From contig NZ_CP019699.1 of assembly GCF_002005165.1 (NCBI RefSeq), positions 3,038,001 through 3,102,000 of the forward strand: a stretch of 64,000 nt of DNA, read 5' to 3'. Origin of the DNA: Novibacillus thermophilus. Its GTDB lineage: Bacteria > Bacillota > Bacilli > Thermoactinomycetales > Novibacillaceae. Below, piece after piece: positions 1 through 64,000 of this stretch; within the stretch, counting starts at the first letter, position 1, and each line of letters opens with the position of its first letter. The notes below the pieces were generated by a model, which saw only the letters and a list, made by a program, of their open reading frames with translations, made no database searches and was not told the DNA's origin. The translations under genes and the position numbers were made by a program.

Positions 1-153
1 AACTTGCGGGAGGAGAGCGGTGCGCGTGACCGCTTCTTCTGTCAACGGTCGCTGAATGTTGACGACAATCGTGTTGGTTTTGTATTTGTCCGTCGGCAGG
101 ACGTGGACGTTGACGCGGTTGACTTCTGTCTGCTGAAAAAGCGGCGCTGACAA
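1..153 (-). CDS. ymfF: M16-family zinc-peptidase-like protein YmfF, N-terminal part
   Basis: Only the first 51 codons lie in the window; the gene runs off the left edge. The start is TTG at 153, eight bases after the Shine-Dalgarno AAGGGAGA. The visible segment reads NVHVLPTDKYKTNTIVVNI and then RPLTEE and TRTALLP, which is the usual beginning of YmfF, the M16-like protein now also named as an EF-P 5-aminopentanol modification-associated factor. In B. subtilis ymfF lies downstream of spoIIIE, and here it is also downstream of spoIIIE on the same strand, but separated by an accessory block. The M16 catalytic region is outside the window, so activity cannot be judged. Confidence 0.8.
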   Translation of the reverse strand, partial: MSAPLFQQTEVNRVNVHVLPTDKYKTNTIVVNIQRPLTEEAVTRTALLPQV

Positions 154-207
154 TCGATCGTCTCCCTTCAACTCATAATCAGTGGATACATTGGAAAGTT
201 TAACCTT

Positions 208-234
208 AACAACGTTCAGACATACAACGTTGTT
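208..234. promoter_or_regulatory. 9-bp perfect inverted repeat between divergent genes, operator-like
   Basis: AACAACGTT (208-216) and AACGTTGTT (226-234) are perfect inverted copies separated by 9 bases, in the gap between ymfF (minus) and the phosphatase (plus). A TATATA element at 242-247 follows directly. The arrangement suits a dimeric repressor site or a small hairpin. The binding protein is unknown. Confidence 0.35.
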
Positions 235-281
235 CCTACATTATATACCATCCTTTACCTGACGGAAAGCGAGGTCATCTC

Positions 282-1700
282 ATGGCAAACGTCTTGTTCA
301 TCGTCGTCGACTCCCTCATGCCCCAACCGCTCAACACCCTGTTGCAACAGCGGGAACTGCCTGGCTTTTCCTTTTTGATATCCCACGGCTACCAAACGAC
401 ACTGACCAGTGTCTTTCCGACGATGAGTGTCGTCAACGACAGTTCCATCCTGACTGGGACGTACCCAGACGAGCACGGCATACCGGGATTAGTTTGGTTT
501 AAGCGGGACGAGAGCCGGATCGTGGACTACGGGGACGCGTTGGGAAACATCATCCGACAAGGGGCGTTAACAGTCGGACGAGATACAGTGAAACATTTAA
601 ATGACACGCACTTGAGCCAACAGGTGGAAACGATACACGAATACTTGGCCAAACGGGGCATCTCTTCCGCATCGGTGAATCTCATGGTACGCCGGGGGCT
701 GTCAAAACACCCCCTGCGCACACCGTTTAACCGCCTGCTCGGTGTTGAAAGCGTGAGCGGGCCAGAGTACTTGCATTTGGGTTACTTTTTGGACGACGGA
801 ACCGAGAATTTCCCCACTCCTTTCAATCAGTACGGATACGGTTACGACCAGGTGAAGCAGATGACCGTCAACTTGATGACGCATCCGAACCGACCTCGCT
901 TGATCATCTCGTACTTGTCCGATCCAGACAAGACCATTCACAAAGAAGGTCCTGACGTAAGACGGCCTGTGTACGATGTGGACCGTTTTATCCAACACAT
1001 TCTCGGGACCTTTCCTTCGTGGGAAGACACTCTACAGACGTGGACGATCGCGGTCATGGGGGACAGCGGACAGTCCCATGTGTTACAAAACAAAGCCAAG
1101 GCGTTGATCCGGCTGGACGAGTTGCTATCCCCCTACACATTGCTAGGGATGGGCAAAGGGCAAAATGAGGCTGATTTGGCCGTTGCTCCCAACGAGCGTT
1201 CCGCCTACGTGTATCCGCTCTACAGTCAAATGGATCTCCCGCAGCTAGCAAAACGGATTTTGAGGGATGAACGGGTCGATCTTGTCGCTATGCCAACAGA
1301 TAAAGGCGCACACGTACTGACCGCAAAAGGAGAGCTTTTTCTCCGTAAAGGAGGATCCCAGTCTGATCCATACGGGCAAGCGTGGGAAGTGGAAGGCGAT
1401 CCGGCTCTCCTCGACGTAAAAGGAACTAAAAACTGCTGGGAGTACGGGAAATACCCGGATGTGTTCCGCCAACTGTACGGAGCTGTTCACTCGCAACCGC
1501 CTCCCTTCGCCTTGCTTGCCGCCAAACCTGGCTACGAATTTCAATTTCAGACTTCCCCGACACACGTCGGCGGCGGCAGCCACGGCGGAATAAGTGAAAA
1601 AGAAATGACAGTCCCCCTCATCGTAGGGGGAACGACTCGCAAACCAGTCTACAACCGTTTAGTCGACATGAAAAAGTTTATGATAGATTGCCTTGCATAA
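282..1700 (+). CDS. Alkaline phosphatase superfamily, type I phosphodiesterase/nucleotide pyrophosphatase family protein
   Basis: This 472-residue protein has the hallmarks of the nucleotide pyrophosphatase/phosphodiesterase fold. IVVDS at residues 7-11 supplies the first metal-binding Asp (10). FPTMSVVNDSSILTG (45-59) followed by YPDEHG matches the family's nucleophile segment, with Ser49 at the usual Thr/Ser position and Asn52 conserved. SDPDKTIH, GDSGQSH and a C-terminal SHGGISEKEM supply the remaining Asp and His metal ligands. There is no obvious signal peptide, so it is probably cytoplasmic. The substrate cannot be predicted. It is one of only two plus-strand genes and is divergent from ymfF. 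ATG 282 was chosen because the protein starts right at the conserved MANVLFIVVDS strand. Confidence 0.85.
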   Translation: MANVLFIVVDSLMPQPLNTLLQQRELPGFSFLISHGYQTTLTSVFPTMSVVNDSSILTGTYPDEHGIPGLVWFKRDESRIVDYGDALGNIIRQGALTVGRDTVKHLNDTHLSQQVETIHEYLAKRGISSASVNLMVRRGLSKHPLRTPFNRLLGVESVSGPEYLHLGYFLDDGTENFPTPFNQYGYGYDQVKQMTVNLMTHPNRPRLIISYLSDPDKTIHKEGPDVRRPVYDVDRFIQHILGTFPSWEDTLQTWTIAVMGDSGQSHVLQNKAKALIRLDELLSPYTLLGMGKGQNEADLAVAPNERSAYVYPLYSQMDLPQLAKRILRDERVDLVAMPTDKGAHVLTAKGELFLRKGGSQSDPYGQAWEVEGDPALLDVKGTKNCWEYGKYPDVFRQLYGAVHSQPPPFALLAAKPGYEFQFQTSPTHVGGGSHGGISEKEMTVPLIVGGTTRKPVYNRLVDMKKFMIDCLA

Positions 1701-1758
1701 GTAGACAATAATAACATTATGTAAACAAAAAAGTCCGCCAAACAGCTGCATAGTCCTT

Positions 1759-1764
1759 TATAAT
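1759..1764 (+). promoter_or_regulatory. Possible -10 box upstream of the EamA transporter gene
   Basis: A perfect TATAAT lies 40 bases before the TTG start at 1805. No good -35 box is seen 17 bases upstream (CGCCAA), so this is a weak call. Confidence 0.3.
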
Positions 1765-1804
1765 AGAGTGTGGCAAACATTTTTGTTATTGGCGGTGTTT
1801 TCTT

Positions 1805-2728
1805 TTGCACAAACGGTGGCACGTTGCATTACTCGTTTTGCTGATTACGCTCACTTGGGGCTACGCGTGGGTGCACATGAAAATCGGCTTGGCGTACATG
1901 GGCCCTTTTACTTTTTCAGCATGGCGCTTCGGAATCGGCACGTTGACGCTCCTGTTAGTGCTGTGTTTTCGCAAGAAACTGTTGCCCAAACGAACACACA
2001 TCCCGGGGATAGCCGTTGTCGGATTCTTGCAGACGACGTGCGTCTTTTCACTCGTCATGTACGCCATACGCTTTGTAGCGGCCGGCAAGTCGTCGGTCCT
2101 CCTCTACTCGATGCCGATTTGGAGCAGCCTGCTGGCTGTTCATTTTTTGGAAGAACGGCTGAACGTCCGCAAGTTGACCGGGGTTTTGTTAGGAGGCGTC
2201 GGTCTTTGTTTCATTGTGGGCTGGGACGTGTTCATCCAGCGTGAAACGTCCACTGCCCTCGGAGAATGTCTCATCGTCCTCGCGGCCCTTTCCTGGGCGC
2301 TGGCCAACATTTACGTGAAGAAGCGCTTTTCCGACGTAGACACACTTCAAGTTTCAACCTACCAGATGGGTTTTGGAACGATCGGCCTTATTCTGGGAGC
2401 TCTTGTGGTGGAATGGGGCGATCCTGTCGTCTTCAATGCGACAAGCATTGTGGCCGTGTTGTTCACCGGCGTCTTGGCATCGGCTTTTTGCTTTACAGCC
2501 TGGTTCTTCGTCTTGTCGGTCATTGACACGACGACGGCGACGATCTCTACAATGCTCGTGCCGGTGTTCGGCCTCTACTTCAGCTGGCTGGTACTGGATG
2601 AAGCGTTGAATTGGCAGACGATCGTCGGAACGCTCCTCATATTGTCCGGCATTCTCGTAACTCAGATCAGAGGACCCAAGGAGCGTTCCGCAGTAAGGGG
2701 AAGCGCTGCTGATGCAGCCGACGTGTAA
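1805..2728 (+). CDS. EamA/DMT-family transporter
   Basis: This 307-residue protein is highly hydrophobic, with about ten membrane segments in two tandem EamA repeats (roughly 8-140 and 150-290). The second repeat ends with the usual LVPVFGL, ALNWQTIVGTLLILSG region. It is a drug/metabolite-superfamily exporter or permease of unknown substrate. The start is TTG at 1805, giving MHKRWHV just before the first membrane helix; later ATGs would remove that helix. It is converging with msrAB, whose stop is only nine bases away, and no strong shared terminator is visible between them. Confidence 0.85.
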   Translation: MHKRWHVALLVLLITLTWGYAWVHMKIGLAYMGPFTFSAWRFGIGTLTLLLVLCFRKKLLPKRTHIPGIAVVGFLQTTCVFSLVMYAIRFVAAGKSSVLLYSMPIWSSLLAVHFLEERLNVRKLTGVLLGGVGLCFIVGWDVFIQRETSTALGECLIVLAALSWALANIYVKKRFSDVDTLQVSTYQMGFGTIGLILGALVVEWGDPVVFNATSIVAVLFTGVLASAFCFTAWFFVLSVIDTTTATISTMLVPVFGLYFSWLVLDEALNWQTIVGTLLILSGILVTQIRGPKERSAVRGSAADAADV

Positions 2729-2737
2729 CGCCTCAAA

Positions 2738-3721
2738 TCATTTGTCCTCTTCTTCAAAGAGGTATCGGTACTCCCCATACCCTTCCTTCTCCAAGTCTTC
2801 TTTCGGTATGAAGCGAAGGGCAGCGGAGTTGATACAGTAACGGAGACCGCCCTTGTCTTTCGGACCGTCCTCGAACACGTGACCGAGGTGGGAATCCGCC
2901 TTTTGGCTCCTGACTTCCGTTCGAACCATGCCGTGGCTGAGGTCCAGTTTTTCCTTTATTCTGTCCTCTTGAATCGGTTTTGTGAAACTCGGCCAGCCGC
3001 ACCCTGCGTCGTACTTGTCGCGGGAGCTGAAGAGCGGTTCTCCTGACACGACGTCGACGTATATGCCTTCCCGCTCGTTATCCCAGTACTCGTTGTCAAA
3101 CGGCGGTTCGGTGGCGTTGTTTTGTGTGACCTCGTACTGAAGGGGAGTGAGCCGCTTCTTCAACTCGTCCTTGTCTTCTCGATGTCCCCAGTGTTTCTCG
3201 ATAAACGCGTCACGCCCCGACCCCTCGCGGTACCGTTTGTAGTGGTACGGGTTTTTCTTGTGGTAATTCTGATGGTACTCCTCCGCCTCATAAAACGGTT
3301 TCGCCGGCAAAATAGGTGTCACGATCGGTTTATCGAAGCGACCGCTCTCTTCCAGCGCTTTTTTTGACGCTTCGGCTTTTCTTTTTTGCTCTTCCGTGTG
3401 GTAGAAGATGGCGGTCTTGTAAGAAGAGCCCCGGTCGACAAACTGACCACCTGCATCTGTCGGATCGATTTGCTGCCAGTAAATGTCCAGCAGCTTCTCG
3501 TACGGAAACACGGAGGGGTCATACGTAATCTGCACCGCTTCTACGTGTCCAGTCGTACCAGAACACACTTCTTCGTACGTCGGGTTTTCCGTATGGCCGC
3601 CCGTATAACCGGAGACAACTTTTTTGATGCCCGGCAACTCTTCAAAAGGCGACACCATACACCAGAAGCAGCCTCCTGCAAACGTCGCCAGCTCGTGATC
3701 TGTTTTGTTTGCCTCAGTCAT
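2738..3721 (-). CDS. msrAB: Fused peptide-methionine (S)/(R)-S-oxide reductase MsrA-MsrB
   Basis: The protein (327 residues) joins MsrA (about 10-165) to MsrB (about 185-320), so it can repair both epimers of methionine sulfoxide using thioredoxin. MsrA has GCFWC with catalytic Cys18 and the GYTGG and GHVEAV motifs. MsrB has GCGWPSF, HLGHVF and [11 protein letters not shown] with catalytic Cys296. The zinc-binding CxxC pairs of many MsrB proteins are not evident. The start ATG has the Shine-Dalgarno GGAGGGA. A weak promoter candidate (TTTACT, 18 bases, TACGAT) lies at 3763-3792. B. subtilis has msrA and msrB as separate adjacent genes; fusion is common elsewhere. Confidence 0.93.
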
Positions 3722-3797
3722 GCAGATCCCTCCATCTATGAGAAAACCATTCGTTTTTTACCATCGTACACGAGCCAACAGCCAAAAGTAAAGTTGT

Positions 3798-5375
3798 TCA
3801 ATCAATCAACCCCTCTTCTTCGAGGAAATCAATGGCGACTTGTTCATAATCTTCGCCATCGATATCCACCCGGGCATTGAGTTCCCGCATTTTTTCGTCA
3901 TCAATTCGCCCCTGCAGCATGTTCAACACTTCTTCCAATTCGGGGTGAGCCTCCAGCGTGTCTGCCCGGATCAGCGGCGCCGCGTGGTAAGGTGGGAAAA
4001 AGTTTCTGTCGTCCTCCAGCACTTTGAGATGAAACGCCGGTATGCGCCCGTCAGTGTTAAAGGCGTCAATCACATCCACTTCCCCGTTTTTGATCGCATT
4101 GTACATAATGCCCGAATCCATCGGCTGAGTCTCGGCAAACGAGATGCCGTACGCTTCCTTTAAGCCCGGATATCCATCATCCCGTTCTAAAAACTCCGGT
4201 TCCGATCCGAGCGTTAAATTTTTCGCGTAAGGTTTCAAATCCGAAATAGTTTCGACCCCCCACGTTTCAGCGTCTTCCTCGCGGATCGTGAGAGTGTACG
4301 TGTTATTAAACCCGATCGGTTCCAACCAGACGAGGTCGTATTCTTCTTTAAACCTCTCCTTCACCAATGCGTACGCCTCGTCCGGATCGCTGACAAGCTC
4401 TTCCCCCAGGATGTTCATCAGCGCAGTACCCGTGTACTCGACGTACAGGTCGTAGTTGCCCGTTTTGACGCCGTCAAACGCAGGCGCCGTCCCGCCGAGG
4501 AACGACTCGTACTCCACGTTCAAATCGGTGTGTTCTTCAATCAGGTGTCCCATGACGTAAACCATGATTTCCTGTTCCGTAAAGTTTTTTCCCGTGATCG
4601 TAATCGTATCGCCACCGAAGCCGCTCAGGTCGACTGTGGAAGCAACCGGTAAAATCACGATGAGCGCGATGGCGGCCCACTTAAAGGCACGGGAGCCGCG
4701 TGTGGATTGTTTCTTTTCTTTTCTCAGCCCTCTCGGTGTTGCATCTTTTTCCAGCTGCTTCAGCAAAAAGTCGAACAAAATCGCCAACAGAGCAGCCGGA
4801 ATAGCTCCTCCTAGGATGAGACCGGAGTTGTACGTCTGCAGCCCGCGGAAGATCAAATCACCGAGGCCGCCGGCACCTATCAATCCAGCGATCGTGGCGA
4901 CTCCGATAATGAGCACTGTCGCCGTGCGGATGCCTCCCATGATGACAGTCAACGCGAGGGGAAGTTCAACCATCCACAGCACTTGTCGATTCGTCATCCC
5001 CATCCCGATCCCGGCTTCAATGACAGAACGGTCGACACCGCGTATGCCGAGATACGTGTTACGCAAGATCGGCAGCAGTCCGTACACGGTCAACGCAATA
5101 ATCGCCGGCAATTCACCGGTTCCGACGAAAGGAACCAAAAACACGAGCAAGGCGAGGCTGGGTATCGTCTGGAAAACAGCCGTTACACCGATAATCGGGT
5201 CTGCAATTTTAGGATGACGGGTTAAAAAAATGCCGAGGGGGACGGATATGACGATGGCAATGGCGATCGAAATGAACGACAGGAAGATGTGTTCAAGTAT
5301 GAGGTTCCACACCATTGGCCATCGGTCGAGAAAAACTTCAAGGGTATCGTCGATAAGTTCACTAATTGCAAACAC
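3798..5375 (-). CDS. Quaternary-amine/osmoprotectant ABC importer, permease fused to substrate-binding protein
   Basis: The 525-residue product has an N-terminal BPD-type permease domain (about 1-215, several membrane helices, with the EAA-like region RGVDRSVIEAGIGMG) and a C-terminal OpuAC/ProX-like binding domain (about 255-525, from ITITGKNFTEQEIM to the acidic end). Such fusions occur in the OpuF, BilE/EgtU and related importers of glycine betaine, choline or ergothioneine-type compounds, so the substrate is open. It follows its ATPase gene by 25 bases. The annotated GTG overlaps the Shine-Dalgarno AAGGAGG; an ATT codon eight bases after that box or Met21 are alternatives, so the exact start is uncertain. 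Confidence 0.85.
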   Translation of the reverse strand: MFAISELIDDTLEVFLDRWPMVWNLILEHIFLSFISIAIAIVISVPLGIFLTRHPKIADPIIGVTAVFQTIPSLALLVFLVPFVGTGELPAIIALTVYGLLPILRNTYLGIRGVDRSVIEAGIGMGMTNRQVLWMVELPLALTVIMGGIRTATVLIIGVATIAGLIGAGGLGDLIFRGLQTYNSGLILGGAIPAALLAILFDFLLKQLEKDATPRGLRKEKKQSTRGSRAFKWAAIALIVILPVASTVDLSGFGGDTITITGKNFTEQEIMVYVMGHLIEEHTDLNVEYESFLGGTAPAFDGVKTGNYDLYVEYTGTALMNILGEELVSDPDEAYALVKERFKEEYDLVWLEPIGFNNTYTLTIREEDAETWGVETISDLKPYAKNLTLGSEPEFLERDDGYPGLKEAYGISFAETQPMDSGIMYNAIKNGEVDVIDAFNTDGRIPAFHLKVLEDDRNFFPPYHAAPLIRADTLEAHPELEEVLNMLQGRIDDEKMRELNARVDIDGEDYEQVAIDFLEEEGLID

Positions 5376-5400
5376 CTCCTTGACACGTGTTCCAGTCCCA

Positions 5401-6510
5401 CTACACGAACTGATCGACTATGTGTTCAACCAGACTCGCCCGGTTGACAATTCCTCGCAAACGCCTACTGTCATCGATCACGGGGACAAAACCGTAGGGG
5501 GACTCGTTGACAAGGTGAAACGCCTCTTCCGCTGAATCGTTGGGATGAATGACCGGGACATCTGTCTTTTTAATGTCGTTGAGGGTTAACTCCTCACGGT
5601 CGAAATGTTTCTGCACGTCCCATATGGTGGCAATGCCGAGAAACGTGTCGTCGTCGTCCACGACAAGTAAACTGTCGACTCGCTTTTTGCGCATGTACTT
5701 CAGCGCCTCTGCCAATCCCCGTCGAAAGTGTGCTGTCACCGGTTGGACTGTCAACGCTTCAATGCCAGGTAAGGGCAAATTGTCCTGGATACGCTCTTCT
5801 CCGATAAAACCGCGCACAAACTCGTTTGCAGGACGACGCAAAATGTTCTCAGGCCGATCCAGCTGGACGATTTCACCGGCTTTCATAATGCAGATGCGGT
5901 CGGCGATTTTTAAAGCTTCATCCATGTCGTGCGTGACAAAGACAATCGTTTTGCGAATTTCTCGTTGTAACCTGACCAATTCGTCTTGGAGCTGCTCACG
6001 GCTGATGGGGTCCAAAGCGCTGAACGGCTCGTCCATGAGGATAATTTGCGGCTCTGCGGCCAGGGCGCGGATGACACCGACGCGCTGTTGCTGCCCGCCG
6101 CTCAATTCGTGAGGGTAGCGGTCACCGTACGTTGCACTGTCCAGGCCAACCATCTCCATCAACTCGTTCACTCGGTCCACATACCGCTTCTTTTCCCACT
6201 TTTTTAAGCGGGGGACGAGGGAGACGTTCTCCCGGATGCTCATGTGCGGTAAGAGACCAATTTGCTGTATGACGTATCCGATATTGCGCCTTAAGTTGAC
6301 TGGGTCTTCTTGTGCAATGTCCTTTCCGTCAATCGTAATCGTTCCGTCCGTCGGTTCTATGAGTCGGTTGATCATTTTCATCGTCGTCGTCTTGCCGCAC
6401 CCGCTCGGTCCGATTAAAACGAGCAACTCTCCTTCGTTCACTTTAAATGAGATGTTTTTAACCGCTTGAAATTTACCGAATGACTTGGAGACATTTTTGA
6501 ACTCGATCAC
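5401..6510 (-). CDS. Quaternary-amine ABC importer, ATP-binding protein with CBS domains
   Basis: This 369-residue ATPase has Walker A GPSGCGKTT (34-42), the signature LSGGQQQRVG, Walker B ILMDEP and an H-loop in FVTHDMDEA. Two CBS domains (about 250-369) follow, as in OpuAA/OpuCA, where they sense ionic strength or nucleotides and gate transport. The gene precedes the fused permease-binding protein by 25 bases, forming a two-gene importer operon. GTG at 6510 was chosen because it lies seven bases after AGGAGG; the longer TTG reading at 6528 would overlap the ribosome site. The protein is expected on the inner face of the membrane. Confidence 0.92.
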   Translation of the reverse strand: MIEFKNVSKSFGKFQAVKNISFKVNEGELLVLIGPSGCGKTTTMKMINRLIEPTDGTITIDGKDIAQEDPVNLRRNIGYVIQQIGLLPHMSIRENVSLVPRLKKWEKKRYVDRVNELMEMVGLDSATYGDRYPHELSGGQQQRVGVIRALAAEPQIILMDEPFSALDPISREQLQDELVRLQREIRKTIVFVTHDMDEALKIADRICIMKAGEIVQLDRPENILRRPANEFVRGFIGEERIQDNLPLPGIEALTVQPVTAHFRRGLAEALKYMRKKRVDSLLVVDDDDTFLGIATIWDVQKHFDREELTLNDIKKTDVPVIHPNDSAEEAFHLVNESPYGFVPVIDDSRRLRGIVNRASLVEHIVDQFV

Positions 6511-6537
6511 CGTTTCACCTCCTAACAACGGTTTTAC

Positions 6538-6566
6538 ATCTTACCATTCCCTCAACCGCAAATCAA
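6538..6566 (-). promoter_or_regulatory. Probable vegetative promoter of the ABC importer operon
   Basis: On the minus strand TTGATT (6561-6566) and TAAGAT (6538-6543) are 17 bases apart, with a TGG extended -10. The GTG start lies about 28 bases downstream. Four of six matches in each box. Confidence 0.45.
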
Positions 6567-6667
6567 ATACGGTAAAGCCGGCTAGACACGGGATATAGGG
6601 GATAACTTTCAGAATTGTTTAGTTTAAATCATTCATACGAAACATTCGGACCTCTGTACGTAGAACT

Positions 6668-6709
6668 CAAAAAGTAAATCCCGCACACTTAATATAGTGT
6701 ACGGGATTT
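6668..6709 (-). terminator. Rho-independent terminator of spoIIIE
   Basis: A long stem pairs 6676-6689 with 6696-6709 (AATCCCG arm with CGGGATT), followed on the minus strand by ACTTTTT. It starts just after the spoIIIE stop at 6715. Confidence 0.8.
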
Positions 6710-6714
6710 TCCGT

Positions 6715-9030
6715 TTACCCCGTTATTTGTTCACTCGACCGAATTTGTTCCGGTGTGACGAGCACTTCTCGCGGTTTACTTCCTTCGTACGGTCCCACGA
6801 TGCCGCGTGCTTCCATCTCGTCGATCAACCGAGCGGCTCTCGTGTAACCGACACGCAAACGGCGCTGGAGCAATGAGACAGAAGCGGTCTTGGCTTCCAC
6901 CACCAGCTTGACGGCCTGCGGATACAACTCGTCCGTAACGTCTTCCGCTTCATCGTTTAGATCGTCGTTCTTGACCATGATCTCTTCATTGTACTGGGCC
7001 TCTTGTTGTTCTTTACAGAAATTGACGATACTTTCAACTTCTCGATCCGAAAGGAAGGCGCCTTGGATTCTCGTCGGTTTGGAAGCTCCTACGGGCAAAT
7101 ACAGCATGTCTCCGCGACCGAGCAGTTTCTCTGCCCCTCCCATATCGAGAATCGTGCGCGAGTCCGCTTGCGAGGAGACGCCGAATGCAATGCGCGACGG
7201 GATATTGGCTTTTATCACCCCTGTAATGACGTCGACTGACGGTCGCTGTGTCGCGATGATCAAATGAATCCCTGCAGCCCGCGCCATTTGGGCCAGCCGA
7301 ATAATCGCATCTTCTACATCGTGGGGTGCCACCATCATTAAATCAGCGAGTTCGTCAATGATGACAACGATGTAGGGTAGAGCAGGGTAAGGGCGGTCAG
7401 GATGTCGCTCTAACATGATCTCGTTGTAACGAGTAATGTCACGTGCGCCGCTTTCCGCAAACTGCTCATACCGCTTTTCCATCTCGCTGACGACTTTTTT
7501 CAACGCTAAGGCGGCGCGGCGCGCATCGGTTACAACTGGAGACAGGAGGTGCGGGATGCCGTTGTATATGTTGAGTTCCACCATTTTGGGATCAATCATG
7601 AGGAACTTCACTTCATTCGGATTGGCTTTATATAAAATGCTCGCAATCAACCCGTTGATGCACACGCTTTTCCCGGAACCTGTCGCACCTGCTACGAGCA
7701 GATGGGGCATTTTGGTCATGTCCCCGACAATCGGTTCGCCTGAAATGTCTCTTCCGAGGGCAAGCGTCAATTTAGAAGCCGACTCATTATACTCCGGGCT
7801 CTCCAACACTTCCCGCAAACTGACGACGGCGACATCGCGGTTAGGCACCTCAATGCCAATCGCCGCCTTTCCCGGAATCGGGGCTTCAATGCGAATGTCC
7901 TTGGCCGCCAACGCTAATGCCAAATCGTCTGTCAGGTTCACGATGCGACTCACTTTGACCCCAATGTCCGGCTGTACTTCATACCGCGTCACCGCCGGTC
8001 CCCTGTGTATTTGCGTCACCCTGGCCCGTACGCCGAACGATTCTAAAGTTTTTTCTAATTTTTTCGCATTGGCCGTCATGCCCTTGTGTTCTTCTTTTTG
8101 TTTCGTCTTCTTCGGCTTGTCCAACAGATTGAGCGACGGCAGTATATAATCGCTCATATCTTCGTCATTACTGAGGTTGACGACAATCGTCCTTTCCCCA
8201 TCTGGTTCCTCGCGTTTGGCATCTTTTGACAGCCCCTCGTTATCTCGGGACGGCTCTCTCCTGTTTTCGTCATCCGCATTTTCGATAAAGTCGTGTATGA
8301 CTGGGGTTTCCATTTCAGCGGAACTGGACTCGCTGTTCTCTTCCGTGTCCTGTCGGTTGTCTTTCGCCTCTTCCTGAATTTTCCTCCGTTCGTTGCGTCG
8401 CATCTGTATGCTGTCCCACACTTGATCCAACCGTTCAAACAATACGTGTTTTACCCGGCTCAAGCCTTGCTTAATTTTCTGCAATAAAGACACGTAAGAC
8501 ATGCCGGTTAACATCAACAATCCAATGAGCACACATACAGCTACAACCACTTTCGTACCCGTGTCGTCAAACAAGTACTGAAAAAAAGCATAAGCCACTG
8601 CACCAATCATTCCGCCCCCGATGTCTGTCGGCAAATCGGCGTTGCTCTCGTCGAGGACGAGTTTCCACGAAGTGCGCACGATAGAGTGCTGAGCATCGGG
8701 ATTTTCACTTTCTAGCGATTGAAACAAATGGATGTGGTTCGTGATTAAAACCGCCAGCAACAACAGTAAGAAGCCGGCGTGACGCCGAGTCCACCGCTTC
8801 GGCCATTCGCGTTTAAACATTATGTACAGTCCCAGCCAGCCCCCGATAACCGGTATGATAAAATCCCACGTTCCCACAAAAAAACGGAATAAATACGTAA
8901 AAGACCTGCCGACGGCCCCTAGGCTGGCCATGGAGATCACCGACAGTGCCAGTATGACAATGCCGTACAGTTCAAATGCCAATCCCTTTTTTAACCGGTC
9001 TTTCCGCGACCTTCTCCGCTTTCGGGCCAT
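6715..9030 (-). CDS. spoIIIE: DNA translocase SpoIIIE/FtsK
   Basis: SpoIIIE (771 residues) pumps the chromosome into the forespore and clears DNA from division septa. The N-terminus is basic ([10 protein letters not shown]), then come about four membrane helices (to about 180) and a charged, poorly conserved linker (190-310). The RecA-like motor has Walker A GATGSGKS at 448-455 and Walker [13 protein letters not shown]. The C-terminal gamma winged helix ([20 protein letters not shown]) reads SRS/KOPS-type orienting sequences. The start ATG at 9030 follows CAGGAGGGAG by six bases, better than the ATG 30 bases upstream. An own promoter and terminator suggest a single-gene unit. Confidence 0.96.
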
Positions 9031-9062
9031 GGCGCTCCCTCCTGAAAGCCTTCGTCGCATTT

Positions 9063-9093
9063 ATTATAACATGGAAACAAAAAAAGAGACCAA
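9063..9093 (-). promoter_or_regulatory. Probable spoIIIE promoter
   Basis: The minus strand has a perfect TATAAT (9063-9068) with an extended TGT before it. A weak -35 (TTGGTC) lies 19 bases upstream, inside the ylzJ terminator. The spoIIIE start is 33 bases downstream. Confidence 0.45.
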
Positions 9094-9112
9094 GCCAGAA
9101 AAGCTTGATCTC
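9075..9112 (-). terminator. Rho-independent terminator after tepA-ylzJ
   Basis: GAGATCAAGC (9103-9112) pairs with GCTTGGTCTC (9086-9095) with one G-U type mismatch, followed by a run of seven T on the minus strand. Confidence 0.85.
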
Positions 9113-9139
9113 CAAAGGAGCGGTGTCCACTCGTCAAAC

Positions 9140-9352
9140 TTAGAAAAAAGATATCGTCCTCCCCGGTTGGAACAGCGGGTTGAGAAAGTCATCCGGGTTG
9201 GAACTGATCACGCGCACGATCCTCGCTTCACCTTCTTCAAGGGGTTCTATCAACATGTGCACGCCTTGGTACACAATTTCCCTGGGAGCCGAGCGCGGCT
9301 TGTCCCATCCCTCAAAGACTGATTCCAGCGGTAGAGGGGTGTAGTGGATCAC
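9140..9352 (-). CDS. ylzJ: YlzJ-like small protein
   Basis: The 70-residue protein starts MIHYTPLP and contains REIVYQGV and [12 protein letters not shown], which fits the YlzJ-like family of unknown function. B. subtilis has ylzJ at exactly this place, between tepA and spoIIIE. The GTG start at 9352 overlaps the tepA stop by four bases (GTGA), so the two are translationally coupled. No membrane segment or signal peptide is seen. Confidence 0.78.
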
Positions 9353-10131
9353 TGCATCACATCCTTTACACCGCGTTTGTGTTCTGCAATCATTCGGTTT
9401 AAAGCACTCATCGCTTCTGCCAGTCCCCCCACTTCGTCTATGAGACGGTACTTGACAGCATCTGCCCCGATGATATTCGTGCCGATGTCTCGTGTCAGTT
9501 CTCCCGTGGTAAACATGAGCTCTTTAAACTTCGCCTCCGTAATGTTGGAATGCTGCGTGACAAACTTGACGACACGGTCTTGCATTTTATCCAAGTATTC
9601 AAACGTCTGGGGAACCCCGATGACGAGGCCGCTTAACCGGATGGGGTGAATGGTCATCGTCGCCGTCTCGGCAATGAAACTGCGATCGGCTGAGACGGCA
9701 ATGGGCACGCCGATACTGTGACCACCTCCCAACACGAGCGTGACAGTCGGTTTCGACATGGACGCAATCATCTCTGCTATTGCGAGACCGGCTTCAACAT
9801 CTCCGCCGACAGTGTTCAACGCGACTAAAATGCCCTCAATTTTAGGATTTTGTTCAGCTGCCACGATCTGCGGAATAATGTGTTCGTATTTAGTGGTCTT
9901 GTTTTGCGGCGGCAATACGACATGCCCTTCAATTTGACCGACGATGGACAGACAGTGTATATTCGTTTCCACCGTCGGTACATTCGTCTGCCCTAGTTGT
10001 TGAATTGTGTTGATGACATTTTTTTTGGGCTCCTGGCTATTAGGCTGTGCAGGATTTGGAGCGTTTGGCTGAGGTGTGTCCGGCTGCTGGGGAGACGGTT
10101 GCCCAGGGTTAAAGTCGTTTTGATTTTCCAT
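9349..10131 (-). CDS. tepA: ClpP-family serine protease, translocation-enhancing protein TepA
   Basis: The 260-residue protein has a Pro/Gln/Asn-rich N-terminus (about 7-37) and then a ClpP/crotonase-type fold. The loop LGGGHSIG places the likely catalytic Ser at 139, and TMTIHPIR gives His162. TepA in B. subtilis (YmfB) was reported to help preprotein translocation, and related proteins degrade spore small acid-soluble proteins. The start ATG at 10131 was chosen because it lies ten bases after GGAGG, while the upstream ATG at 10140 sits on the ribosome site. It is cotranscribed with ylzJ and normally directly follows rnjB, but here an islet intervenes. Confidence 0.9.
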
Positions 10132-10273
10132 GTAACGCATCCCTCCTGCCAGTAGTATGTGTCCGTTAAGTGTGGATTATAGAAATGAAGTGAGAAGATT
10201 GAATCCCACGGCCCTTTCGCAGGTTTTCCGCTAGATGTAACGTTTTCATGACCATTTCAGTTGGGCGAACAGC

Positions 10274-10378
10274 TTACAAATGGAGTGGATACAAAAGGCG
10301 TCCAAGATTCCAAAAGAACGCCGCAACCGCTCCAAAACCAGTCCAAATGGAATAGATGCAAAGTCCGGCCCCGATACC
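10274..10378 (-). pseudogene. Possible remnant of a small multidrug resistance (SMR) transporter gene
   Basis: One minus-strand frame encodes GIGAGLCIYSIWTGFGAVAAF and then a stop at 10274. The segment YSIWTGFGAVAAF resembles the SMR/SugE signature YAIWTGIGAVGA, and a neighbouring frame continues with GILDAF, close to the family's GILFF. No start, first helix or intact frame exists. It lies directly downstream of the broken amidohydrolase gene. The rest of the gap 10132-10402 shows nothing else. Confidence 0.3.
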
Positions 10379-10402
10379 GTGAAAAATGCTCTCGAGCGTC
10401 CT

Positions 10403-12093
10403 TTATTTTTCGTACACCACTTCTCCGCCAACGACAGTTGTAAGGACGTTTATGTCTTTTAGTTGTTGTTCCGGAATTTTCATAAGATCTCTGTCAATGA
10501 CAACAAAGTCGGCAAGCTTGTCGGCCTCTAAAGACCCTTTTTTCTCCTCTTCAAAACTTCCTTTAGCTGCCCATATCGTAAAGGCCCTCAAGGCTTCTTC
10601 TCTCGTCATTTTCTCCTCCGGATACCAGCCTCCAGCCGGTTCTCCATCACGGTCCATCCTTGTGACAGCCGCGTAAATTCCGTGGAAAGGATTGACTAAT
10701 TCCACCGGGGCATCTGATCCCCGACGATGTAAGAACCGGCATCCAACACCTTGCGCCACGCGTACGAATACTTAATGCGTTTAGGTCCAACCCGATCTTC
10801 GGCCATATTTTTGTCCGAGGTGGCGTGCACCGGCTGCATAGAAGGAATGATTCCAAGCTCGGCTATACGCCTAATTTCGTCAGCGGTCGCCACTTGGAAA
10901 TGTTCGATTTTCCAACGGTGATCGTCGAGCGGATCTTCCTTCAGCACCTTTTCATACGTGTTAATCGTTTGAAGAATCGCGCCATCGCCAATGGCATGTG
11001 TGGCCACTTGCCAGCCATGTTTACGAGCTTCCTTGACTAATCGGTACAATTCCTCATCTGTAAATCGATAATTGCCTTTATGGCCCGGCCGATCGTGATA
11101 GTCCTCCAAAAGGGCTGCACTGCGAGATCCTAGAGACCCATCACCCATGAGTTTGATGGACCTGACTGTAAAACGGTCTCCGTACAAACCGATTTCGGGC
11201 CCTTTTTGATAGTAATGGACGAGACTTTCCCCCGTTTCTCCACCTGTTCCGCTGGCAACCATCACATTTAATCTGACTTTTAAACGTCCGTCCTCGTACA
11301 AGCGCTTTATTTCTTCTATGTCATCTAAATGGGAACCGGCATCTGTTGCACTCGTGATTCCATTGGAAAATAGTTCCTCCTGGGCTTTTAAAAGCCCGTC
11401 TTTTACACGTTCCGAACTGTAAGGAGGAATTTGGGATGTAACCGGCTCTTCTGCCGTATCAATCAGGATGCCAGTCGGTTCCCCATCGGTATCTCGAATA
11501 ACCTCACCTCCTGTGGGATCAGGCGTGTGTTCAGTTATTCCTCCTATTTCAAGGGCTTTTGAGTTCACCCAGACAGAGTGTCCATCCACTCTCGTTAGCA
11601 CAACCGGGTTGTGAGGCGCAATGGCATCAAGCTCTTCTTTGGTCGGAAATTTTTTCTCTTCCCAAAGTTCGTGGTTCCAACCGCGACCTAAAATCCACTC
11701 TCCCGGATCTCGACGGCCGACTTCTTCTTTCACCATGTTCAATATCTCTTCCTTCGTTTTGTTAAAACCGTCAATTTGAATTAAATTCCGCGCCATGCCA
11801 GGAAAATGCAAATGTCCATCGTTCAACCCTGGTATGACCGTTTTTTCATTTAGGTCTATCACTTCCGTGTCGGAACCTATATATGGCTCCACTTCTTCAT
11901 CACTACCGACATAGACGAGTTTTTGGCCTTTGATGGCCATTGCACTTGCTTTTGAAAATTCATGATCAACCGTATAAATATTTCCATTTACATAAACCGT
12001 TTCAGCCTCTTTCTGCCTGTCGGCGTCAGATACACATCCGTTTAATATTAAAAAAGTAATAGTCATCAAAACAACTGCCAACTTTTTGGCCAC
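10403..12093 (-). pseudogene. YtcJ-like amidohydrolase lipoprotein, frameshifted
   Basis: The reading frame encodes a secreted lipoprotein amidohydrolase of about 560 residues. The signal peptide ends in LILNGC with lipobox Cys20, and the metal-dependent hydrolase domain has DGHLHF and THAIGDGA. The frame ends early at 10696 (GDQMPRWN), while the missing end (GSDAPVELVNPFHGIY to GGEVVYEK) continues in the next frame to 10403. Adding one G to the run at 10719-10722 restores YIVGGSDAPVEL. It may therefore be a real pseudogene or an assembly error. Substrate unknown. GTG 12093 follows GGAGGACACTAG. The gene interrupts the conserved rnjB-tepA pair and has very AT-rich upstream DNA. Confidence 0.8.
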
Positions 12094-12106
12094 CTAGTGT
12101 CCTCCT

Positions 12107-12180
12107 TTGTCACTTAATGTTGAACTTTTATATATTATATTTAATATTTTAATTATATATGATATTGTAAATCACATGAT
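12107..12180. other. Very AT-rich upstream segment of the amidohydrolase gene
   Basis: Nearly the whole stretch is A and T (for example TTATATATTATATTTAATAT), unlike the surrounding DNA. It holds two minus-strand TATAAT hexamers and probably the promoter of the amidohydrolase gene. Together with the broken synteny it suggests acquired DNA. Confidence 0.5.
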
Positions 12181-12226
12181 GTTGTGCACCGTTGCCGAGT
12201 TTAGTGACAAGGAAATCTTTGTCTCG

Positions 12227-12269
12227 AAAAAAAAGAGCCACAAACCCTTTAGTCGCAAAGGCTTGTGGC
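12227..12269 (-). terminator. Rho-independent terminator of rnjB
   Basis: On the minus strand GCCACAAGCCTTTG pairs with the downstream arm ending GGGTTTGTGGC (stem 12237-12269) and is followed by a run of eight T. The rnjB stop is 15 bases upstream. Confidence 0.85.
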
Positions 12270-12283
12270 ACTACCGTGTCCGG

Positions 12284-13957
12284 TTACACTTCCATGATGA
12301 TGGGCAAAATCATCGGACGGCGGCGCGTTTTTTCGTACAAATACCTTCCTAACTCTTCACGAACGCTCGTCTTCAGGGAAGCCCATTCGTTCACATTGTC
12401 ATCCATACACTTTTCCAGTGTCTCACTTACAATCTCGTTCGCTTCTTCCAGCAGTTTCTCGGACTCTCGGACGTAAACAAATCCGCGGGAAATAATGTCT
12501 GGTCCCGACAGGATCGTGCCTTTTTGCTTGCTCAATGTGACGACAACGACTAAAATTCCGTCTTGTGACAAAAGTTTGCGGTCTCGTAGTACAATGTTTC
12601 CAACATCTCCTACCCCAAGTCCGTCAATTAATATGTTCCCTGTGGGCAGTTTGGGCCCGAAACGCGCCCCGTCTTTCGTAATTTCGACTGAGTCACCGAT
12701 ATCACAAATAAATACATTTTCTGGCTTTACTCCAGTGGATTCTGCGAGTTGGGCATGAACACGTAACATACGGTATTCCCCGTGGATAGGAATAAAGTAC
12801 TTCGGTTTCATTAAGTTGAGCATGAGCTTTAAATCTTCCTGACTGCCGTGTCCCGAAACGTGGACACTGTGTGCACCACCTGAACTGTATACGACATTCG
12901 CTCCTAGACGGAACAGTTGGTCCACCGTTCGCGCAACGTACTTTTCATTACCCGGAATCGGGGTCGCCGCAATAATGACGGTGTCCCCGGGCATGATTTC
13001 AAATTTCCGGTGCGAGCCAGAAGCCATGCGCGCCAAAGCAGACATACGCTCTCCCTGGCTTCCTGTCGACAAAATGACAACTTCGTGAGCCGGCAACCGA
13101 TTCACTTCATCAGGCTCTATCAGTATGCCGTCCGGAACGCGCAAGTAACCGAGTTCAATCCCTATGTTGACGACGTTGACCATACTTCTTCCGATAATGC
13201 ACACTTTGCGGTGGTTTTTTTCCGCCGCGTCGATCACTTGTTGCACACGGTGCATATTCGAAGCAAACGTTGCAACGATAATGCGCTGTGTCGCTTTGTG
13301 GAATACGTCATTGATCGCTTCACCGACGTCCTTTTCTGACCCGGTAAAGCCTGGACGTTCGGCGTTGGTGCTGTCTGAAAGCAGACACAGTACACCCCGT
13401 TCGCCAATTTGGGCCATTTTGTAGTAGTCAGCGTATTGACCGTTCACGGGCGTTTGATCAAATTTGAAATCGCCGGTGTGCACGATTGTGCCGACAGACG
13501 TCTCCAAACAGATACCCACGCTGTCCGGTATACTGTGGTTCGTCTTGAAAAACGTGGCCGTCAGTCTGCCCAACTTAACTTTAGATTCGCTGTTAACTAA
13601 AATGCGCTTTGTCCCATTTAACATATTGGCTTCCCGCAATTTATTTTCCAGCAAGCCAAGTGTTAACTTCGTACCGTAGACGGGAACGTTCAATTCTTTT
13701 AACACATACGGCAACGCGCCAATGTGGTCTTCGTGCCCGTGTGTAATTAAAATTCCCCGAACCCGTTCCTTATTTTCCACGAGGTACGTAATGTCCGGAA
13801 TGACAACGTCGATGCCAAGCATCTCTTCTTCCGGAAACATAATACCGCAATCGATGACCACGATATCTTTCCCGTCTTCCACGACGTACATGTTCTTCCC
13901 AATCTCGCCCAAACCACCGAGAGCAAATATCCTCACGCTCTCTTTTTGTTTGGACAA
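12284..13957 (-). CDS. rnjB: Ribonuclease J (RnjB by synteny)
   Basis: RNase J is a metallo-beta-lactamase/beta-CASP nuclease with endo- and 5'-exoribonuclease activity in mRNA decay. The 557-residue length matches the family. The zinc motif THGHEDH is present near residue 75, with IVATFASNMHR and the beta-CASP segments STGSQGE and HVSGHG after it. The start TTG at 13957 follows AAGGAG and gives MSKQKESVRIFALGGLGEIG, as in homologues; the longer frame adds unrelated residues. The gene follows dapA as in B. subtilis rnjB (ymfA), which is why RnjB rather than RnjA is chosen. It has its own promoter and terminator. Confidence 0.93.
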   Translation of the reverse strand: MSKQKESVRIFALGGLGEIGKNMYVVEDGKDIVVIDCGIMFPEEEMLGIDVVIPDITYLVENKERVRGILITHGHEDHIGALPYVLKELNVPVYGTKLTLGLLENKLREANMLNGTKRILVNSESKVKLGRLTATFFKTNHSIPDSVGICLETSVGTIVHTGDFKFDQTPVNGQYADYYKMAQIGERGVLCLLSDSTNAERPGFTGSEKDVGEAINDVFHKATQRIIVATFASNMHRVQQVIDAAEKNHRKVCIIGRSMVNVVNIGIELGYLRVPDGILIEPDEVNRLPAHEVVILSTGSQGERMSALARMASGSHRKFEIMPGDTVIIAATPIPGNEKYVARTVDQLFRLGANVVYSSGGAHSVHVSGHGSQEDLKLMLNLMKPKYFIPIHGEYRMLRVHAQLAESTGVKPENVFICDIGDSVEITKDGARFGPKLPTGNILIDGLGVGDVGNIVLRDRKLLSQDGILVVVVTLSKQKGTILSGPDIISRGFVYVRESEKLLEEANEIVSETLEKCMDDNVNEWASLKTSVREELGRYLYEKTRRRPMILPIIMEV

Positions 13958-14025
13958 GTGAAAACATCTCCTTACATCTATTCGATTGTCGCCACAAAAA
14001 ACCGCACATATGTCACTTAACATGC

Positions 14026-14055
14026 ATTATACCCCAAACCGGGTGACAAAAGCAA
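14026..14055 (-). promoter_or_regulatory. Probable rnjB promoter
   Basis: TTGCTT (14050-14055) and a perfect TATAAT (14026-14031) lie 18 bases apart on the minus strand, about 70 bases before the rnjB start and just after the dapA terminator. Confidence 0.5.
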
Positions 14056-14082
14056 ATGCTTCGGGACGAAAGAGCGACAAGG

Positions 14083-14126
14083 ACTAAAAAACCACCAGAA
14101 TGTCGAGTTTGCGACATTCCCGGTGG
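14083..14126 (-). terminator. Rho-independent terminator of the dap/asd/spoVF cluster
   Basis: A stem of about 14 bp (GGAATGTCG arm at 14112-14126 with CGACATTC arm at 14092-14105) is followed by six T on the minus strand. It lies downstream of dapA. Confidence 0.9.
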
Positions 14127-14168
14127 CAAGGATCACTCAAGTTTCCCGTGTATCATTCTCCGCTTTGT

Positions 14169-15047
14169 CTATTCCAACTTTATGTCTTTCACCAGTTCCG
14201 TCACGACTCTTTTCTCTTCTTCACCCATTTCAACAAGGGGGAGACGAACGCTCGGTCTGCCGTATCCCAGCTCGGCCAACGCCTGTTTGACCGGTACGGG
14301 ATTGGGAGCTACAAACATCCCTTCAAATACGTCGATCCACTTCTCGTGCAAAGAACGGGCCTTCTCTGTGTCACCGTCGACGAAGGCGTCAATCATGTCT
14401 TTGATTTCTGATCCAATAATGTGGCTTGCGACACTGACCACACCGTGTGCCCCTAATGCTAACAGCGGCAACGTGTTTTTGTCATCGCCACTGTACAGGC
14501 GGAAGTCTTCAGGGGTTCTCTTCACGATCTCCATTGCTTGCACAAAGTCGCCGCTCGCTTCTTTTACAGACGTAATGTTAGGTATTTTTGCCAAACGAGC
14601 AACTGTGTCCGCTGTCAAGTTGGTTCCCGTTCTTCCGGGAACGTTGTAGAGCATGATCGGCAAATCCGTGGCCTCTGCCACAGTGCGAAAATGCCGGTAC
14701 ATCCCTTCTTGTGACGGTTTGTTATAGTACGGAGTGACGAGCATAATCCCGTCGACGCCGCATTCAGAAGCCTGTTTTGTCAACTCCAGCGACGCCTGCG
14801 TCGAATTGCTTCCCGTTCCTGCTATGACCGCCGCCCGGCCGTCCGTGACTTTCACCACGTGTCGAATCAGGGCGATTTTCTCCTCCGACGATAGCGTTGG
14901 TGATTCTCCCGTCGTCCCGGCAACGACGAGGCCGTCGCTGCCGCTCTGGATCAGCATTTCTGTTATGTGCGTCACTTCGTCAAAATCAATGTCTCCCTTT
15001 TCGTCAAATGGCGTGACCATGGCAGTTAACAATCTTCCAAATTCCAA
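14169..15047 (-). CDS. dapA: 4-Hydroxy-tetrahydrodipicolinate synthase
   Basis: DapA condenses aspartate semialdehyde with pyruvate, feeding both lysine/diaminopimelate and spore dipicolinate synthesis. The 292-residue protein has the aldolase motif GTTGESPTL, Tyr134 in MLYNVPGRT and the Schiff-base Lys162 in TSVKEASGD. The start TTG at 15047 follows GGGAGG by eight bases and gives MEFGRLLTAMVTPFD, the usual N-terminus. It lies downstream of dapG and asd in the same direction, so it makes one pathway unit with spoVFAB, which uses the DapA product. Confidence 0.97.
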   Translation of the reverse strand: MEFGRLLTAMVTPFDEKGDIDFDEVTHITEMLIQSGSDGLVVAGTTGESPTLSSEEKIALIRHVVKVTDGRAAVIAGTGSNSTQASLELTKQASECGVDGIMLVTPYYNKPSQEGMYRHFRTVAEATDLPIMLYNVPGRTGTNLTADTVARLAKIPNITSVKEASGDFVQAMEIVKRTPEDFRLYSGDDKNTLPLLALGAHGVVSVASHIIGSEIKDMIDAFVDGDTEKARSLHEKWIDVFEGMFVAPNPVPVKQALAELGYGRPSVRLPLVEMGEEEKRVVTELVKDIKLE

Positions 15048-15088
15048 TAGGTATCCCTCCCTTGAGGTTGTCCTCACGACGTTTCCAT

Positions 15089-16318
15089 CTATTTAACAAA
15101 GCGTACTTTGTGCAATTCAAACTTTCGGTGAAGAGCTCGGACGGCACGCTCCATATCGGCTCCGTTTACGAGGACCCAGATGGTTGTATGCGAATCGGCA
15201 GACTGCAGTATCGGAATCTCTTCTTGTGTCAAGGCTTCTACAATGTTCGCCATCACGCCAGGGACGCCGGCAATGCCCGCTCCCACCGTCGACACTTTGG
15301 CGCAACCCGGCAAGCAAGTCGGTGTGTAGCCCATGTCACTTAATATGGACTGGGCCCGCTCCGCCACGTGATCGAAAACAGTATAAGCGACACTGCTGGG
15401 ATTCACGTTAATAAAGTCCACACTGATGTCGTTTTCTGCCATGGCCTTAAACACTTTTAAGTGCATGTCGTAATCGTCGTCACTCGTGTTCAGTTTAATT
15501 TGAGTGACTCCGGGAACTTGCGTAATGCCGGTGATGAGCCGGTCATTCACTTCCCCAACCCGGCTCATTTCATTTAAATTCGTCACGAGTGTTCCAACAC
15601 CGTCGGACATTGTCGAACGCACGCGGATGGGAACGTTCTTCTGCATTGCGATTTCTACGGCCCGGGGATGAATCACTTTGGCTCCCTGGAAGGCTAAATT
15701 GCTAATTTCTGCATACGTGACGGTGTGCAGCGGTGCCGCGTCTTCCACGATACGCGGATCTGCGGTCATAATTCCGTCTACGTCGGTAAAAATGTCGACG
15801 TATTCGGCGCCCAGTCCGACACCAAGTGCGGTAGCCGTCGTATCGCTTCCGCCGCGACCTAAAGTCGTCACCTCTCCATCTGCAGTCTGACCTTGAAATC
15901 CGGTCACGATGACGACAGGGACCCGCTCTAACTCTTCCTTGACCCTTTTCGGATTGACAGTGAGAATTTGGGCGTTGCTGAAATCGCCGTTTGTCAGGAT
16001 CCCCGCCTGTCCCCCGGTAAGGACGACGTTGCCAATGTCCTTTTCTTTAAGCATGCTGGACAGAGTAGTCGCAGAAATGATTTCCCCGCAACTGAGCAGC
16101 AGGTCCATTTCACGTGGATTCAAACCTCGACCATTGTGCTCGATCCAATCTAAAAAAGTGTCCGTCGCGTACGGATCTCCCTTTCGCCCCATGGCCGAAA
16201 CGACGACGACCACTTTATATTGTGCATCTATCGCGTTTTGGATGTGATGGACGACCCGTCGACGCAATTCGCGTGTCTTGAGAGACGTTCCCCCGAATTT
16301 TTGGACCAGTATTCTCAT
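15089..16318 (-). CDS. dapG: Aspartate kinase I
   Basis: Aspartokinase phosphorylates aspartate at the head of the lysine, methionine and threonine pathway. The 409-residue protein begins MRILVQKFGGTSL and has the kinase motifs GRGGSDTTA and FTDVDGI, then two C-terminal ACT domains (about 260-405, including DYDMHLKVFKAMAENDISVDFI). The position between asd and dapA matches B. subtilis dapG, the diaminopimelate-sensitive isozyme. The 42-base gap to dapA suggests cotranscription. Confidence 0.95.
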   Translation of the reverse strand: MRILVQKFGGTSLKTRELRRRVVHHIQNAIDAQYKVVVVVSAMGRKGDPYATDTFLDWIEHNGRGLNPREMDLLLSCGEIISATTLSSMLKEKDIGNVVLTGGQAGILTNGDFSNAQILTVNPKRVKEELERVPVVIVTGFQGQTADGEVTTLGRGGSDTTATALGVGLGAEYVDIFTDVDGIMTADPRIVEDAAPLHTVTYAEISNLAFQGAKVIHPRAVEIAMQKNVPIRVRSTMSDGVGTLVTNLNEMSRVGEVNDRLITGITQVPGVTQIKLNTSDDDYDMHLKVFKAMAENDISVDFINVNPSSVAYTVFDHVAERAQSILSDMGYTPTCLPGCAKVSTVGAGIAGVPGVMANIVEALTQEEIPILQSADSHTTIWVLVNGADMERAVRALHRKFELHKVRFVK

Positions 16319-16335
16319 TGAACCGTCCCCAATAA

Positions 16336-17364
16336 CTAGTTTACGAGAAGTTCTGCGATTTGTACCGTGTTCGAAGCAGCGCCTTTCATCAAGTTATCCG
16401 ACACAACCCACATGTTGAGGGCGCGCGCGTTAGCGAGGTCACGACGCAAACGGCCGACGAAAACATCCCGTTTCCCTTCTGCTCCGATGGGCATCGGGTA
16501 CAGTTGTTGCTCCAAGTCGTCTACAAGAGTCACACCGTCCGCATCGCGAAGCTGTTGTCTCACGTCTTCCAACTGAAAATCCCGTTCCAGCTCAACATAT
16601 ATCGATTCCGCATGCCCACTTACGACCGGAATTCTGACACACGTGGCAGTCACTTGAATCGATTCGTCCCCAAATATTTTTTTGGTCTCCCTCACCATCT
16701 TCATTTCTTCCAGTGTATATCCGTTCTCATCTGGAACGTCTATTTGGGGAATGGCATTAAACGCCATCTGAAAGTGTTTATTCAATTTCCCGACAGGCAA
16801 TTGCTGTGGGTCAAACGGTTCACCGTTCAACACTGCACGGCTTTGATCCAGCAGTTCTTTCACTGCGTTCGCCCCTGCTCCGGAAACTGCTTGATACGTC
16901 GACACAATGAGACGCTTGAAACCGTAATAATCGTACAACGCCTTAAGGGCTACGACCATTTGAATCGTAGAACAGTTAGGATTAGAAATAATTCCCTGAT
17001 GTTCCCGAATCTTTTCACTGTTAACTTCCGGAACGACGAGGGGAACGTTCGGGTCCATGCGGAATGCGTTCGTATTGTCGACACAGACGGCCCCGTGTTC
17101 GACAGCGTGGGGCACGAGTTGTTTACTCACACTGCCGCCGGCACTGAACAAAGCAATATCCACCCCGCGAAATGCGTCCGGAGTGGCTTCTTCGACAACA
17201 ATGCTTTCGTTTTTAAACGTCACGGTCTTCCCTGCTGAACGTTTGGAAGCCAGACACTTCAAATTTTTGACTGGAAAATCTTTCGCTTCCAATTCACGAA
17301 TAATTTTTTCCCCAACTGCTCCTGTTGCTCCTACGACAGCTACGTTCACAGTTTTGTTACTCAC
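16336..17364 (-). CDS. asd: Aspartate-semialdehyde dehydrogenase
   Basis: Asd reduces aspartyl phosphate with NADPH. The 342-residue protein has the nucleotide loop GATGAVG (12-18), the catalytic Cys131 in NPNCSTIQ and the substrate-binding region VRIPVVSGHAE with its His. GTG at 17364 follows GAGGAGGAAAGA, so it is preferred over the longer ATG frame. It lies 58 bases after spoVFB and 17 bases before dapG in one transcriptional direction. Confidence 0.97.
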   Translation of the reverse strand: MSNKTVNVAVVGATGAVGEKIIRELEAKDFPVKNLKCLASKRSAGKTVTFKNESIVVEEATPDAFRGVDIALFSAGGSVSKQLVPHAVEHGAVCVDNTNAFRMDPNVPLVVPEVNSEKIREHQGIISNPNCSTIQMVVALKALYDYYGFKRLIVSTYQAVSGAGANAVKELLDQSRAVLNGEPFDPQQLPVGKLNKHFQMAFNAIPQIDVPDENGYTLEEMKMVRETKKIFGDESIQVTATCVRIPVVSGHAESIYVELERDFQLEDVRQQLRDADGVTLVDDLEQQLYPMPIGAEGKRDVFVGRLRRDLANARALNMWVVSDNLMKGAASNTVQIAELLVN

Positions 17365-17421
17365 TCTTTCCTCCTCCTGCACCCGGGAAAACCGAGCACA
17401 CGCCAATTCTTTTACCTTCTA

Positions 17422-18024
17422 TTATGAGGGTAAGTAGCGGAATTTTTCAACCACTAACGGTTGAATTTGTTTTCCATGCATGGCTTCCCAGCACGTCTCC
17501 GGTATGAGTTCCATTCTCGATACGAGAGAATTCGGCTTCGTCTCTGGCGAGTCCTGCCCAAACGGGACAAAATAAACGTTTTTTGCCGCGAGCAGTTTCG
17601 CCAAATTCTGAGCATTTAATCCGAGGGCATCGTTTGTCGAAATGGCAACGACAAGGGGGCGACCATTCCGCATCGTCGCTTTGGCCGCCATTAACACCGG
17701 ACTTTCTGTCAGAGCGTTGGCCAGTTTTGACAGAGAGTTGCCGGTACACGGAGCGACGAGCATCACATCGAGACGCTTACTCGGTCCGAGAGGTTCCGCT
17801 TCCGGAATGGTTGAAATAATGTCTTGCCCGGTAATATCGCGAATTTTTTGCAACCACATTTTCGCTTCCCCGAATTTTGAGTCGACATTTGCCACTGTGT
17901 AAGAAACGACGGGAATGACTTCCGCTCCAAGGTCGACTAATCGCTGCATTTGCGGCAACACTTGATCGTGGGTACAGTGAGACCCTGTCAGTCCGAAGCC
18001 GACCGTTTTTCCAGCAAAGTTCAC
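17422..18024 (-). CDS. spoVFB: Dipicolinate synthase subunit B
   Basis: SpoVFB (DpaB, 200 residues) is a flavoprotein-like subunit that with SpoVFA makes dipicolinic acid in the mother cell during sporulation. It has VGFGLTGSHCTHD at the start, and the flavoprotein-family motif PCTGNSLSKLANALTESP. The GTG start at 18024 overlaps the spoVFA stop by four bases, so the subunits are coupled. Homologues have the same length. Confidence 0.95.
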   Translation of the reverse strand: MNFAGKTVGFGLTGSHCTHDQVLPQMQRLVDLGAEVIPVVSYTVANVDSKFGEAKMWLQKIRDITGQDIISTIPEAEPLGPSKRLDVMLVAPCTGNSLSKLANALTESPVLMAAKATMRNGRPLVVAISTNDALGLNAQNLAKLLAAKNVYFVPFGQDSPETKPNSLVSRMELIPETCWEAMHGKQIQPLVVEKFRYLPS

Positions 18025-18919
18025 GACGCTCCCTCCTGTTGACGAATCTGTTCTTGTATTAACTGGGACAAAGTGACCGCAAGAATTCTTCCTGCTGTCT
18101 TAGGAGCGACAATCCCGGGTAAACTGGGAGCGAGCATAGCTTTAATTCCCCGTTTTTCTGCGTAGCGAAAGTCAGTGCCTCCGGGTTTGGATGCTAAATC
18201 GATGATGAGTGTATGACCCGGCATTTGCTTGATCACTTCAGCCGTCACAACGTGCGCGGGAACCGTATTGAACACGATGTCGGCATCCCGCACGTGAGAG
18301 GCAAGGTGATCCGTATAAAACGGGCCGAGCCTCATTTCGTCTGCCCGGGCAAAATGTTCCGACTTTCTAACGCCGACACGAACGTGAGCCCCTAACGCTT
18401 TCAACGTTCTCGACAAGGTGAGCCCGACCCTGCCCAGGCCGAGAACGACGACAGTCGAACCGTGAAGCGTAATATTCGTGTGTTGAATCGCCATCATGAG
18501 TGCCCCTTCGACTGTCGGGATGGAGTTGTAGATGGCGACATCATCCCGCTCTAAAAGCTCTACAAGCTTGATCCCACGACGTTGACAGAGATTGTGCAGG
18601 TAAGGTTTTGCCATACCAGTGTAAATGGTGCACGTTTCAGAGAGAGGCATCATCCAGTCGTTGGTGAGGCGAATTTTTTTGAGGTAAAAATGCTTTCAAC
18701 ATAACCATTTTCATCCGTTCCGACGATAGGCAGCACGAGGACGTCGAGCGTCTGTCTGATTTCCGGTGTTAAATCTCCTTTGCGAGTCCCGCTAAATTCG
18801 CTGTCCAAATTGTCAAAACCCATTAGATACACAGTGGCATCCTGTTCGATGCAGTGCTTGATAATTTCCAGCTGGCGGGCATCTCCCCCAATGAAGGCAA
18901 TTTGAACCCCAGTGAGCAT
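18021..18919 (-). pseudogene. spoVFA: Dipicolinate synthase subunit A, frame broken in an A/T run
   Basis: The two halves encode a complete SpoVFA of about 299 residues. The first frame (18919 to about 18675) begins MLTGVQIAFIGGDARQLEII. The second carries LERDDVAIYNSIPTVEGA, the NAD-binding VVVLGLGRVGLT and GLPGIVAPKTAGRIL. They are joined when one base is added to the seven-T run at 18674-18680 (AAA AAA ATT on the coding strand), giving TSKKIRLTNDWMMPL. The gene is essential for dipicolinate and everything else is conserved, so I suspect sequence error over true loss. ATG 18919 follows AAGGAGC by eight bases. A sigma-K-like promoter precedes it. Confidence 0.85.
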
Positions 18920-18966
18920 TGGATGCGCTCCTTTCTGGCTTTGGCAGGCGATCACTTTTGATACTC

Positions 18967-18994
18967 TATCGTATGTCGATGCCCGCTGTACGGT
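18967..18994 (-). promoter_or_regulatory. Candidate sigma-K promoter of spoVFAB
   Basis: On the minus strand AC (18993-18994), a 17-base spacer and CATACGATA (18967-18975) match the sigma-K form AC-N16/17-CATAnnnTA. It lies about 48 bases before the spoVFA start. The B. subtilis spoVF operon is known to be transcribed by sigma-K in the mother cell. Confidence 0.65.
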
Positions 18995-18996
18995 GA

Positions 18997-19251
18997 CTAC
19001 TCCCTAGTGGCGTACTGTTTTCTCTGAGCCTCGACGATGACCATCTCCGATCCGATTTTTTTAATGTGGTTCCACGGAATCTCTATCTCCATGTCCGCCT
19101 TTTTAAACCAAGAGGACCGTACAGGGAGGATAAGAGCTTGAATGGCTCCAGTTTGAATGTCAATGGCAAGATCGGCCTGGGCCACCATCCCGAGTCTTTC
19201 ACCGTTTATGACGTCAATCATTTCTTTTCCCGCAAGATCGCTCAACCTCAT
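18997..19251 (-). CDS. ymxH: YlmC/YmxH-family PRC-barrel sporulation protein
   Basis: This 84-residue protein begins MRLSDLAGKEMIDVINGERLG, a PRC-barrel fold typical of the YlmC/YmxH family, and continues with IQALILPVRSSWF and EIPWNHIKKIG. The exact function is unknown; family members are linked to sporulation by conservation. It lies between the Spo0E-like gene and spoVFA, as ymxH does in B. subtilis. Confidence 0.88.
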   Translation of the reverse strand: MRLSDLAGKEMIDVINGERLGMVAQADLAIDIQTGAIQALILPVRSSWFKKADMEIEIPWNHIKKIGSEMVIVEAQRKQYATRE

Positions 19252-19356
19252 CTCCCACTACTCCTTCACTTCGTAGTTAATAACGCGAAAACCGTTACTC
19301 CCCCGCGACAACCGCCTCAGACTTCTCAATGTCTGTTACAGAAATGTATGAGACAG

Positions 19357-19394
19357 TAAAAAAGAGTAGTACCGTCCCTCCATTCGGCACTACT
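19357..19394 (-). terminator. Rho-independent terminator after the Spo0E-like gene
   Basis: AGTAGTGCCG (19385-19394) pairs with CGGTACTACT (19365-19374), followed by CTTTTTT on the minus strand. It separates the dut group from ymxH-spoVF. Confidence 0.8.
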
Positions 19395-19399
19395 TGACG

Positions 19400-19579
19400 T
19401 CACTCCACATGTTTTTGTTTCGCTTTCATGTATTCCAAGATGAGGGCATCCAGTTCTTTGCTGAGCAACAAGAGTGACGCACTGGACAAATTGGTGATGT
19501 CATCTCCAATCTTTTGGTGCAATTCACGACGGAGCGCTTCAACTCTTGTTTCTAATTCTTTTAAACTAGGTGACTCCAC
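19400..19579 (-). CDS. Spo0E-like aspartyl-phosphate phosphatase family protein
   Basis: The 59-residue product is a helical hairpin with the Spo0E signature SKELDALILEY near its C-terminus (consensus SxxLDxLIxxY) and a first helix LKELETRVEALRRELHQ. Spo0E proteins dephosphorylate Spo0A~P and so delay sporulation. GTG at 19579 is chosen because it lies eight bases after TAGGAG; GTG 19588 would overlap that box. It follows dut by 20 bases and is cotranscribed with it. The specific target cannot be inferred from sequence alone. Confidence 0.75.
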   Translation of the reverse strand: MESPSLKELETRVEALRRELHQKIGDDITNLSSASLLLLSKELDALILEYMKAKQKHVE

Positions 19580-19599
19580 GCGTGTCACTCCTATCCGTC

Positions 19600-20043
19600 T
19601 TATATCCCAGTGTGGCCAAATCCGCCGTCCCCTCTGTCAGTCTCGGAGAGGACGTCCACTTCTTCCCATTGCATTTCTGGCACTTCTTGAATGACGAGTT
19701 GGGCAATGCGCAAACCACGCTCGACAGTAAACGCCTCGTCTCCGTGGTTGATGAGAACGACTTTGATTTCACCGCGGTAGTCTGCATCAACCGTTCCCGG
19801 TGCGTTCAGAACCGTGACGCCGTATCGCAAAGCCAATCCGCTGCGCGGACGCACTTGCGCTTCAAGGCCTTGGGGCAAAGCGATTTTAATCCCTGTCGGA
19901 ATTAATGCCCGTTCCCCTGCCTTTATCTGGACCTCTTCCGCTACAGCGGCAAACAGGTCAAATCCGCTCGCTCCACTGGACATGCGGGCAGGCAGGGGAA
20001 GATCGTCATTCCCCGGCAGACGGGTAATTTTGACGTTATACAT
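19600..20043 (-). CDS. dut: Deoxyuridine 5'-triphosphate nucleotidohydrolase
   Basis: dUTPase hydrolyses dUTP to dUMP and keeps uracil out of DNA. All five motifs of the trimeric family are visible in 147 residues: SSGASGFDL, RPRSGLA, NAPGTVDADYRGEI, GLRIAQLV and the C-terminal DRGDGGFGHTG arm. ATG 20043 overlaps the mlpA stop by eight bases and has GGAGTGA six bases upstream. This cellular dut is at the mlpA-ymxH junction, as in several Bacillales. Confidence 0.96.
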   Translation of the reverse strand: MYNVKITRLPGNDDLPLPARMSSGASGFDLFAAVAEEVQIKAGERALIPTGIKIALPQGLEAQVRPRSGLALRYGVTVLNAPGTVDADYRGEIKVVLINHGDEAFTVERGLRIAQLVIQEVPEMQWEEVDVLSETDRGDGGFGHTGI

Positions 20044-21296
20044 TTGGATCACTCCGAAAAGCTTCTGGCACATCGTCGTGAGGGGAGATGAGGGCGAAAC
20101 TAAGGGGACCGGAAAACAGCCGTTCAGCCAGTTGAACGACATCGTCCAACTGTATGCTGTCAATCTTTTCGACCACTTCGTCCAAAGAAGGATGTTTCCC
20201 TAGCATCAACTCGTTCTTTCCTAAGCGACTCATGCGATTCGTCGTACTCTCCATACTTAACGTAAAACTTCCTTTCAACTGTTCTTTCGCTTTGTTGAGT
20301 TCCTTTTTCGTAACGCCGTTTTCGCGCACATCGCGGAGAATGTTCAAAATAAGTTCATACACGCGGTTTGTCTGATTCAAACCTGTCCCGGCGTATATTC
20401 CGAACGTGCCAAAATCCTCATAAGCCAAATGGTAGGAGTAGACCGAATACGCCAATCCGTGTTCTTCGCGAATGTCTTGAAACAGCCGGGAGCTCATGCT
20501 TCCGCCGACAATGCTGTTTAACAACGTCAAGTCGTAAATGTGCGGATCGTGAATCGCAAGCCCTGGTAAACTGAGGCAAAAGTGGGCCTGTTCAGTCGGT
20601 TTGACACGCTGTTCAATCCCCGGATAAAATTGGGGGACGATGGGACGGACTGCCCGCCTCCCCTCTCTCGCTGAAATTGGCCGAACCAGCGCGTGACCTC
20701 GTCACGCCATGTGTCGGGGATGTTTCCGGCGACTGTAATCACAGTCCGATCTGGAGTGTAGTGTGTTTTAACGTACTCTTTCAAATCTTCTGATTTAAAT
20801 TGACTCACATTCTCTATCGGGCCGAGTATCGGGTACCCAAGGGGTGGCGAGGTATTGACGCCTTCGAAGCCAGATCGTGTATCCAATCGTCTGGCGTGTC
20901 TTCCACCATGCGAATTTCTTCAATGACGACCTGCTTCTCTTTCTCCATCTCGCCTTCGTCAAATGTCGAATGAAAAAACATATCGTGCAGCACGTCGAGT
21001 GCAACGTCGACGTGCTCATCGAGTACCCTCGCGTAGAAACACGTATACTCTTTCGACGTAAAGGCGTTGACATGCCCCCCGATGGCGTCGAACGTTTCTG
21101 CAATGTCCCGCGCCGAACGGTTTTTCGTTCCTTTAAACGCCATGTGCTCGATGAAGTGAGCCATGCCGTTAGTATCTGGACTTTCAAACCGCGAACCGGT
21201 CTTCACCCAAATACCTATCGCCACAGAGCGAACGTAGGGAATCTTTTCCTCAATGACTCGAACTCCGTTAGGCAGCGTATATTTTTTTTTCAACAT
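20036..21296 (-). pseudogene. mlpA: M16-family zinc peptidase MlpA/YmxG, two frameshifts
   Basis: Three overlapping frames together encode a full M16 peptidase of about 415 residues. The first has MLKKKYTLPNGVRVIEEK and the zinc motif HFIEH (His47, Glu50, His51). The second has LGYPILGPIENV and HYTPDRTVITVAGNI. The third has LTLLNSIVGGSMSSRLFQDI. One extra base in the run at 20836-20838 and one at 20660-20663 (or the C-run nearby) restores one frame, reading PLGYPILG and IVPQFYPGIEQR. The gene lies between ylxY and dut as in B. subtilis. Both defects look like homopolymer undercalls. ATG 21296 follows GAGGGGGAG. Confidence 0.85.
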
Positions 21297-21333
21297 ACTC
21301 CCCCTCAAAAACTTAAGCGATAGTCCTAATATA

Positions 21334-22334
21334 TCAAATGTGAGGTAGGGCCTCAACACGGGGAATACGTGCTGGTGACAACACTTCATCGACTGTTCCC
21401 GGCCATAGTTCCCGCTCTTTTATGATGCGAATGATTTCGGGTAGCGCCTTCACTGTCCGATCCGTCGGATGCATGAGCACGAGCGTGCCGTTTTCGATTT
21501 TAGGGGCTACTCTTTTTACCATGGCTTGGGGGATGTCGTTTTTCTCCAGTCGACTGTATCCGCCGTCCACAAAACTGTCTTCATTCCGAGTTCGGCCGCC
21601 GTTTGTACCACTTGGTCATTAAAGTCTCCAGACGGCGGCGCAAAGTACTTGCTCGTAACCTGCAACGTCTCTTCGATGAGCTCATCTGTCTGTTCGATTT
21701 CCCGCCGCATTTGAGCCTTCGTCAACCGGCTCATTTGGGGGTGATGGTAGGCGTGATTGCCAACTTCGTGCCCGTTTTTCACGATTTCCCTGGCTACATC
21801 GGCGTGTTTGGCCAGCCAGCTTCCGTCTAAAAAGAACGTGGCTCGAACACCTTCTCGCTCTAAAACGTGCAAAAGGGATCGCACATGCTCGGTTCCCCAG
21901 GCCACATTCACCATCAGTCCGACCATCGGTTTTCGCTCATTGCCACGGTAAATCGGATGGGGAGGTAAATCTTCTAACTGAATGTCAGGTGGGATCTCCC
22001 GGAATACGAGTTTCAGTGGTTTTTCCGCTCCCCTCTCCCGGGCGAGGGCTAAAGTGCGGGATTCGTCAACGGCGAGGCCGTTGTAGGCGGGAATGGCTTT
22101 CCAAACGGGGTCGATGCGCGCGTTAACCGGAGGTTCTGAATACCGCTCAGCTGCTTCCTTCACACGGATTTCGAGATTGTCGTCCGCACGGGGAGACGTT
22201 TTGGAAGCCGGAACCCCCGCTGATGCCTTCACGTGTTCGACATAGTGCGTGACGGGAGGGGAAAACAGGATGATCGGCGCACATATAAGTCCTGTCACGA
22301 TGAGACATAAAAGTTTAACCCTCGTATCTTGCAC
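21334..22334 (-). pseudogene. ylxY: Polysaccharide deacetylase-family protein YlxY, frameshifted
   Basis: The product has an N-terminal signal-anchor (about 5-25), a linker and a NodB-like domain. GNHAYHH supplies the metal His pair and TFFLDGSW and FAPPSGDFN are conserved. The first NodB motif, usually TFDDG, is NVAWGTEH here, as in the YlxY family, so the catalytic Asp is absent and classic deacetylase activity is doubtful. The frame breaks at the five-base run 21528-21532; one more base joins DWRKTTSP to QAMVKRVAPKIENGTLVLMHPT. Position between pnpA and mlpA matches B. subtilis. The start GTG follows GGAGTGAAACAGG. Confidence 0.82.
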
Positions 22335-22399
22335 CCTGTTTCACTCCGGTTTCGTTTTCTCTATTTTATGCAAGGCGGGGACAGGCTATGAAACAGAAA

Positions 22400-22430
22400 T
22401 AAAAAAAGAGGCAGATGAACCTCTGTCTCC
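22400..22430 (-). terminator. Rho-independent terminator of pnpA
   Basis: An eight-base stem with one mismatch (22408-22415 with 22422-22429) is followed by seven T on the minus strand, 26 bases after the pnpA stop. Confidence 0.7.
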
Positions 22431-22455
22431 TTTTTGTCACGATGTTTGACCGATG

Positions 22456-24566
22456 TTAGGGCTTAGCTGTTTTTTTTGACTGTTCGTTTAGGACGGCTTT
22501 GCGCGATAAGTTAATGCGTCCCTGGCTGTCAATGTCTGTCACTTTGACGGTCACCGTATCTCCTAATTTCACGACGTCTGACACTTTGCCCACACGTCTG
22601 CGATCCAACTGCGAGATGTGGATGAGCCCCTCTTTGCCCGGCAGCACTTCGACAAAGGCGCCGAATTTCTCAATGCGCTTCACGGTCCCGGTGTACGTTT
22701 GTCCGACTTCGACTTCTCGCACCAGATCTTCAATTAATTTTTTGGCCTTCTCATTTGCCTCTGTATTGGCTGAAGCGATGTAGACACTTCCGTCTTGCTC
22801 GATGTCGATTTTAACGTCGGTCTCTTCTATGATTTTGTTGATCATGCGCCCGCTGGGCCCAATGACATCGCGAATCTTCTCCGGAGGGATGTGCACCGTC
22901 GTAATCTTGGGCGCGAATTCGGACAACTGGTCGTTCGGCGAAGCAATGGTCGACGCCATGTGATCCAATATTTTGATCCGCCCCTCGCGAGCCTGTTCTA
23001 ACGCTTGAGCCAATATGTCCCGGTCGATCCCTTCAATTTTGATGTCCATTTGTAAAGCGGTCACGCCTTGACGTGTTCCCGCGACTTTAAAGTCCATATC
23101 TCCCAAGTGGTCTTCCATTCCTTGTATGTCCGTCAACACTGCCACTTTATCCCCTTCTTTAATTAAACCCATGGCAATGCCGGCGACAGGCGCTTTGATC
23201 GGTACACCTGCGTGCATGAGCGCCAGAGTGGAAGCACATATACTCGCCTGGGACGTGGAACCGTTCGACTCGAGAACTTCGGACACGAGACGTATCGTAT
23301 AGGGAAACTCTTTCTCTGAAGGGATAACCGGTTCCAGCGCCCGTTCCCCGAGTGCTCCGTGCCCGATTTCCCTCCGTCCCGGTGAGCGGATCGGGCGCGC
23401 TTCGCCGACGCTGAACGGCGGGAAGTTGTAATGGTGCATAAAGCGTTTGGATTCTTCCAGATCCAAGCCGTCCAATTTCTGCACGTCGCCGAGGGCCCCG
23501 AGGGTACAGACCGATAGGGCCTGCGTTTGGCCCCGCGTAAACAGTCCGGAACCGTGGGTGCGAGGCAGTACGCCCACTTCAGACGTCAACGGACGGATAT
23601 CGCGCAGCCCCCTTCCGTCTGGACGCGTGTGCTCGTCCAGTATTAAACGCCGCACTTCCTCTTTCACCAGTTTATCTAAAATGTCGGCAACTTCGCGCTG
23701 CGTCTCTTCCTTTTCCGCTTCGTCTTCAGAGTCGTAAAGGGACAGTATCTCTTCTTTTACTCGCTCAATGGCATCCTCGCGTTCGGATTTCTCTGGCACT
23801 TGAATCGCTTCGACGAGCTTGTCAATCGCTTGCTCCCGGACCTGTCTCTCCAACGCGGGGTCGACTTGATGCAACTCAGGTTCCATTTTTTCCACGTCGA
23901 GCTCGGAGACGATTTGCTCCTGGAAAACAACCAATTTTTTGATCTCTTCGTGCCCGTACATGATCGCTTCTAACATGACCTCTTCCGGCACTTCCTCGGC
24001 TCCGGCCTCGACCATGTTAATCGCTTCTTTCGTCCCGGCGACCACTAAGTGGATATCACTCTGTTCCGTCTGTTCGACCGTCGGGTTTATGACAAACTCG
24101 TCCCCGATTCTGCCGACGGTCACGGCGGCAATGGGACCGTTAAACGGAATGTCGGAGATGGACAGGGCTGCACTGGCGCCGACGATGGCCGCCATTTCAG
24201 ACGAACAGTCTTGATCGACAGACATGACCGTCGCAATCACCTGAACTTCATGGCGGAAACCGTCAGGGAACAGCGGGCGGAGTGGACGGTCGATCAGACG
24301 GCTAGCCAGTACTGCCTTCTCACTGGGACGCCCTTCCCGCTTAATAAACCCCCGGGAATTTTACCGACGGCATACAGTCGCTCTTCGTAATTGACCGTGA
24401 GCGGAAAAAAGTCGAGATCTTTCGGTTCATCTGAAGCCGTCGCCGTAGCGAGTACCGCCGTATCGCCGTACCGCACCATGACAGCGCCGTTGGCCTGTTT
24501 GGCCAGTTTTCCTGTTTCAATGACGAGCGGACGCCCGCCTAGGTCATATTCGTAACGTTTCTCCAT
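22456..24566 (-). pseudogene. pnpA: Polyribonucleotide nucleotidyltransferase, frame broken near residue 72
   Basis: PNPase degrades RNA phosphorolytically. The frames encode two RNase PH domains, then a KH domain ([17 protein letters not shown]) and an S1 domain ([26 protein letters not shown]). Catalytic motifs such as FPPFSVGE and [10 protein letters not shown] are intact. The first frame ends shortly after AVGKIPGG; adding one base to the five-C run at 24349-24353 gives [21 protein letters not shown], the universal sequence. Loss of such a conserved gene is unlikely, so assembly error is favoured. ATG 24566 fits [19 protein letters not shown], although its spacing from GGAGG (14) is long. 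The arrangement after rpsO is standard. Confidence 0.9.
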
Positions 24567-24649
24567 GTTGTGATAAAATTCCTCCTCTCTGCTTAATTCA
24601 TTCGTCATAATTAACAGTATCTCCTGCTCGCAATTGAAATAAAAGTTAA

Positions 24650-24679
24650 ATTGAATAAAGCGGGGAATACCCCGCTTTG
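24650..24679 (-). terminator. Rho-independent hairpin after rpsO
   Basis: AAAGCGGGG (24657-24665) pairs exactly with CCCCGCTTT (24670-24678); a T-rich but interrupted tail follows. In other bacteria the rpsO-pnp gap holds processing hairpins, which is an alternative role. Confidence 0.75.
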
Positions 24680-24681
24680 CG

Positions 24682-24951
24682 TTAACGCCTTAAGCCCAAA
24701 CGTTTAATGAGCTCGCGATAGCGTTGTACGTCTTTGTCGCGCAAGTAATTGAGCAAGTTTCGCCTTCGCCCGACCATTTTCAGCAGCCCGCGGCGAGAAT
24801 GGTGGTCTTTCTTGTGGACCTTCAGGTGCTCGTTTAACTCGTTAATGCGTTCGGTCAAAAGGGCGATTTGCACTTCTGGAGAACCGGTATCCCCTTCACT
24901 CCTTTTGAACTCGTTAATGATCTCGTTTTTCCTTTCTTGGCTGAGACCCAC
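24682..24951 (-). CDS. rpsO: 30S ribosomal protein S15
   Basis: S15 (89 residues) binds the 16S rRNA central domain and forms intersubunit bridge B4. The signatures [25 protein letters not shown] and the end [12 protein letters not shown] are exact. The GTG start at 24951, eight bases after AGGAGG, gives the family length of 89; an earlier GTG at 24960 overlaps the ribosome site. It is transcribed from its own promoter upstream of pnpA. Confidence 0.98.
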
Positions 24952-25049
24952 GATGTTCACCTCCTACAATTTTAAACCCCTTTACCCCGTAAGCTGTCGA
25001 GGCTATCAGCTAACCGAGTAAAGGTTTCTATGAACTTGAACCGAAAATA

Positions 25050-25078
25050 AGTATACCACAAAACAGTACACCCTCCAA
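25050..25078 (-). promoter_or_regulatory. Probable rpsO promoter
   Basis: TTGGAG (25073-25078), 17 bases, TATACT (25050-25055) with an extended TGG on the minus strand. It leaves a leader of about 90 bases before rpsO, room for the S15-binding regulation known elsewhere, though no S15 site was identified. Confidence 0.6.
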
Positions 25079-25122
25079 CCGTCACGACGGCCGTCCGGCG
25101 AAAACTGGCACGTATGGGATAG

Positions 25123-26070
25123 CTAACTTCTGACTTGTCCGATGAGCGCCCGCGTGCGCCAAACATCTTCATGCATTTGTCGGACCAGTTGCTCGGCTGA
25201 GTCGAATTTACGTTCCGGACGCAAATAGTGCAAGAAGTTGACATACAGGCGTTCGTCGTACAACTCGCCGTCGAAGTCCAAAAGGTACACTTCGACGGAA
25301 ACCGACTCCCTGTTATCCTCAAATGTCGGGTTGTACCCGATGCTCATCGCCCCGCTGAACATCTTCCCCTTCCACTCGACCTGTACGGCATACACGCCGT
25401 TTCGCGGTACGATGTACGGATCGTCCATGTGGAGGTTCGCTGTAGGAAAGCCGATCTCTTTCCCTCTTCCGGCACCGCGTACGACAACGCCGTCGATGCG
25501 GTAAGGTCTGCCGAGAAACTGGGAGACCGTTTGAACGTCACCCTTGTGCAGCAAACCGCGCAACAAGGTACTGCTCACCTTTTGGCCTTTTACGTGAAAC
25601 GGCGGCACGATCTCGACTGTCAACCGACCTTCACAGAGCTGCCTTAAGTCTTCTGCCTTGCCGCTCGCTCGATGTCCAAACGTATAGTCGTAGCCAACAG
25701 TCGCTCCCCGCAATTGCAGCGGAACTAACACGTCTTCTACGAACCCCCGCGGAGTAACGGCCGCAAGCTGACGGTCAAAGTGGACGACATAGGTCAGTTC
25801 CATTCCCGCCCGTTCAAACTGTAGCAGTTTTTCCCGGAGGGGTGTCAAATATTGAAAGGACCTGTCGGAAGAGAGCACGGCCCGAGGATGGGGGTCAAAC
25901 GTCATCGCCGCAGGTGGACAGTGTAAACGCGCTGACAGACGTTTCGTTCGATCAAGGACGTGACGGTGCCCCAAATGGACGCCGTCAAACGTGCCGATGG
26001 CCACAACAGAGGGCTGAATGGCCATCACGATTTCATCTTCTAGCGGGTACCGAATATGGATGACTTCCAT
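25123..26070 (-). CDS. ribF: Bifunctional riboflavin kinase/FAD synthetase
   Basis: RibF makes FMN and then FAD from riboflavin. The 315-residue protein has an N-terminal nucleotidyltransferase (about 15-185) with GTFDGVHLGHRHV, and a C-terminal flavokinase (about 190-305) with GRGKEIGFPTANL and GVYAVQV. It follows truB by six bases, as in B. subtilis (where it is called ribC). Homologues have similar length, and ATG 26070 begins at the usual first strand. Confidence 0.96.
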   Translation of the reverse strand: MEVIHIRYPLEDEIVMAIQPSVVAIGTFDGVHLGHRHVLDRTKRLSARLHCPPAAMTFDPHPRAVLSSDRSFQYLTPLREKLLQFERAGMELTYVVHFDRQLAAVTPRGFVEDVLVPLQLRGATVGYDYTFGHRASGKAEDLRQLCEGRLTVEIVPPFHVKGQKVSSTLLRGLLHKGDVQTVSQFLGRPYRIDGVVVRGAGRGKEIGFPTANLHMDDPYIVPRNGVYAVQVEWKGKMFSGAMSIGYNPTFEDNRESVSVEVYLLDFDGELYDERLYVNFLHYLRPERKFDSAEQLVRQMHEDVWRTRALIGQVRS

Positions 26071-26076
26071 GGCATG

Positions 26077-26976
26077 TCACCTGTTTCCTGCAAAAACTTT
26101 TACCGGTCTCGCTCGTTTGCCGGTACGGTCACACTTGTACAGAGCCAGAAATTCGGATACGGTATACACGCGTAGTAAAGTGCCTGGTTGGTAATGTCCT
26201 TCCGGGAGTGGGATCGGGCGCCCGTTCACGACAGCGAGGCGATCCTCAAGGGGAACCGTATGAGCCGGAAAGTGGACAAGGCCGCTGTCAATCGGCTTCA
26301 GCCACCTGGATGGCCACAGATCCACCGGAGTGTCTTCCAACTGCGTTAACGTGACACACTCTTCCCGCGAATACGGCCCGCTTTTCAGCCGCACGAGATG
26401 CGATAAGTGCGCAGGATATCCCAGCGCTCGTCCAACGTCGACACACAGTGTACGAACGTACGTCCCTTTGGAACACTGAACGACAAACTTCACTTGAGGG
26501 AAATTTCCGTCACGTATGTGGACGAGTTCAAGACGATATATGTAAACTTTTCTCGCCTGTCGCTTGATTTCCTTCCCTTCTCGAGCCCAATCGTACAGTC
26601 GGCGCCCTTTTACTTTCACCGCTGAGTACATCGGCGGAATTTGCTCAATTTCCCCTTGAAACCGGCGAAAGACGTCAATTACTTTGTCTTTTGATACATG
26701 TCTGACAGGTTCCCGTCTGGTAACTTTCCCTTCCTGATCTTGTGTGTCGGTCGCAATACCTAAAGTCAAAACACCCTCGTAAGTCTTGGGCAAGTTTTGA
26801 ACGTATTCGACAACGCGCGTCGCTCTGCCGAGGCAAAGGGGGAGGACACCTTGAGCAGCAGGGTCCAAGGTGCCAGTGTGTCCCACCTTGACTTGTTTAG
26901 CCAGGCGGCGCACTTTCGCCACGACATCGTGTGATGTACAGTTTGGCGGTTTCCATACAGGTAAAATTCCGTTCAA
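26077..26976 (-). CDS. truB: tRNA pseudouridine-55 synthase
   Basis: TruB makes pseudouridine 55 in the T-loop of tRNA. The 299-residue protein begins MNGILPVWKPPNCTSHD and has the catalytic Asp38 in GHTGTLDPAAQGVLP, plus KGTYVRTLCVDVGRALG and a C-terminal PUA-like domain. TTG 26976 overlaps the restored nrnA stop (TTGA) and lies eight bases after GGAGG, which supports both the start and the corrected nrnA end. Confidence 0.96.
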   Translation of the reverse strand: MNGILPVWKPPNCTSHDVVAKVRRLAKQVKVGHTGTLDPAAQGVLPLCLGRATRVVEYVQNLPKTYEGVLTLGIATDTQDQEGKVTRREPVRHVSKDKVIDVFRRFQGEIEQIPPMYSAVKVKGRRLYDWAREGKEIKRQARKVYIYRLELVHIRDGNFPQVKFVVQCSKGTYVRTLCVDVGRALGYPAHLSHLVRLKSGPYSREECVTLTQLEDTPVDLWPSRWLKPIDSGLVHFPAHTVPLEDRLAVVNGRPIPLPEGHYQPGTLLRVYTVSEFLALYKCDRTGKRARPVKVFAGNR

Positions 26977-27960
26977 AAAGCGAGCCTCCTCCTCGTGGCA
27001 TCAAGGACCGTCTTTTGAACGTCAGCGAGAGCTCCTTCCATGTAACAGCCGGCGGCGCGGGCATGTCCCCGCCCCCAGTTCTTGGGCGAGGCGGCCGACA
27101 TCGAGTTTTTCACGGGACCGCCAGCTCACCTTCACGCCGCCATCGTCGACTTCTTTAAACAGAATCCCGACTTCCACTCCTTCGACATTTCGCGCAAAAT
27201 TGACTATGCCGCCCACATCTTCTTCCTTCGCTCCCGCTCGTTTCATTTGTGCTGCCGTGACCGTCAGCCAGGCGATCTGACCGTCACTAGACAACGTGAG
27301 AGACGACAGGGCTTCCTTTAACAGGTGTAATTTGGCACGGGATATATTTTCAAACACGCGGTTGGCAATATCGCTCGGGACGACTCCGTACTCGAGCAAG
27401 TGGGCCGCTAACTTCATCACACGCGGAGTCGTGTTCGGGTAGCGGAAACCACCGGTGTCTGTCATGACACCCGTATACACGGCCTCAGCGAACGACCGAT
27501 TCCACTTCAACTGCATGTGTGTGATCCACTCGTACAACACTTCCGCCGTCGCCGCCCGATCGTCCAACACGACGTTGACATCGCCAAAGCGATCGTTCGT
27601 CGGATGGTGATCGATATTTAACAAAGGGGTTTGCCGTTCAAACACTTGTTGGACGCCACCGAGACGCTCGCGGTCCGCTGCATCTACGCTGATGACCGCA
27701 TCAAACGAGTGTTTTTTCGCCTCTTCCCAAGGCAGTATTTCCTCCGCCATCTCCAAAAACTGGTATTTCTCAGGAACCGACGAATCGTTGGTGAGCACAT
27801 ACCGCTTGCCGAGCTGTTTTAATGCGTGGGCGACTGCCAAGGTGGAGCCGATGGCGTCACCGTCTGGCTGGACGTGGGACACAACGAGGAAAACGTCATA
27901 AGCCTTGACAAAATTCGTTGCCTTTTGCCACTCATCACTGAACGTCTCCAGACGAGTCAT
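26973..27960 (-). pseudogene. nrnA: Oligoribonuclease/pAp phosphatase NrnA, 3' end frameshifted
   Basis: NrnA (DHH-DHHA1 family) degrades 2-5 nt RNAs and pAp. HVQPDGDAIGST, SVDAADRERLG and the DHH motif INIDHHPTND are intact. The frame leaves the family at RLAQELGAGTCPRR. Correcting the G-runs at 27067-27070 and 27072-27076 restores the DHHA1 glycine motif as ELGGGGHARAAGCYMEGAL, and this frame ends at 26973, overlapping the truB start. As the last ~30 residues contain the substrate-binding motif, the displayed frame would be impaired. Two short runs in one place suggest sequence error. The start overlaps rbfA by 26 bases. Confidence 0.85.
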
Positions 27961-28297
27961 CCGATTTCACTTCTTTCAACAGCTTCTCAATCCGGTTGCC
28001 ATACTCCGTTGATTCATCCACTTTGAACAAGATTTCTGGCGTGTGTCTCAAGCGTATCCGCCTTCCAATCTCCGTTCGAATAAACCCTTTTGCCTTTTCC
28101 AGTCCTTCCAATGTACCTTCCAAGTCATTCTTGTCACCCATGACACTGATGTAGACTGTTGCCTGCTGCAAATCGCCTGTCACATCGACACCCGTGACCG
28201 TGACAAAGCCGACCCTCGGATCTTTCAACTCGTGTTGCAGTATGTGGCTCATCTCTTTTTTGATCTGTTCGCCAACGCGATGAGGTCGTATGCGCAA
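27935..28297 (-). CDS. rbfA: 30S ribosome-binding factor A
   Basis: RbfA (120 residues) helps 16S 5'-end maturation and cold adaptation. It has the single KH-like fold with [22 protein letters not shown] and [23 protein letters not shown] 28297 gives [11 protein letters not shown] and lies eight bases after GGAGG; GTG 28306 overlaps that box. Position at the end of the infB operon is standard. Confidence 0.95.
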
Positions 28298-28320
28298 AGG
28301 GGTCACCTCCCAACGTCTAA

Positions 28321-28602
28321 CTAGCCAACCCAGTGGTCGACTGAGAGCACTTCTAACTCGTGTTCTCCGTCCAGCACTTTGAGGGCAAAATTCAGCTCCC
28401 GCTCTACTTGCTTTTTTGTATTAGCGACAACGCCCATCCCGATCGTGGCCAACTGCTGGTGGTCTTGCATATCCACTTCGGCAATGGACACGTTGTACCG
28501 GTTTTTGATGCGTGTGATGACACTTTTGATGACACGTCTCTTGTCTTTTAACGAAGTAGAGGCCGGAACTCGGCAGTGGCAGGTCATCGTTCCGATAATC
28601 AT
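28321..28602 (-). CDS. ylxP: YlxP family protein (DUF503)
   Basis: The 93-residue protein has the DUF503 features [19 protein letters not shown] and [17 protein letters not shown]. Its function is not settled; it always sits between infB and rbfA and has been linked to ribosome biogenesis. ATG 28602 overlaps the infB stop by four bases (ATGA), so it is translationally coupled. Confidence 0.92.
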
Positions 28603-30854
28603 TTTTTCCCAGTCGTGACTGAGGGCTTGATTTCTTCCATCACGTAAACTTCGATGACATCGCCCTCTTTCACGTCGTTAAAGTTTTCCAACGTGATGCC
28701 GCATTCGTATCCCTGCGCTACTTCTTTGGCGTCGTCCTTAAACCGTTTCAAGCTGTCGATTTTCCCTTCGTACGTGACGACACCGTCCCGTATGACACGG
28801 GCTAACCCGTCGCGCCTGATCTTTCCGTCGGTCACATAGCAACCGGCAATCGTCCCGACGCTCGACACTTTAAACGTCTGGCGAACTTCTGCGTGGCCGA
28901 TCACGGCCTCTTGGTATTCGGGATCTAACAACCCGGTCATCGCCTGCTCCATCTCTTCAATCGCATCGTAAATGATGCGGTGCAGGCGAATGTCTACTTT
29001 TTCCGCTTCCGCCGTCGCCCGGGCGTTCGGTTCAGGTCTTACGTTAAAGCCGATGATGATCGCATTGGAGGCTGAAGCGAGAATGACGTCAGATTCTGTA
29101 ATGGCTCCGACTCCGGTGTGAATGATGTTGACCTTGACGCCTTCTACATCAATTTTTTCCAGTGCCCCGCGCAAAGCTTCAACAGACCCTTGCACGTCCG
29201 CTTTAATGATCAGCGGCAATTCCCGGACGTCTCCTTCTTGTATCTGTTTAAACAGGTCATCAAGGGACACCCGGCTGTTCTCACCCCGATTCGCTTCCCG
29301 TTGTTTGGCCTCCCGCGCTTCCGCAATGGAACGGGCTTTCTTCTCGTCCTCAAAGACCATGAAAGCATCACCGGCATTGGGGACATCACTCAGTCCCAAC
29401 ACTTCCACCGGGGTTGACGGGCCAGCTTGTTTGACGCGGCGACCGCGGTCGTTGACCATGGCACGCACTTTTCCGAAGTAGTTTCCGGCCACGAGGGCGT
29501 CCCCCACATTCAAGGTGCCGTGTTGGACGAGAACGGTCGCGACCGGGCCTCGCCCCTTATCCAGTTCGGCTTCAATGACTGTGCCGCGAGCCCGTTTATT
29601 GGGATTGCTTTTCAGTTCCTGCACTTCGGCAACGAGCAGAATCATTTCCAGCAGGTCGTCAATCCCCTCTCCTTTTAACGCCGAAATCGGGACGAAAATC
29701 GTGTCACCGCCCCACTCCTCCGGCACGAGCTCGTACTCCGTCAACTCCTGTTTCACACGGTCCGGGTTTGCCTCCGGTTTATCGATTTTATTGACTGCGA
29801 CGATGATGGGGACGTCGGCCGCTTTCGCGTGGTTGATCGCTTCAACTGTCTGCGGCATGACTCCGTCGTCGGCTGCCACGACTAAAATGGTAATATCCGT
29901 CACTTGAGCCCCTCGGGCACGCATCGTGGTGAAAGCTTCGTGCCCCGGTGTGTCAAGGAACGTAATTCGTTTGCCGTTCGCCTCTACTTGGTAGGCGCCG
30001 ATGTGCTGGGTGATGCCACCCATTTCTCCTGCCGTCACTTTCGAGTGGCGAATCGAGTCTAAAAGCGTCGTCTTCCCGTGGTCGACATGGCCCATAATGG
30101 TGACGACTGGGGGCCGTTCTTTCAAATCTTCCGGGGCGTCGTGTTCTTCAATTTCTTCGAATGCCTCTTCGTTGACAACGACTTTTTCTTCAACTTCTAC
30201 GCCGTAATCGTCGGCCAAGAGGGTGACAGTGTCCCCATCGAGCTCCTGGTTAATCGTCGCCATCACACCGAGCGACATGAGTTTTTTAATCAGCTCAGAC
30301 GGTTCACGATTTAACATGTTGGCCAGTTCGGCGACTGTCGGGCTGCCTTCGATTTCAATTTTTTCCGGCAGCGGTTTAGGGGCTGGTTTTCCTTTGGCCG
30401 AGGCTGGTTGATGCCCTCTTTTTCCGCCCTTTTTCCCGGCTCCCTTCTTTTCATTCCTGGCGCTTTTTTCTGACGCTTTTACTTGCGCATTACCCTTTTT
30501 CCCTTGTGGGTGGCGGGATCTCGCTTTAGAGGGCTTTCCTTTAGACGCGTGTTCTTTGCGTTCGCGCCGATGACTTTTGGCGTCAGCCTTTTGACTGGAA
30601 CCGTTGCTTTTTTTCCCTTTGGCACGCGCTGTGTGCTGCTGTTTACCGCGAGTCTGTCCTTGGCTCTCAGACTGTTTTTGGGCGGCTTTTTCCTTTACGT
30701 TTTTGAAAAACTGTTCCACTTGTTGGATCATGTCATCGTTCATCACACTCATGTGATTGCTAACTTTTATATCCAGCCGCTTTAATATCGTCAAAATTTC
30801 TTTGCTGCTCATGTTCAGTTGTTTCGCGTATTCATATACCCGCAACTTTGCCAC
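28599..30854 (-). CDS. infB: Translation initiation factor IF-2
   Basis: IF-2 places fMet-tRNA on the 30S subunit and drives subunit joining. The 751-residue protein has an N-terminal IF2N helix bundle ([19 protein letters not shown]), a long Lys/Ala/Gly-rich linker (about 60-160), then the GTPase with [19 protein letters not shown] and NKIDK, and the C-terminal domains II-IV. GTG 30854 was chosen because it lies eight bases after GGAGG; TTG 30869 overlaps the box. It is followed by ylxP with a four-base overlap. Confidence 0.98.
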
Positions 30855-30877
30855 AAGCTTCACCTCCAAAAGTACGA

Positions 30878-31171
30878 TTAAGACAATTTCAACAATTGAT
30901 TGGCAAATCCGTTATCCGTTACAGCTACGGCGACACGCTCCCCCTTACCGATCGCGTGACCGAGCGTCGCCCGATCGAACGAGGTGACGACGGGAACGCC
31001 GTAGTAACGCGCTTTGTCTGAAAGGGACTTTTTGGTGTTCTTCCCCGCATCAGTCGCGATGAACACGAGAGAAGCCTGACCGCGGCGGATCGCCTGTAAA
31101 ACTCTCTCTTCCCCTGTCACGACACATCCTGCCCGCATCGCCAGACCGAGCAATTGGGTGGCCCGATTCAA
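30878..31171 (-). CDS. ylxQ: L7Ae-family RNA-binding protein YlxQ
   Basis: YlxQ (97 residues) belongs to the L7Ae/L30e family, which binds kink-turn RNAs. The segment [23 protein letters not shown] and the YYGVPVV turn are typical. It begins with TTG shortly after the ylxR stop, using AAGGAA that overlaps the ylxR end. Its target RNA is unknown here. Confidence 0.93.
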
Positions 31172-31174
31172 CTG

Positions 31175-31447
31175 TCAGATTCCTTTCGTAAGCTCTTGTT
31201 CGAGGCGCTCGTATATGTCGTCGTTCACTTCCATTTTAAAAGCGCGGTTAAACGCCTTTTGCTTTCGCGCTTTTTGCAAACAGGAAACGTCTGGACAAAT
31301 GTAAGCGCCGCGACCAGACTTTTTGCCTGTCGGGTCGAAAACGATGTCGTGTTCAGGTGTTCGGACGATGCGCAACAAAGATTTTTTTTCCTTTTGTTCT
31401 TGGCAACCGACGCACTGGCGAAGGGGTATTTTTCGTCGTTTTCGCAT
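31175..31447 (-). CDS. ylxR: YlxR family nucleoid/RNA-binding protein
   Basis: The 90-residue basic protein has the YlxR signature RQCVGCQEQKEKKSLLRIVR and GRGAYICPD. Members were crystallised from Streptococcus and suggested to bind RNA; in some Bacilli YlxR/RnpM is reported to modulate RNase P. ATG 31447 follows TTGGAGGAG and starts MRKRRKIPLRQ; the longer TTG frame would cover the ribosome site. Confidence 0.93.
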   Translation of the reverse strand: MRKRRKIPLRQCVGCQEQKEKKSLLRIVRTPEHDIVFDPTGKKSGRGAYICPDVSCLQKARKQKAFNRAFKMEVNDDIYERLEQELTKGI

Positions 31448-31501
31448 AGCCAACTCCTCCAACTGCTCAAAAGTTCGCTTCTCTCATCAACCTCTTTCAC
31501 A

Positions 31502-32614
31502 TTACGACTCAATCTGTTCGCCTTCAATTTCGTCTTCAATGTCAGGAGAAGACTCTGCCGCGCCTTCGACTGCATCGTCTCGCTCCGCTTCTGATTCGCT
31601 CTTGATGTCTATTTTCCACCCTGTCAGCTTGGCAGCGAGACGTGCGTTTTGTCCTTCTTTCCCAATGGCGAGGGACAGTTGATAGTCGGGAACCACGACA
31701 TTCGCCACTTTACTTTCTTCGTCCACATCTACGTGCACGACTTTGGACGGGCTCAGAGCGTTGGCTACATAAACTTCCGGGTCCTCAGACCAGCGAACAA
31801 TGTCAATTTTTTCCCCTTTGAGTTCATTCACGACGGTCTGTACGCGCATCCCTTTCGGACCGACACAGGCGCCGACGGGATCGACGTCTTCTTCCCGCGA
31901 ATGAACGGCGATTTTCGACCGGTACCCCGCCTCCCGCGAGACCGATTTAATTTCGACAATACCATCATAAATCTCCGGTACTTCCAATTCAAATAGCCGT
32001 TTCAAAAGTCCGGGATGCGTCCGGGAAACAAAGATTTGAGGCCCTTTTGTCGTTTTTTCGACTTTCGTAATGTACGTTTTGACTCGGTCGTGCTGTTTAA
32101 ACCGCTCGGTCGGCATTTTCTCGTTCACAGGGAGCAAGGCTTCTGCTTTCCCCAGATTAATATAATAAAAGCGACTGTCTTGCCTTTGAACAGTTCCTGT
32201 GACGATGTCTTCTTCCCGGTCAATGTACTCTTCATAAATGATGCTGCGCTCTGCTTCACGTATGCGCTGGGTCACGACCTGCTTCGCCGTCTGCGCGGCA
32301 ATGCGTCCGAAATCGCGCGGTGTCACCTCAATTTCCGCAATGTCGTTCAGTTGATAGGCTGAGCTCAGCTCCGAGGCAGCGGCCAGCGAGATTTCCATGC
32401 GCGGGTCCACGACGTCCTCGACGACTGTCTTCCGGGCGAAGACCCGCACTTCGCCTGTTTCGCGGTCGATATCGACGCGTGCATTTTGTGCAGAGTTAAA
32501 GTTGCGCTTGTACGCAGAGATCAGGGCCTGTTCAATCGCTTCGAGCAGAACGTCTTTGCTGATCCCTTTTTCCTTTTCCAACTCGGTCAGCGCGTCCATA
32601 AACTCTGTATTCAT
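31502..32614 (-). CDS. nusA: Transcription termination/antitermination factor NusA
   Basis: NusA (370 residues) binds RNA polymerase and nascent RNA and promotes pausing and intrinsic termination. Domains are the N-terminal polymerase-binding part (1-125), S1 (about 135-200), KH1 (VDPVGACVGPKGMRVQTV) and KH2 (LAIGKEGQNARLA). The acidic tail is short and lacks the C-terminal AR repeats of E. coli, as in B. subtilis. ATG 32614 follows GGGGGAGATGTTG. A leader hairpin upstream of rimP may be its autoregulatory target. Confidence 0.97.
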   Translation of the reverse strand: MNTEFMDALTELEKEKGISKDVLLEAIEQALISAYKRNFNSAQNARVDIDRETGEVRVFARKTVVEDVVDPRMEISLAAASELSSAYQLNDIAEIEVTPRDFGRIAAQTAKQVVTQRIREAERSIIYEEYIDREEDIVTGTVQRQDSRFYYINLGKAEALLPVNEKMPTERFKQHDRVKTYITKVEKTTKGPQIFVSRTHPGLLKRLFELEVPEIYDGIVEIKSVSREAGYRSKIAVHSREEDVDPVGACVGPKGMRVQTVVNELKGEKIDIVRWSEDPEVYVANALSPSKVVHVDVDEESKVANVVVPDYQLSLAIGKEGQNARLAAKLTGWKIDIKSESEAERDDAVEGAAESSPDIEDEIEGEQIES

Positions 32615-32657
32615 CAACATCTCCCCCGTGCAGTAGTGATCAAAAACGCATGTCTGT

Positions 32658-33116
32658 TTAGAACAGGATCGCTAAACGTGCCTTCGCCACTTGGTCGAGT
32701 GGGATCTCCGTCAGCTTACCGTCCGCTTCGACGACAACATGTGTCCCGGTGTAGTCGGTCAACTTTCCTTCAAACACTTTCTGCCCTTGCACAGGCGCGT
32801 ACGTCGTCACGTGTACATGGCGTCCGATGGCGCGCCTGAAATCCCGTTCGTTTTTTAACGGGCGCTCGGCGCCGGGCGAAGACACTTCCAAAAAATACGA
32901 TTCCGCAATGGGGTCCGCTTCGTCCAGCTTTTTGCTCAACTGCTCACTGACCCGCTCACAGTCAGCAATGTCTACGCCGTCTTCTTTGTCGACAAAGAGA
33001 CGCAAAAAACGGTGGTTTCCTTCCTTTTTGTATTCAATGTCGACCAGTTCCATCTGTTCATTATGCAATATCGGCTGTGCCAGCTGTTCAACGACTTCAG
33101 TAATTTTGCGATTCAA
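32658..33116 (-). CDS. rimP: Ribosome maturation factor RimP
   Basis: RimP (152 residues, YlxS in B. subtilis) assists 30S maturation. Typical segments are MELVDIEYKKEGNHRFLRLFVDKEDGVD, ESYFLEVSSPGAERPLK and FEGKLTDY. The start is TTG at 33116, eight bases after AGGAGGG. It is the first gene of the nusA-infB operon and lies about 170 bases behind the promoter at 33292-33320. Confidence 0.96.
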   Translation of the reverse strand: MNRKITEVVEQLAQPILHNEQMELVDIEYKKEGNHRFLRLFVDKEDGVDIADCERVSEQLSKKLDEADPIAESYFLEVSSPGAERPLKNERDFRRAIGRHVHVTTYAPVQGQKVFEGKLTDYTGTHVVVEADGKLTEIPLDQVAKARLAILF

Positions 33117-33225
33117 TCGGCTACCCTCCTACTCTGTTCGTCCATTCTTCCATTTGCACCCCTGTGTCGAATGGCATCGTATGTCGCGATGGCTGCAGTT
33201 GACACCGTGAATATTAGGCCTGCAT

Positions 33226-33260
33226 TTAAAACGGAAAGAGTGGGGCGGCCCCACTCTTTC
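33226..33260 (-). terminator. Hairpin in the rimP-nusA leader, candidate NusA-dependent attenuator
   Basis: A perfect 12-bp stem GAAAGAGTGGGG (33234-33245) with CCCCACTCTTTC (33249-33260) and a three-base loop is followed on the minus strand by CGTTTTAAATG. It is downstream of a strong promoter and upstream of rimP, so it lies inside the operon leader. The U-tract is displaced and short, which is typical of weak, NusA-dependent terminators. B. subtilis nusA is reported to be autoregulated at such a leader terminator. Confidence 0.75.
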
Positions 33261-33291
33261 AATCGTCGCACATCATAGTATTGCCGAAAAC

Positions 33292-33320
33292 ATTATAGCA
33301 TAAACGTCGAGACCCGGCAA
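33292..33320 (-). promoter_or_regulatory. Strong promoter of the rimP-nusA-infB operon
   Basis: On the minus strand TTGCCG (33315-33320), 17 bases, and a perfect TATAAT (33292-33297) with extended TGC. Transcription would begin near 33285, about 170 bases before rimP. Confidence 0.75.
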
Positions 33321-33398
33321 ATGGGTGACAGTCATGCCAGCAAAAAGATAGACGTCAAGGAAGTAGACGACCGTCTCCACCTCCCCACCTTTCCCAGC

Positions 33399-36300
33399 CT
33401 AAAAAAGCGACAGCTGATTCGACAGGGGCAGCCCTTCCAAGCAACCGTGCTCTTCCAACGTCTCCATCACATTTCGGGAAGCGCGGCTTCGCTGTTGCAA
33501 ATCTTCCACTGAAAGAAATTCTCCTTCTTCCCGGGCCTTGACAATGTTTTGAGCTGCAGAAACGCCTACTCCTGCAATGGCGGAGAACGGGGGCAACAGG
33601 GAATTGCCGTCCACGAGAAACTTGGCCGCATCGGATCGGTACAGATCGACGTTGGAAAACGTAAAACCGCGAGCTGTCATCTCACGCGCCAATTCTAAAA
33701 TCGTCAACAAGTTTTTTTCCTTCGGAGAGGCGTCCAGCCCTTTTTTCTCGATCCGTTCGATTTCTTCATGGATGGCGTCGTAACCCCTCACCGCCACCTC
33801 GACATCGAAATCGTCGGCACGGACGGTAAAGTACGCTGCATAAAACTCGATCGGATAGTACACTTTGAAGTATGCGATGCGTACGGCCATCATCACGTAA
33901 GCGGCCGCGTGAGCCTTTGGGAACATATACTTGATTTTGAGACACGACTCGATGTACCACTCGGGTACGCTGTGCTCTCGCATCGCCTCTTTCCACTCCG
34001 GCTTTAGACCGCGTCCTTTTCGCACGCTCTCCATAATGTTGAAGGCAAGACTCGGTTCCATCCCTTTGTGGATCAAATAAGTCATAATGTCGTCTCGCGT
34101 TGAAATCACTTCTGACAGCTGGGCCGTGTTGGAGCGTATCAGTTCTTGGGCGTTGTTCAACCAGACGTCTGTCCCGTGGGACAACCCGGAGATCTGCACC
34201 AGTTCGGCAAACGTGTTCGGACGAGTATCTTCGAGCATTTGCCGCACAAACCGGGTCCCGAACTCCGGAATGCCCAGTGTCCCCGTGTTCGAACCGATTT
34301 CATCCGGTGTCACGCCCAGGCTGTCTGTCGAGCGAAACAGTTCCATCACTTTCGGGTCGTTTAACGGAATCTGTTTCGGATCAACCCCGGTTAAATCTTG
34401 CAACATGCGGATCACGGTAGGATCATCGTGGCCGAGGATGTCCAATTTCAACAAGTTGTCATGGATAGAGTGAAAATCGTAGTGGGTCGTGCGCCACTTG
34501 GACTGCTTGTCGTCTGCCGGATACTGAATGGGGCAGAAGTCGTAAATTTCCATGTCGTCAGGGACGACGATAATCCCTCCCGGATGCTGTCCCGTCGTCC
34601 GCTTCACTCCTGTGCAGCCGCTCGCCAAACGGCTGACTTCTGCATTGCGCCACGAGTGGCCGAATTGTTCCGCGTACTTCTTGACAAAGCCGAAGGCCGT
34701 CTTTTCTGCCACGGTACTGATCGTCCCCGCCCGAAAGACGTGATCTTCCCCAAACAACTCTTTTGTGTATTCGTGGGCAATCGGTTGATATTCTCCGGAG
34801 AAGTTTAAATCGATGTCCGGCACTTTGTCCCCTTTAAATCCGAGAAACGTTTCAAACGGAATGTCCTGGCCCTCCCCGATCATGTCGTGGCCGCAGTCAG
34901 GACACGCTTTCGCCTCGAGGTCGAACCCGCTGCCGATTTCCCCTTTTGTAAACCACTCGCTTTTCTTACAATGGGGGCATAAGTAATGCGGCGGCAGGGG
35001 GTTGACTTCCGTAATGTTCAACATCGTCGCCACAAAGGAAGACCCGACCGAACCGCGGCTGCCGACCAAATACCCGTCATCCAACGACTTTTTGACGAGC
35101 TTTTGCGCGATTAAGTAAATGACGGCAAAACCGTGGGAAATGATGCTGTTCAGCTCTTTCTCCAACCGCTTCTCCACAATGTCCGGCAACGGGTCACCGT
35201 AAATCTCTTTCGCTTTAGCGTAGCTCATCTCTCGAATGTCATCTTCAGCTCCTTCAATTTTCGGCGTGTACAGGTCGTCCGGTATGATTTCCAACTCTTC
35301 AAACTGCTCGACCAGTGCATTGGGCTGGGTCACGACGACGTCCAGCGCCTTTTCTTCCCCTAGGTATTTAAAGGCTTCCAGCATTTCGTCAGTCGTCCTG
35401 AAGTGAACGTCCGGCTTGCGCTGTTTTTTCAACGGGCTGAACCCGGTGATGCCGTGGATGAGCATCTCGCGATAACGTTTGTCCTCCGGGTCCAGGTAAT
35501 GGACATTGCCCGTAGCGATGACCGGCTTGTTCAACTTTTCGCCAATTTTTACAATTTTTCTGTTCGCCTCTTTGAGACGTTCTTCGCTCTCCACCACCTG
35601 CTTGTCCACTAAGTGCAAATGAATGTCGCTCGGCTGAATTTCCAGCACGTCGTAAAACTCAGCCACTTCCTCCGCTTCTTCCAAACTTTTGTTCAGCACC
35701 GTCTCAAACAGCTCGCCTTTTTCGCATCCGGAACATATGAGCAAGCCGTCCCGGTACTCGTCCAGTTTGCTCTTCGGTATGCGGGGCACGCGGTGGAAGT
35801 ACTCCGTGTGCGCTAAGGAGACGAGTTTGTACAAGTTCTTTTTTCCTGTTTCGTTTTTGGCGTAAATCGTGCAGTGGAACGGGCGGGCGTTTTGCACGTC
35901 TTGTCCCACAAAATCGTTCAGCCTGTGCAAGTGCGTTATCTTTTTCTCCACAGCGTCGTTCAACATGTGGAACAAGATGTACCCCGTCGCCTCTGAATCG
36001 TCCACCGCTCTGTGGTGGTTTTCCAGAGACACGTTAAATTTGGCAGCCAACGTATTCAAGCGGTGGTTTTTTAAATTCGGGTACAGGAGGCGAGCTAGTT
36101 CCAGTGTGTCCAGCACTGGATTCTCCAGTTTTGGAACTCCCGCACGCTGGCAACCGGCGTGCAAAAACCCCATGTCAAAGCGGGCATTGTGTGCGACGAG
36201 CACCGCATCGCCGACGAATTCGGTGAATTCACGGATCACATCTTCCAGTTCCGGGGCGTTTTCCACCATCTCTTGTGTAATGTTTGTCAACTTTTGAATG

Positions 36301-37697
36301 TGCTCCGGTATCGGCTGGTGGGGATTGACGAACGTTTCGAAACGGTCCACCACTTTCCCGTCCTTCATCTTGACACCGGCTAATTCTATGATGGTATTGT
36401 CCACGACAGACAGACCGGTCGTCTCGACGTCAAACACGACGTACTCCGACTCCTTAAGCGGTCGAGGTTCCGGACGGACGACGATGGGAACAGCGTCGTT
36501 GACGACGTTGGCCTCGACCCCGTAAAGCACTTTGATCCCGTATTTTTTGGATGCGTAGTACACATCGGGAAAAGCTTGCACCACGTCGTGATCGGTGATG
36601 GCGACCGCCCTGTGTCCCCATTCGGCCGCCCGCTCCACCAACTTCTCCGGTCGACACAGACCGTCCATGGCGCTCATCGTCGTGTGGGCGTGCCACTCGA
36701 CCCGCTTGTCCGGTGCCGTATCCAGACGCTTTGTGAGAAGCGGGTCGATTTGTTCTAAGTCGTTGGCCATGATCACCAGTTCCCGGGCAAACGTGTCATG
36801 TTGCACACTGCCGCGCACTTTCACCCACATGCCATCTTTTACGAAAGAAGCTAGATGTGCGTCTTCTTTTTCCCGAATAAACAACTTTACTTGAATGGAG
36901 TCGGTGTAATCGGTCAAATTAAAGAGGAGCAGGGTTCTCCCGCTGCGCAGTTCGCGCAATTCCGTGCGGAACACTTCCCCTTGCACGGTCATCCGCCGCT
37001 CTTCTTCAGAAATCGACTGGATCGGGACCGGCTCGTCATCAATCTCGTATCCGATCGCGATTTTAGAAACGGCACTCCCTTCGCCCTCTTCTTTCCTCGC
37101 AGTCTCACGCTGTTTAAGGGCTTCTTCTACTAACTGTTGCTCTTCTTCCTGTTTTTGTGCTTCGTACCGCTGCTCTATGTCCAAAGACACCTCTTCCGAT
37201 TGAAAAAAAACGCGAATCGTCTGACTCGCCACGCGTCGAAAATATGTCGTCACAAGCTCGTCGACCTTTTTTTTCCGGGCCATCTCTATCGCTGGTCCGT
37301 GGACGTAAAGGGTCACGTAATCCCCTTCTACTTTGCGCCTTGCCTTCTCCAAAACTCTCGCTGCGTAAGTTGAAGCCTCGGCGACGTGCTGGACAAGGTC
37401 CTCCCAGTACTCTTCAATTAACGTTTCAGTATGTACCTTTTTCTCATAGTGGATAACGATTCGGGTGTCGGCAATGTGACGGAAACACGCTTGAATGCGA
37501 TGGGTTAACTGCCGGTACGCCTGTAGGGAGATCATGGCCGGAAAACACAGGTGGAGCGTCCACGTCTTCGCCCGTCTCGCCACTTCCACTTTTTCGATGT
37601 ACCCGTGACCTACTGTCCCTTTCACGATTTCATCTGGAAGTTCTGCTCGCCGCACCAACAGGTTGAACCGTTCTCTTTTTTCTTCTACTGTGCTCAT
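33399..37697 (-). CDS. polC: DNA polymerase III alpha subunit, Gram-positive type PolC
   Basis: PolC (1432 residues) is the essential leading-strand replicase with built-in proofreading. In order: N-terminal tau-binding part, OB domain (about 235-330), PHP domain beginning EWHAHTTMSAMDG, inserted DnaQ-type 3'-5' exonuclease with VFDVETTGL and AHNARFDMGF, PHP second half, then palm, thumb and fingers with the zinc CPHCKK/CPDCGHD motif, DIDLNFSGEYQP (catalytic aspartates) and HPGGIIVVP. ATG 37697 follows GGAGTGA by seven bases. A weak promoter (TGT TAAAAT at 37733-37738) precedes it. The usual neighbour proS is missing; an SDR gene takes its place. Confidence 0.98.
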   Translation of the reverse strand: MSTVEEKRERFNLLVRRAELPDEIVKGTVGHGYIEKVEVARRAKTWTLHLCFPAMISLQAYRQLTHRIQACFRHIADTRIVIHYEKKVHTETLIEEYWEDLVQHVAEASTYAARVLEKARRKVEGDYVTLYVHGPAIEMARKKKVDELVTTYFRRVASQTIRVFFQSEEVSLDIEQRYEAQKQEEEQQLVEEALKQRETARKEEGEGSAVSKIAIGYEIDDEPVPIQSISEEERRMTVQGEVFRTELRELRSGRTLLLFNLTDYTDSIQVKLFIREKEDAHLASFVKDGMWVKVRGSVQHDTFARELVIMANDLEQIDPLLTKRLDTAPDKRVEWHAHTTMSAMDGLCRPEKLVERAAEWGHRAVAITDHDVVQAFPDVYYASKKYGIKVLYGVEANVVNDAVPIVVRPEPRPLKESEYVVFDVETTGLSVVDNTIIELAGVKMKDGKVVDRFETFVNPHQPIPEHIQKLTNITQEMVENAPELEDVIREFTEFVGDAVLVAHNARFDMGFLHAGCQRAGVPKLENPVLDTLELARLLYPNLKNHRLNTLAAKFNVSLENHHRAVDDSEATGYILFHMLNDAVEKKITHLHRLNDFVGQDVQNARPFHCTIYAKNETGKKNLYKLVSLAHTEYFHRVPRIPKSKLDEYRDGLLICSGCEKGELFETVLNKSLEEAEEVAEFYDVLEIQPSDIHLHLVDKQVVESEERLKEANRKIVKIGEKLNKPVIATGNVHYLDPEDKRYREMLIHGITGFSPLKKQRKPDVHFRTTDEMLEAFKYLGEEKALDVVVTQPNALVEQFEELEIIPDDLYTPKIEGAEDDIREMSYAKAKEIYGDPLPDIVEKRLEKELNSIISHGFAVIYLIAQKLVKKSLDDGYLVGSRGSVGSSFVATMLNITEVNPLPPHYLCPHCKKSEWFTKGEIGSGFDLEAKACPDCGHDMIGEGQDIPFETFLGFKGDKVPDIDLNFSGEYQPIAHEYTKELFGEDHVFRAGTISTVAEKTAFGFVKKYAEQFGHSWRNAEVSRLASGCTGVKRTTGQHPGGIIVVPDDMEIYDFCPIQYPADDKQSKWRTTHYDFHSIHDNLLKLDILGHDDPTVIRMLQDLTGVDPKQIPLNDPKVMELFRSTDSLGVTPDEIGSNTGTLGIPEFGTRFVRQMLEDTRPNTFAELVQISGLSHGTDVWLNNAQELIRSNTAQLSEVISTRDDIMTYLIHKGMEPSLAFNIMESVRKGRGLKPEWKEAMREHSVPEWYIESCLKIKYMFPKAHAAAYVMMAVRIAYFKVYYPIEFYAAYFTVRADDFDVEVAVRGYDAIHEEIERIEKKGLDASPKEKNLLTILELAREMTARGFTFSNVDLYRSDAAKFLVDGNSLLPPFSAIAGVGVSAAQNIVKAREEGEFLSVEDLQQRSRASRNVMETLEEHGCLEGLPLSNQLSLF

Positions 37698-37768
37698 CGC
37701 AAGTCACTCCAACGCTCCGTATTCTTCTCCCTATTTTAACAGAGGAACCCGTGGAAGAATAGGAGATT

Positions 37769-38695
37769 CTAACGAAAAGCTTGTGGCCCACCATCCTGTA
37801 AAACGTCGCGCAACGCGTCCTCAATCCGCTGAAAAGTGAAAGCAAAACCGTTCTCCAAAGCCGTTTCCGGTACAACGCGCTGCCCCTCCAGCAAAAAGCT
37901 GCTCATTTCACCCAAAACGAGTTTCAACAACCATTCCGGTACACGAAGCCAGTGCGGACGGATTAACACGCTGCCGATGGCCCGTCCTAACTCCTCCATT
38001 CGCACAGGACGAGGCGCTGTAAAATTAACTGGACCGGAGATCGCTTCTTTTTCAATGATAAAGCGAATGAGCCCAATGAAATCGCGAATGTGAATCCAGG
38101 ATATCCATTGTTCTCCAGCTCCAAGTGTGCCGCCGACAAAAAAACGATACGGCAGCACCATTTTAGACAAAGCTCCGCCTTTTCCCAACACGACGCCGAT
38201 TCGGGCGATCACGGTACGAACCCCTAAACCTTCCATCTTGACAGCTTCCTCTTCCCACTTTTCGCAAACACGGCTCAAGAAGCTGTTTCCGAGAGGAGAA
38301 GACCGTTCGGTCAAGGTGGTATCTCTGGCGTGACCATAATAGCCCACTGCGGAAGCGCTCACAAAAACGTCCGGTTTTTTGTCTAAACGGTCGACCATTC
38401 TGATCAATTGTTGCACGGATCGGATACGGCTTGTCAAAATCGCCTCTTTTTTGCGTTTCGTCCATCTTCCCTTGTTGATCGGTTCTCCCGCCACATTGAT
38501 CACTGCGTCGACGGGTGTCGAGGCTAACGCTCTTTCGGGATGAGAACCTTCTGCCAGCCACTCGATGAACGTGACACCCGGGCGATCCGGTTGAGGACGG
38601 CGGGTCAACACGTAGACTTGATCCCCTCTTGCTGCAAAGGCGTCGGCGACAGCTTTGCCGACAAAACCCGTTCCGCCTGCGATGACGATATTCAC
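37769..38695 (-). CDS. TIGR01777-family SDR epimerase (YfhF-like)
   Basis: The 308-residue protein has an N-terminal Rossmann fold with GGTGFVG (8-14), DAVINVAGEPI, the Ser-Tyr active region VSASAVGYYGH (YxxxK variant) and a C-terminal DUF1731 segment (about 250-300). It belongs to the extended short-chain dehydrogenase group, distant from UDP-glucose epimerases; function is unknown. GTG 38695 follows GGGAGGGATGTCCC. It lies between rasP and polC, where most Bacillales have proS. No shift of base use was obvious by eye. Confidence 0.88.
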   Translation of the reverse strand: MNIVIAGGTGFVGKAVADAFAARGDQVYVLTRRPQPDRPGVTFIEWLAEGSHPERALASTPVDAVINVAGEPINKGRWTKRKKEAILTSRIRSVQQLIRMVDRLDKKPDVFVSASAVGYYGHARDTTLTERSSPLGNSFLSRVCEKWEEEAVKMEGLGVRTVIARIGVVLGKGGALSKMVLPYRFFVGGTLGAGEQWISWIHIRDFIGLIRFIIEKEAISGPVNFTAPRPVRMEELGRAIGSVLIRPHWLRVPEWLLKLVLGEMSSFLLEGQRVVPETALENGFAFTFQRIEDALRDVLQDGGPQAFR

Positions 38696-38822
38696 GGGAC
38701 ATCCCTCCCTTAAACTGTTGGAACCGTTCAGAATGATAAGAATAAAGCCGTTGACCGAGAACAGCCAACAGCTTGTACGTCACACCATTTTGAATTCCAC
38801 TGCCGATGCCGTAAAACGGGCA

Positions 38823-40076
38823 TCACGAGAAGAGGCGCATGATGTCCTGGTACGTTACGGCGACCATGAGCATCATAAACAGGGCAAGGCCGATTAAGTG
38901 CACCATTCCCTCTTTCTTCGGATCGATAGGACGGCCGCGTACCGCCTCCAACGCGACGAACATGAGGCGGCTCCCGTCTAAAGCCGGAATGGGCAAGATG
39001 TTAAATATGCCGAGATACAGACTCAAAAAACTCGTCCAGTTGATCAGACTCAACACGCCGGTCTTGGCAACCTCTCCCGTCATGTCCGCGATGCCCACCG
39101 GGCCCGCTAAATCCGAAAACCCGACCTGGCCCGTCACGAGCATGGCGAAACTGTCAAAAATGAGCCGCGTGTAATCGTATATGTCGACAAAACTTTTTTG
39201 CACCGCCGTTAACAAAGTGGCATCTTTCAGTTCTTCCGACTGAATGACGCCGATCTGGTACGTTTTCGTCTCCTCGTTGTACACGGGCTCAATGCTCGTC
39301 TCGAACGTCTCACCGTCACGCTCCACTGTGACTTGTACGGGGTCCCCTTCTCCTTCTTGGATGAGACTGATCAGTTCCTGGGCCCTCTTCACACCTTGTC
39401 CATTCACTTCCACAAACCGGTCTCCCGGTTGCAACCCGGCTTCAGCGGCAGGCGAACTTTTCTGGACTTGCCGCACCTCCAAATGATCGGGAACGCCGAT
39501 GATCATCGTGAGTACGGAAAACAGGATAATGGACAGCAAGACGTTAAAAAGTGGCCCTGCTGCAATAAACATCGCCCGAGCTCCGACTGACTTGGCTCCG
39601 TACTGTCGATCCCACGGTGCAATTTGCACGGAATGACTGTCGTACACTAATTCCGCTTGCCGGTCCACACGGTACCGCATCTCTTCGCCCTGTTCATCTG
39701 CGATTAGGACGTACAGGCGGTGTTCCAGGTCCCACTCCATCACCCGGCCGCGGACGTCGCCAGGTTCCCCTTGATCCGGATTCATCAAGACGTGCGTGAC
39801 ATATCCTCTGCTGTTTAGGCGCAGGGCCACTTCTTTTCCCGTTTTGAGTTCGGCTGTCTCTGGGTCTTCACCAGCCACCCGCACGTAGCCGCCAAACGGC
39901 AACAAGCGCAAAGAGTACAGCGTCTCCCCTTTTTTATGGGCAAACAGTTTCGGACCGAACCCGATGGCAAATTCGCGCACTAACATCCCGGCTCGCTTCG
40001 CAAACAGGAAATGGCCCAGTTCGTGAACAAACACAATGGTGCCGAAAACGAGGATAAAAGCGAGTATCGTCTGCAT
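38823..40076 (-). CDS. rasP: Site-2 membrane metalloprotease RasP/RseP
   Basis: RasP (417 residues) cleaves membrane-embedded anti-sigma factors such as RsiW and clears signal peptides. The zinc motif VHELGHF (His18, Glu19, His22) lies in the first membrane helix, a PDZ domain (about 190-260, with GDRFVEVNGQGV) follows, and LDGSRL near the C-terminus supplies the third ligand. ATG 40076 gives MQTILAFILVFGTIVF directly before the zinc motif and follows CAGGTGA. It is in the order uppS-cdsA-dxr-rasP, as in B. subtilis. Confidence 0.95.
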   Translation of the reverse strand: MQTILAFILVFGTIVFVHELGHFLFAKRAGMLVREFAIGFGPKLFAHKKGETLYSLRLLPFGGYVRVAGEDPETAELKTGKEVALRLNSRGYVTHVLMNPDQGEPGDVRGRVMEWDLEHRLYVLIADEQGEEMRYRVDRQAELVYDSHSVQIAPWDRQYGAKSVGARAMFIAAGPLFNVLLSIILFSVLTMIIGVPDHLEVRQVQKSSPAAEAGLQPGDRFVEVNGQGVKRAQELISLIQEGEGDPVQVTVERDGETFETSIEPVYNEETKTYQIGVIQSEELKDATLLTAVQKSFVDIYDYTRLIFDSFAMLVTGQVGFSDLAGPVGIADMTGEVAKTGVLSLINWTSFLSLYLGIFNILPIPALDGSRLMFVALEAVRGRPIDPKKEGMVHLIGLALFMMLMVAVTYQDIMRLFS

Positions 40077-40140
40077 ACGTATCACCTGAACTTTCGTTAA
40101 CGTTCGAGAAACAAAGAAGTGCCCTGTCACGTGGGGGTGA

Positions 40141-41292
40141 CTATTTGACTGGCATTTCCCGCGCAAGTTTTCGCGCCCACTGCTCTGCCTCTTCCACCGT
40201 TTCTAAATCTCTGACAGGCACCGGATTGTGAGCGTCCATCACTCGTTCGATCACCTGTTCTATGCCTAAAAATGGAATGGACCCGTTCAAAAACCGCTCC
40301 ACCCCGACTTCGTTGGCCGCATTTAACACTGTTGGCATGGTTCCACCGGTTTTTCCAGCTTCATACGCCATGGCGAGACACGGGAACCGCTCGAGATCCG
40401 GCTCAATGAAATGTAGTGTCCCCACCTTGGTCAGATCCAACACTTCCGAAGCGAGGGGCAGCCGGTCCGGATACGATAAAGCGTACTGAATCGGGACTCG
40501 CATGTCCGGAGTTCCCAATTGGGCCATCACAGCTTTATCTTTAAATTCTACCATAGAATGGACGATACTTTCATAGTGGATGACGACGTCAATCTGCCTG
40601 TAGTCGATATCGAACAGCCAGTGGGCCTCAATCACTTCCAGGCCTTTGTTCATCAACGTGGCGGAATCGACGGTCACTTTTTTCCCCATTGCCCAATTCG
40701 GGTGTTTTAACGCCTGCTCCGGGGTGACATCCTTCAGTTGTTGACGATTGTAATGCCGAAACGCCCCCCCTGAGGCGGTCAGCACAATTCGACTGACGCT
40801 CGATCGGTCTTCGCCGTTTAAACATTGAAAAATAGCGGAGTGCTCACTGTCTACTGGCAAGATGGCCACCTGTCTTTCTCGCGCCCGTTGCATGACGAGC
40901 TCACCGCCGGCGACGAGCGTTTCTTTGTTGGCCAAGGCAATCGTCTTGCCGGCATCGATCGCTGCGAGCGTCGCCCGCAAACCGAGACTCCCGACAACGG
41001 CGGACACGACCATTTCCGACTCGGGGTCGCGGGCGATTTCCTCTAGGCCTTCTTTTCCCCACACAACGTTGACTGTATCAGGCAAAGCCGATGTCACGCG
41101 ATCTGCCGCTTCTTTCGTCGCCATCGAAATGTGCGACGGACGGAACTCGTGCCACTGTTCAATCATTAAATCCGCATTGGTGCCCGCGGCTAGGGCTGTC
41201 ACACGGAATTTTTCCGGGTTTTCACTAATGACGCGCAACGTATTTTGTCCGACTGAACCCGTCGAACCGAGTATCGCGATCGTCTTCGCCAT
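40141..41292 (-). CDS. dxr: 1-Deoxy-D-xylulose 5-phosphate reductoisomerase
   Basis: Dxr makes 2-C-methylerythritol 4-phosphate in the non-mevalonate isoprenoid pathway. The 383-residue protein has the NADPH loop LGSTGSVGQNTLR, the metal/substrate site PVDSEHSAIFQCL, the flexible loop with VDSATLMNKGLEVIEAHWLF and the C-terminal NAANEVGVE. It precedes rasP and follows cdsA by 22 bases. Its products feed UppS two genes upstream. Confidence 0.97.
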   Translation of the reverse strand: MAKTIAILGSTGSVGQNTLRVISENPEKFRVTALAAGTNADLMIEQWHEFRPSHISMATKEAADRVTSALPDTVNVVWGKEGLEEIARDPESEMVVSAVVGSLGLRATLAAIDAGKTIALANKETLVAGGELVMQRARERQVAILPVDSEHSAIFQCLNGEDRSSVSRIVLTASGGAFRHYNRQQLKDVTPEQALKHPNWAMGKKVTVDSATLMNKGLEVIEAHWLFDIDYRQIDVVIHYESIVHSMVEFKDKAVMAQLGTPDMRVPIQYALSYPDRLPLASEVLDLTKVGTLHFIEPDLERFPCLAMAYEAGKTGGTMPTVLNAANEVGVERFLNGSIPFLGIEQVIERVMDAHNPVPVRDLETVEEAEQWARKLAREMPVK

Positions 41293-41314
41293 CGTGTCAC
41301 CTCGTTTGCATCCC

Positions 41315-42124
41315 TTATCCGATCAAATGAAAAATGTGTAAACACATAAACGTAAACAGCAAGCTGTCGAATCGATCCAGCATGCCGCCGTGACCCGGCA
41401 ACAAGTGGCCGGAATCTTTCACGTTGTTGGCCCTTTTCAACGCTGACTCGATTAAATCGCCCAACTGTCCCAAAACAGAAATGAGGACTGCCAGCAAAAA
41501 CGCGTTTGGCAAAGAAAACAGGGATCCTTTAAAGAGTGTCCCGAACAAAATCCCCGTCAAACTGGCAAAAACGACACCGGCTATGGATCCCTCGACGGTT
41601 TTCTTCGGACTGATCGCCGGCCACAGTTTGTGTTTGCCCCATCGTTTTCCGACGAGGTAAGCGCCACTGTCCGTGACCCACGTCGCGGCAATGACAAACA
41701 GGGATAGCCACAGACCGTCCTGTACAAAGCGGGTGGCTGCCATAAAGGCAAATCCCGCCCCAATGTACATTGCCCCTACGAACAAATAGCCTACAGTGTC
41801 AACTGTCACCTTGTTCCGGCTAATGACTGTCCACAACATCCACACAAACAAAAAGACGATCGTCACTGTAAACGGTGATATTGCTGCAAAAGGTTTCGGA
41901 ACAGCCAGCAAGAAAAAAAGAAGCCACACGTAGAGCAAGCCAATGACGCTTTCGACGCGAAACCAAGAGATGCGGCGCATTTCACAATACTCACCGTACG
42001 CAATTCCGGCGATGACAGCTAACAGCGTGAGATAGGCGTTACCTCCAAGGGACAAAACGGCGAGAAAACCACCCCCCGCCACAACAGCCGTTAAAATTCG
42101 TTGCCACATCCTTGACCACACCAT
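41315..42124 (-). CDS. cdsA: Phosphatidate cytidylyltransferase
   Basis: CdsA makes CDP-diacylglycerol for phospholipid synthesis. The 269-residue protein has about eight membrane helices and the family signature around WVTDSGAYLVGKRWGKHKLWP, ISPKKTVEGSIAG and GQLGDLIESALKR with DSGHLLPGHGGMLDRFDS at the end. The start is uncertain: the ATG at 42124 sits one base after GAGGA, and Met6 is also close to a weak site. It lies 24 bases after uppS. Confidence 0.93.
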   Translation of the reverse strand: MVWSRMWQRILTAVVAGGGFLAVLSLGGNAYLTLLAVIAGIAYGEYCEMRRISWFRVESVIGLLYVWLLFFLLAVPKPFAAISPFTVTIVFLFVWMLWTVISRNKVTVDTVGYLFVGAMYIGAGFAFMAATRFVQDGLWLSLFVIAATWVTDSGAYLVGKRWGKHKLWPAISPKKTVEGSIAGVVFASLTGILFGTLFKGSLFSLPNAFLLAVLISVLGQLGDLIESALKRANNVKDSGHLLPGHGGMLDRFDSLLFTFMCLHIFHLIG

Positions 42125-42148
42125 TCCTCATCTGTTTCTGGAAAGCCC

Positions 42149-42922
42149 TCATTCAACTGAGCCGTAGCGGCGGGACCGCTGTTGATAAGCCGCAATCGCT
42201 TCTTTGAACAGTGCTTCATTAAAATCCGGCCACATGACATCCGTAAACCACATTTCTGCATAGGCCAGCTGCCACAACATGAAATTGCTGAGTCGTATTT
42301 CCCCGCTCGTGCGAATGAGCAAGTCAGGGTCGGGCAGGGCACAAGTAAAAAGTGCTTGATTAAACGTTTCTTCCGTTATGTCGTCACGCTTGAGAGTCCC
42401 CTTTTCCACCTGATCCATTAACGACTGGACCGCCTGTACAATTTCAGAGCGACTCCCGTAATTCAATGCAAAATTTAAGATCATCCCGGTGTTGTGGCGC
42501 GTCTCGTTCTTAAACTTGTGTACGGCTTCTACCGTATGGGAGGGGAGCCCCTCTTCACTCCCAATGGTCATCACGCGCACATTGCGCTGGATTAATTCGG
42601 GCAATTCCGTCTCTAAAAAGTCGACGGGAAGTTTCATAATGTAAGACACTTCGTCACTGGGACGCTTCCAGTTTTCCGTTGAAAAAGCGTACAGGGTGAG
42701 CACTTCAACTCCCAGTTCATCGGCCGCCCGTGTCACGCGGCGTATGGCTTTCATGCCTTCGCGGTGTCCGGCTACACGGGGGAGCCCCCGTTTTTTGGCC
42801 CAACGTCCATTGCCGTCCATAATAATCGCGACATGTCGCGGAATATTGCGCGACAACTCCACGCTGCCCTTATCCCCTCTCGGTTTAACACCTGAAAATA
42901 GACGGCTCACTTTGTGTATCAT
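42149..42922 (-). CDS. uppS: Undecaprenyl pyrophosphate synthase
   Basis: UppS (257 residues) makes the C55 carrier lipid for wall synthesis. The catalytic Asp36 is in IIMDGNGRWAKKRG; YAFSTENWKRP, NFALNYGSRSEIV and DLLIRTSGEIRLSNFMLWQ are the other conserved blocks. ATG 42922 follows GGAGGAACGTCTCT; the longer frame has no ribosome site. A terminator separates it from frr, so uppS-cdsA-dxr-rasP may be a separate unit, although no promoter was clear. Confidence 0.96.
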   Translation of the reverse strand: MIHKVSRLFSGVKPRGDKGSVELSRNIPRHVAIIMDGNGRWAKKRGLPRVAGHREGMKAIRRVTRAADELGVEVLTLYAFSTENWKRPSDEVSYIMKLPVDFLETELPELIQRNVRVMTIGSEEGLPSHTVEAVHKFKNETRHNTGMILNFALNYGSRSEIVQAVQSLMDQVEKGTLKRDDITEETFNQALFTCALPDPDLLIRTSGEIRLSNFMLWQLAYAEMWFTDVMWPDFNEALFKEAIAAYQQRSRRYGSVE

Positions 42923-42961
42923 AGAGACGTTCCTCCGCCATTTCGCTCTCAAGCAAAGTAT

Positions 42962-42990
42962 CAAAACCCCCTCTAGCTCTGAGGGGGTCA
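42962..42990 (-). terminator. Rho-independent terminator after frr
   Basis: ACCCCCTC (minus strand, 42981-42988) pairs with GAGGGGGT (42966-42973), followed by TTTGAT. It is 17 bases after the frr stop. The U-tract is short. Confidence 0.7.
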
Positions 42991-43004
42991 ACAAAGAACG
43001 CGAA

Positions 43005-43562
43005 TTACACCGTCATAATGTCCTTTTCCTTGCTGGTGACTGCCTCGTCGATTTGCTTGACGAAATCGTCCGTCAGCTTTTGAATTTCCTCCTGGTAACG
43101 ACGCGCCTCGTCTTCTGACAGATCCCCTAACTTTTCCATTTTTTTGTACTCATCGTTCGCATCCCGCCGAATGTTGCGGATGGACACTTTAGCTTCCTCG
43201 CCCGCTTTTTTGACCACTCTGACGAGTTCAGCTCGGCGCTCCTCCGTGAGGGGCGGAATGCTGATGCGGATCACATCACCGTCGTTTGTCGGCGTAATCC
43301 CGAGTTCCGACTTTTGCAGAGCTTTCTCTATAGCGGAAATGGCTGATTTGTCCCAAGGCTGGATGACGAGTAGTCGAGGTTCGGGTGCCGAAATGTTGGA
43401 CAACTGATTGAGCGGTGTCATCGTGCCGTAGTACTCGACTTCGATTTTGTCTAAAAGAGACGGGGCCGCCCGTCCGGCTCTGAGCGAAGCCAGTTCCCGT
43501 CTTAGCGCTTGCAGCGTTTTCTCCATTCTGCTTTTCGCATCGCTTTTAACACTTTCCGGCAT
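43005..43562 (-). CDS. frr: Ribosome recycling factor
   Basis: RRF (185 residues) splits post-termination ribosomes with EF-G. Typical parts are the N-terminal three-helix start ([20 protein letters not shown]), [21 protein letters not shown] and the C-terminal [16 protein letters not shown] 43562 directly follows the pyrH stop (TGAATG) and uses AAGGGGG inside the pyrH end. Confidence 0.97.
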
Positions 43563-44408
<846 letters not shown>

Positions 44409-45062
44409 TCACGACCGTTTTGCCTGCGCCATCACTTCTTCGGAAAAGTTCTCCTCTTTTTTCTCAATGCCTTCCCCGAGGCCAAAACGGGCAAACCGCC
44501 GAATCGAAATATTTTCGCCGATTTTGGCGATTTTTTCTTTCACCAGCTGTTCGACGGTTATGTCAGGATCTTTCACAAACGGCTGCTCGACGAGGCAAAT
44601 TTCTTTAAAAAATTTTTCAAGACGACCTTCCACCATTTTATCGACAATGTGAGCAGGTTTCCCTTCAGATAGCGCCTGTTCTTTTAATAACTCCCGCTCT
44701 TTCGCAACCGTTTCTTCCGGGACCTCTTCGCGGCGCACGTATTGCGGATCGGTCGCCGCAATGTGCATGGCGATGTCCCTGACGAGTGTCTTGAATTCAT
44801 CCGTCTTTGCAACAAAATCGGTTTCACAGTTGACTTCAACCAGAACCCCGATTTTTCCACCGGCGTGTATGTACGAATCCACTAAACCTTCTGCTGCGAT
44901 GCGGCCCGCTTTTTTGTCAGCGGCAGCGAGGCCTTTTTTGCGCAGCAGCTCGACTGCTCTTTCCATGTCACCTTCCGCTTCTTGCAGCGCCTTTTTACAG
45001 TCCATCATACCCGCGCCAGTTTTTTCCCGCAGTTCCTTCACTTGTGCCGCTGTTATTGCCAT
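44409..45062 (-). CDS. tsf: Translation elongation factor Ts, short form
   Basis: EF-Ts regenerates EF-Tu-GTP. The 217-residue protein has the N-terminal UBA-like domain ([22 protein letters not shown]) and the core with [16 protein letters not shown], then goes straight to a helical end. At 217 residues it is much shorter than the ~290 of B. subtilis and resembles the compact forms of Thermus, cyanobacteria and some Bacillales, which lack one core subdomain. The start is ATG 45062 (nine bases after GGAGG) or the adjacent GTG 45065. Confidence 0.95.
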
Positions 45063-45100
45063 CACTCTCGACCTCCAACTGGTTAAAACTATGTATTAGA

Positions 45101-45139
45101 AAGGTGGTACCAGAAACGCCGTCTCTAGTAAACCACCTT
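45101..45139 (-). promoter_or_regulatory. Hairpin between rpsB and tsf, attenuator or processing site
   Basis: AAGGTGGT (minus strand, 45132-45139) pairs with ACCACCTT (45101-45108), and an inner stem AGAGACG with CGTTTCT extends it. The tail TCTAATAC is not a U-tract, so partial termination or RNA processing is more likely than full termination. Confidence 0.5.
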
Positions 45140-45159
45140 CCGCCACTTCACTTTCGCCT

Positions 45160-45924
45160 TTAAGCTGTCGGCTGCTCTTCGCCAGCGTCCGTTTCATCCG
45201 GCTGTTCCTCATTTGGCTCTTCAACTGCCTCAAGCTCTTGTTCTCCTTGCTTCCCTTCCAGAACGGCGTCTGCCATTTTGGACGTCAACAGGCGCACGGC
45301 GCGAATCGCATCGTCGTTTCCCGGAATGATGTGGTCAATTTCATCAGGATTGCAGTTCGTATCCACAATCGCAATAATCGGAATGCCCAGCTTCCGAGCC
45401 TCAGCAACTGCAATTCGCTCTTTGCGCGGGTCGACGATAAACACGGCGTCGGGAAGTTTCTTCATGTGCTTGATGCCGCCCAAAAACTTTTCCAACCGCG
45501 CTTTTTCTTTTCGCAGCATAATGACTTCTTTTTTAGGCAGTATTTCAAATGTACCGTCCGATTCCATTTTCTCGAGCTCGTGAAGACGTTCAATCCGCTT
45601 GCGAATCGTGGAGAAATTCGTCAGCGTTCCGCCCAGCCACCGTTGGTTGACGTAAAACATTCCGCAACGTTCCGTCTCTTCCCTGATCGAATCTTGCGCC
45701 TGTTTCTTCGTTCCAACAAATAAGAGCGTTCCGCCCTTCTGTGCCAAATCTCTCACGTAGTTGTAAATTTCTTCGACTTTTTTGACCGTCTTCTGCAAGT
45801 CGATAATGTAAATGCCGTTTCTTTCAGTGAAAATGTACTTCGCCATCTTCGGATTCCAGCGGCGAGTCTGGTGTCCAAAGTGCACCCCAGCTTCCAACAG
45901 CTGTTTCATCGTAATGATTGCCAT
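45160..45924 (-). CDS. rpsB: 30S ribosomal protein S2
   Basis: S2 (254 residues) completes late 30S assembly. Conserved parts are the start [34 protein letters not shown] and [25 protein letters not shown], with an acidic tail. ATG 45924 follows AAGGAGGAAAAGTG, giving the usual MAIITMKQL. It is transcribed from the promoter at 46036 with tsf next. Confidence 0.97.
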
Positions 45925-46035
45925 CACTTTTCCTCCTTGGTTAGATTCCTCCGCACGCGTCATCTCAAACCGGAAACTGCCGCAAGGCAGCACCGCCCGG
46001 TCCATCGGCGCACGTGTGTCATAACACCGTTCAAT

Positions 46036-46064
46036 AATATATCATATGCGTATAGGGATAGCAA
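46036..46064 (-). promoter_or_regulatory. Probable rpsB promoter
   Basis: TTGCTA (46059-46064), 17 bases, TATATT (46036-46041) on the minus strand. The leader to rpsB is about 105 bases and contains a small CTGCC/GGCAG hairpin that could be the S2-feedback element, unproven. Confidence 0.55.
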
Positions 46065-46079
46065 GAAAGTCCAAATAGA

Positions 46080-46526
46080 TTACTCGCCGGGGCGGCTCAA
46101 TTTTTCGACAATGTCTTCCACTGAATCGCCAGCTTCAATCGTGTATAAACCTGGTCGCAGCCGCCGTTCCCTTCCCATTTTTCTCAGCGGTTCCATCAGT
46201 ACATCCCGTTGTTCGACGATGTGGGCTTTTGTCAGTACGTCCGCTACCTCCTGCCACGTAAATCCGCGCGGTACGTATAAGTAGACAGTTGGAGGCCGAG
46301 GTGCGTCTTGTCGTTCATCTTTTTCCGTCTTTTCTCGTTTTCCAGTCAAGCGGTCGTATGCGCGGTCGGAAACGAGGTGATACCCCCGTTCTTCCGCCAA
46401 TTTCCCCAGTTGGTCATCGGTGATGGCTGACGGTGCCAATCCAGCGTGAGATGAAGTCAAACCGAGCAATAGCGACGTGACAATGATGCCGCATCCTGCG
46501 CCGAACCAAAAAACACGGCTAGTCAT
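46080..46526 (-). CDS. MltG/YceG-like protein with N-terminal membrane anchor, LysM-like domain only
   Basis: This 148-residue protein has an N-terminal membrane segment (about 5-28), a charged linker and a C-terminal region VYLYVPRGFTWQEVADVLTKAHIVEQ plus LRPGLYTIEAGDSVEDIVEKL. This matches the LysM-like N-terminal half of MltG/YceG endolytic transglycosylases, but the catalytic part is absent, so it may bind rather than cut wall. The ATG at 46526 overlaps the SwrB-like gene by eight bases, so it belongs to the end of the fla/che operon. Function is not known. Confidence 0.7.
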   Translation of the reverse strand: MTSRVFWFGAGCGIIVTSLLLGLTSSHAGLAPSAITDDQLGKLAEERGYHLVSDRAYDRLTGKREKTEKDERQDAPRPPTVYLYVPRGFTWQEVADVLTKAHIVEQRDVLMEPLRKMGRERRLRPGLYTIEAGDSVEDIVEKLSRPGE

Positions 46527-46974
46527 GGCCTGTCCCCCGCTCGGCCAATCCTAAAATCAACTGGACTTCTCCGTTGCCTCTTCCGGTACGGCGGGCGATG
46601 TCCGCAACTGACATCCCGTCGTCTGCCATGTCGAATATGTCTTTGTAGCGATCGCGCAGTTGAGACCTGCTGTTTCGAACGCGTTCCACTTCCGATAGTT
46701 CTTGCATCGGGCCGTTCTCTTTGGAACGGGCGATGGCATCCAGTGTTTCGACCCGTTCTTCCAAACGGTCTATCCGTTTCATGAGATCGCGGTGCACTTC
46801 TGAGAACGTCCTTAAAAAGGCTTCGTTCTCCTTTTCCCACTCCTCCAGGAAGCGTTCAAAACCACTTTTATCGGCACGCTTTGATTTCCCCCGGAAGTCA
46901 GTCTTTAAAAAGACGACCAGTACGACGATAATTCCTAGTAGTAGGGTGAGGGTCCATGTGGGAAACAGGTCCAC
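46519..46974 (-). CDS. SwrB-like membrane protein (DUF6115 type)
   Basis: The 151-residue protein has an N-terminal membrane helix (about 8-26), a coiled-coil-prone stretch (about 35-95) and a C-terminal HTH-like part DRYKDIFDMADDGMSVADIARRTGRGNGEVQLIL. It sits directly downstream of sigD, where B. subtilis has swrB, a protein that promotes flagellar basal-body assembly and export activation. Sequence similarity with SwrB is mainly in architecture. GTG 46974 is preferred, because ATG 46986 directly abuts AAGGAG; the start is not certain. Confidence 0.72.
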   Translation of the reverse strand: MDLFPTWTLTLLLGIIVVLVVFLKTDFRGKSKRADKSGFERFLEEWEKENEAFLRTFSEVHRDLMKRIDRLEERVETLDAIARSKENGPMQELSEVERVRNSRSQLRDRYKDIFDMADDGMSVADIARRTGRGNGEVQLILGLAERGTGHD

Positions 46975-46997
46975 GTTTCTCCGCATCTCCTTTCACA

Positions 46998-47801
46998 CTA
47001 TGAAGTGACTAAGCTTTGATGCCGTTTCAGAGCCGTCCGCATCCGGTACAGCGCTTTGGAATGGAGCTGCGAGATGCGGGATGGTGACAAGTTCATAATT
47101 CGGGCGATCTCTGTCAACGTCAGTTCTTCGTAGTAAAACAGATTGACAACGAGGCGCTCTTTTTCCGGAAGGCGCTCGATCGTCTCTGCCAGAATCACTT
47201 TCGTTTGTTCCCGGTCCAAAATGCTTTCAGGCTCTTTTTCTTTGCGGTCGGCTACGAGAAAGTGGCGGGAACTTTCCCCTTCTTCGTCGAGGACAGGGTC
47301 GTCCATAGACAACATGTTGGCAAAAGCGGTGTCGGACAAAAGTTTGTGCAACTCACGCAATGACAACCCCAAGTGCTCACACAGTTCTTCGTCTGTCACG
47401 GATCGAAGCAATTTTTGTTCGAGGGCGCTGTACGCTTCCTCAATTTTTTTCGTCTTTTCTCTCAGTGAACGGGACAGCCAGTCTTCTTGTCTCAACCCGT
47501 CGATCATCGCGCCGCGAATGCGCCAAATGGCATACGTTTCAAACTGTAGCCCCCGTTCGTATTCAAATTTGTTGACGGCATCGAGCAACCCGATTCGGCC
47601 GTAACTGATCAAGTCTTCCTTCTTGACGGAACTCGACAACCCGACGGACAGGCGGTTGGCGACATATTCGACTAACGGCAAGTACTTTTTAACCAATCGT
47701 TCTTGAGCTTTTTTGTCCCGGCGTTCACGCCACGCCTTCCACCATTCCGAAAGTGGAAGTTCCTCGCCTGTCTCTTTTTCTTCTATTTTCTTCACTTCCA
47801 T
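46998..47801 (-). CDS. sigD: RNA polymerase sigma factor SigD (FliA family)
   Basis: SigD (267 residues) directs late flagellar, autolysin and chemotaxis transcription. Region 2 reads PLVEYVANRLSVGLSSSVKKEDL and GLLDAVNKFEYERGLQFETYAIWRIRGAMIDGLR; region 3 and region 4 (LPEKERLVVNLFYYEELTLTEIARIM) follow. ATG 47801 follows AGGGAGGGGTCG. As in B. subtilis it is near the 3' end of the fla/che operon, a position that links SigD level to motility. Confidence 0.97.
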   Translation of the reverse strand: MEVKKIEEKETGEELPLSEWWKAWRERRDKKAQERLVKKYLPLVEYVANRLSVGLSSSVKKEDLISYGRIGLLDAVNKFEYERGLQFETYAIWRIRGAMIDGLRQEDWLSRSLREKTKKIEEAYSALEQKLLRSVTDEELCEHLGLSLRELHKLLSDTAFANMLSMDDPVLDEEGESSRHFLVADRKEKEPESILDREQTKVILAETIERLPEKERLVVNLFYYEELTLTEIARIMNLSPSRISQLHSKALYRMRTALKRHQSLVTS

Positions 47802-47825
47802 CGACCCCTCCCTGTCATGGATTAA

Positions 47826-48224
47826 TCAGCGTTCGTCACTGCCGAAAGACTGTTTGCGGATGACCTCTGCTACCTGATCGGGCTTTAATTTCGGTGCGCG
47901 GAGCGGTTGGAACGGTTCGGTCTTGGGTGATTCTTCCTCTGGCGAAGCATAAACGTCTTTTATCAACTGCTGATCTTCCGGCGTCTGCCAATCAATGTGT
48001 TTCCCTGCAGGCGAATCTCCGTTCTCCTCCTCGACCTCCGGTTCGTCGGTGGACAACAAACGAAAAAGCCACCGCAGGCCCAGTCCGAGGACAGCGAAAA
48101 AGAGAAAGGCCAACAGCGCTCGGAGCAATGACGTCCCGAGCAAGTTGACAGGTATACTGACAGCAAAAGTGACCGTTGCGATCAGTCCGGAAACCGCGAG
48201 GCACCATTTAACGTAGCCACTCAT
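47826..48224 (-). CDS. Conserved two-helix membrane protein of the fla/che operon, function unknown
   Basis: This 132-residue protein has two hydrophobic segments (about 8-28 and 33-55) and a cytoplasmic acidic, proline-rich tail ending in PLRAPKLKPDQVAEVIRKQSFG. I do not recognise a named family. It lies between cheD and sigD, where B. subtilis has no gene, with 25 bases to sigD. The ending suggests a docking motif. It is probably expressed with chemotaxis genes, and the function is open. Confidence 0.6.
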   Translation of the reverse strand: MSGYVKWCLAVSGLIATVTFAVSIPVNLLGTSLLRALLAFLFFAVLGLGLRWLFRLLSTDEPEVEEENGDSPAGKHIDWQTPEDQQLIKDVYASPEEESPKTEPFQPLRAPKLKPDQVAEVIRKQSFGSDER

Positions 48225-48227
48225 TTA

Positions 48228-48707
48228 CTACACTTTGACTCCTTCATTGACGGTTTTTATCGAAACGGACCCATCTTCGCAAAAAAACTCGACGGTTCTC
48301 CCTCTTCTACCACCCGTTTCCTGAAACACGACTGGAACGCCGCAAGTGTGGAGCGTACTTAAACACGCGTCTACATTGCGTTCGCCGATGGAAAGGAGGT
48401 GCGGGCCCGGCGTGTAATGAAACATTTGCGCCCCTCCCACTAACGACGCCACGTACCTCGATTTTCTGCCCCCTAAACGGCACAGGGCATCTACCATCGC
48501 GGGAATCGCCGTATCGGCGTATTTTCCCTTTTTGACAGAAGAAGACTTGTCCATTTTGGAGTAGGGGAGCATCACGTGGGCCATGGCAGCCACTTTGACC
48601 AGCGGATCGTTGATGATGACAGCGACACACGATCCCAGTCCTAACGTCTTGAGACTGTCGGGGGCTTGAGCGGTTTTCCACTCCGCCATCATCACTTTAA
48701 CGACCAC
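48228..48707 (-). CDS. cheD: Chemoreceptor glutamine deamidase CheD
   Basis: CheD deamidates Gln in chemoreceptors and activates CheC. The 159-residue protein has the papain-like motif GLGSCVAV (catalytic Cys in this loop), MAHVMLPYS and the SIGERNVDA/VGGAQMF parts. GTG 48707 lies nine bases after GGGAG and overlaps cheC by 11 bases, so it is coupled to its partner. Confidence 0.95.
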   Translation of the reverse strand: MVVKVMMAEWKTAQAPDSLKTLGLGSCVAVIINDPLVKVAAMAHVMLPYSKMDKSSSVKKGKYADTAIPAMVDALCRLGGRKSRYVASLVGGAQMFHYTPGPHLLSIGERNVDACLSTLHTCGVPVVFQETGGRRGRTVEFFCEDGSVSIKTVNEGVKV

Positions 48708-49314
48708 TGACGCTTACTCCCAGTGCCTGAAACAACACAGGCAATTGATCGGGCTGCGGCAACAGGAGGACGTGGGTGTTTGCCGAAACGTCCCCAGTGG
48801 AGATTTCTGTTTCGATCAGGAGCGCTTCGTCTGCAGATGCTCCGATTTCGGCGGCACCGACACTTAACACCGCTCCCGCCATATCAAAGGCCAGATACGG
48901 AACAGACGGATACAGTTTCACTCCCGCAAAGTCAGACAAAGCGCCTAAATACGTTCCTGCGACGATGTTCCCCACTTCGGACAGAGCCGAACACTCCATC
49001 TCTGAGTCCAGGGCGTCGGACGACGATTCGCTCAGCAGCTTCCCGACAAAGCGCTGTGCGGTCTCCCGCTGCATCAACACGTACATGCTCCCGCCCATGT
49101 CCCCTTGCAAGCGAAAGTACATCGCCATCACCGCCGCTTCCGTTCCCCCGACAGACTCCGGCAGCTCATGAAACGGTACGACGCGCACGTCCGGAATACG
49201 CATGCGGACTCTTACACCGAGCAGTTCGGACAAGGCGGTAGCGGCATTTCCCGCTCCGATGTTAGCTGCTTCCCGCAACAAGTCCAGTTGGTCATTTGAA
49301 GGCTGAGCTGACAT
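48697..49314 (-). CDS. cheC: CheY-P phosphatase CheC
   Basis: CheC (205 residues) dephosphorylates CheY-P with CheD. Both active helices of the family are recognisable: LLREAANIGAGNAATALSEL near residues 12-31 and ECSALSEVGNIVAGTYLGAL near 107-126, each with the paired E/N phosphatase residues. The gene is between cheW and cheD, with B. subtilis order. Confidence 0.95.
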   Translation of the reverse strand: MSAQPSNDQLDLLREAANIGAGNAATALSELLGVRVRMRIPDVRVVPFHELPESVGGTEAAVMAMYFRLQGDMGGSMYVLMQRETAQRFVGKLLSESSSDALDSEMECSALSEVGNIVAGTYLGALSDFAGVKLYPSVPYLAFDMAGAVLSVGAAEIGASADEALLIETEISTGDVSANTHVLLLPQPDQLPVLFQALGVSVSGR

Positions 49315-49327
49315 TTTGTGGGTATCC

Positions 49328-49798
49328 TCAATCCTCTTTTTGTATTTCGCGTACGTCTTCTCTGGACAACACGCGATCCAAATTCAACAACACGAGCAAG
49401 CGGTCTTCCAGCTTTGCGACCCCTTCTAAATAACGGGCGTCTACTTCGCCCAACCCAGAAGGCGGTTCTTCCACGACGCCTGCGGGAATGTGCATAACGT
49501 CGTGAGCGGAGTCGACAATGAGCCCCACTTGTACGTTTTCCGTATGGACGATGACAATGCGGGTCGATTCGTCGTGTTCCTTTTGCGGCATGCCGAATTT
49601 GCTCCGCAAGTCGATGACCGGTGTCACGACCCCCCTTAGGTTGATGACTCCTTGGACAAAGTCCGGTACGTTGGCTACCCGTGTAATCGGCTGCATGCGT
49701 TCAATCGAGTCCACTTGCTGGACGTCGACCCCGTAATCCTCTTCCCCTAAGCGAAAGACGATGACCTTTCGCCCAGTTTCGGCGACACGCGTTTCCAA
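49328..49798 (-). CDS. cheW: Chemotaxis coupling protein CheW
   Basis: CheW (156 residues) links receptors to CheA. It has the beta-barrel segments IVFRLGEEDYGVDVQQVDSI, VINLRGVVTPVIDLRSKFG and the C-terminal KLEDRLLVLLNLDRVL. TTG 49798 was chosen because it lies nine bases after GGGAGG, and the length then equals B. subtilis CheW; the ATG 18 bases upstream lacks a site. Confidence 0.94.
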   Translation of the reverse strand: METRVAETGRKVIVFRLGEEDYGVDVQQVDSIERMQPITRVANVPDFVQGVINLRGVVTPVIDLRSKFGMPQKEHDESTRIVIVHTENVQVGLIVDSAHDVMHIPAGVVEEPPSGLGEVDARYLEGVAKLEDRLLVLLNLDRVLSREDVREIQKED

Positions 49799-49829
49799 CG
49801 CAAAATCCCTCCCCATCCGTTTTAAGAGT

Positions 49830-51803
49830 TTATACCGCCATGGCTTCTTGCTGCTGGATTAACGCATTCGTGTCCACAATCAGGGCGACGCGGCCGTCCC
49901 CCAAAATGGTCGCTCCCGATATCGCAAACACTTGGTTCAAGTAGTTGCCGAGCGATTTCAGCACGACTTCTTGCTGTCCTAGCAATTCGTCGACCACGAG
50001 TCCCGTCAATTGATCCCCCTTCTTCACGATGACGACAAAGACGCTATCGTTGTGGACTCCACCGTCGCGTTGCGGAACGGAAAACACTTCATGCAGGGGG
50101 ACGAGGGGAACGATCCGTTTGCGGAAGCGGAGTACCGGCTGGCCGTGCACTTTTTGAATCTCGCTTCTGTCGAATTTTCCCGTTTCTAATATCGCGTTTA
50201 TCGGGATGGCGTACGTCTCGTCGCCGGTGCGCACGAGAAGCGCCGTAAGGATTGACAGCGTCAACGGCAGTTGAATCGAGAACGTCGTCCCCTTGCCTTC
50301 CTCTGACTGCACGCTGACACTGCCGCCCAGGGACTCAATTTTCGTCCGCACCACATCGAGTCCCACGCCGCGGCCGGACACGTCTGTCACTTGTTCCGCG
50401 GTACTGAAGCCGGAAGCAAACAACAGGTCGTACACTTGAGCATCGCCCAGCTTGTCGGCGCTCTCTCGGTCGATGATGCCGTTTTTAAGCGCTTTTTGTA
50501 AGACTTTGTCCCGACTGATGCCCGCCCCGTCATCGGCGATTTCGATGAACGCGTGGTTTCCGCTGTAAAACGCCCGCAGTGAAATGTGCCCGGTTTCCGG
50601 CTTACCTTTCTCCCTTCGTTCTTTCGGCGTTTCCAAACCGTGGTCAAGGGCATTGCGCAACAGGTGCACGAGGGGGTCGCCGATTTCATCAATCACAGTG
50701 CGATCCAACTCGGTATCGGCTCCCGTTATCTCGAGCTGTACGTCTTTGTTCAATTCTTTTGCCAAGTCGCGCACCATGCGCGGGAATCGGTTAAACACTT
50801 GCTCCACCGGTACCATGCGCAAATTCAGAACCGTTTCTTGCAACTCGCTGCCGATGCGGTTCATGTGTTCAACCACTTCGGTCAGATCCGCACGGTTCAA
50901 CTCGCCGGCAATTTGCTCGATCCGTCCGCGGTCGATCACCCATTCGCTGAACAGGTTCATCAACGCATCCAGACGTTCAATGTCCACGCGGATCGATTTA
51001 GTCGCCTTCGCCTTGTGAGCAGGCGCAGAGCGCACAGTTTTCGCCGTCACATCGCCTTTCGCAGTAACACCCTGTTTTTGTTTGAGCGCATCTCTTGACA
51101 GCGCCGTGACGTCGACGCTTTCCAGTTCAGATATTTGTTCCAGTGACCGTTTGACATGTTGCTCTTCTTCCTTTGTAATCGTGACGAAATGGAATGTGCG
51201 GTCGAATTTTTCCTCCTCTAGATCTTCTACACTCGGAACGGCCTTCGCCACATCTCCTGTCTTTTCCAGCGCCTCGTACACCATGTACGCCCGGGCGCCT
51301 TTTAAGACACACTGTTCACTTAGCGTCACTTTGACGAGGAAAACGTAGTAGCCGTTATCGAGAGACGTTTCGAAAAGTTCGCGCTCGTACCCGTCGAAAG
51401 AAACGTCCTGCTGCGTGACGGCCGTTTTTTCTTCTTCACCCCCTCGCAGCTTGGACAACAAGTCACTCACGTCAGCCAACGGTTCTCCGTTCGCCGCTTG
51501 CTCGACCATCATTTCCAGGCGGTCGACTCCTTGGAACAAAATATCCATCGTCTCGTCCTTAAGTGGGTGAACCCCGTCGCGAACTTGCTGTAGTACATTC
51601 TCCAACTCGTGCGTCAAATCGGCCATCGTCTCGAAGCCCATCGTGGCGGACATGCCTTTTAACGTGTGGGCGGAACGAAACAGTTCCTGTACGGGTTCTT
51701 TGTTTTCCGGATCGTTTTCCAAATCGAGTAACAAAGTGTTCATCCGCTGCACGTGTTCCCGTCCCTCTTCGACAAAAACGTTCAAATACGTTTGGTCACT
51801 CAA
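49830..51803 (-). CDS. cheA: Chemotaxis histidine kinase CheA
   Basis: CheA (657 residues) autophosphorylates and passes phosphate to CheY and CheB. The Hpt domain has phosphoacceptor His46 in FRSAHTLKGMSA. P2 (about 155-255) and the dimer helix (IRVDIERLDALMNLFSEWVI) follow. The kinase core has HLLRNALDHGLE (N-box), DDGAGI and GRGVGLDVV, and a CheW-like domain ends the protein. TTG 51803 lies after AGAAGGAGG and overlaps cheB by eight bases; the longer ATG frame is out of family. Confidence 0.96.
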   Translation of the reverse strand: MSDQTYLNVFVEEGREHVQRMNTLLLDLENDPENKEPVQELFRSAHTLKGMSATMGFETMADLTHELENVLQQVRDGVHPLKDETMDILFQGVDRLEMMVEQAANGEPLADVSDLLSKLRGGEEEKTAVTQQDVSFDGYERELFETSLDNGYYVFLVKVTLSEQCVLKGARAYMVYEALEKTGDVAKAVPSVEDLEEEKFDRTFHFVTITKEEEQHVKRSLEQISELESVDVTALSRDALKQKQGVTAKGDVTAKTVRSAPAHKAKATKSIRVDIERLDALMNLFSEWVIDRGRIEQIAGELNRADLTEVVEHMNRIGSELQETVLNLRMVPVEQVFNRFPRMVRDLAKELNKDVQLEITGADTELDRTVIDEIGDPLVHLLRNALDHGLETPKERREKGKPETGHISLRAFYSGNHAFIEIADDGAGISRDKVLQKALKNGIIDRESADKLGDAQVYDLLFASGFSTAEQVTDVSGRGVGLDVVRTKIESLGGSVSVQSEEGKGTTFSIQLPLTLSILTALLVRTGDETYAIPINAILETGKFDRSEIQKVHGQPVLRFRKRIVPLVPLHEVFSVPQRDGGVHNDSVFVVIVKKGDQLTGLVVDELLGQQEVVLKSLGNYLNQVFAISGATILGDGRVALIVDTNALIQQQEAMAV

Positions 51804-52413
51804 GGTTTTCGCCTCCTTCTGTATCCCACCCATCGACGATTTCCACGATTTTGTCCGCCATGGACGCGAGCGGCAAAACTTCGTCCACGCATCCCGCCTC
51901 GATGGCGGCTTTCGGCATTCCGAATACGATGCAGCTGGAAGCATCTTGTGCCAACGTGACCACAGCCGGATTGGCTTCCTTTACCTGCTTCATGCCGTTG
52001 GCTCCGTCCTTTCCCATTCCCGTGAGGAGTACGAGGGCGACGGGTAAGTGTCTGACTGACTTGAACGACAGGAATAACTGATCGACTGAAGGCTTGTGGC
52101 CAGACACAAGATTCCCGTCATCTAACGCGACTCGAAGGTCTTTCCCTTTTTGTGCGACAGTCAAGTGACGGTTCCCCGGGGACACGTACACCTTGCCGCC
52201 GAGGACCCGCTCGCCGTGTACAGCCTCCACGACCTGTAGCGCGCACAAGTTGTTTAAACGCTCTGCAAAAGGCCGAGTGAAGGTGTGAGGCATGTGCTGG
52301 ACGACGAACAACGCGGCGGGAAATGACGGCGGAAATTGCGAAAGTATGTGTTGCAAGGCGCGCGGACCGCCCGTTGAAGCTCCGATTGCAATGAGGCCTT
52401 TTACTTCTGCCAT
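51796..52413 (-). CDS. cheB: CheB-type protein-glutamate methylesterase, catalytic domain only
   Basis: The 205-residue protein is a complete methylesterase domain with IGASTGG (Ser13), QHMPHTFTRPFAERL (His40) and TGMGKDGANG (Asp136) as the catalytic triad. The N-terminal receiver domain that regulates B. subtilis CheB by phosphorylation (about 357 residues total) is missing. The upstream flhG frame is intact and ends two bases before ATG 52413, so the missing domain is not hidden by a frameshift there. Methylesterase control by CheA-P is thus unlikely as usual. Confidence 0.92.
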   Translation of the reverse strand: MAEVKGLIAIGASTGGPRALQHILSQFPPSFPAALFVVQHMPHTFTRPFAERLNNLCALQVVEAVHGERVLGGKVYVSPGNRHLTVAQKGKDLRVALDDGNLVSGHKPSVDQLFLSFKSVRHLPVALVLLTGMGKDGANGMKQVKEANPAVVTLAQDASSCIVFGMPKAAIEAGCVDEVLPLASMADKIVEIVDGWDTEGGENLE

Positions 52414-52414
52414 G

Positions 52415-53305
52415 TCACGTCCTTCTCCGAATGGCGTTTAGTAAATAGCGCATAAAGCCTTGGTTCCCTTCATCGCCCTTCTCCGAAAACTCAGCTAAAT
52501 ACCGCTTTGTCATAAGCTCGAGCCGGCGTGTTACAGGACTGTTGGGGAAACATTCACTGAACGGTCTCTGCCGTTTTACCGCACGCACGACGTCCACGTG
52601 ATCTGGTAAGTAACCGAGCAGCTGTACGTCCCGGTGCAGAAACTGTTTCACCGCGAAACACATTTTCTGACCTGTTCTCTCTCCTTCTCTGCGGTTTGCA
52701 GCTCGATTGATAACTGTCCACAGTTTTAAGCTGTCCCGTTGTGTAAACAGGTATTTGATGACCGCGTACCCGTCCGTGATAGCTGTCGGTTCCGGTGTCG
52801 TGACGAGTATCGCCTCGTCTGCGGCCAAAATGAGAGAGAGGCTCTCTTTCGTCAATCCGGCTCCGGTGTCTACAATAATAAAATCGGCAAAATCTTGAAG
52901 TTCTTTTAACTGAGCCACAAGGTACTCTCCCTGTTCCGGGGTGAGGTCCATCCACTCTTGAACACCGGACCTCCCTGGTACGCAGTAGAGGCCGTTCGGC
53001 CCCCGCTCCATGACGTCGTAAACGGTGACTCCGGGTTGCAACAGATCGTACAGCGTTCGGCGCGGCGTCATGTCCATGAGCACATCCATGTTGGCAAACC
53101 CGAAGTCAGCGTCAAACACGACCGTTTGGTAGCCTGACTTCGCCAGTTGCATGGAAAAGTTGAGTGTGAAGTTCGTCTTCCCTACCCCCCCTTTGCCGCT
53201 CGTGACCGCAATCGTGTGCGCTCTTAGCAGCTTGCGGGACGTACGCGGCACTTTTTCCGCTGTGGCCTGCATGCGCAGTCGAAGTGAATCGGCCTGGTCA
53301 CGCAT
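52415..53305 (-). CDS. flhG: MinD-like ATPase FlhG (YlxH), flagellar number regulator
   Basis: FlhG (296 residues) controls flagellar number and position with FlhF. The N-terminal DQAxxLR helix that stimulates the FlhF GTPase is present as DQADSLR (3-9), and the deviant Walker A is SGKGGVGKTN (36-45). VFDADFGFANMDV and IIVDTGAGL follow. It overlaps flhF by eight bases, in the order flhA-flhF-flhG. Confidence 0.95.
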   Translation of the reverse strand: MRDQADSLRLRMQATAEKVPRTSRKLLRAHTIAVTSGKGGVGKTNFTLNFSMQLAKSGYQTVVFDADFGFANMDVLMDMTPRRTLYDLLQPGVTVYDVMERGPNGLYCVPGRSGVQEWMDLTPEQGEYLVAQLKELQDFADFIIVDTGAGLTKESLSLILAADEAILVTTPEPTAITDGYAVIKYLFTQRDSLKLWTVINRAANRREGERTGQKMCFAVKQFLHRDVQLLGYLPDHVDVVRAVKRQRPFSECFPNSPVTRRLELMTKRYLAEFSEKGDEGNQGFMRYLLNAIRRRT

Positions 53306-54395
53306 TCCCGTCCACTTCTTCCATTATCCACTGCGTCAGCTGATCGGCATCCGCCTCCACCATGTCGTCGGGAACATTTTGACCCGTTGTGATCAGTCCC
53401 AGCTTGTACGGTGTTTTGGACACGAGGTTCAGCATTAAACCGTACGAGGTCGTTTCATCAGCTTTCGTCAACAACAGATGAGTCACTGGTATGGACGACA
53501 CGCTCTCGAGGACCGCGTCAATGTCTTCGTCCCGCATCGTCAAACTGAGCACGAGGTGGATCGCCGCCTGGTCACTGTGCTGTATGTATGCAAACAGTTC
53601 CGACACGTTCATTTTCTGCCGGTAGTTGCGCCCCGCTGTATCGACCAGGACGACGTCACAGTGGGACAGTTTTTCCTTCGCTTCTTTCATCTCGTTCGGA
53701 TCGTGGGCGACGTGAATCGGGACGTTTAGGATGTCTGCGTAGGTCTTGAGCTGTTTGACAGCCGCGATCCTGAACGTATCGGCTGCGATCAGTCCAACGG
53801 AAAGGCCTTGCTCCAGTACGTATACGGCGGCCATTTTGGCGATCGTCGTCGTTTTCCCCACCCCGGTCGGACCGATCAGGTAAACCGTCTTCGGTCCAGA
53901 GCCAACTGAAAGGGGAGTACCCACTCTTGCTTCAAAACGTTCTCGAATCTCACCGGCCACTAGCGAGTAGATCTCTTTCTCATCCGCGTTTTGAATATCG
54001 CGAATACGCGGCTGGACGTTGCGAAAGAGAGAGGCGATGACATCGTCTGTCACGTGCTGGCGTTTAAGGTGCGTCTCGACAGCCGCAAAAGGACGGGGCA
54101 GGTCGTTCTGTTGTGTGTACATCCACTGTTCCATCATCTGTTTGATCGATTCTATTTCCCTTTTCAGCCCGTCTTGCGGTGAATCCCTTTCGACGCGGTG
54201 TTGTTTCAAACGGGGGCCTTCCACCCCGTGATCGACGGCGGCGATCACTTCAAAGCGCTGCTTGCCGAACAGTCCCCACAACCCCCCGTGCTTAATCGGC
54301 TTGCTGTCGAGTATGACAGCCGTATCCCCCAAGTCGTCACGTATGCGAGACATGGCATCCGGTAAGGAATTGGCGACATACCGCTTCACTTTCAT
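53298..54395 (-). CDS. flhF: SRP-family GTPase FlhF
   Basis: FlhF (365 residues) recruits flagellar components to the pole or set sites. It has a basic N-terminal B domain (to about 100), an N-helical bundle and the G domain with GPTGVGKTTTIAKMA, DTFRIAAVKQLKTYA and VDTAGR, LTKADET. ATG 54395 overlaps the flhA stop by four bases (ATGA). Confidence 0.95.
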   Translation of the reverse strand: MKVKRYVANSLPDAMSRIRDDLGDTAVILDSKPIKHGGLWGLFGKQRFEVIAAVDHGVEGPRLKQHRVERDSPQDGLKREIESIKQMMEQWMYTQQNDLPRPFAAVETHLKRQHVTDDVIASLFRNVQPRIRDIQNADEKEIYSLVAGEIRERFEARVGTPLSVGSGPKTVYLIGPTGVGKTTTIAKMAAVYVLEQGLSVGLIAADTFRIAAVKQLKTYADILNVPIHVAHDPNEMKEAKEKLSHCDVVLVDTAGRNYRQKMNVSELFAYIQHSDQAAIHLVLSLTMRDEDIDAVLESVSSIPVTHLLLTKADETTSYGLMLNLVSKTPYKLGLITTGQNVPDDMVEADADQLTQWIMEEVDGNA

Positions 54396-56428
54396 CCGAG
54401 ATTCACCACCCCTACACTTTTAATTTCCACTTGCGGCTCTAACTCATTGTAAGAGAGGACGGGCAAATCCGGCATGACGCGCTCGACGAGTTGCTTGACA
54501 TGGGTACGCAGGGCCGGCGATGTCAAGATGATCGGTTGCTCGCCGATGTCTGTGAGCCGCTTCACCTGTTCAGACACTTTTTGGTAAAAAAGTTGTGACA
54601 CGCTCGGTTCCATGGCCAAAAAGCTGCCGCGCTCCGACTGTTGGATGTGGTCCGCCACCTGCTTTTCAGTGTCCGGGCTCAACGTGATCACTTTGACTTC
54701 TTTCCCGCTCCCGGCGTATGTGCGAGTAATTTGCCGTGCCAACGCTTGCCGTACGTATTCGGTTAACACGTTCGGATCTTTCGAAAACTGTGACGCGTCG
54801 GCCAACGTTTCCAAAATGGTATGTAAATCCCGAATGGAAATCTTTTCACGCAGTAAGTTTTGCAGCACTTTTTGAATCTCTCCGATGGACAGCTTGTCCG
54901 GAACGAGTTCCTCGATGAGAGCAGGCGCGCTTTCCTTGACGTGGTCGATGAGGGACTTCGTTTCCTGTCGACCCAGCAGTTCGTGCATGTGGCGTTTAAT
55001 CGTTTCGGTCAAGTGGGTCGCCACAACGGACGGCGGGTCGACCACTGTGTATCCAGCCTGCTCCGCCTTGTCCCGCACGGTCTCCGCAATCCACAACGCT
55101 GGCAGCCCGAACGCCGGCTCCGTCGTTTCCACGCCCTGAACGGACGGGTCTTCGACACCGGGACTCATGGCCAAGTAGTGATCGAGCATCAGTGTGTAAC
55201 GGGCCACTTCGTTCCCTTTTATTTTGATGACATACTCATTGGGCGCCAGTTGAATGTTGTCGCGGATGCGGATCACCGGAACGATCATCCCCATTTCCAG
55301 CGCGCACTGACGTCGAATCATGATCACCCGGTCCAATAAGTCGCCGCCTTGCTTCACATCGGCGAGGGGAATCAGTCCGTACCCAAATTCGAATTCAATG
55401 GGGTCAACCGTCAAGAGCGACATGACACTTTCCGGACTGCGTATGCTTTCAGCTTCCGCCTCTTCTTGTTGATCCTCAGACTCCTGCCGTTCCTTTTGTT
55501 CCGATTGGAGGAGCACGTAGCCGCCAAGCGCCATGAGCGCGGCGATGGGCAAGGAGATTAAGAGACCGATAGGCGTCAACAGACCGAGTGCCAAAATGAC
55601 GGCCGCCACGACAAACAGCATCTTCGGATAGGCAAACAGCTGTTTCGTGATGTCGCTGCCCAGATTGCCGTCCGACGCAGCCCGCGTCACCACAATGCCG
55701 GTGGCCGTCGAGATGAGGAGGGCCGGGATCTGAGTGACGAGCCCGTCGCCGATGGATAACAGCGTAAATAAACTGGCCGCCTCACGCAACGACATGCCGT
55801 GAACGATCATCCCGATGGAAAACCCGCCGATGATGTTCACCATTAAGATGACGATGCTCGCAATGGCATCCCCTTTGATAAATTTACTGGCCCCGTCCAT
55901 GGCGCCGTAAAAGTCGGCTTCCCGTTCGATTTTCTCCCGCCGTTCCCGGGCCTCGGCATCGGTAATCACGCCGGCATTCAGATCGGCGTCAATACTCATC
56001 TGTTTCCCGGGCATCGCGTCCAGGGTGAAGCGGGCCGCCACCTCTGCTACCCGCTCGGCCCCTTTCGTAATGACGATGAATTGAATAGTGACGAGAATGA
56101 GAAACACGACAAACCCGATCACAGGGCTGCCGCCGACGACGAACGATCCGAACGTCTCGATAATCTGCCCCGCTTCCCGTATAGAGAGAATGGAGCGCGT
56201 CGTGGACACGTTTAACGCCAAGCGAAAGAGCGTCGTCACTAACAGAAGAGACGGAAAAATTGAAAACTGCAGCGGTTCTTTCGTGTTCATCGCCACCAGA
56301 ATGATCGTGAGAGCGAGCGAGATGTTGATAAAAATGAGAATGTCGAGTAACCACGGCGGCAGCGGGATGATCATCATCATGACGATCAAGATGATGCCGA
56401 CTAGTACGGATAAGTCCGTCCACTTCAT
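54392..56428 (-). CDS. flhA: Flagellar type III export gate component FlhA
   Basis: FlhA (678 residues) is the ring-forming export gate. It has eight membrane helices up to about residue 310, the conserved FHIPEP-like motif region with MPGKQMSIDADLNAG between helices, and a large cytoplasmic domain from about 340. ATG 56428 follows TAAGGAGGAAGTGATCGG. It is 15 bases after flhB. Confidence 0.97.
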   Translation of the reverse strand: MKWTDLSVLVGIILIVMMMIIPLPPWLLDILIFINISLALTIILVAMNTKEPLQFSIFPSLLLVTTLFRLALNVSTTRSILSIREAGQIIETFGSFVVGGSPVIGFVVFLILVTIQFIVITKGAERVAEVAARFTLDAMPGKQMSIDADLNAGVITDAEARERREKIEREADFYGAMDGASKFIKGDAIASIVILMVNIIGGFSIGMIVHGMSLREAASLFTLLSIGDGLVTQIPALLISTATGIVVTRAASDGNLGSDITKQLFAYPKMLFVVAAVILALGLLTPIGLLISLPIAALMALGGYVLLQSEQKERQESEDQQEEAEAESIRSPESVMSLLTVDPIEFEFGYGLIPLADVKQGGDLLDRVIMIRRQCALEMGMIVPVIRIRDNIQLAPNEYVIKIKGNEVARYTLMLDHYLAMSPGVEDPSVQGVETTEPAFGLPALWIAETVRDKAEQAGYTVVDPPSVVATHLTETIKRHMHELLGRQETKSLIDHVKESAPALIEELVPDKLSIGEIQKVLQNLLREKISIRDLHTILETLADASQFSKDPNVLTEYVRQALARQITRTYAGSGKEVKVITLSPDTEKQVADHIQQSERGSFLAMEPSVSQLFYQKVSEQVKRLTDIGEQPIILTSPALRTHVKQLVERVMPDLPVLSYNELEPQVEIKSVGVVNLG

Positions 56429-56443
56429 CCGATCACTTCCTCC

Positions 56444-57532
56444 TTAGCTCTTACGCCGAGTTCCGCGCATGCGGTACACGTACGCCAACACTTCGGCAAC
56501 CGCCTGAAACAGATCGGGAGGAACCGTCTCTCCGATGTCTAATCGTTCATAAAGGGTTCTGGCCAGCGGTTTGTTCTCCATCACTGGCACCTCGTGAGCT
56601 TCTGCCAGTTCCCGCATGCGCTTGGCCAACAAGTCAGTCCCTTTGGCGACTACCTGCGGCGCATCCATCTCTTGCGCTTCATACTTGAGTGCCACTGCGT
56701 AATGAGTCGGGTTGGTGATGATGACGTCCGCTTTCGGCACTTCTTGCATCATGCGCTGCATAGCCATTTGCCGCTGTTTCTGTTTCATTTTGTTTTTTAT
56801 TTCAGGCGGCCCTTCCGTCTTCTTCAACTCGTCTTTAATGTCCTGCTTGGACATGCGAATGTTCTTCTCGTGGTCGTATCGCTGGTACATGTAGTCCGGT
56901 ATGGACAGCAAGACAAGGGTTAAAGCGACAAATAAACCGAGCTGGACGAGCATTTTCCCGATGGCAGCTGCCGTCCCCCCCACCGGCACCCGGGACAGTT
57001 TAAACATGTCCTCGAAGTTGTGCTGCAAGACGAGGATGACAACAGCGGCCACAATCACAAATTTCAGCAAGGATTTGAGAAATTCTACCAGTGCCCGTTT
57101 GGAAAATATGCGTTTTGCGCCTTGAACCGGGTTTAGGCGTTCGACCTTCACTTTCAACGGTTCAGTCGTAAACAGCGCCCCGATTTGGACGTAATTGCCG
57201 AGCACCCCTGCTGCCAGGGAGGCCGCCATTACGGACAGTACGGCAAAAGCCGAATGCGACAGCACTTCCCCGTATATCTCCTGTACCGTGTCGGGAGTCA
57301 CCTCAAGCAGAACCCACCCCTCGTCGAACGGCAACCGAAACAAGCGGACAATGTCGCCGGCAATCGCCCCCCCTGCTGCGAACAAAAACAAAAAGACCAA
57401 CAAAAAAATGAGCGATGACGGCACGTCGGCACTTCTCGCCACCTGTCCTTTTTTACGGGCATCCTGGCGCCGCTTCGGTGTAGCTTTCTCTGTCTTTTCC
57501 TGGGCAAACCGCTGTAAATCCAGCGTGAGCAT
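56444..57532 (-). CDS. flhB: Flagellar export substrate-switch protein FlhB
   Basis: FlhB (362 residues) changes export specificity from rod/hook to filament type after self-cleavage. Four membrane helices lie between about 40 and 215. The autocleavage site NPTH is at 274-277 (IITNPTHYAVAL). It overlaps in order with fliR and flhA in the standard cluster, starting four bases after the fliR stop. Confidence 0.97.
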   Translation of the reverse strand: MLTLDLQRFAQEKTEKATPKRRQDARKKGQVARSADVPSSLIFLLVFLFLFAAGGAIAGDIVRLFRLPFDEGWVLLEVTPDTVQEIYGEVLSHSAFAVLSVMAASLAAGVLGNYVQIGALFTTEPLKVKVERLNPVQGAKRIFSKRALVEFLKSLLKFVIVAAVVILVLQHNFEDMFKLSRVPVGGTAAAIGKMLVQLGLFVALTLVLLSIPDYMYQRYDHEKNIRMSKQDIKDELKKTEGPPEIKNKMKQKQRQMAMQRMMQEVPKADVIITNPTHYAVALKYEAQEMDAPQVVAKGTDLLAKRMRELAEAHEVPVMENKPLARTLYERLDIGETVPPDLFQAVAEVLAYVYRMRGTRRKS

Positions 57533-57535
57533 CGG

Positions 57536-58315
57536 CTACGCCCCCACCACGTTAATCAGTTCCCGCATCGTGGTCGCTATTTGCCGGAAAAGCCGATCAA
57601 ATATCCAGACAAATCCGGGCAAGACGAGCAGCAACACGACGAAACTCGTCACGATCTTCACCGGCAGTCCGACGACAAATATGTTCATCTGCGGCACGGT
57701 ACGGGCAATGACCCCTAACCCGATATCGACGAGAAAAAGGGATGCCGCAATCGGCGCCGCCATTTTAAACGCCAGCACAAACATTTCATTAAAACTCGAC
57801 GCCATCAGCTGGGCGAGGGATCCGCTGTCCCAGGAAAAGACAGGCGTCCGCCCCACCGGCGCCACCTGTAAGCTGGACATGATACCGTCCAACAACATGT
57901 GATGGCCGTTTAAACTGAGAAAAACGAGAATGGCGAGCAAATATTTAAAACTTCCCGTGAGCGGCGTCTGGGCACCCGTCTGGGGGTCAATCACATTGGC
58001 GAGAATAAATCCCATTTGCACGTCGATGACGGTTCCCGCCACTTGCATCGCCGTCAAAAAGAGCATCGCAATAAAACCCAGACTGATGCCGATCGCCACC
58101 TCCTGAATCACGAGCAGCGGAAACGTGATGTCAAAGGCGATCCCTTCGTTCCCCTGGAGGGTCCCGGCGACGAGTAACGTAAACAGGGCGGCGAGCCCGA
58201 TTCTGAATTGCGGCGGCACTCCGTAACCGCTGAAGATGGGCGCGATGACAAAAAAAGCGGTGACCCGGCACAAGAGGAGCAGAAAAAGCGGAAGCGACGT
58301 TTCAAACCATTCCAT
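57536..58315 (-). CDS. fliR: Flagellar export apparatus protein FliR
   Basis: FliR (259 residues) joins FliP and FliQ in the export gate core. It is hydrophobic with about six membrane helices and the family segments FFVIAPIFSGYGVPPQFRIGLA and LVIQEVAIGISLGF. It follows fliQ by seven bases and precedes flhB. Confidence 0.95.
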   Translation of the reverse strand: MEWFETSLPLFLLLLCRVTAFFVIAPIFSGYGVPPQFRIGLAALFTLLVAGTLQGNEGIAFDITFPLLVIQEVAIGISLGFIAMLFLTAMQVAGTVIDVQMGFILANVIDPQTGAQTPLTGSFKYLLAILVFLSLNGHHMLLDGIMSSLQVAPVGRTPVFSWDSGSLAQLMASSFNEMFVLAFKMAAPIAASLFLVDIGLGVIARTVPQMNIFVVGLPVKIVTSFVVLLLVLPGFVWIFDRLFRQIATTMRELINVVGA

Positions 58316-58322
58316 GCGCGCC

Positions 58323-58592
58323 CTACCCTACCATGTTGTGCATGTTTCTCAACAGATTGCTGGCGAAATGCACCATTCTCGACAACATCCACGGCCCAAA
58401 GACGAGGACAGAGACGAAAACGGCAATAATTTTCGGAATAAAGGCCAACGTTTGCTCCTGTATCTGCGTCGTCGCTTGAAATACACTGACGATGAGCCCG
58501 ACCAGCAAGCTCATGCCGAGTAGTGGAGCAGACACGAGTAAAATGGTGTAAACGGCTCCCTGCCCGATCTCGATGACTTGCTCCGCACTCAT
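58323..58592 (-). CDS. fliQ: Flagellar export apparatus protein FliQ
   Basis: FliQ (89 residues) has two membrane helices with the typical VGLIVSVFQATTQIQEQTLAFIPKI turn. ATG 58592 follows GGGAGGGATTCGCTCA and gives the family length; the longer frame from 58631 lacks support. It forms the export gate core with FliP and FliR. Confidence 0.95.
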   Translation of the reverse strand: MSAEQVIEIGQGAVYTILLVSAPLLGMSLLVGLIVSVFQATTQIQEQTLAFIPKIIAVFVSVLVFGPWMLSRMVHFASNLLRNMHNMVG

Positions 58593-58620
58593 TGAGCGAA
58601 TCCCTCCCTTGTTGTTGTGC

Positions 58621-59382
58621 TCACGACTCAAAGCTCATGAGCAGCGATTCCACGACGAGGTACCAACCGTCCACCAAAACGAACAGCAGTATTTTAAACG
58701 GCAGTGAAATCATCACCGGGGGAAGCATCATCATTCCCATCGCCATAAGCACACTGGCGACAATCATGTCAATGACTAAAAAGGGGACGAATATCATAAA
58801 TCCGATCTGAAACGCCGTTTTCAGTTCGCTTATGGCAAAGGACGGGACGAGCACGGTGAGCGACAAGTCCTCAATGTTTTCAGGCCGCTCAGTACCGGAG
58901 TACCTCAAAAACAGCTCTAAATCTTTCTCCCGGATGTGCTGAGCCATAAACTGTTTCATTGGCAATACCGCTTCATTTATCGCCTCTTCTTGATCGATCT
59001 CCCCCGCCAGGTACGGCTGTACCGCATTGTCGTTAATCTCACCGAATGTAGGGGCCATGACGAAAAAGGTGAGAAACAGGGCTAACCCGATCAATACTTG
59101 ATTAGGCGGCATCTGCTGCGTCGCCATCGCATGACGCACAAACGAGAGCACGACGACGATGCGAGTAAAACTCGTCATGAGGACGAGAATGGCCGGTGCC
59201 AAACTCAACACGGTGAGAAGGAGCAACAGTTGTACGGTAACGGCCACGTCTTGCGGTTCGTCCGAGGTGCCGATCGTGATGTCGACTCCTGGAATGGGAG
59301 CGTCCGAGTCTCCGCTCTGAACCGAACACCCCCCTAACAGCAGACCAAACACCAATAAGACGGCAATCCCTGTACGCCTCAA
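58621..59382 (-). CDS. fliP: Flagellar export apparatus protein FliP
   Basis: FliP (253 residues) seeds assembly of the export gate. It has an N-terminal signal peptide, then the conserved LVLMTSFTRIVVVLSFVRHA, PPNQVLIGLALFLTFFVM and the MMMLPPVMISLPFKILLFVLVDGW end. The signal ends in LLGGCS with Cys19, a lipobox-like site. TTG 59382 is the correct start: it overlaps the fliO stop (TTGA) and lies eight bases after AAGGGAGA. Confidence 0.95.
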   Translation of the reverse strand: MRRTGIAVLLVFGLLLGGCSVQSGDSDAPIPGVDITIGTSDEPQDVAVTVQLLLLLTVLSLAPAILVLMTSFTRIVVVLSFVRHAMATQQMPPNQVLIGLALFLTFFVMAPTFGEINDNAVQPYLAGEIDQEEAINEAVLPMKQFMAQHIREKDLELFLRYSGTERPENIEDLSLTVLVPSFAISELKTAFQIGFMIFVPFLVIDMIVASVLMAMGMMMLPPVMISLPFKILLFVLVDGWYLVVESLLMSFES

Positions 59383-59843
59383 TCTGTTATCTCCCTTTCT
59401 GCTGAACGCTCCTCCCGCCCGTGCAGCCACTCCTTCAACGTCTGTTCACGCTGTGCGCGCATTGCGTGTAGCTTGCGGTTCAAGATGGACGTAAAGTCAC
59501 GATTGGAGTCATCGGGTTTTCGGCCGAAAAACGGTACGGTCTTGCCTTCTTTAGACACGTTGAAATCCTGCATGATGCGTTCTTTTTCATCGGCATCGTC
59601 AATCACTCTGAGCAGTGTCACGTCCTGACCAATTCCCAGCACGTACAGAACGCCGCCGATTTCCACAATTTGCAGCGATTTTTGCGGCCCTAAGCCGACA
59701 CCGCCCAGCACTTTAAGCGGCCGGTGGCGATACAGCCACTTCGATCGAAGGGACAAAAACTTGGCCAAGAGCCAAATCATACCAATGACGACGGCCAGGC
59801 TGACGACCAGCTGAACAACCATTTCCGATACACTGACATTCAT
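59379..59843 (-). CDS. fliO: Flagellar biosynthesis protein FliO/FliZ
   Basis: FliO (154 residues, FliZ in B. subtilis) is a single-helix membrane scaffold for FliP assembly. It has the hydrophobic helix VVQLVVSLAVVIGMIWLLA, then KVLGGVGLGPQKSLQIVEIGGVLYVLG. It lacks the longer N-terminal part with signal peptide of B. subtilis FliZ (about 219). It overlaps the fliP start. Confidence 0.88.
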   Translation of the reverse strand: MNVSVSEMVVQLVVSLAVVIGMIWLLAKFLSLRSKWLYRHRPLKVLGGVGLGPQKSLQIVEIGGVLYVLGIGQDVTLLRVIDDADEKERIMQDFNVSKEGKTVPFFGRKPDDSNRDFTSILNRKLHAMRAQREQTLKEWLHGREERSAEREITD

Positions 59844-59866
59844 ACGCTAGATAACCGTCCTGTTTT

Positions 59867-60232
59867 TTATGTAGACAACGTTTTGTTGACAGCTTCCAAC
59901 ACGCGGTCTGCCTGAAACGGTTTGACGACAAAATCTTTGGCACCCGCTTGAATGGCATCAATGACCATTGCCTGTTGTCCCATCGCCGAACACATGATGA
60001 CCTTGGCCTCAGGATCCAAGGCCCGTATCTCTTTTAAAGCCGCAATGCCGTCCATCTCCGGCATCGTAATATCCATCGTCACGAGGTCCGGGTTGTGTTC
60101 TTTGTATTTTTCCACCGCTTGTGCTCCGTCGCTCGCTTCCGCCACGACTTCATAGCCATTTTTTGTCAGGATGTCTTTGATCATCATGCGCATAAAGGCT
60201 GCATCATCTACGATTAAAACCCGTTTAGACAA
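59867..60232 (-). CDS. cheY: Chemotaxis response regulator CheY
   Basis: CheY (121 residues) controls motor rotation through the FliM/FliY switch. The receiver has the acidic pair Asp9-Asp10, phosphorylation site Asp54 in VTMDITMPEMDG, and KPFQADRV with Lys. It is close to B. subtilis CheY over the whole length. TTG 60232 follows AAAGGGAGATCGACA. It sits downstream of fliY, as in B. subtilis. Confidence 0.97.
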   Translation of the reverse strand: MSKRVLIVDDAAFMRMMIKDILTKNGYEVVAEASDGAQAVEKYKEHNPDLVTMDITMPEMDGIAALKEIRALDPEAKVIMCSAMGQQAMVIDAIQAGAKDFVVKPFQADRVLEAVNKTLST

Positions 60233-60262
60233 TGTCGATCTCCCTTTCAACGTTTCTTACTT

Positions 60263-61440
60263 TCAGTTATGGTGTGAAAGCTGTTCTAAACGAAGTTTTC
60301 CGTTGAGTATCTCCGTCACTCTCACACCGAAGTTCTCGTCCACGACGACAACTTCGCCGCGTGCAATCCGTTTTTTGTTTACGAAGATGTCCACCGGTTC
60401 CCCCGCCAGCTTGTCCAATTCGATGACCGACCCAGGGGAGATAGAAAGCAACTCTTCAATCGACTTTTCAGTCCGCCCTAACTCTACCGTCACTTGTAAC
60501 GGGATGTCCATAAACAGCCCGAAGTCGACATTGCGGCCAGCCGGTTGGGATTGGGAAATCGGCGAAAATTCTGCAGTTTGCACTTCCCTTGACGGGATGG
60601 ATGCGACCATTTTCGTTCCTCCCGAGACGAAGAAGCCGGAGCTGAAGCGTCAGACTGCGCCTCTTGTCGATCAGTCACACGGTCGTATTCCCGATTTTCG
60701 GCATATGTCGTGTCAGGCGGAGGTGCTGCTTCTGCGCTGACAGCCGTCTCCTCTTCGGTTGCGCTTTGCTGTTGAGCCAAAAGTTTTTTGGTCATCTCTT
60801 TGGCAAACGAGATGGGCAGCAACTGCATGATGTAGGAGTCGATCAGACGTCCGACTGTAAGGCGAAATGATATTTTAACCAGCATCTCGTCACCTAACGA
60901 CCGCTGCGGCTCGTCACTGTGAGAAAAGTCAATGATCTCCACGGTCGGGGGCGAGATGTTGACCATAGTGTCGAAAATGGTGGACATGGACGTGGCGGCT
61001 GAACCCATCATTTGGTTCATCGCTTCCTGCACTGCACTTATGTGCATGTCCGTCAGCTCGTCGTCCTCGACTTCTCCATCCCCTCCCATCATGAGGTCGG
61101 CGATGACTGCCGCATCCATCGTTTTGATCACGAGCATATTCGTACCAGAAAAGCCTTCCGTGTAGTTGACGGATACAGTGACGTGCGGCTTCGGAAACTC
61201 GACGTTCAACTCGTCTGCATAAACGACTTCCACATGGGGCGTCGTGATTTCCACTTTATGTCCGAGGATCGTCGATAAAGCAGTGGATGCACTGCCAAAG
61301 GTGATGTTCCCAATTTCCCCCAGCGCATCCGCTTCAGCCTTGGACAATTCCTCTTGCTCGAGCTGTCCTTCGTCTTCTGTTCCATCGCCCGCCAAAAGCG
61401 CATCGATTTCCTCTTGCGATAACATCTCATTGTCTTTCAT
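60263..61440 (-). pseudogene. fliY: Flagellar motor switch phosphatase FliY, split between CheC-like and FliN domains
   Basis: The region codes for a full FliY of about 392 residues: the N-terminal CheY-binding peptide (MLSQEEIDALLAG), a CheC-like phosphatase domain with two LGEIGN and AVQEAMNQMMG helices, a linker and the C-terminal FliN domain (VTVELGRTEKSIEELLSI). The first frame leaves the family at EERK (60615) and ends at 60490. The FliN frame begins with ATG 60610 and continues to 60263. One added base in the T-run 60610-60613 would join them as EERKMVASIP. Alternatively FliN is made separately, because GGGAGG lies seven bases before ATG 60610. Start ATG 61440 overlaps fliM. Confidence 0.8.
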
Positions 61441-62428
61441 CTTCGTCATCCTCTTCATCTATCGTTTCCTGAATCTGGACAGCGAGTCTGCCTTTAACTG
61501 TTCCGGCCTGCGCCAAAAATTTGGGCCGTTTCCCCAGTTTGACTACGAGGGGTGCATCTGCCGCCTGGTCCAGAGGGATCACGTCACCGGCGGATAACTC
61601 AGTTAACTCTTTCAGCGTGATGTGGCATGTCCCCAGTTCGACCGTAATTGGAAGCCTTGCCCGTTTCAGCCTTTTTTTGACGGCGACCCGGTCGGACGTG
61701 TTGCCCGATTTTTTGTTCGACAGCATGTGGTGGGCCGTCAACTTCGGTAAAATGTCCTCGATCACAACATGCGGAAGGCACAAGTTGATCATGCCGCTCG
61801 TTTCACCTATTTCCGTATTCAGTGAGATGACAGCCACCGTTTCATTGGGTGAGACGATCTGCATGAACTGGGGGTTCGTTTCTAAAAAGTCCAATTGGGG
61901 CTCTATCGCTGCAACGCCCTTCCACGCATCGCGGAAAAAGTCTAACGTTCGCCTGAAGATGCGCTCCATAATCAGCGCCTCTATCTCTGTTAAGCTCCGG
62001 TTTTGGGGTTCGGCTTCGACACCGATACCGCCCATTAATCGATCAATCATGCCAAAAGCGATCTTTGGGTTGACCTCCATCACCATGCGCCCCTCAAGGG
62101 GAGGAGCTGAAAAAACATTCAAAATCGTCGTCGTCGGGATGGAACGGATAAACTCTTCGTACGGCAACTGCTCAACTGCCGCCACTTCAATTTTGACAAA
62201 CGTCCGCAACTGCGCCGACAAATAAGTCGTCAACATCCGCGAATAGTTGTCGTGGATGCGGCTTAACCCGCGCAACTGATCTTTCGAAAAGCGGAGAGCC
62301 CGCTTAAAATCGTAAAGTTTAACCTTTTTTTTGTCTTCTTCTTCTTTCAGTTCGTTTGCACTCATTTCGCCGGACGTAATGGCGGCGAGCAGCGAATCAA
62401 TCTCAGATTGCGTTAGAATGTCCGCCAA
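61427..62428 (-). CDS. fliM: Flagellar motor switch protein FliM
   Basis: FliM (333 residues) forms the C-ring and binds CheY-P. The N-terminal CheY-binding peptide ILTQSEIDSLL, the CheC-like middle domain with RLMGGIGVE and the FliN-like C-terminal domain (PITVELGTCHITLKELTELSAGDVI) are in order. The start is TTG at 62428. It overlaps fliY by 14 bases. Confidence 0.96.
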   Translation of the reverse strand: MADILTQSEIDSLLAAITSGEMSANELKEEEDKKKVKLYDFKRALRFSKDQLRGLSRIHDNYSRMLTTYLSAQLRTFVKIEVAAVEQLPYEEFIRSIPTTTILNVFSAPPLEGRMVMEVNPKIAFGMIDRLMGGIGVEAEPQNRSLTEIEALIMERIFRRTLDFFRDAWKGVAAIEPQLDFLETNPQFMQIVSPNETVAVISLNTEIGETSGMINLCLPHVVIEDILPKLTAHHMLSNKKSGNTSDRVAVKKRLKRARLPITVELGTCHITLKELTELSAGDVIPLDQAADAPLVVKLGKRPKFLAQAGTVKGRLAVQIQETIDEEDDEDERQ

Positions 62429-62457
62429 TTCGTATCACACCCCATCATCCCCTGATG

Positions 62458-62889
62458 CTACTGCGTGACCCGTTCCGTCACGTAAATATGCTCAATTTTC
62501 CCGCCTGCCAGATAGGCATTGGCTCGCTCCTGTAAGTCGGCCTTCAGCCGGTTTAGTCCTTTTTCTCCGGCGACGTCCTCTTCAGAGCGATTTTGGAGCA
62601 GGGCAATGAGGGCGTCTTTCACTTGGAACATGCGCTGGTCGAGCTCTGTTTTCGTCTCCGGGCGGTCGACTTCAAAGACGACCGCTAATTTAATGTACGT
62701 GTCATCGGATAAATTGGTCGTGACTTCCAGCGGCTCCGACGTCACCTCCATTAACTGCTCCACTTCCTTTTTAGCCGCTTGTGCTTCTTTCGGCATGGCG
62801 TAAAACTGTAAGACGAGAAACACAGTAACACCGACAAGGGCGATGATGAGCAGCAAAATTAACGTAAAAGGCAACAAACGAATGTGCAC
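62458..62889 (-). CDS. fliL: Flagellar basal body-associated protein FliL
   Basis: FliL (143 residues) is a single-pass membrane protein that supports motor torque. It has the helix LLPFTLILLLIIALVGVTVFLVLQF and a periplasmic domain with LAVVFEVDRPETKTEL. GTG 62889 lies eight bases after GGAGG, so the longer ATG frame is not used. It follows flbD by four bases. Confidence 0.93.
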   Translation of the reverse strand: MHIRLLPFTLILLLIIALVGVTVFLVLQFYAMPKEAQAAKKEVEQLMEVTSEPLEVTTNLSDDTYIKLAVVFEVDRPETKTELDQRMFQVKDALIALLQNRSEEDVAGEKGLNRLKADLQERANAYLAGGKIEHIYVTERVTQ

Positions 62890-62893
62890 ACTG

Positions 62894-63109
62894 TCAACCT
62901 CCATTCGCATTCGACTGCAGGACGGAATGGACGCCCGACTTGGCCAAAAACTGTGTCGCGCGCTTGACGACTTCTTCCACGTCTTCCTGCACGATGTACT
63001 TCTTGTGTGTCGTGGTCGTAATCACGGTGTCGGGAGTCGCTTCCACTGTTTCAATGAGCAAAGCGTTCAGGACAAACGGCTGTCCGTTCAATCGGGTGAG
63101 GGAGATCAT
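62894..63109 (-). CDS. flbD: FlbD family flagellar protein (SwrD)
   Basis: The 71-residue protein begins MISLTRLNGQPFVLNALLIE and has VITTTTHKKYIVQEDVEEVV, the FlbD/SwrD family. B. subtilis SwrD increases motor torque. ATG 63109 is chosen because family members start at MI-LTRLNG; ATG 63115 is an alternative. It lies between the hook gene and fliL. Confidence 0.9.
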   Translation of the reverse strand: MISLTRLNGQPFVLNALLIETVEATPDTVITTTTHKKYIVQEDVEEVVKRATQFLAKSGVHSVLQSNANGG

Positions 63110-63121
63110 GGCCATCCCCGA

Positions 63122-63946
63122 TTAACGTTTCAAGTTGACGAGTTCCTGCAACACTTCGTCAGACGTGGTGATGATGCGGGAGTTGGCCTGAAACGCCCGC
63201 TGGGCTACGATCATTTCCGTAAACTCTGCCGCCAAGTCGACGTTGGACATCTCTAAAACACCTGTGATTAACTGTCCGGTCCCGTCTTCGCCAGGCGTGC
63301 TCAAGTTTTCTAAGATGCTGTCACTATCCGTAATGTCGGAATCGGCATTCGGCGTCGGTGAGTACAACGAATTCCCCACTTTTTGTAACCCGGCCGGATT
63401 ATCTAACTTAACTAGTGCAATTTGAGGGTTAAGTGTCGCCCCATTTGCAAGAGTAACGGTAATGGTGCCGTCCCTGCCTATTTCAAAACTTTCAATATCA
63501 ATGTCAGGATCGCCCAGTTGAATCGTATTTCCATTAGTTCCAACAACGCGAAGTCCACCGGACGTCACTAAATTGCGGTTTGCGTCAATGTAAAAGTTCC
63601 CCGCCCGAGTTAAATAATTTTGATTTCCATCTGTTACGACAAAAAACCCTTCCCCTTCGATGGCGAGGTCCGTCGGGACGTTGGTCGTCATCCAGCTCCC
63701 CGGCGTGTGCAACACATCAATACTTCCAATCGTTGTTCCCAAGCCGATTTGCCTCGGGTTCGTTCCTCCTCTGTCGTCTGCCGGTCCTGTCGCACCTGCA
63801 ACGGTCTGACTGAGAACGTCTTGAAACATGACTCGGCTCCCTTTAAACCCGACGGTGTTGACGTTGGCGATGTTGTCACCGATGACGTCCAGTTTCGTCT
63901 GAAAGCTTCGAAGTCCCGAGACACCTGAGTACAGTGAACGCAACAT
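63122..63946 (-). CDS. flgE: Flagellar hook-basal body protein FlgE/FlgG
   Basis: The 274-residue protein matches the B. subtilis hook-family protein (called FlgE, or FlgG in newer annotations). It starts MLRSLYSGVSGLRSFQTKLDVIGDNIANVNTVGFK and ends EMSNVDLAAEFTEMIVAQRAFQANSRIITTSDEVLQ, both heptad-rich rod/hook helices. ATG 63946 follows GGGAGGAGAAAGACT. It is exported through the FlhA/FlhB gate. Position before flbD and fliL is standard. The 54 bases above it hold no recognisable gene end with certainty. Confidence 0.94.
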   Translation of the reverse strand: MLRSLYSGVSGLRSFQTKLDVIGDNIANVNTVGFKGSRVMFQDVLSQTVAGATGPADDRGGTNPRQIGLGTTIGSIDVLHTPGSWMTTNVPTDLAIEGEGFFVVTDGNQNYLTRAGNFYIDANRNLVTSGGLRVVGTNGNTIQLGDPDIDIESFEIGRDGTITVTLANGATLNPQIALVKLDNPAGLQKVGNSLYSPTPNADSDITDSDSILENLSTPGEDGTGQLITGVLEMSNVDLAAEFTEMIVAQRAFQANSRIITTSDEVLQELVNLKR

Positions 63947-64000
63947 AGTCTTTCTCCTCCCAAACAAAGTTCTTATAATATGGATTCATTTCAATAATTC

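Follow-up and report, generated by a model that had tools for sequence, protein, structure and literature searches.

A conserved hairpin in the rimP-nusA-infB leader of Novibacillus thermophilus as a probable NusA-tuned attenuator

In the Novibacillus thermophilus chromosome, a promoter and a terminator-like hairpin lie one after the other in the gap between polC and rimP, and this arrangement raises the question of whether the hairpin ends the transcription of the genes behind it or controls the genes ahead of it and, in the latter case, which factor reads it. This question was addressed in a window of 64,000 nucleotides (the whole stretch of DNA analysed; contig NZ_CP019699.1), in related genomes and in genomes of other phyla. 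Herein, we propose that the hairpin attenuates transcription of the rimP-nusA-infB operon close to its promoter and is tuned to NusA, a reading to which we assign a probability of roughly three in four. Published work is cited for the parts of each paper that were available.

Layout of the leader and its published relatives

The features of the locus, all on the minus strand, are as follows.
33399..37697, minus strand: polC, the upstream gene (open reading frames and Pfam)
33292..33320, minus strand: sigma-A-type promoter TTGCCG-17-TATAAT with a TG-extended -10 (sequence and promoter scan; position in relatives)
33234..33260, minus strand: putative leader terminator hairpin of 12 bp with the loop CCG, containing AAAGAGTGGG / CCCACTCTTT (sequence, scan, fold, conservation, model score)
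33228..33231, minus strand: short displaced T-tract TTTT, 2 nt past the 12-bp stem (sequence; tails of relatives)
33124..33130, minus strand: rimP ribosome-binding site AGGAGGG (by eye)
32658..33116, minus strand: rimP, with a TTG start at 33116, the first gene past the leader (PF02576, PF17384)
31502..32620, minus strand: nusA, probably both the client of the hairpin and the source of its regulator (PF08529, PF13184, PF00575; locus association)
31175..31462, minus strand: ylxR, probable operon member (PF04296; operon from gene order)
30878..31171, minus strand: L7Ae-family gene, probable operon member (PF01248; operon from gene order)
28599..30869, minus strand: infB, probable operon member (PF11987, PF00009; operon from gene order)

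The Pfam gene order is polC, rimP, nusA, ylxR, the L7Ae-family gene, infB and a DUF503 gene, and judged by this order the hairpin sits in the predicted 5' UTR of the rimP-nusA-infB operon. The promoter, with its first hexamer TTGCCG at 33320-33315, its second, TATAAT, at 33297-33292 and a 17-nt spacer, is exactly, to the base, the one named in the initial annotation of this DNA; it has 10 of 12 matches and is the top of 8 promoter-like sites in the surrounding 8.5 kb (4.5 expected). Transcription is predicted to start near 33285, approximately 25 nt ahead of the hairpin. The stem GAAAGAGTGGGG(CCG)CCCCACTCTTTC at 33260-33234 consists of 12 perfect pairs and is the longest of the 8 terminator-like stems listed, and sequence and scan agree with the same annotation on both the perfect stem and its distance from the start. 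Terminator-like sites were not enriched as a class around the leader (8 observed in the 8.5 kb versus 12.9 expected in shuffles), and thus it is the pair of promoter and hairpin that stands out rather than the class of site; between the polC stop and the promoter, the scan lists no terminator-like site on this strand. Directly 3' of the 12-bp stem lies CGTTTTAAATG, and the U-tract of the window runs as a CG spacer, four T and then AAA, i.e. a suboptimal or interrupted tract. The T-stretch 3' of the stem (CGTTTTAAAT) is indeed short and displaced, as had been proposed from the sequence, and rimP does begin 118 nt past the hairpin.

The predicted 64-nt leader folds with -23.2 kcal/mol (z -3.77; 1 of 200 shuffles equally good), and the whole 169-nt leader is not unusually stable (z -1.27). 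No competing antiterminator fold was seen in the predicted 64-nt leader, and the approximately 25 nt preceding the hairpin leave little room for an aptamer or an antiterminator. The motif AAGAGTGGGN{3,7}CCCACTCTT occurs once in the window versus 0 in 100 shuffles, and AGAGTGGGN{3,8}CCCRCTCT occurs once in the 3.63 Mb genome. The covariance model gives the window hairpin 39.7 bits; the weaker matches that it gives in this genome, with E of 0.027 or worse, fall on other hairpins, and none of the seven window proteins searched has a match near them. Rfam 15 gave 0 matches at the gathering score in the window, and the two sub-threshold matches (E up to 10), one to the model of a plant microRNA and a weak one to DUF805b, were taken as chance.

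Leaders of this design have been described. The name rimP-leader comes from Naville and Gautheret 2010 (PMC2965389), who placed rimP at the top of their ranking of attenuated genes, noted a conserved GGGc..gCCC stem and regarded NusA as the best candidate regulator. The window hairpin resembles this element in its place in the 5' UTR of rimP-nusA-infB, its G-rich 5' arm, its C-rich 3' arm and the GGGc(...)gCCC signature, present as GGGGCCGCCCC; the leader likewise has a T-stretch, no antiterminator and a terminator-to-rimP gap inside the 4-130 nt range of the rimP-leader definition. It is a deeply conserved member of this known kind of attenuator. Compared with the available parts of that paper, the conserved stretch is longer here (AAAGAGUGGG/CCCACUCUUU), which may be visible in its logos or supplementary lists, the majority of U-tracts are interrupted, and genomes in which no RimP match is detected also have the element, before nusA. 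The autoregulation of B. subtilis NusA by termination in the leader of its operon, mentioned in the initial annotation, is stated in a 2025 review (PMC12288461, citing Mondal et al. 2016, in the part available), and the NusA-stimulated intrinsic termination described there, which controls transcription into nusA, resembles what is proposed for the window leader, the likeness being one of description rather than of hairpin sequence. In S. agalactiae, RNA-seq of the rimP-nusA leader revealed short and long transcripts from one start, with an early end at the predicted terminator, 31 nt past the start versus the approximately 60 nt predicted in the window, and NusA feedback was proposed (PMC4448216, available part). 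The E. coli metY-rimP-nusA-infB leader, for which NusA feedback is cited in the available parts of PMC2965389 and PMC4448216, also has a hairpin with a GGGC/GCCC core before rimP; unlike that of the window, it has no AAGAGU/ACUCUU extension and carries a T7 tract.

Conservation and covariation of the stem

RimP was found in 59 of 61 relatives and in 79 of 81 phylum-wide genomes, of which two repeat earlier genomes, leaving 77; with these two repeats (L206, L207) dropped, the leader set numbers 136, with 127 distinct. A hairpin of the rimP-leader type was observed in 136 of the 136 rimP leaders examined, in 132 by motif register and in 4 as pairing-preserving variants. Thus, the earlier suggestion that the attenuator hairpin is conserved in this lineage holds throughout these Bacillota leaders, and the conservation extends well beyond the lineage. 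The four leaders missed by the register (G057, G045, G128, G085) carry, by eye, a hairpin at the same place; three of them show a change in the core with pairing kept (e.g. GUAGG/CCUAC, GUGAG/CUCAC), and the fourth keeps GUGG with changed lower pairs. The core GUGGG/CCCRC is present in 132 of 132 register leaders, the invariance of the top three pairs being built in because the register demanded GGG and CCC, whereas GU/RC was not demanded. The full 18 nt AAGAGTGGG/CCCACTCTT are exact in 77 of these 132. Among the 127 distinct leaders, 120 have U-A and 7 have U-G at pair 4, all have G-C at pair 5, 125 have A-U at pair 6, and at pair 7 there are 117 with G-C and 8 with A-U; further down, the unpaired cells increase from 2 at pair 8 to 11 at pair 9 and 29 at pair 10. 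The loops are variable, with a GGG-to-CCC spacing of 4-12 nt and GNRA in 14 of 27 four-nt loops. A stem conserved in form but variable in sequence had been anticipated among related rimP leaders, and this expectation failed, since the relatives keep the sequence of the stem as well.

One copy of the motif per genome is the rule, observed in 53 of 56 pattern-bearing relatives; G025 and G026 have one more match each, and G036 has a second full copy. By our own estimate, approximately 1 match is expected by chance over the 61 genomes, and a backwards control pattern gave 1 match, in G042. The two hairpin copies of G036 (L263, G036:C4:85000-91500) lie at 573 and 4838, approximately 4.3 kb apart and with similar flanks; frames resembling a glycosyltransferase, a methyltransferase and an IS3-type integrase were seen by eye between them, and no PolC match was detected in this stretch. 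The arrangement would fit the entry of a cassette at the leader.

The constraint on the stem was also visible as covariation. The alignment (A1) comprised 104 of 109 picked sequences, five longer-loop sequences, one of the four variants among them, being left out; 28 of the 57 class leaders in register were offered, and the 3' side of one variant (L031) is out of alignment by a single base. In A1, 96.0% of cells pair and both-side changes occur in 6 of 10 pairs; none of 500 shuffles reached the observed pairing or covariation score (a count and not a probability), and the alignment slid out of register pairs in 34-66% of cells. A slide of +2 gave 39 both-side-changed cells versus 27 in the structure, and a slide of +3 drew level with the structure in further pair types (16). 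The structure nevertheless exceeded every slide in the share of cells paired, in the covariation score and in the number of pairs changed on both sides. RNAalifold recovers the same helix from A1, G-U and U-G pairs are tolerated in the stem, and the lower pairs covary. Taken together, the pairing, the covariation and the recovered helix indicate that the stem is an RNA helix with a sequence constrained beyond pairing.

The 100 nt upstream of the stem were scanned for promoters in 131 of the 132 register leaders, with shuffles keeping dinucleotides where the path closed and otherwise single bases. A promoter matching 9 or more of the 12 positions was present in 97 leaders, versus 15% of the shuffles and 2 of the 112 stretches taken as controls 320-420 nt upstream. 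Among these 97 promoters, 84 have a TG extension, and in 87 the distance from the end of the -10 to the stem is 20-50 nt. In the 11 nt past the ninth pair, 97 of 126 leaders have no T-run longer than 3 and 29 have a run of 4 or more, and the T-run of 4 in the window is therefore among the longer ones. The group is thus characterized by a predicted start a few tens of nt ahead of the hairpin and by a poor U-tract. A weak tract behind a good stem had been put forward as the expected layout, and this describes the group well, though the window's own tract is among the stronger.

The gene that the hairpin accompanies

To which gene does this element belong? When named genomes were scanned for exact copies of the 18-nt palindrome, at least 117 loci were obtained, which are a sample of the carriers and not a census. 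Among the matches listed, the motif is followed at 18-351 nt by a RimP match in 104 of 117, and a NusA match is present as well in 99 of the 104 listed loci. The other 13 listed include L083 (Atribacteria) and L088 (Planctomycetota), directly before nusA; L098, just downstream of polC at a tile end; L147 and L151, at tile ends; and eight loci with no rimP, nusA or polC match, of which L070 shows a partial InfB-like match approximately 1.1 kb off. PolC lies just upstream in 42 of the 99 testable loci listed, and in 57 no PolC was detected by tblastn within 700 nt upstream. The motif also precedes rimP and nusA in a Fusobacterium bin (L126) and in a further bin from Atribacteria (L172).

In the whole bins of L083 and L088, no RimP match was found. 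In G038, a relative of the same order, the hairpin GGAGTGGG..CCCACTCT lies approximately 270 nt upstream of nusA, no RimP match was found in the genome, and a RimP profile finds none in its nusA locus. The distance from hairpin to nusA in this locus (L270, 1203-1492) makes a long leader. G069 likewise has no RimP match in the genome or, with the profile, in the nusA locus, and its nusA is without the motif; in G134 (84% complete), neither RimP, NusA nor the motif was found.

The exact pattern was observed in 9 of 61 Nitrospirota-labelled genomes (the phylum of L089), in all 9 upstream of rimP-nusA, and in 5 of 59 Planctomycetota-labelled genomes (the phylum of L088), in all 5 directly before nusA; it was absent from the other 52 and 54, respectively. 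These five Planctomycetota loci have no RimP match in the locus, the genome-wide RimP check covering G142 alone, and the evidence from this phylum lies in position (5 of 5 before nusA) and not in the count, because a backwards control matched 5 times in 4 genomes. With the covariance model at E up to 0.01, 13 of 59 Planctomycetota genomes were matched, in 11 of the 13 less than 200 nt before nusA; in L303, the match ends approximately 21 nt before the NusA match, and the matches of G232 and G217 lie away from nusA. G232 holds two strong model matches (L306, L315; the AAAGTGGG and AAGAGTGAG hairpins) in loci without a NusA match. From the named loci, the genomes without RimP and the Planctomycetota counts, the element tracks nusA more faithfully than polC or rimP, and it is apparently with nusA itself that the hairpin belongs. 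In the open-licence literature, no paper was found that describes the element ahead of nusA in genomes without rimP, and this comparative result is the part of the present study that adds to the print found.

Rival readings and a possible mechanism

Another view is that the hairpin merely ends transcription of polC and the genes preceding it, as an ordinary intrinsic terminator, and has no regulatory role for rimP-nusA. The gap between polC and rimP does hold a strong hairpin with some U-tract, the scan shows no other terminator-like site from the polC stop to rimP on that strand, and polC is the upstream neighbor in the 42 loci mentioned above. We nevertheless regard this view as unlikely and disfavour it: the hairpin lies downstream of the promoter, an objection already raised in the initial annotation and strengthened by the conserved position of the promoter in relatives; the motif occurs at the 57 testable loci listed without a detected PolC and ahead of nusA in genomes that gave no RimP match; most leaders have a weak tract; and no such conserved motif was seen in other 5' or 3' terminators, according to the available part of PMC2965389. 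The attenuator may also be the same and the sensed factor not NusA alone, with RimP, NusG or another RNA-binding protein setting termination, which has a small but real chance of being correct. The conserved sequence suggests a specific reader, RimP feedback was also considered in PMC2965389, and NusG stimulates termination at similar interrupted tracts (PMC8060035, both in the parts available). However, three genomes that gave no RimP match (G038 and the Atribacteria and Planctomycetota bins) keep the hairpin ahead of nusA, which argues against RimP as a general sensor, and NusG is not among the identified genes of the operon. Mimicry of rRNA, with RimP as the sensor, was tried and rejected, as AGAGTGGG and CCCACTCT are absent from the 16S bodies of the four rrn loci; a search of each 16S with approximately 1.5 kb on either side gave one match, upstream of one 16S.

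All four rrn loci (L180-L183) carry TGTTCCTTGAAAACT, a CCTT variant of what we take to be a boxA-like element, upstream of 16S and before 23S; boxA in Firmicutes usually has CTTT where TGTTCCTTGAAAACT has CCTT. The 3' arm CCCRCUCUUU might itself be read as a boxA-like NusB-S10 site that places the leader under the Nus antitermination complex, since RCUCUUU resembles the gamma-proteobacterial boxA GYTCTTTAANA (Baniulyte et al., PMC5725501, available part) and exact GCTCTT occurs in the arm of 5 of 127 distinct leaders. This reading was rejected as highly improbable because the rrn element of the same genome differs from the arm and matches it poorly and the E. coli rimP hairpin is without CTCTTT; moreover, the motif sits in a stem and not in single-stranded RNA. 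Baniulyte et al. searched for boxA upstream of genes, and the Nus-factor genes with boxA in the available part of that paper are suhB, rpsJ and nusB (via ribH), with no others reported there; no paper on boxA, rimP and NusB together was found in the open-licence literature. A near-perfect, usually single-copy palindrome with a conserved sequence, a short distance downstream of the -10, could also suggest a DNA operator bound by a repressor. This too is disfavoured and has very little probability, as a GGG-CCC spacing of 4-12 nt would alter the spacing and phase of the half-sites, G-U and U-G pairs are tolerated, GNRA makes up about half of the tetraloops, and a T-rich tail follows the stem on the 3' side.

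The attenuator interpretation as a whole, advanced in the initial annotation, is thus upheld by the hairpin downstream of a promoter of conserved position, its presence in 136 of 136 leaders, the tracking with nusA and the published leader terminators of other Firmicutes. According to the available part of PMC8060035, NusA helps termination at suboptimal hairpins and/or suboptimal U-tracts. The window hairpin, with its 12 perfect pairs and -23.2 kcal/mol, is not suboptimal, which is not required for NusA-helped termination, since that paper gives a suboptimal U-tract as the alternative; the strong stem together with the T-run of 4 also makes factor-independent termination possible. In the mechanism that we propose, RNA polymerase would start approximately 25 nt before the hairpin and, after approximately 60 nt, would meet a strong hairpin with a short displaced U-tract, a terminator that probably needs help. 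With enough NusA bound to the polymerase, pausing and hairpin formation would be favoured, transcription would terminate and little NusA would be made; when NusA is scarce, the polymerase would read on into the operon. In other words, the hairpin may report how often the polymerase carries NusA on arrival, and it should also stop part of any read-through from polC. Since NusA is reported to stimulate approximately 75% of B. subtilis terminators (PMC12288461, available part), its specific control of its own operon is a fair question. The conserved stem, above all GUGGG/CCCAC, suggests that the sequence of the hairpin is recognized too, with NusA as the most likely reader. This role of NusA is our conjecture, for which its S1-KH domains would be the natural candidates.

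We tentatively hypothesize, with somewhat less than even confidence, that the element is an ancient, sequence-read NusA sensor belonging to nusA and not to rimP, with a GUGGG/CCCAC core and a deliberately poor U-tract, placed a few tens of nt from the start so as to gauge the speed of NusA acquisition after the promoter, and kept with nusA in at least five phyla (by label, Bacillota, Nitrospirota, Planctomycetota, Atribacteria and Fusobacteria, several represented by metagenome bins), including genomes without rimP. The combination of a conserved stem sequence, a variable loop and a poor U-tract points to a specific reader, testable by a few base-pair swaps. Moreover, the retention of the hairpin before nusA in the absence of rimP suggests that nusA is the client and NusA the likely sensor, which the name "rimP-leader" obscures.
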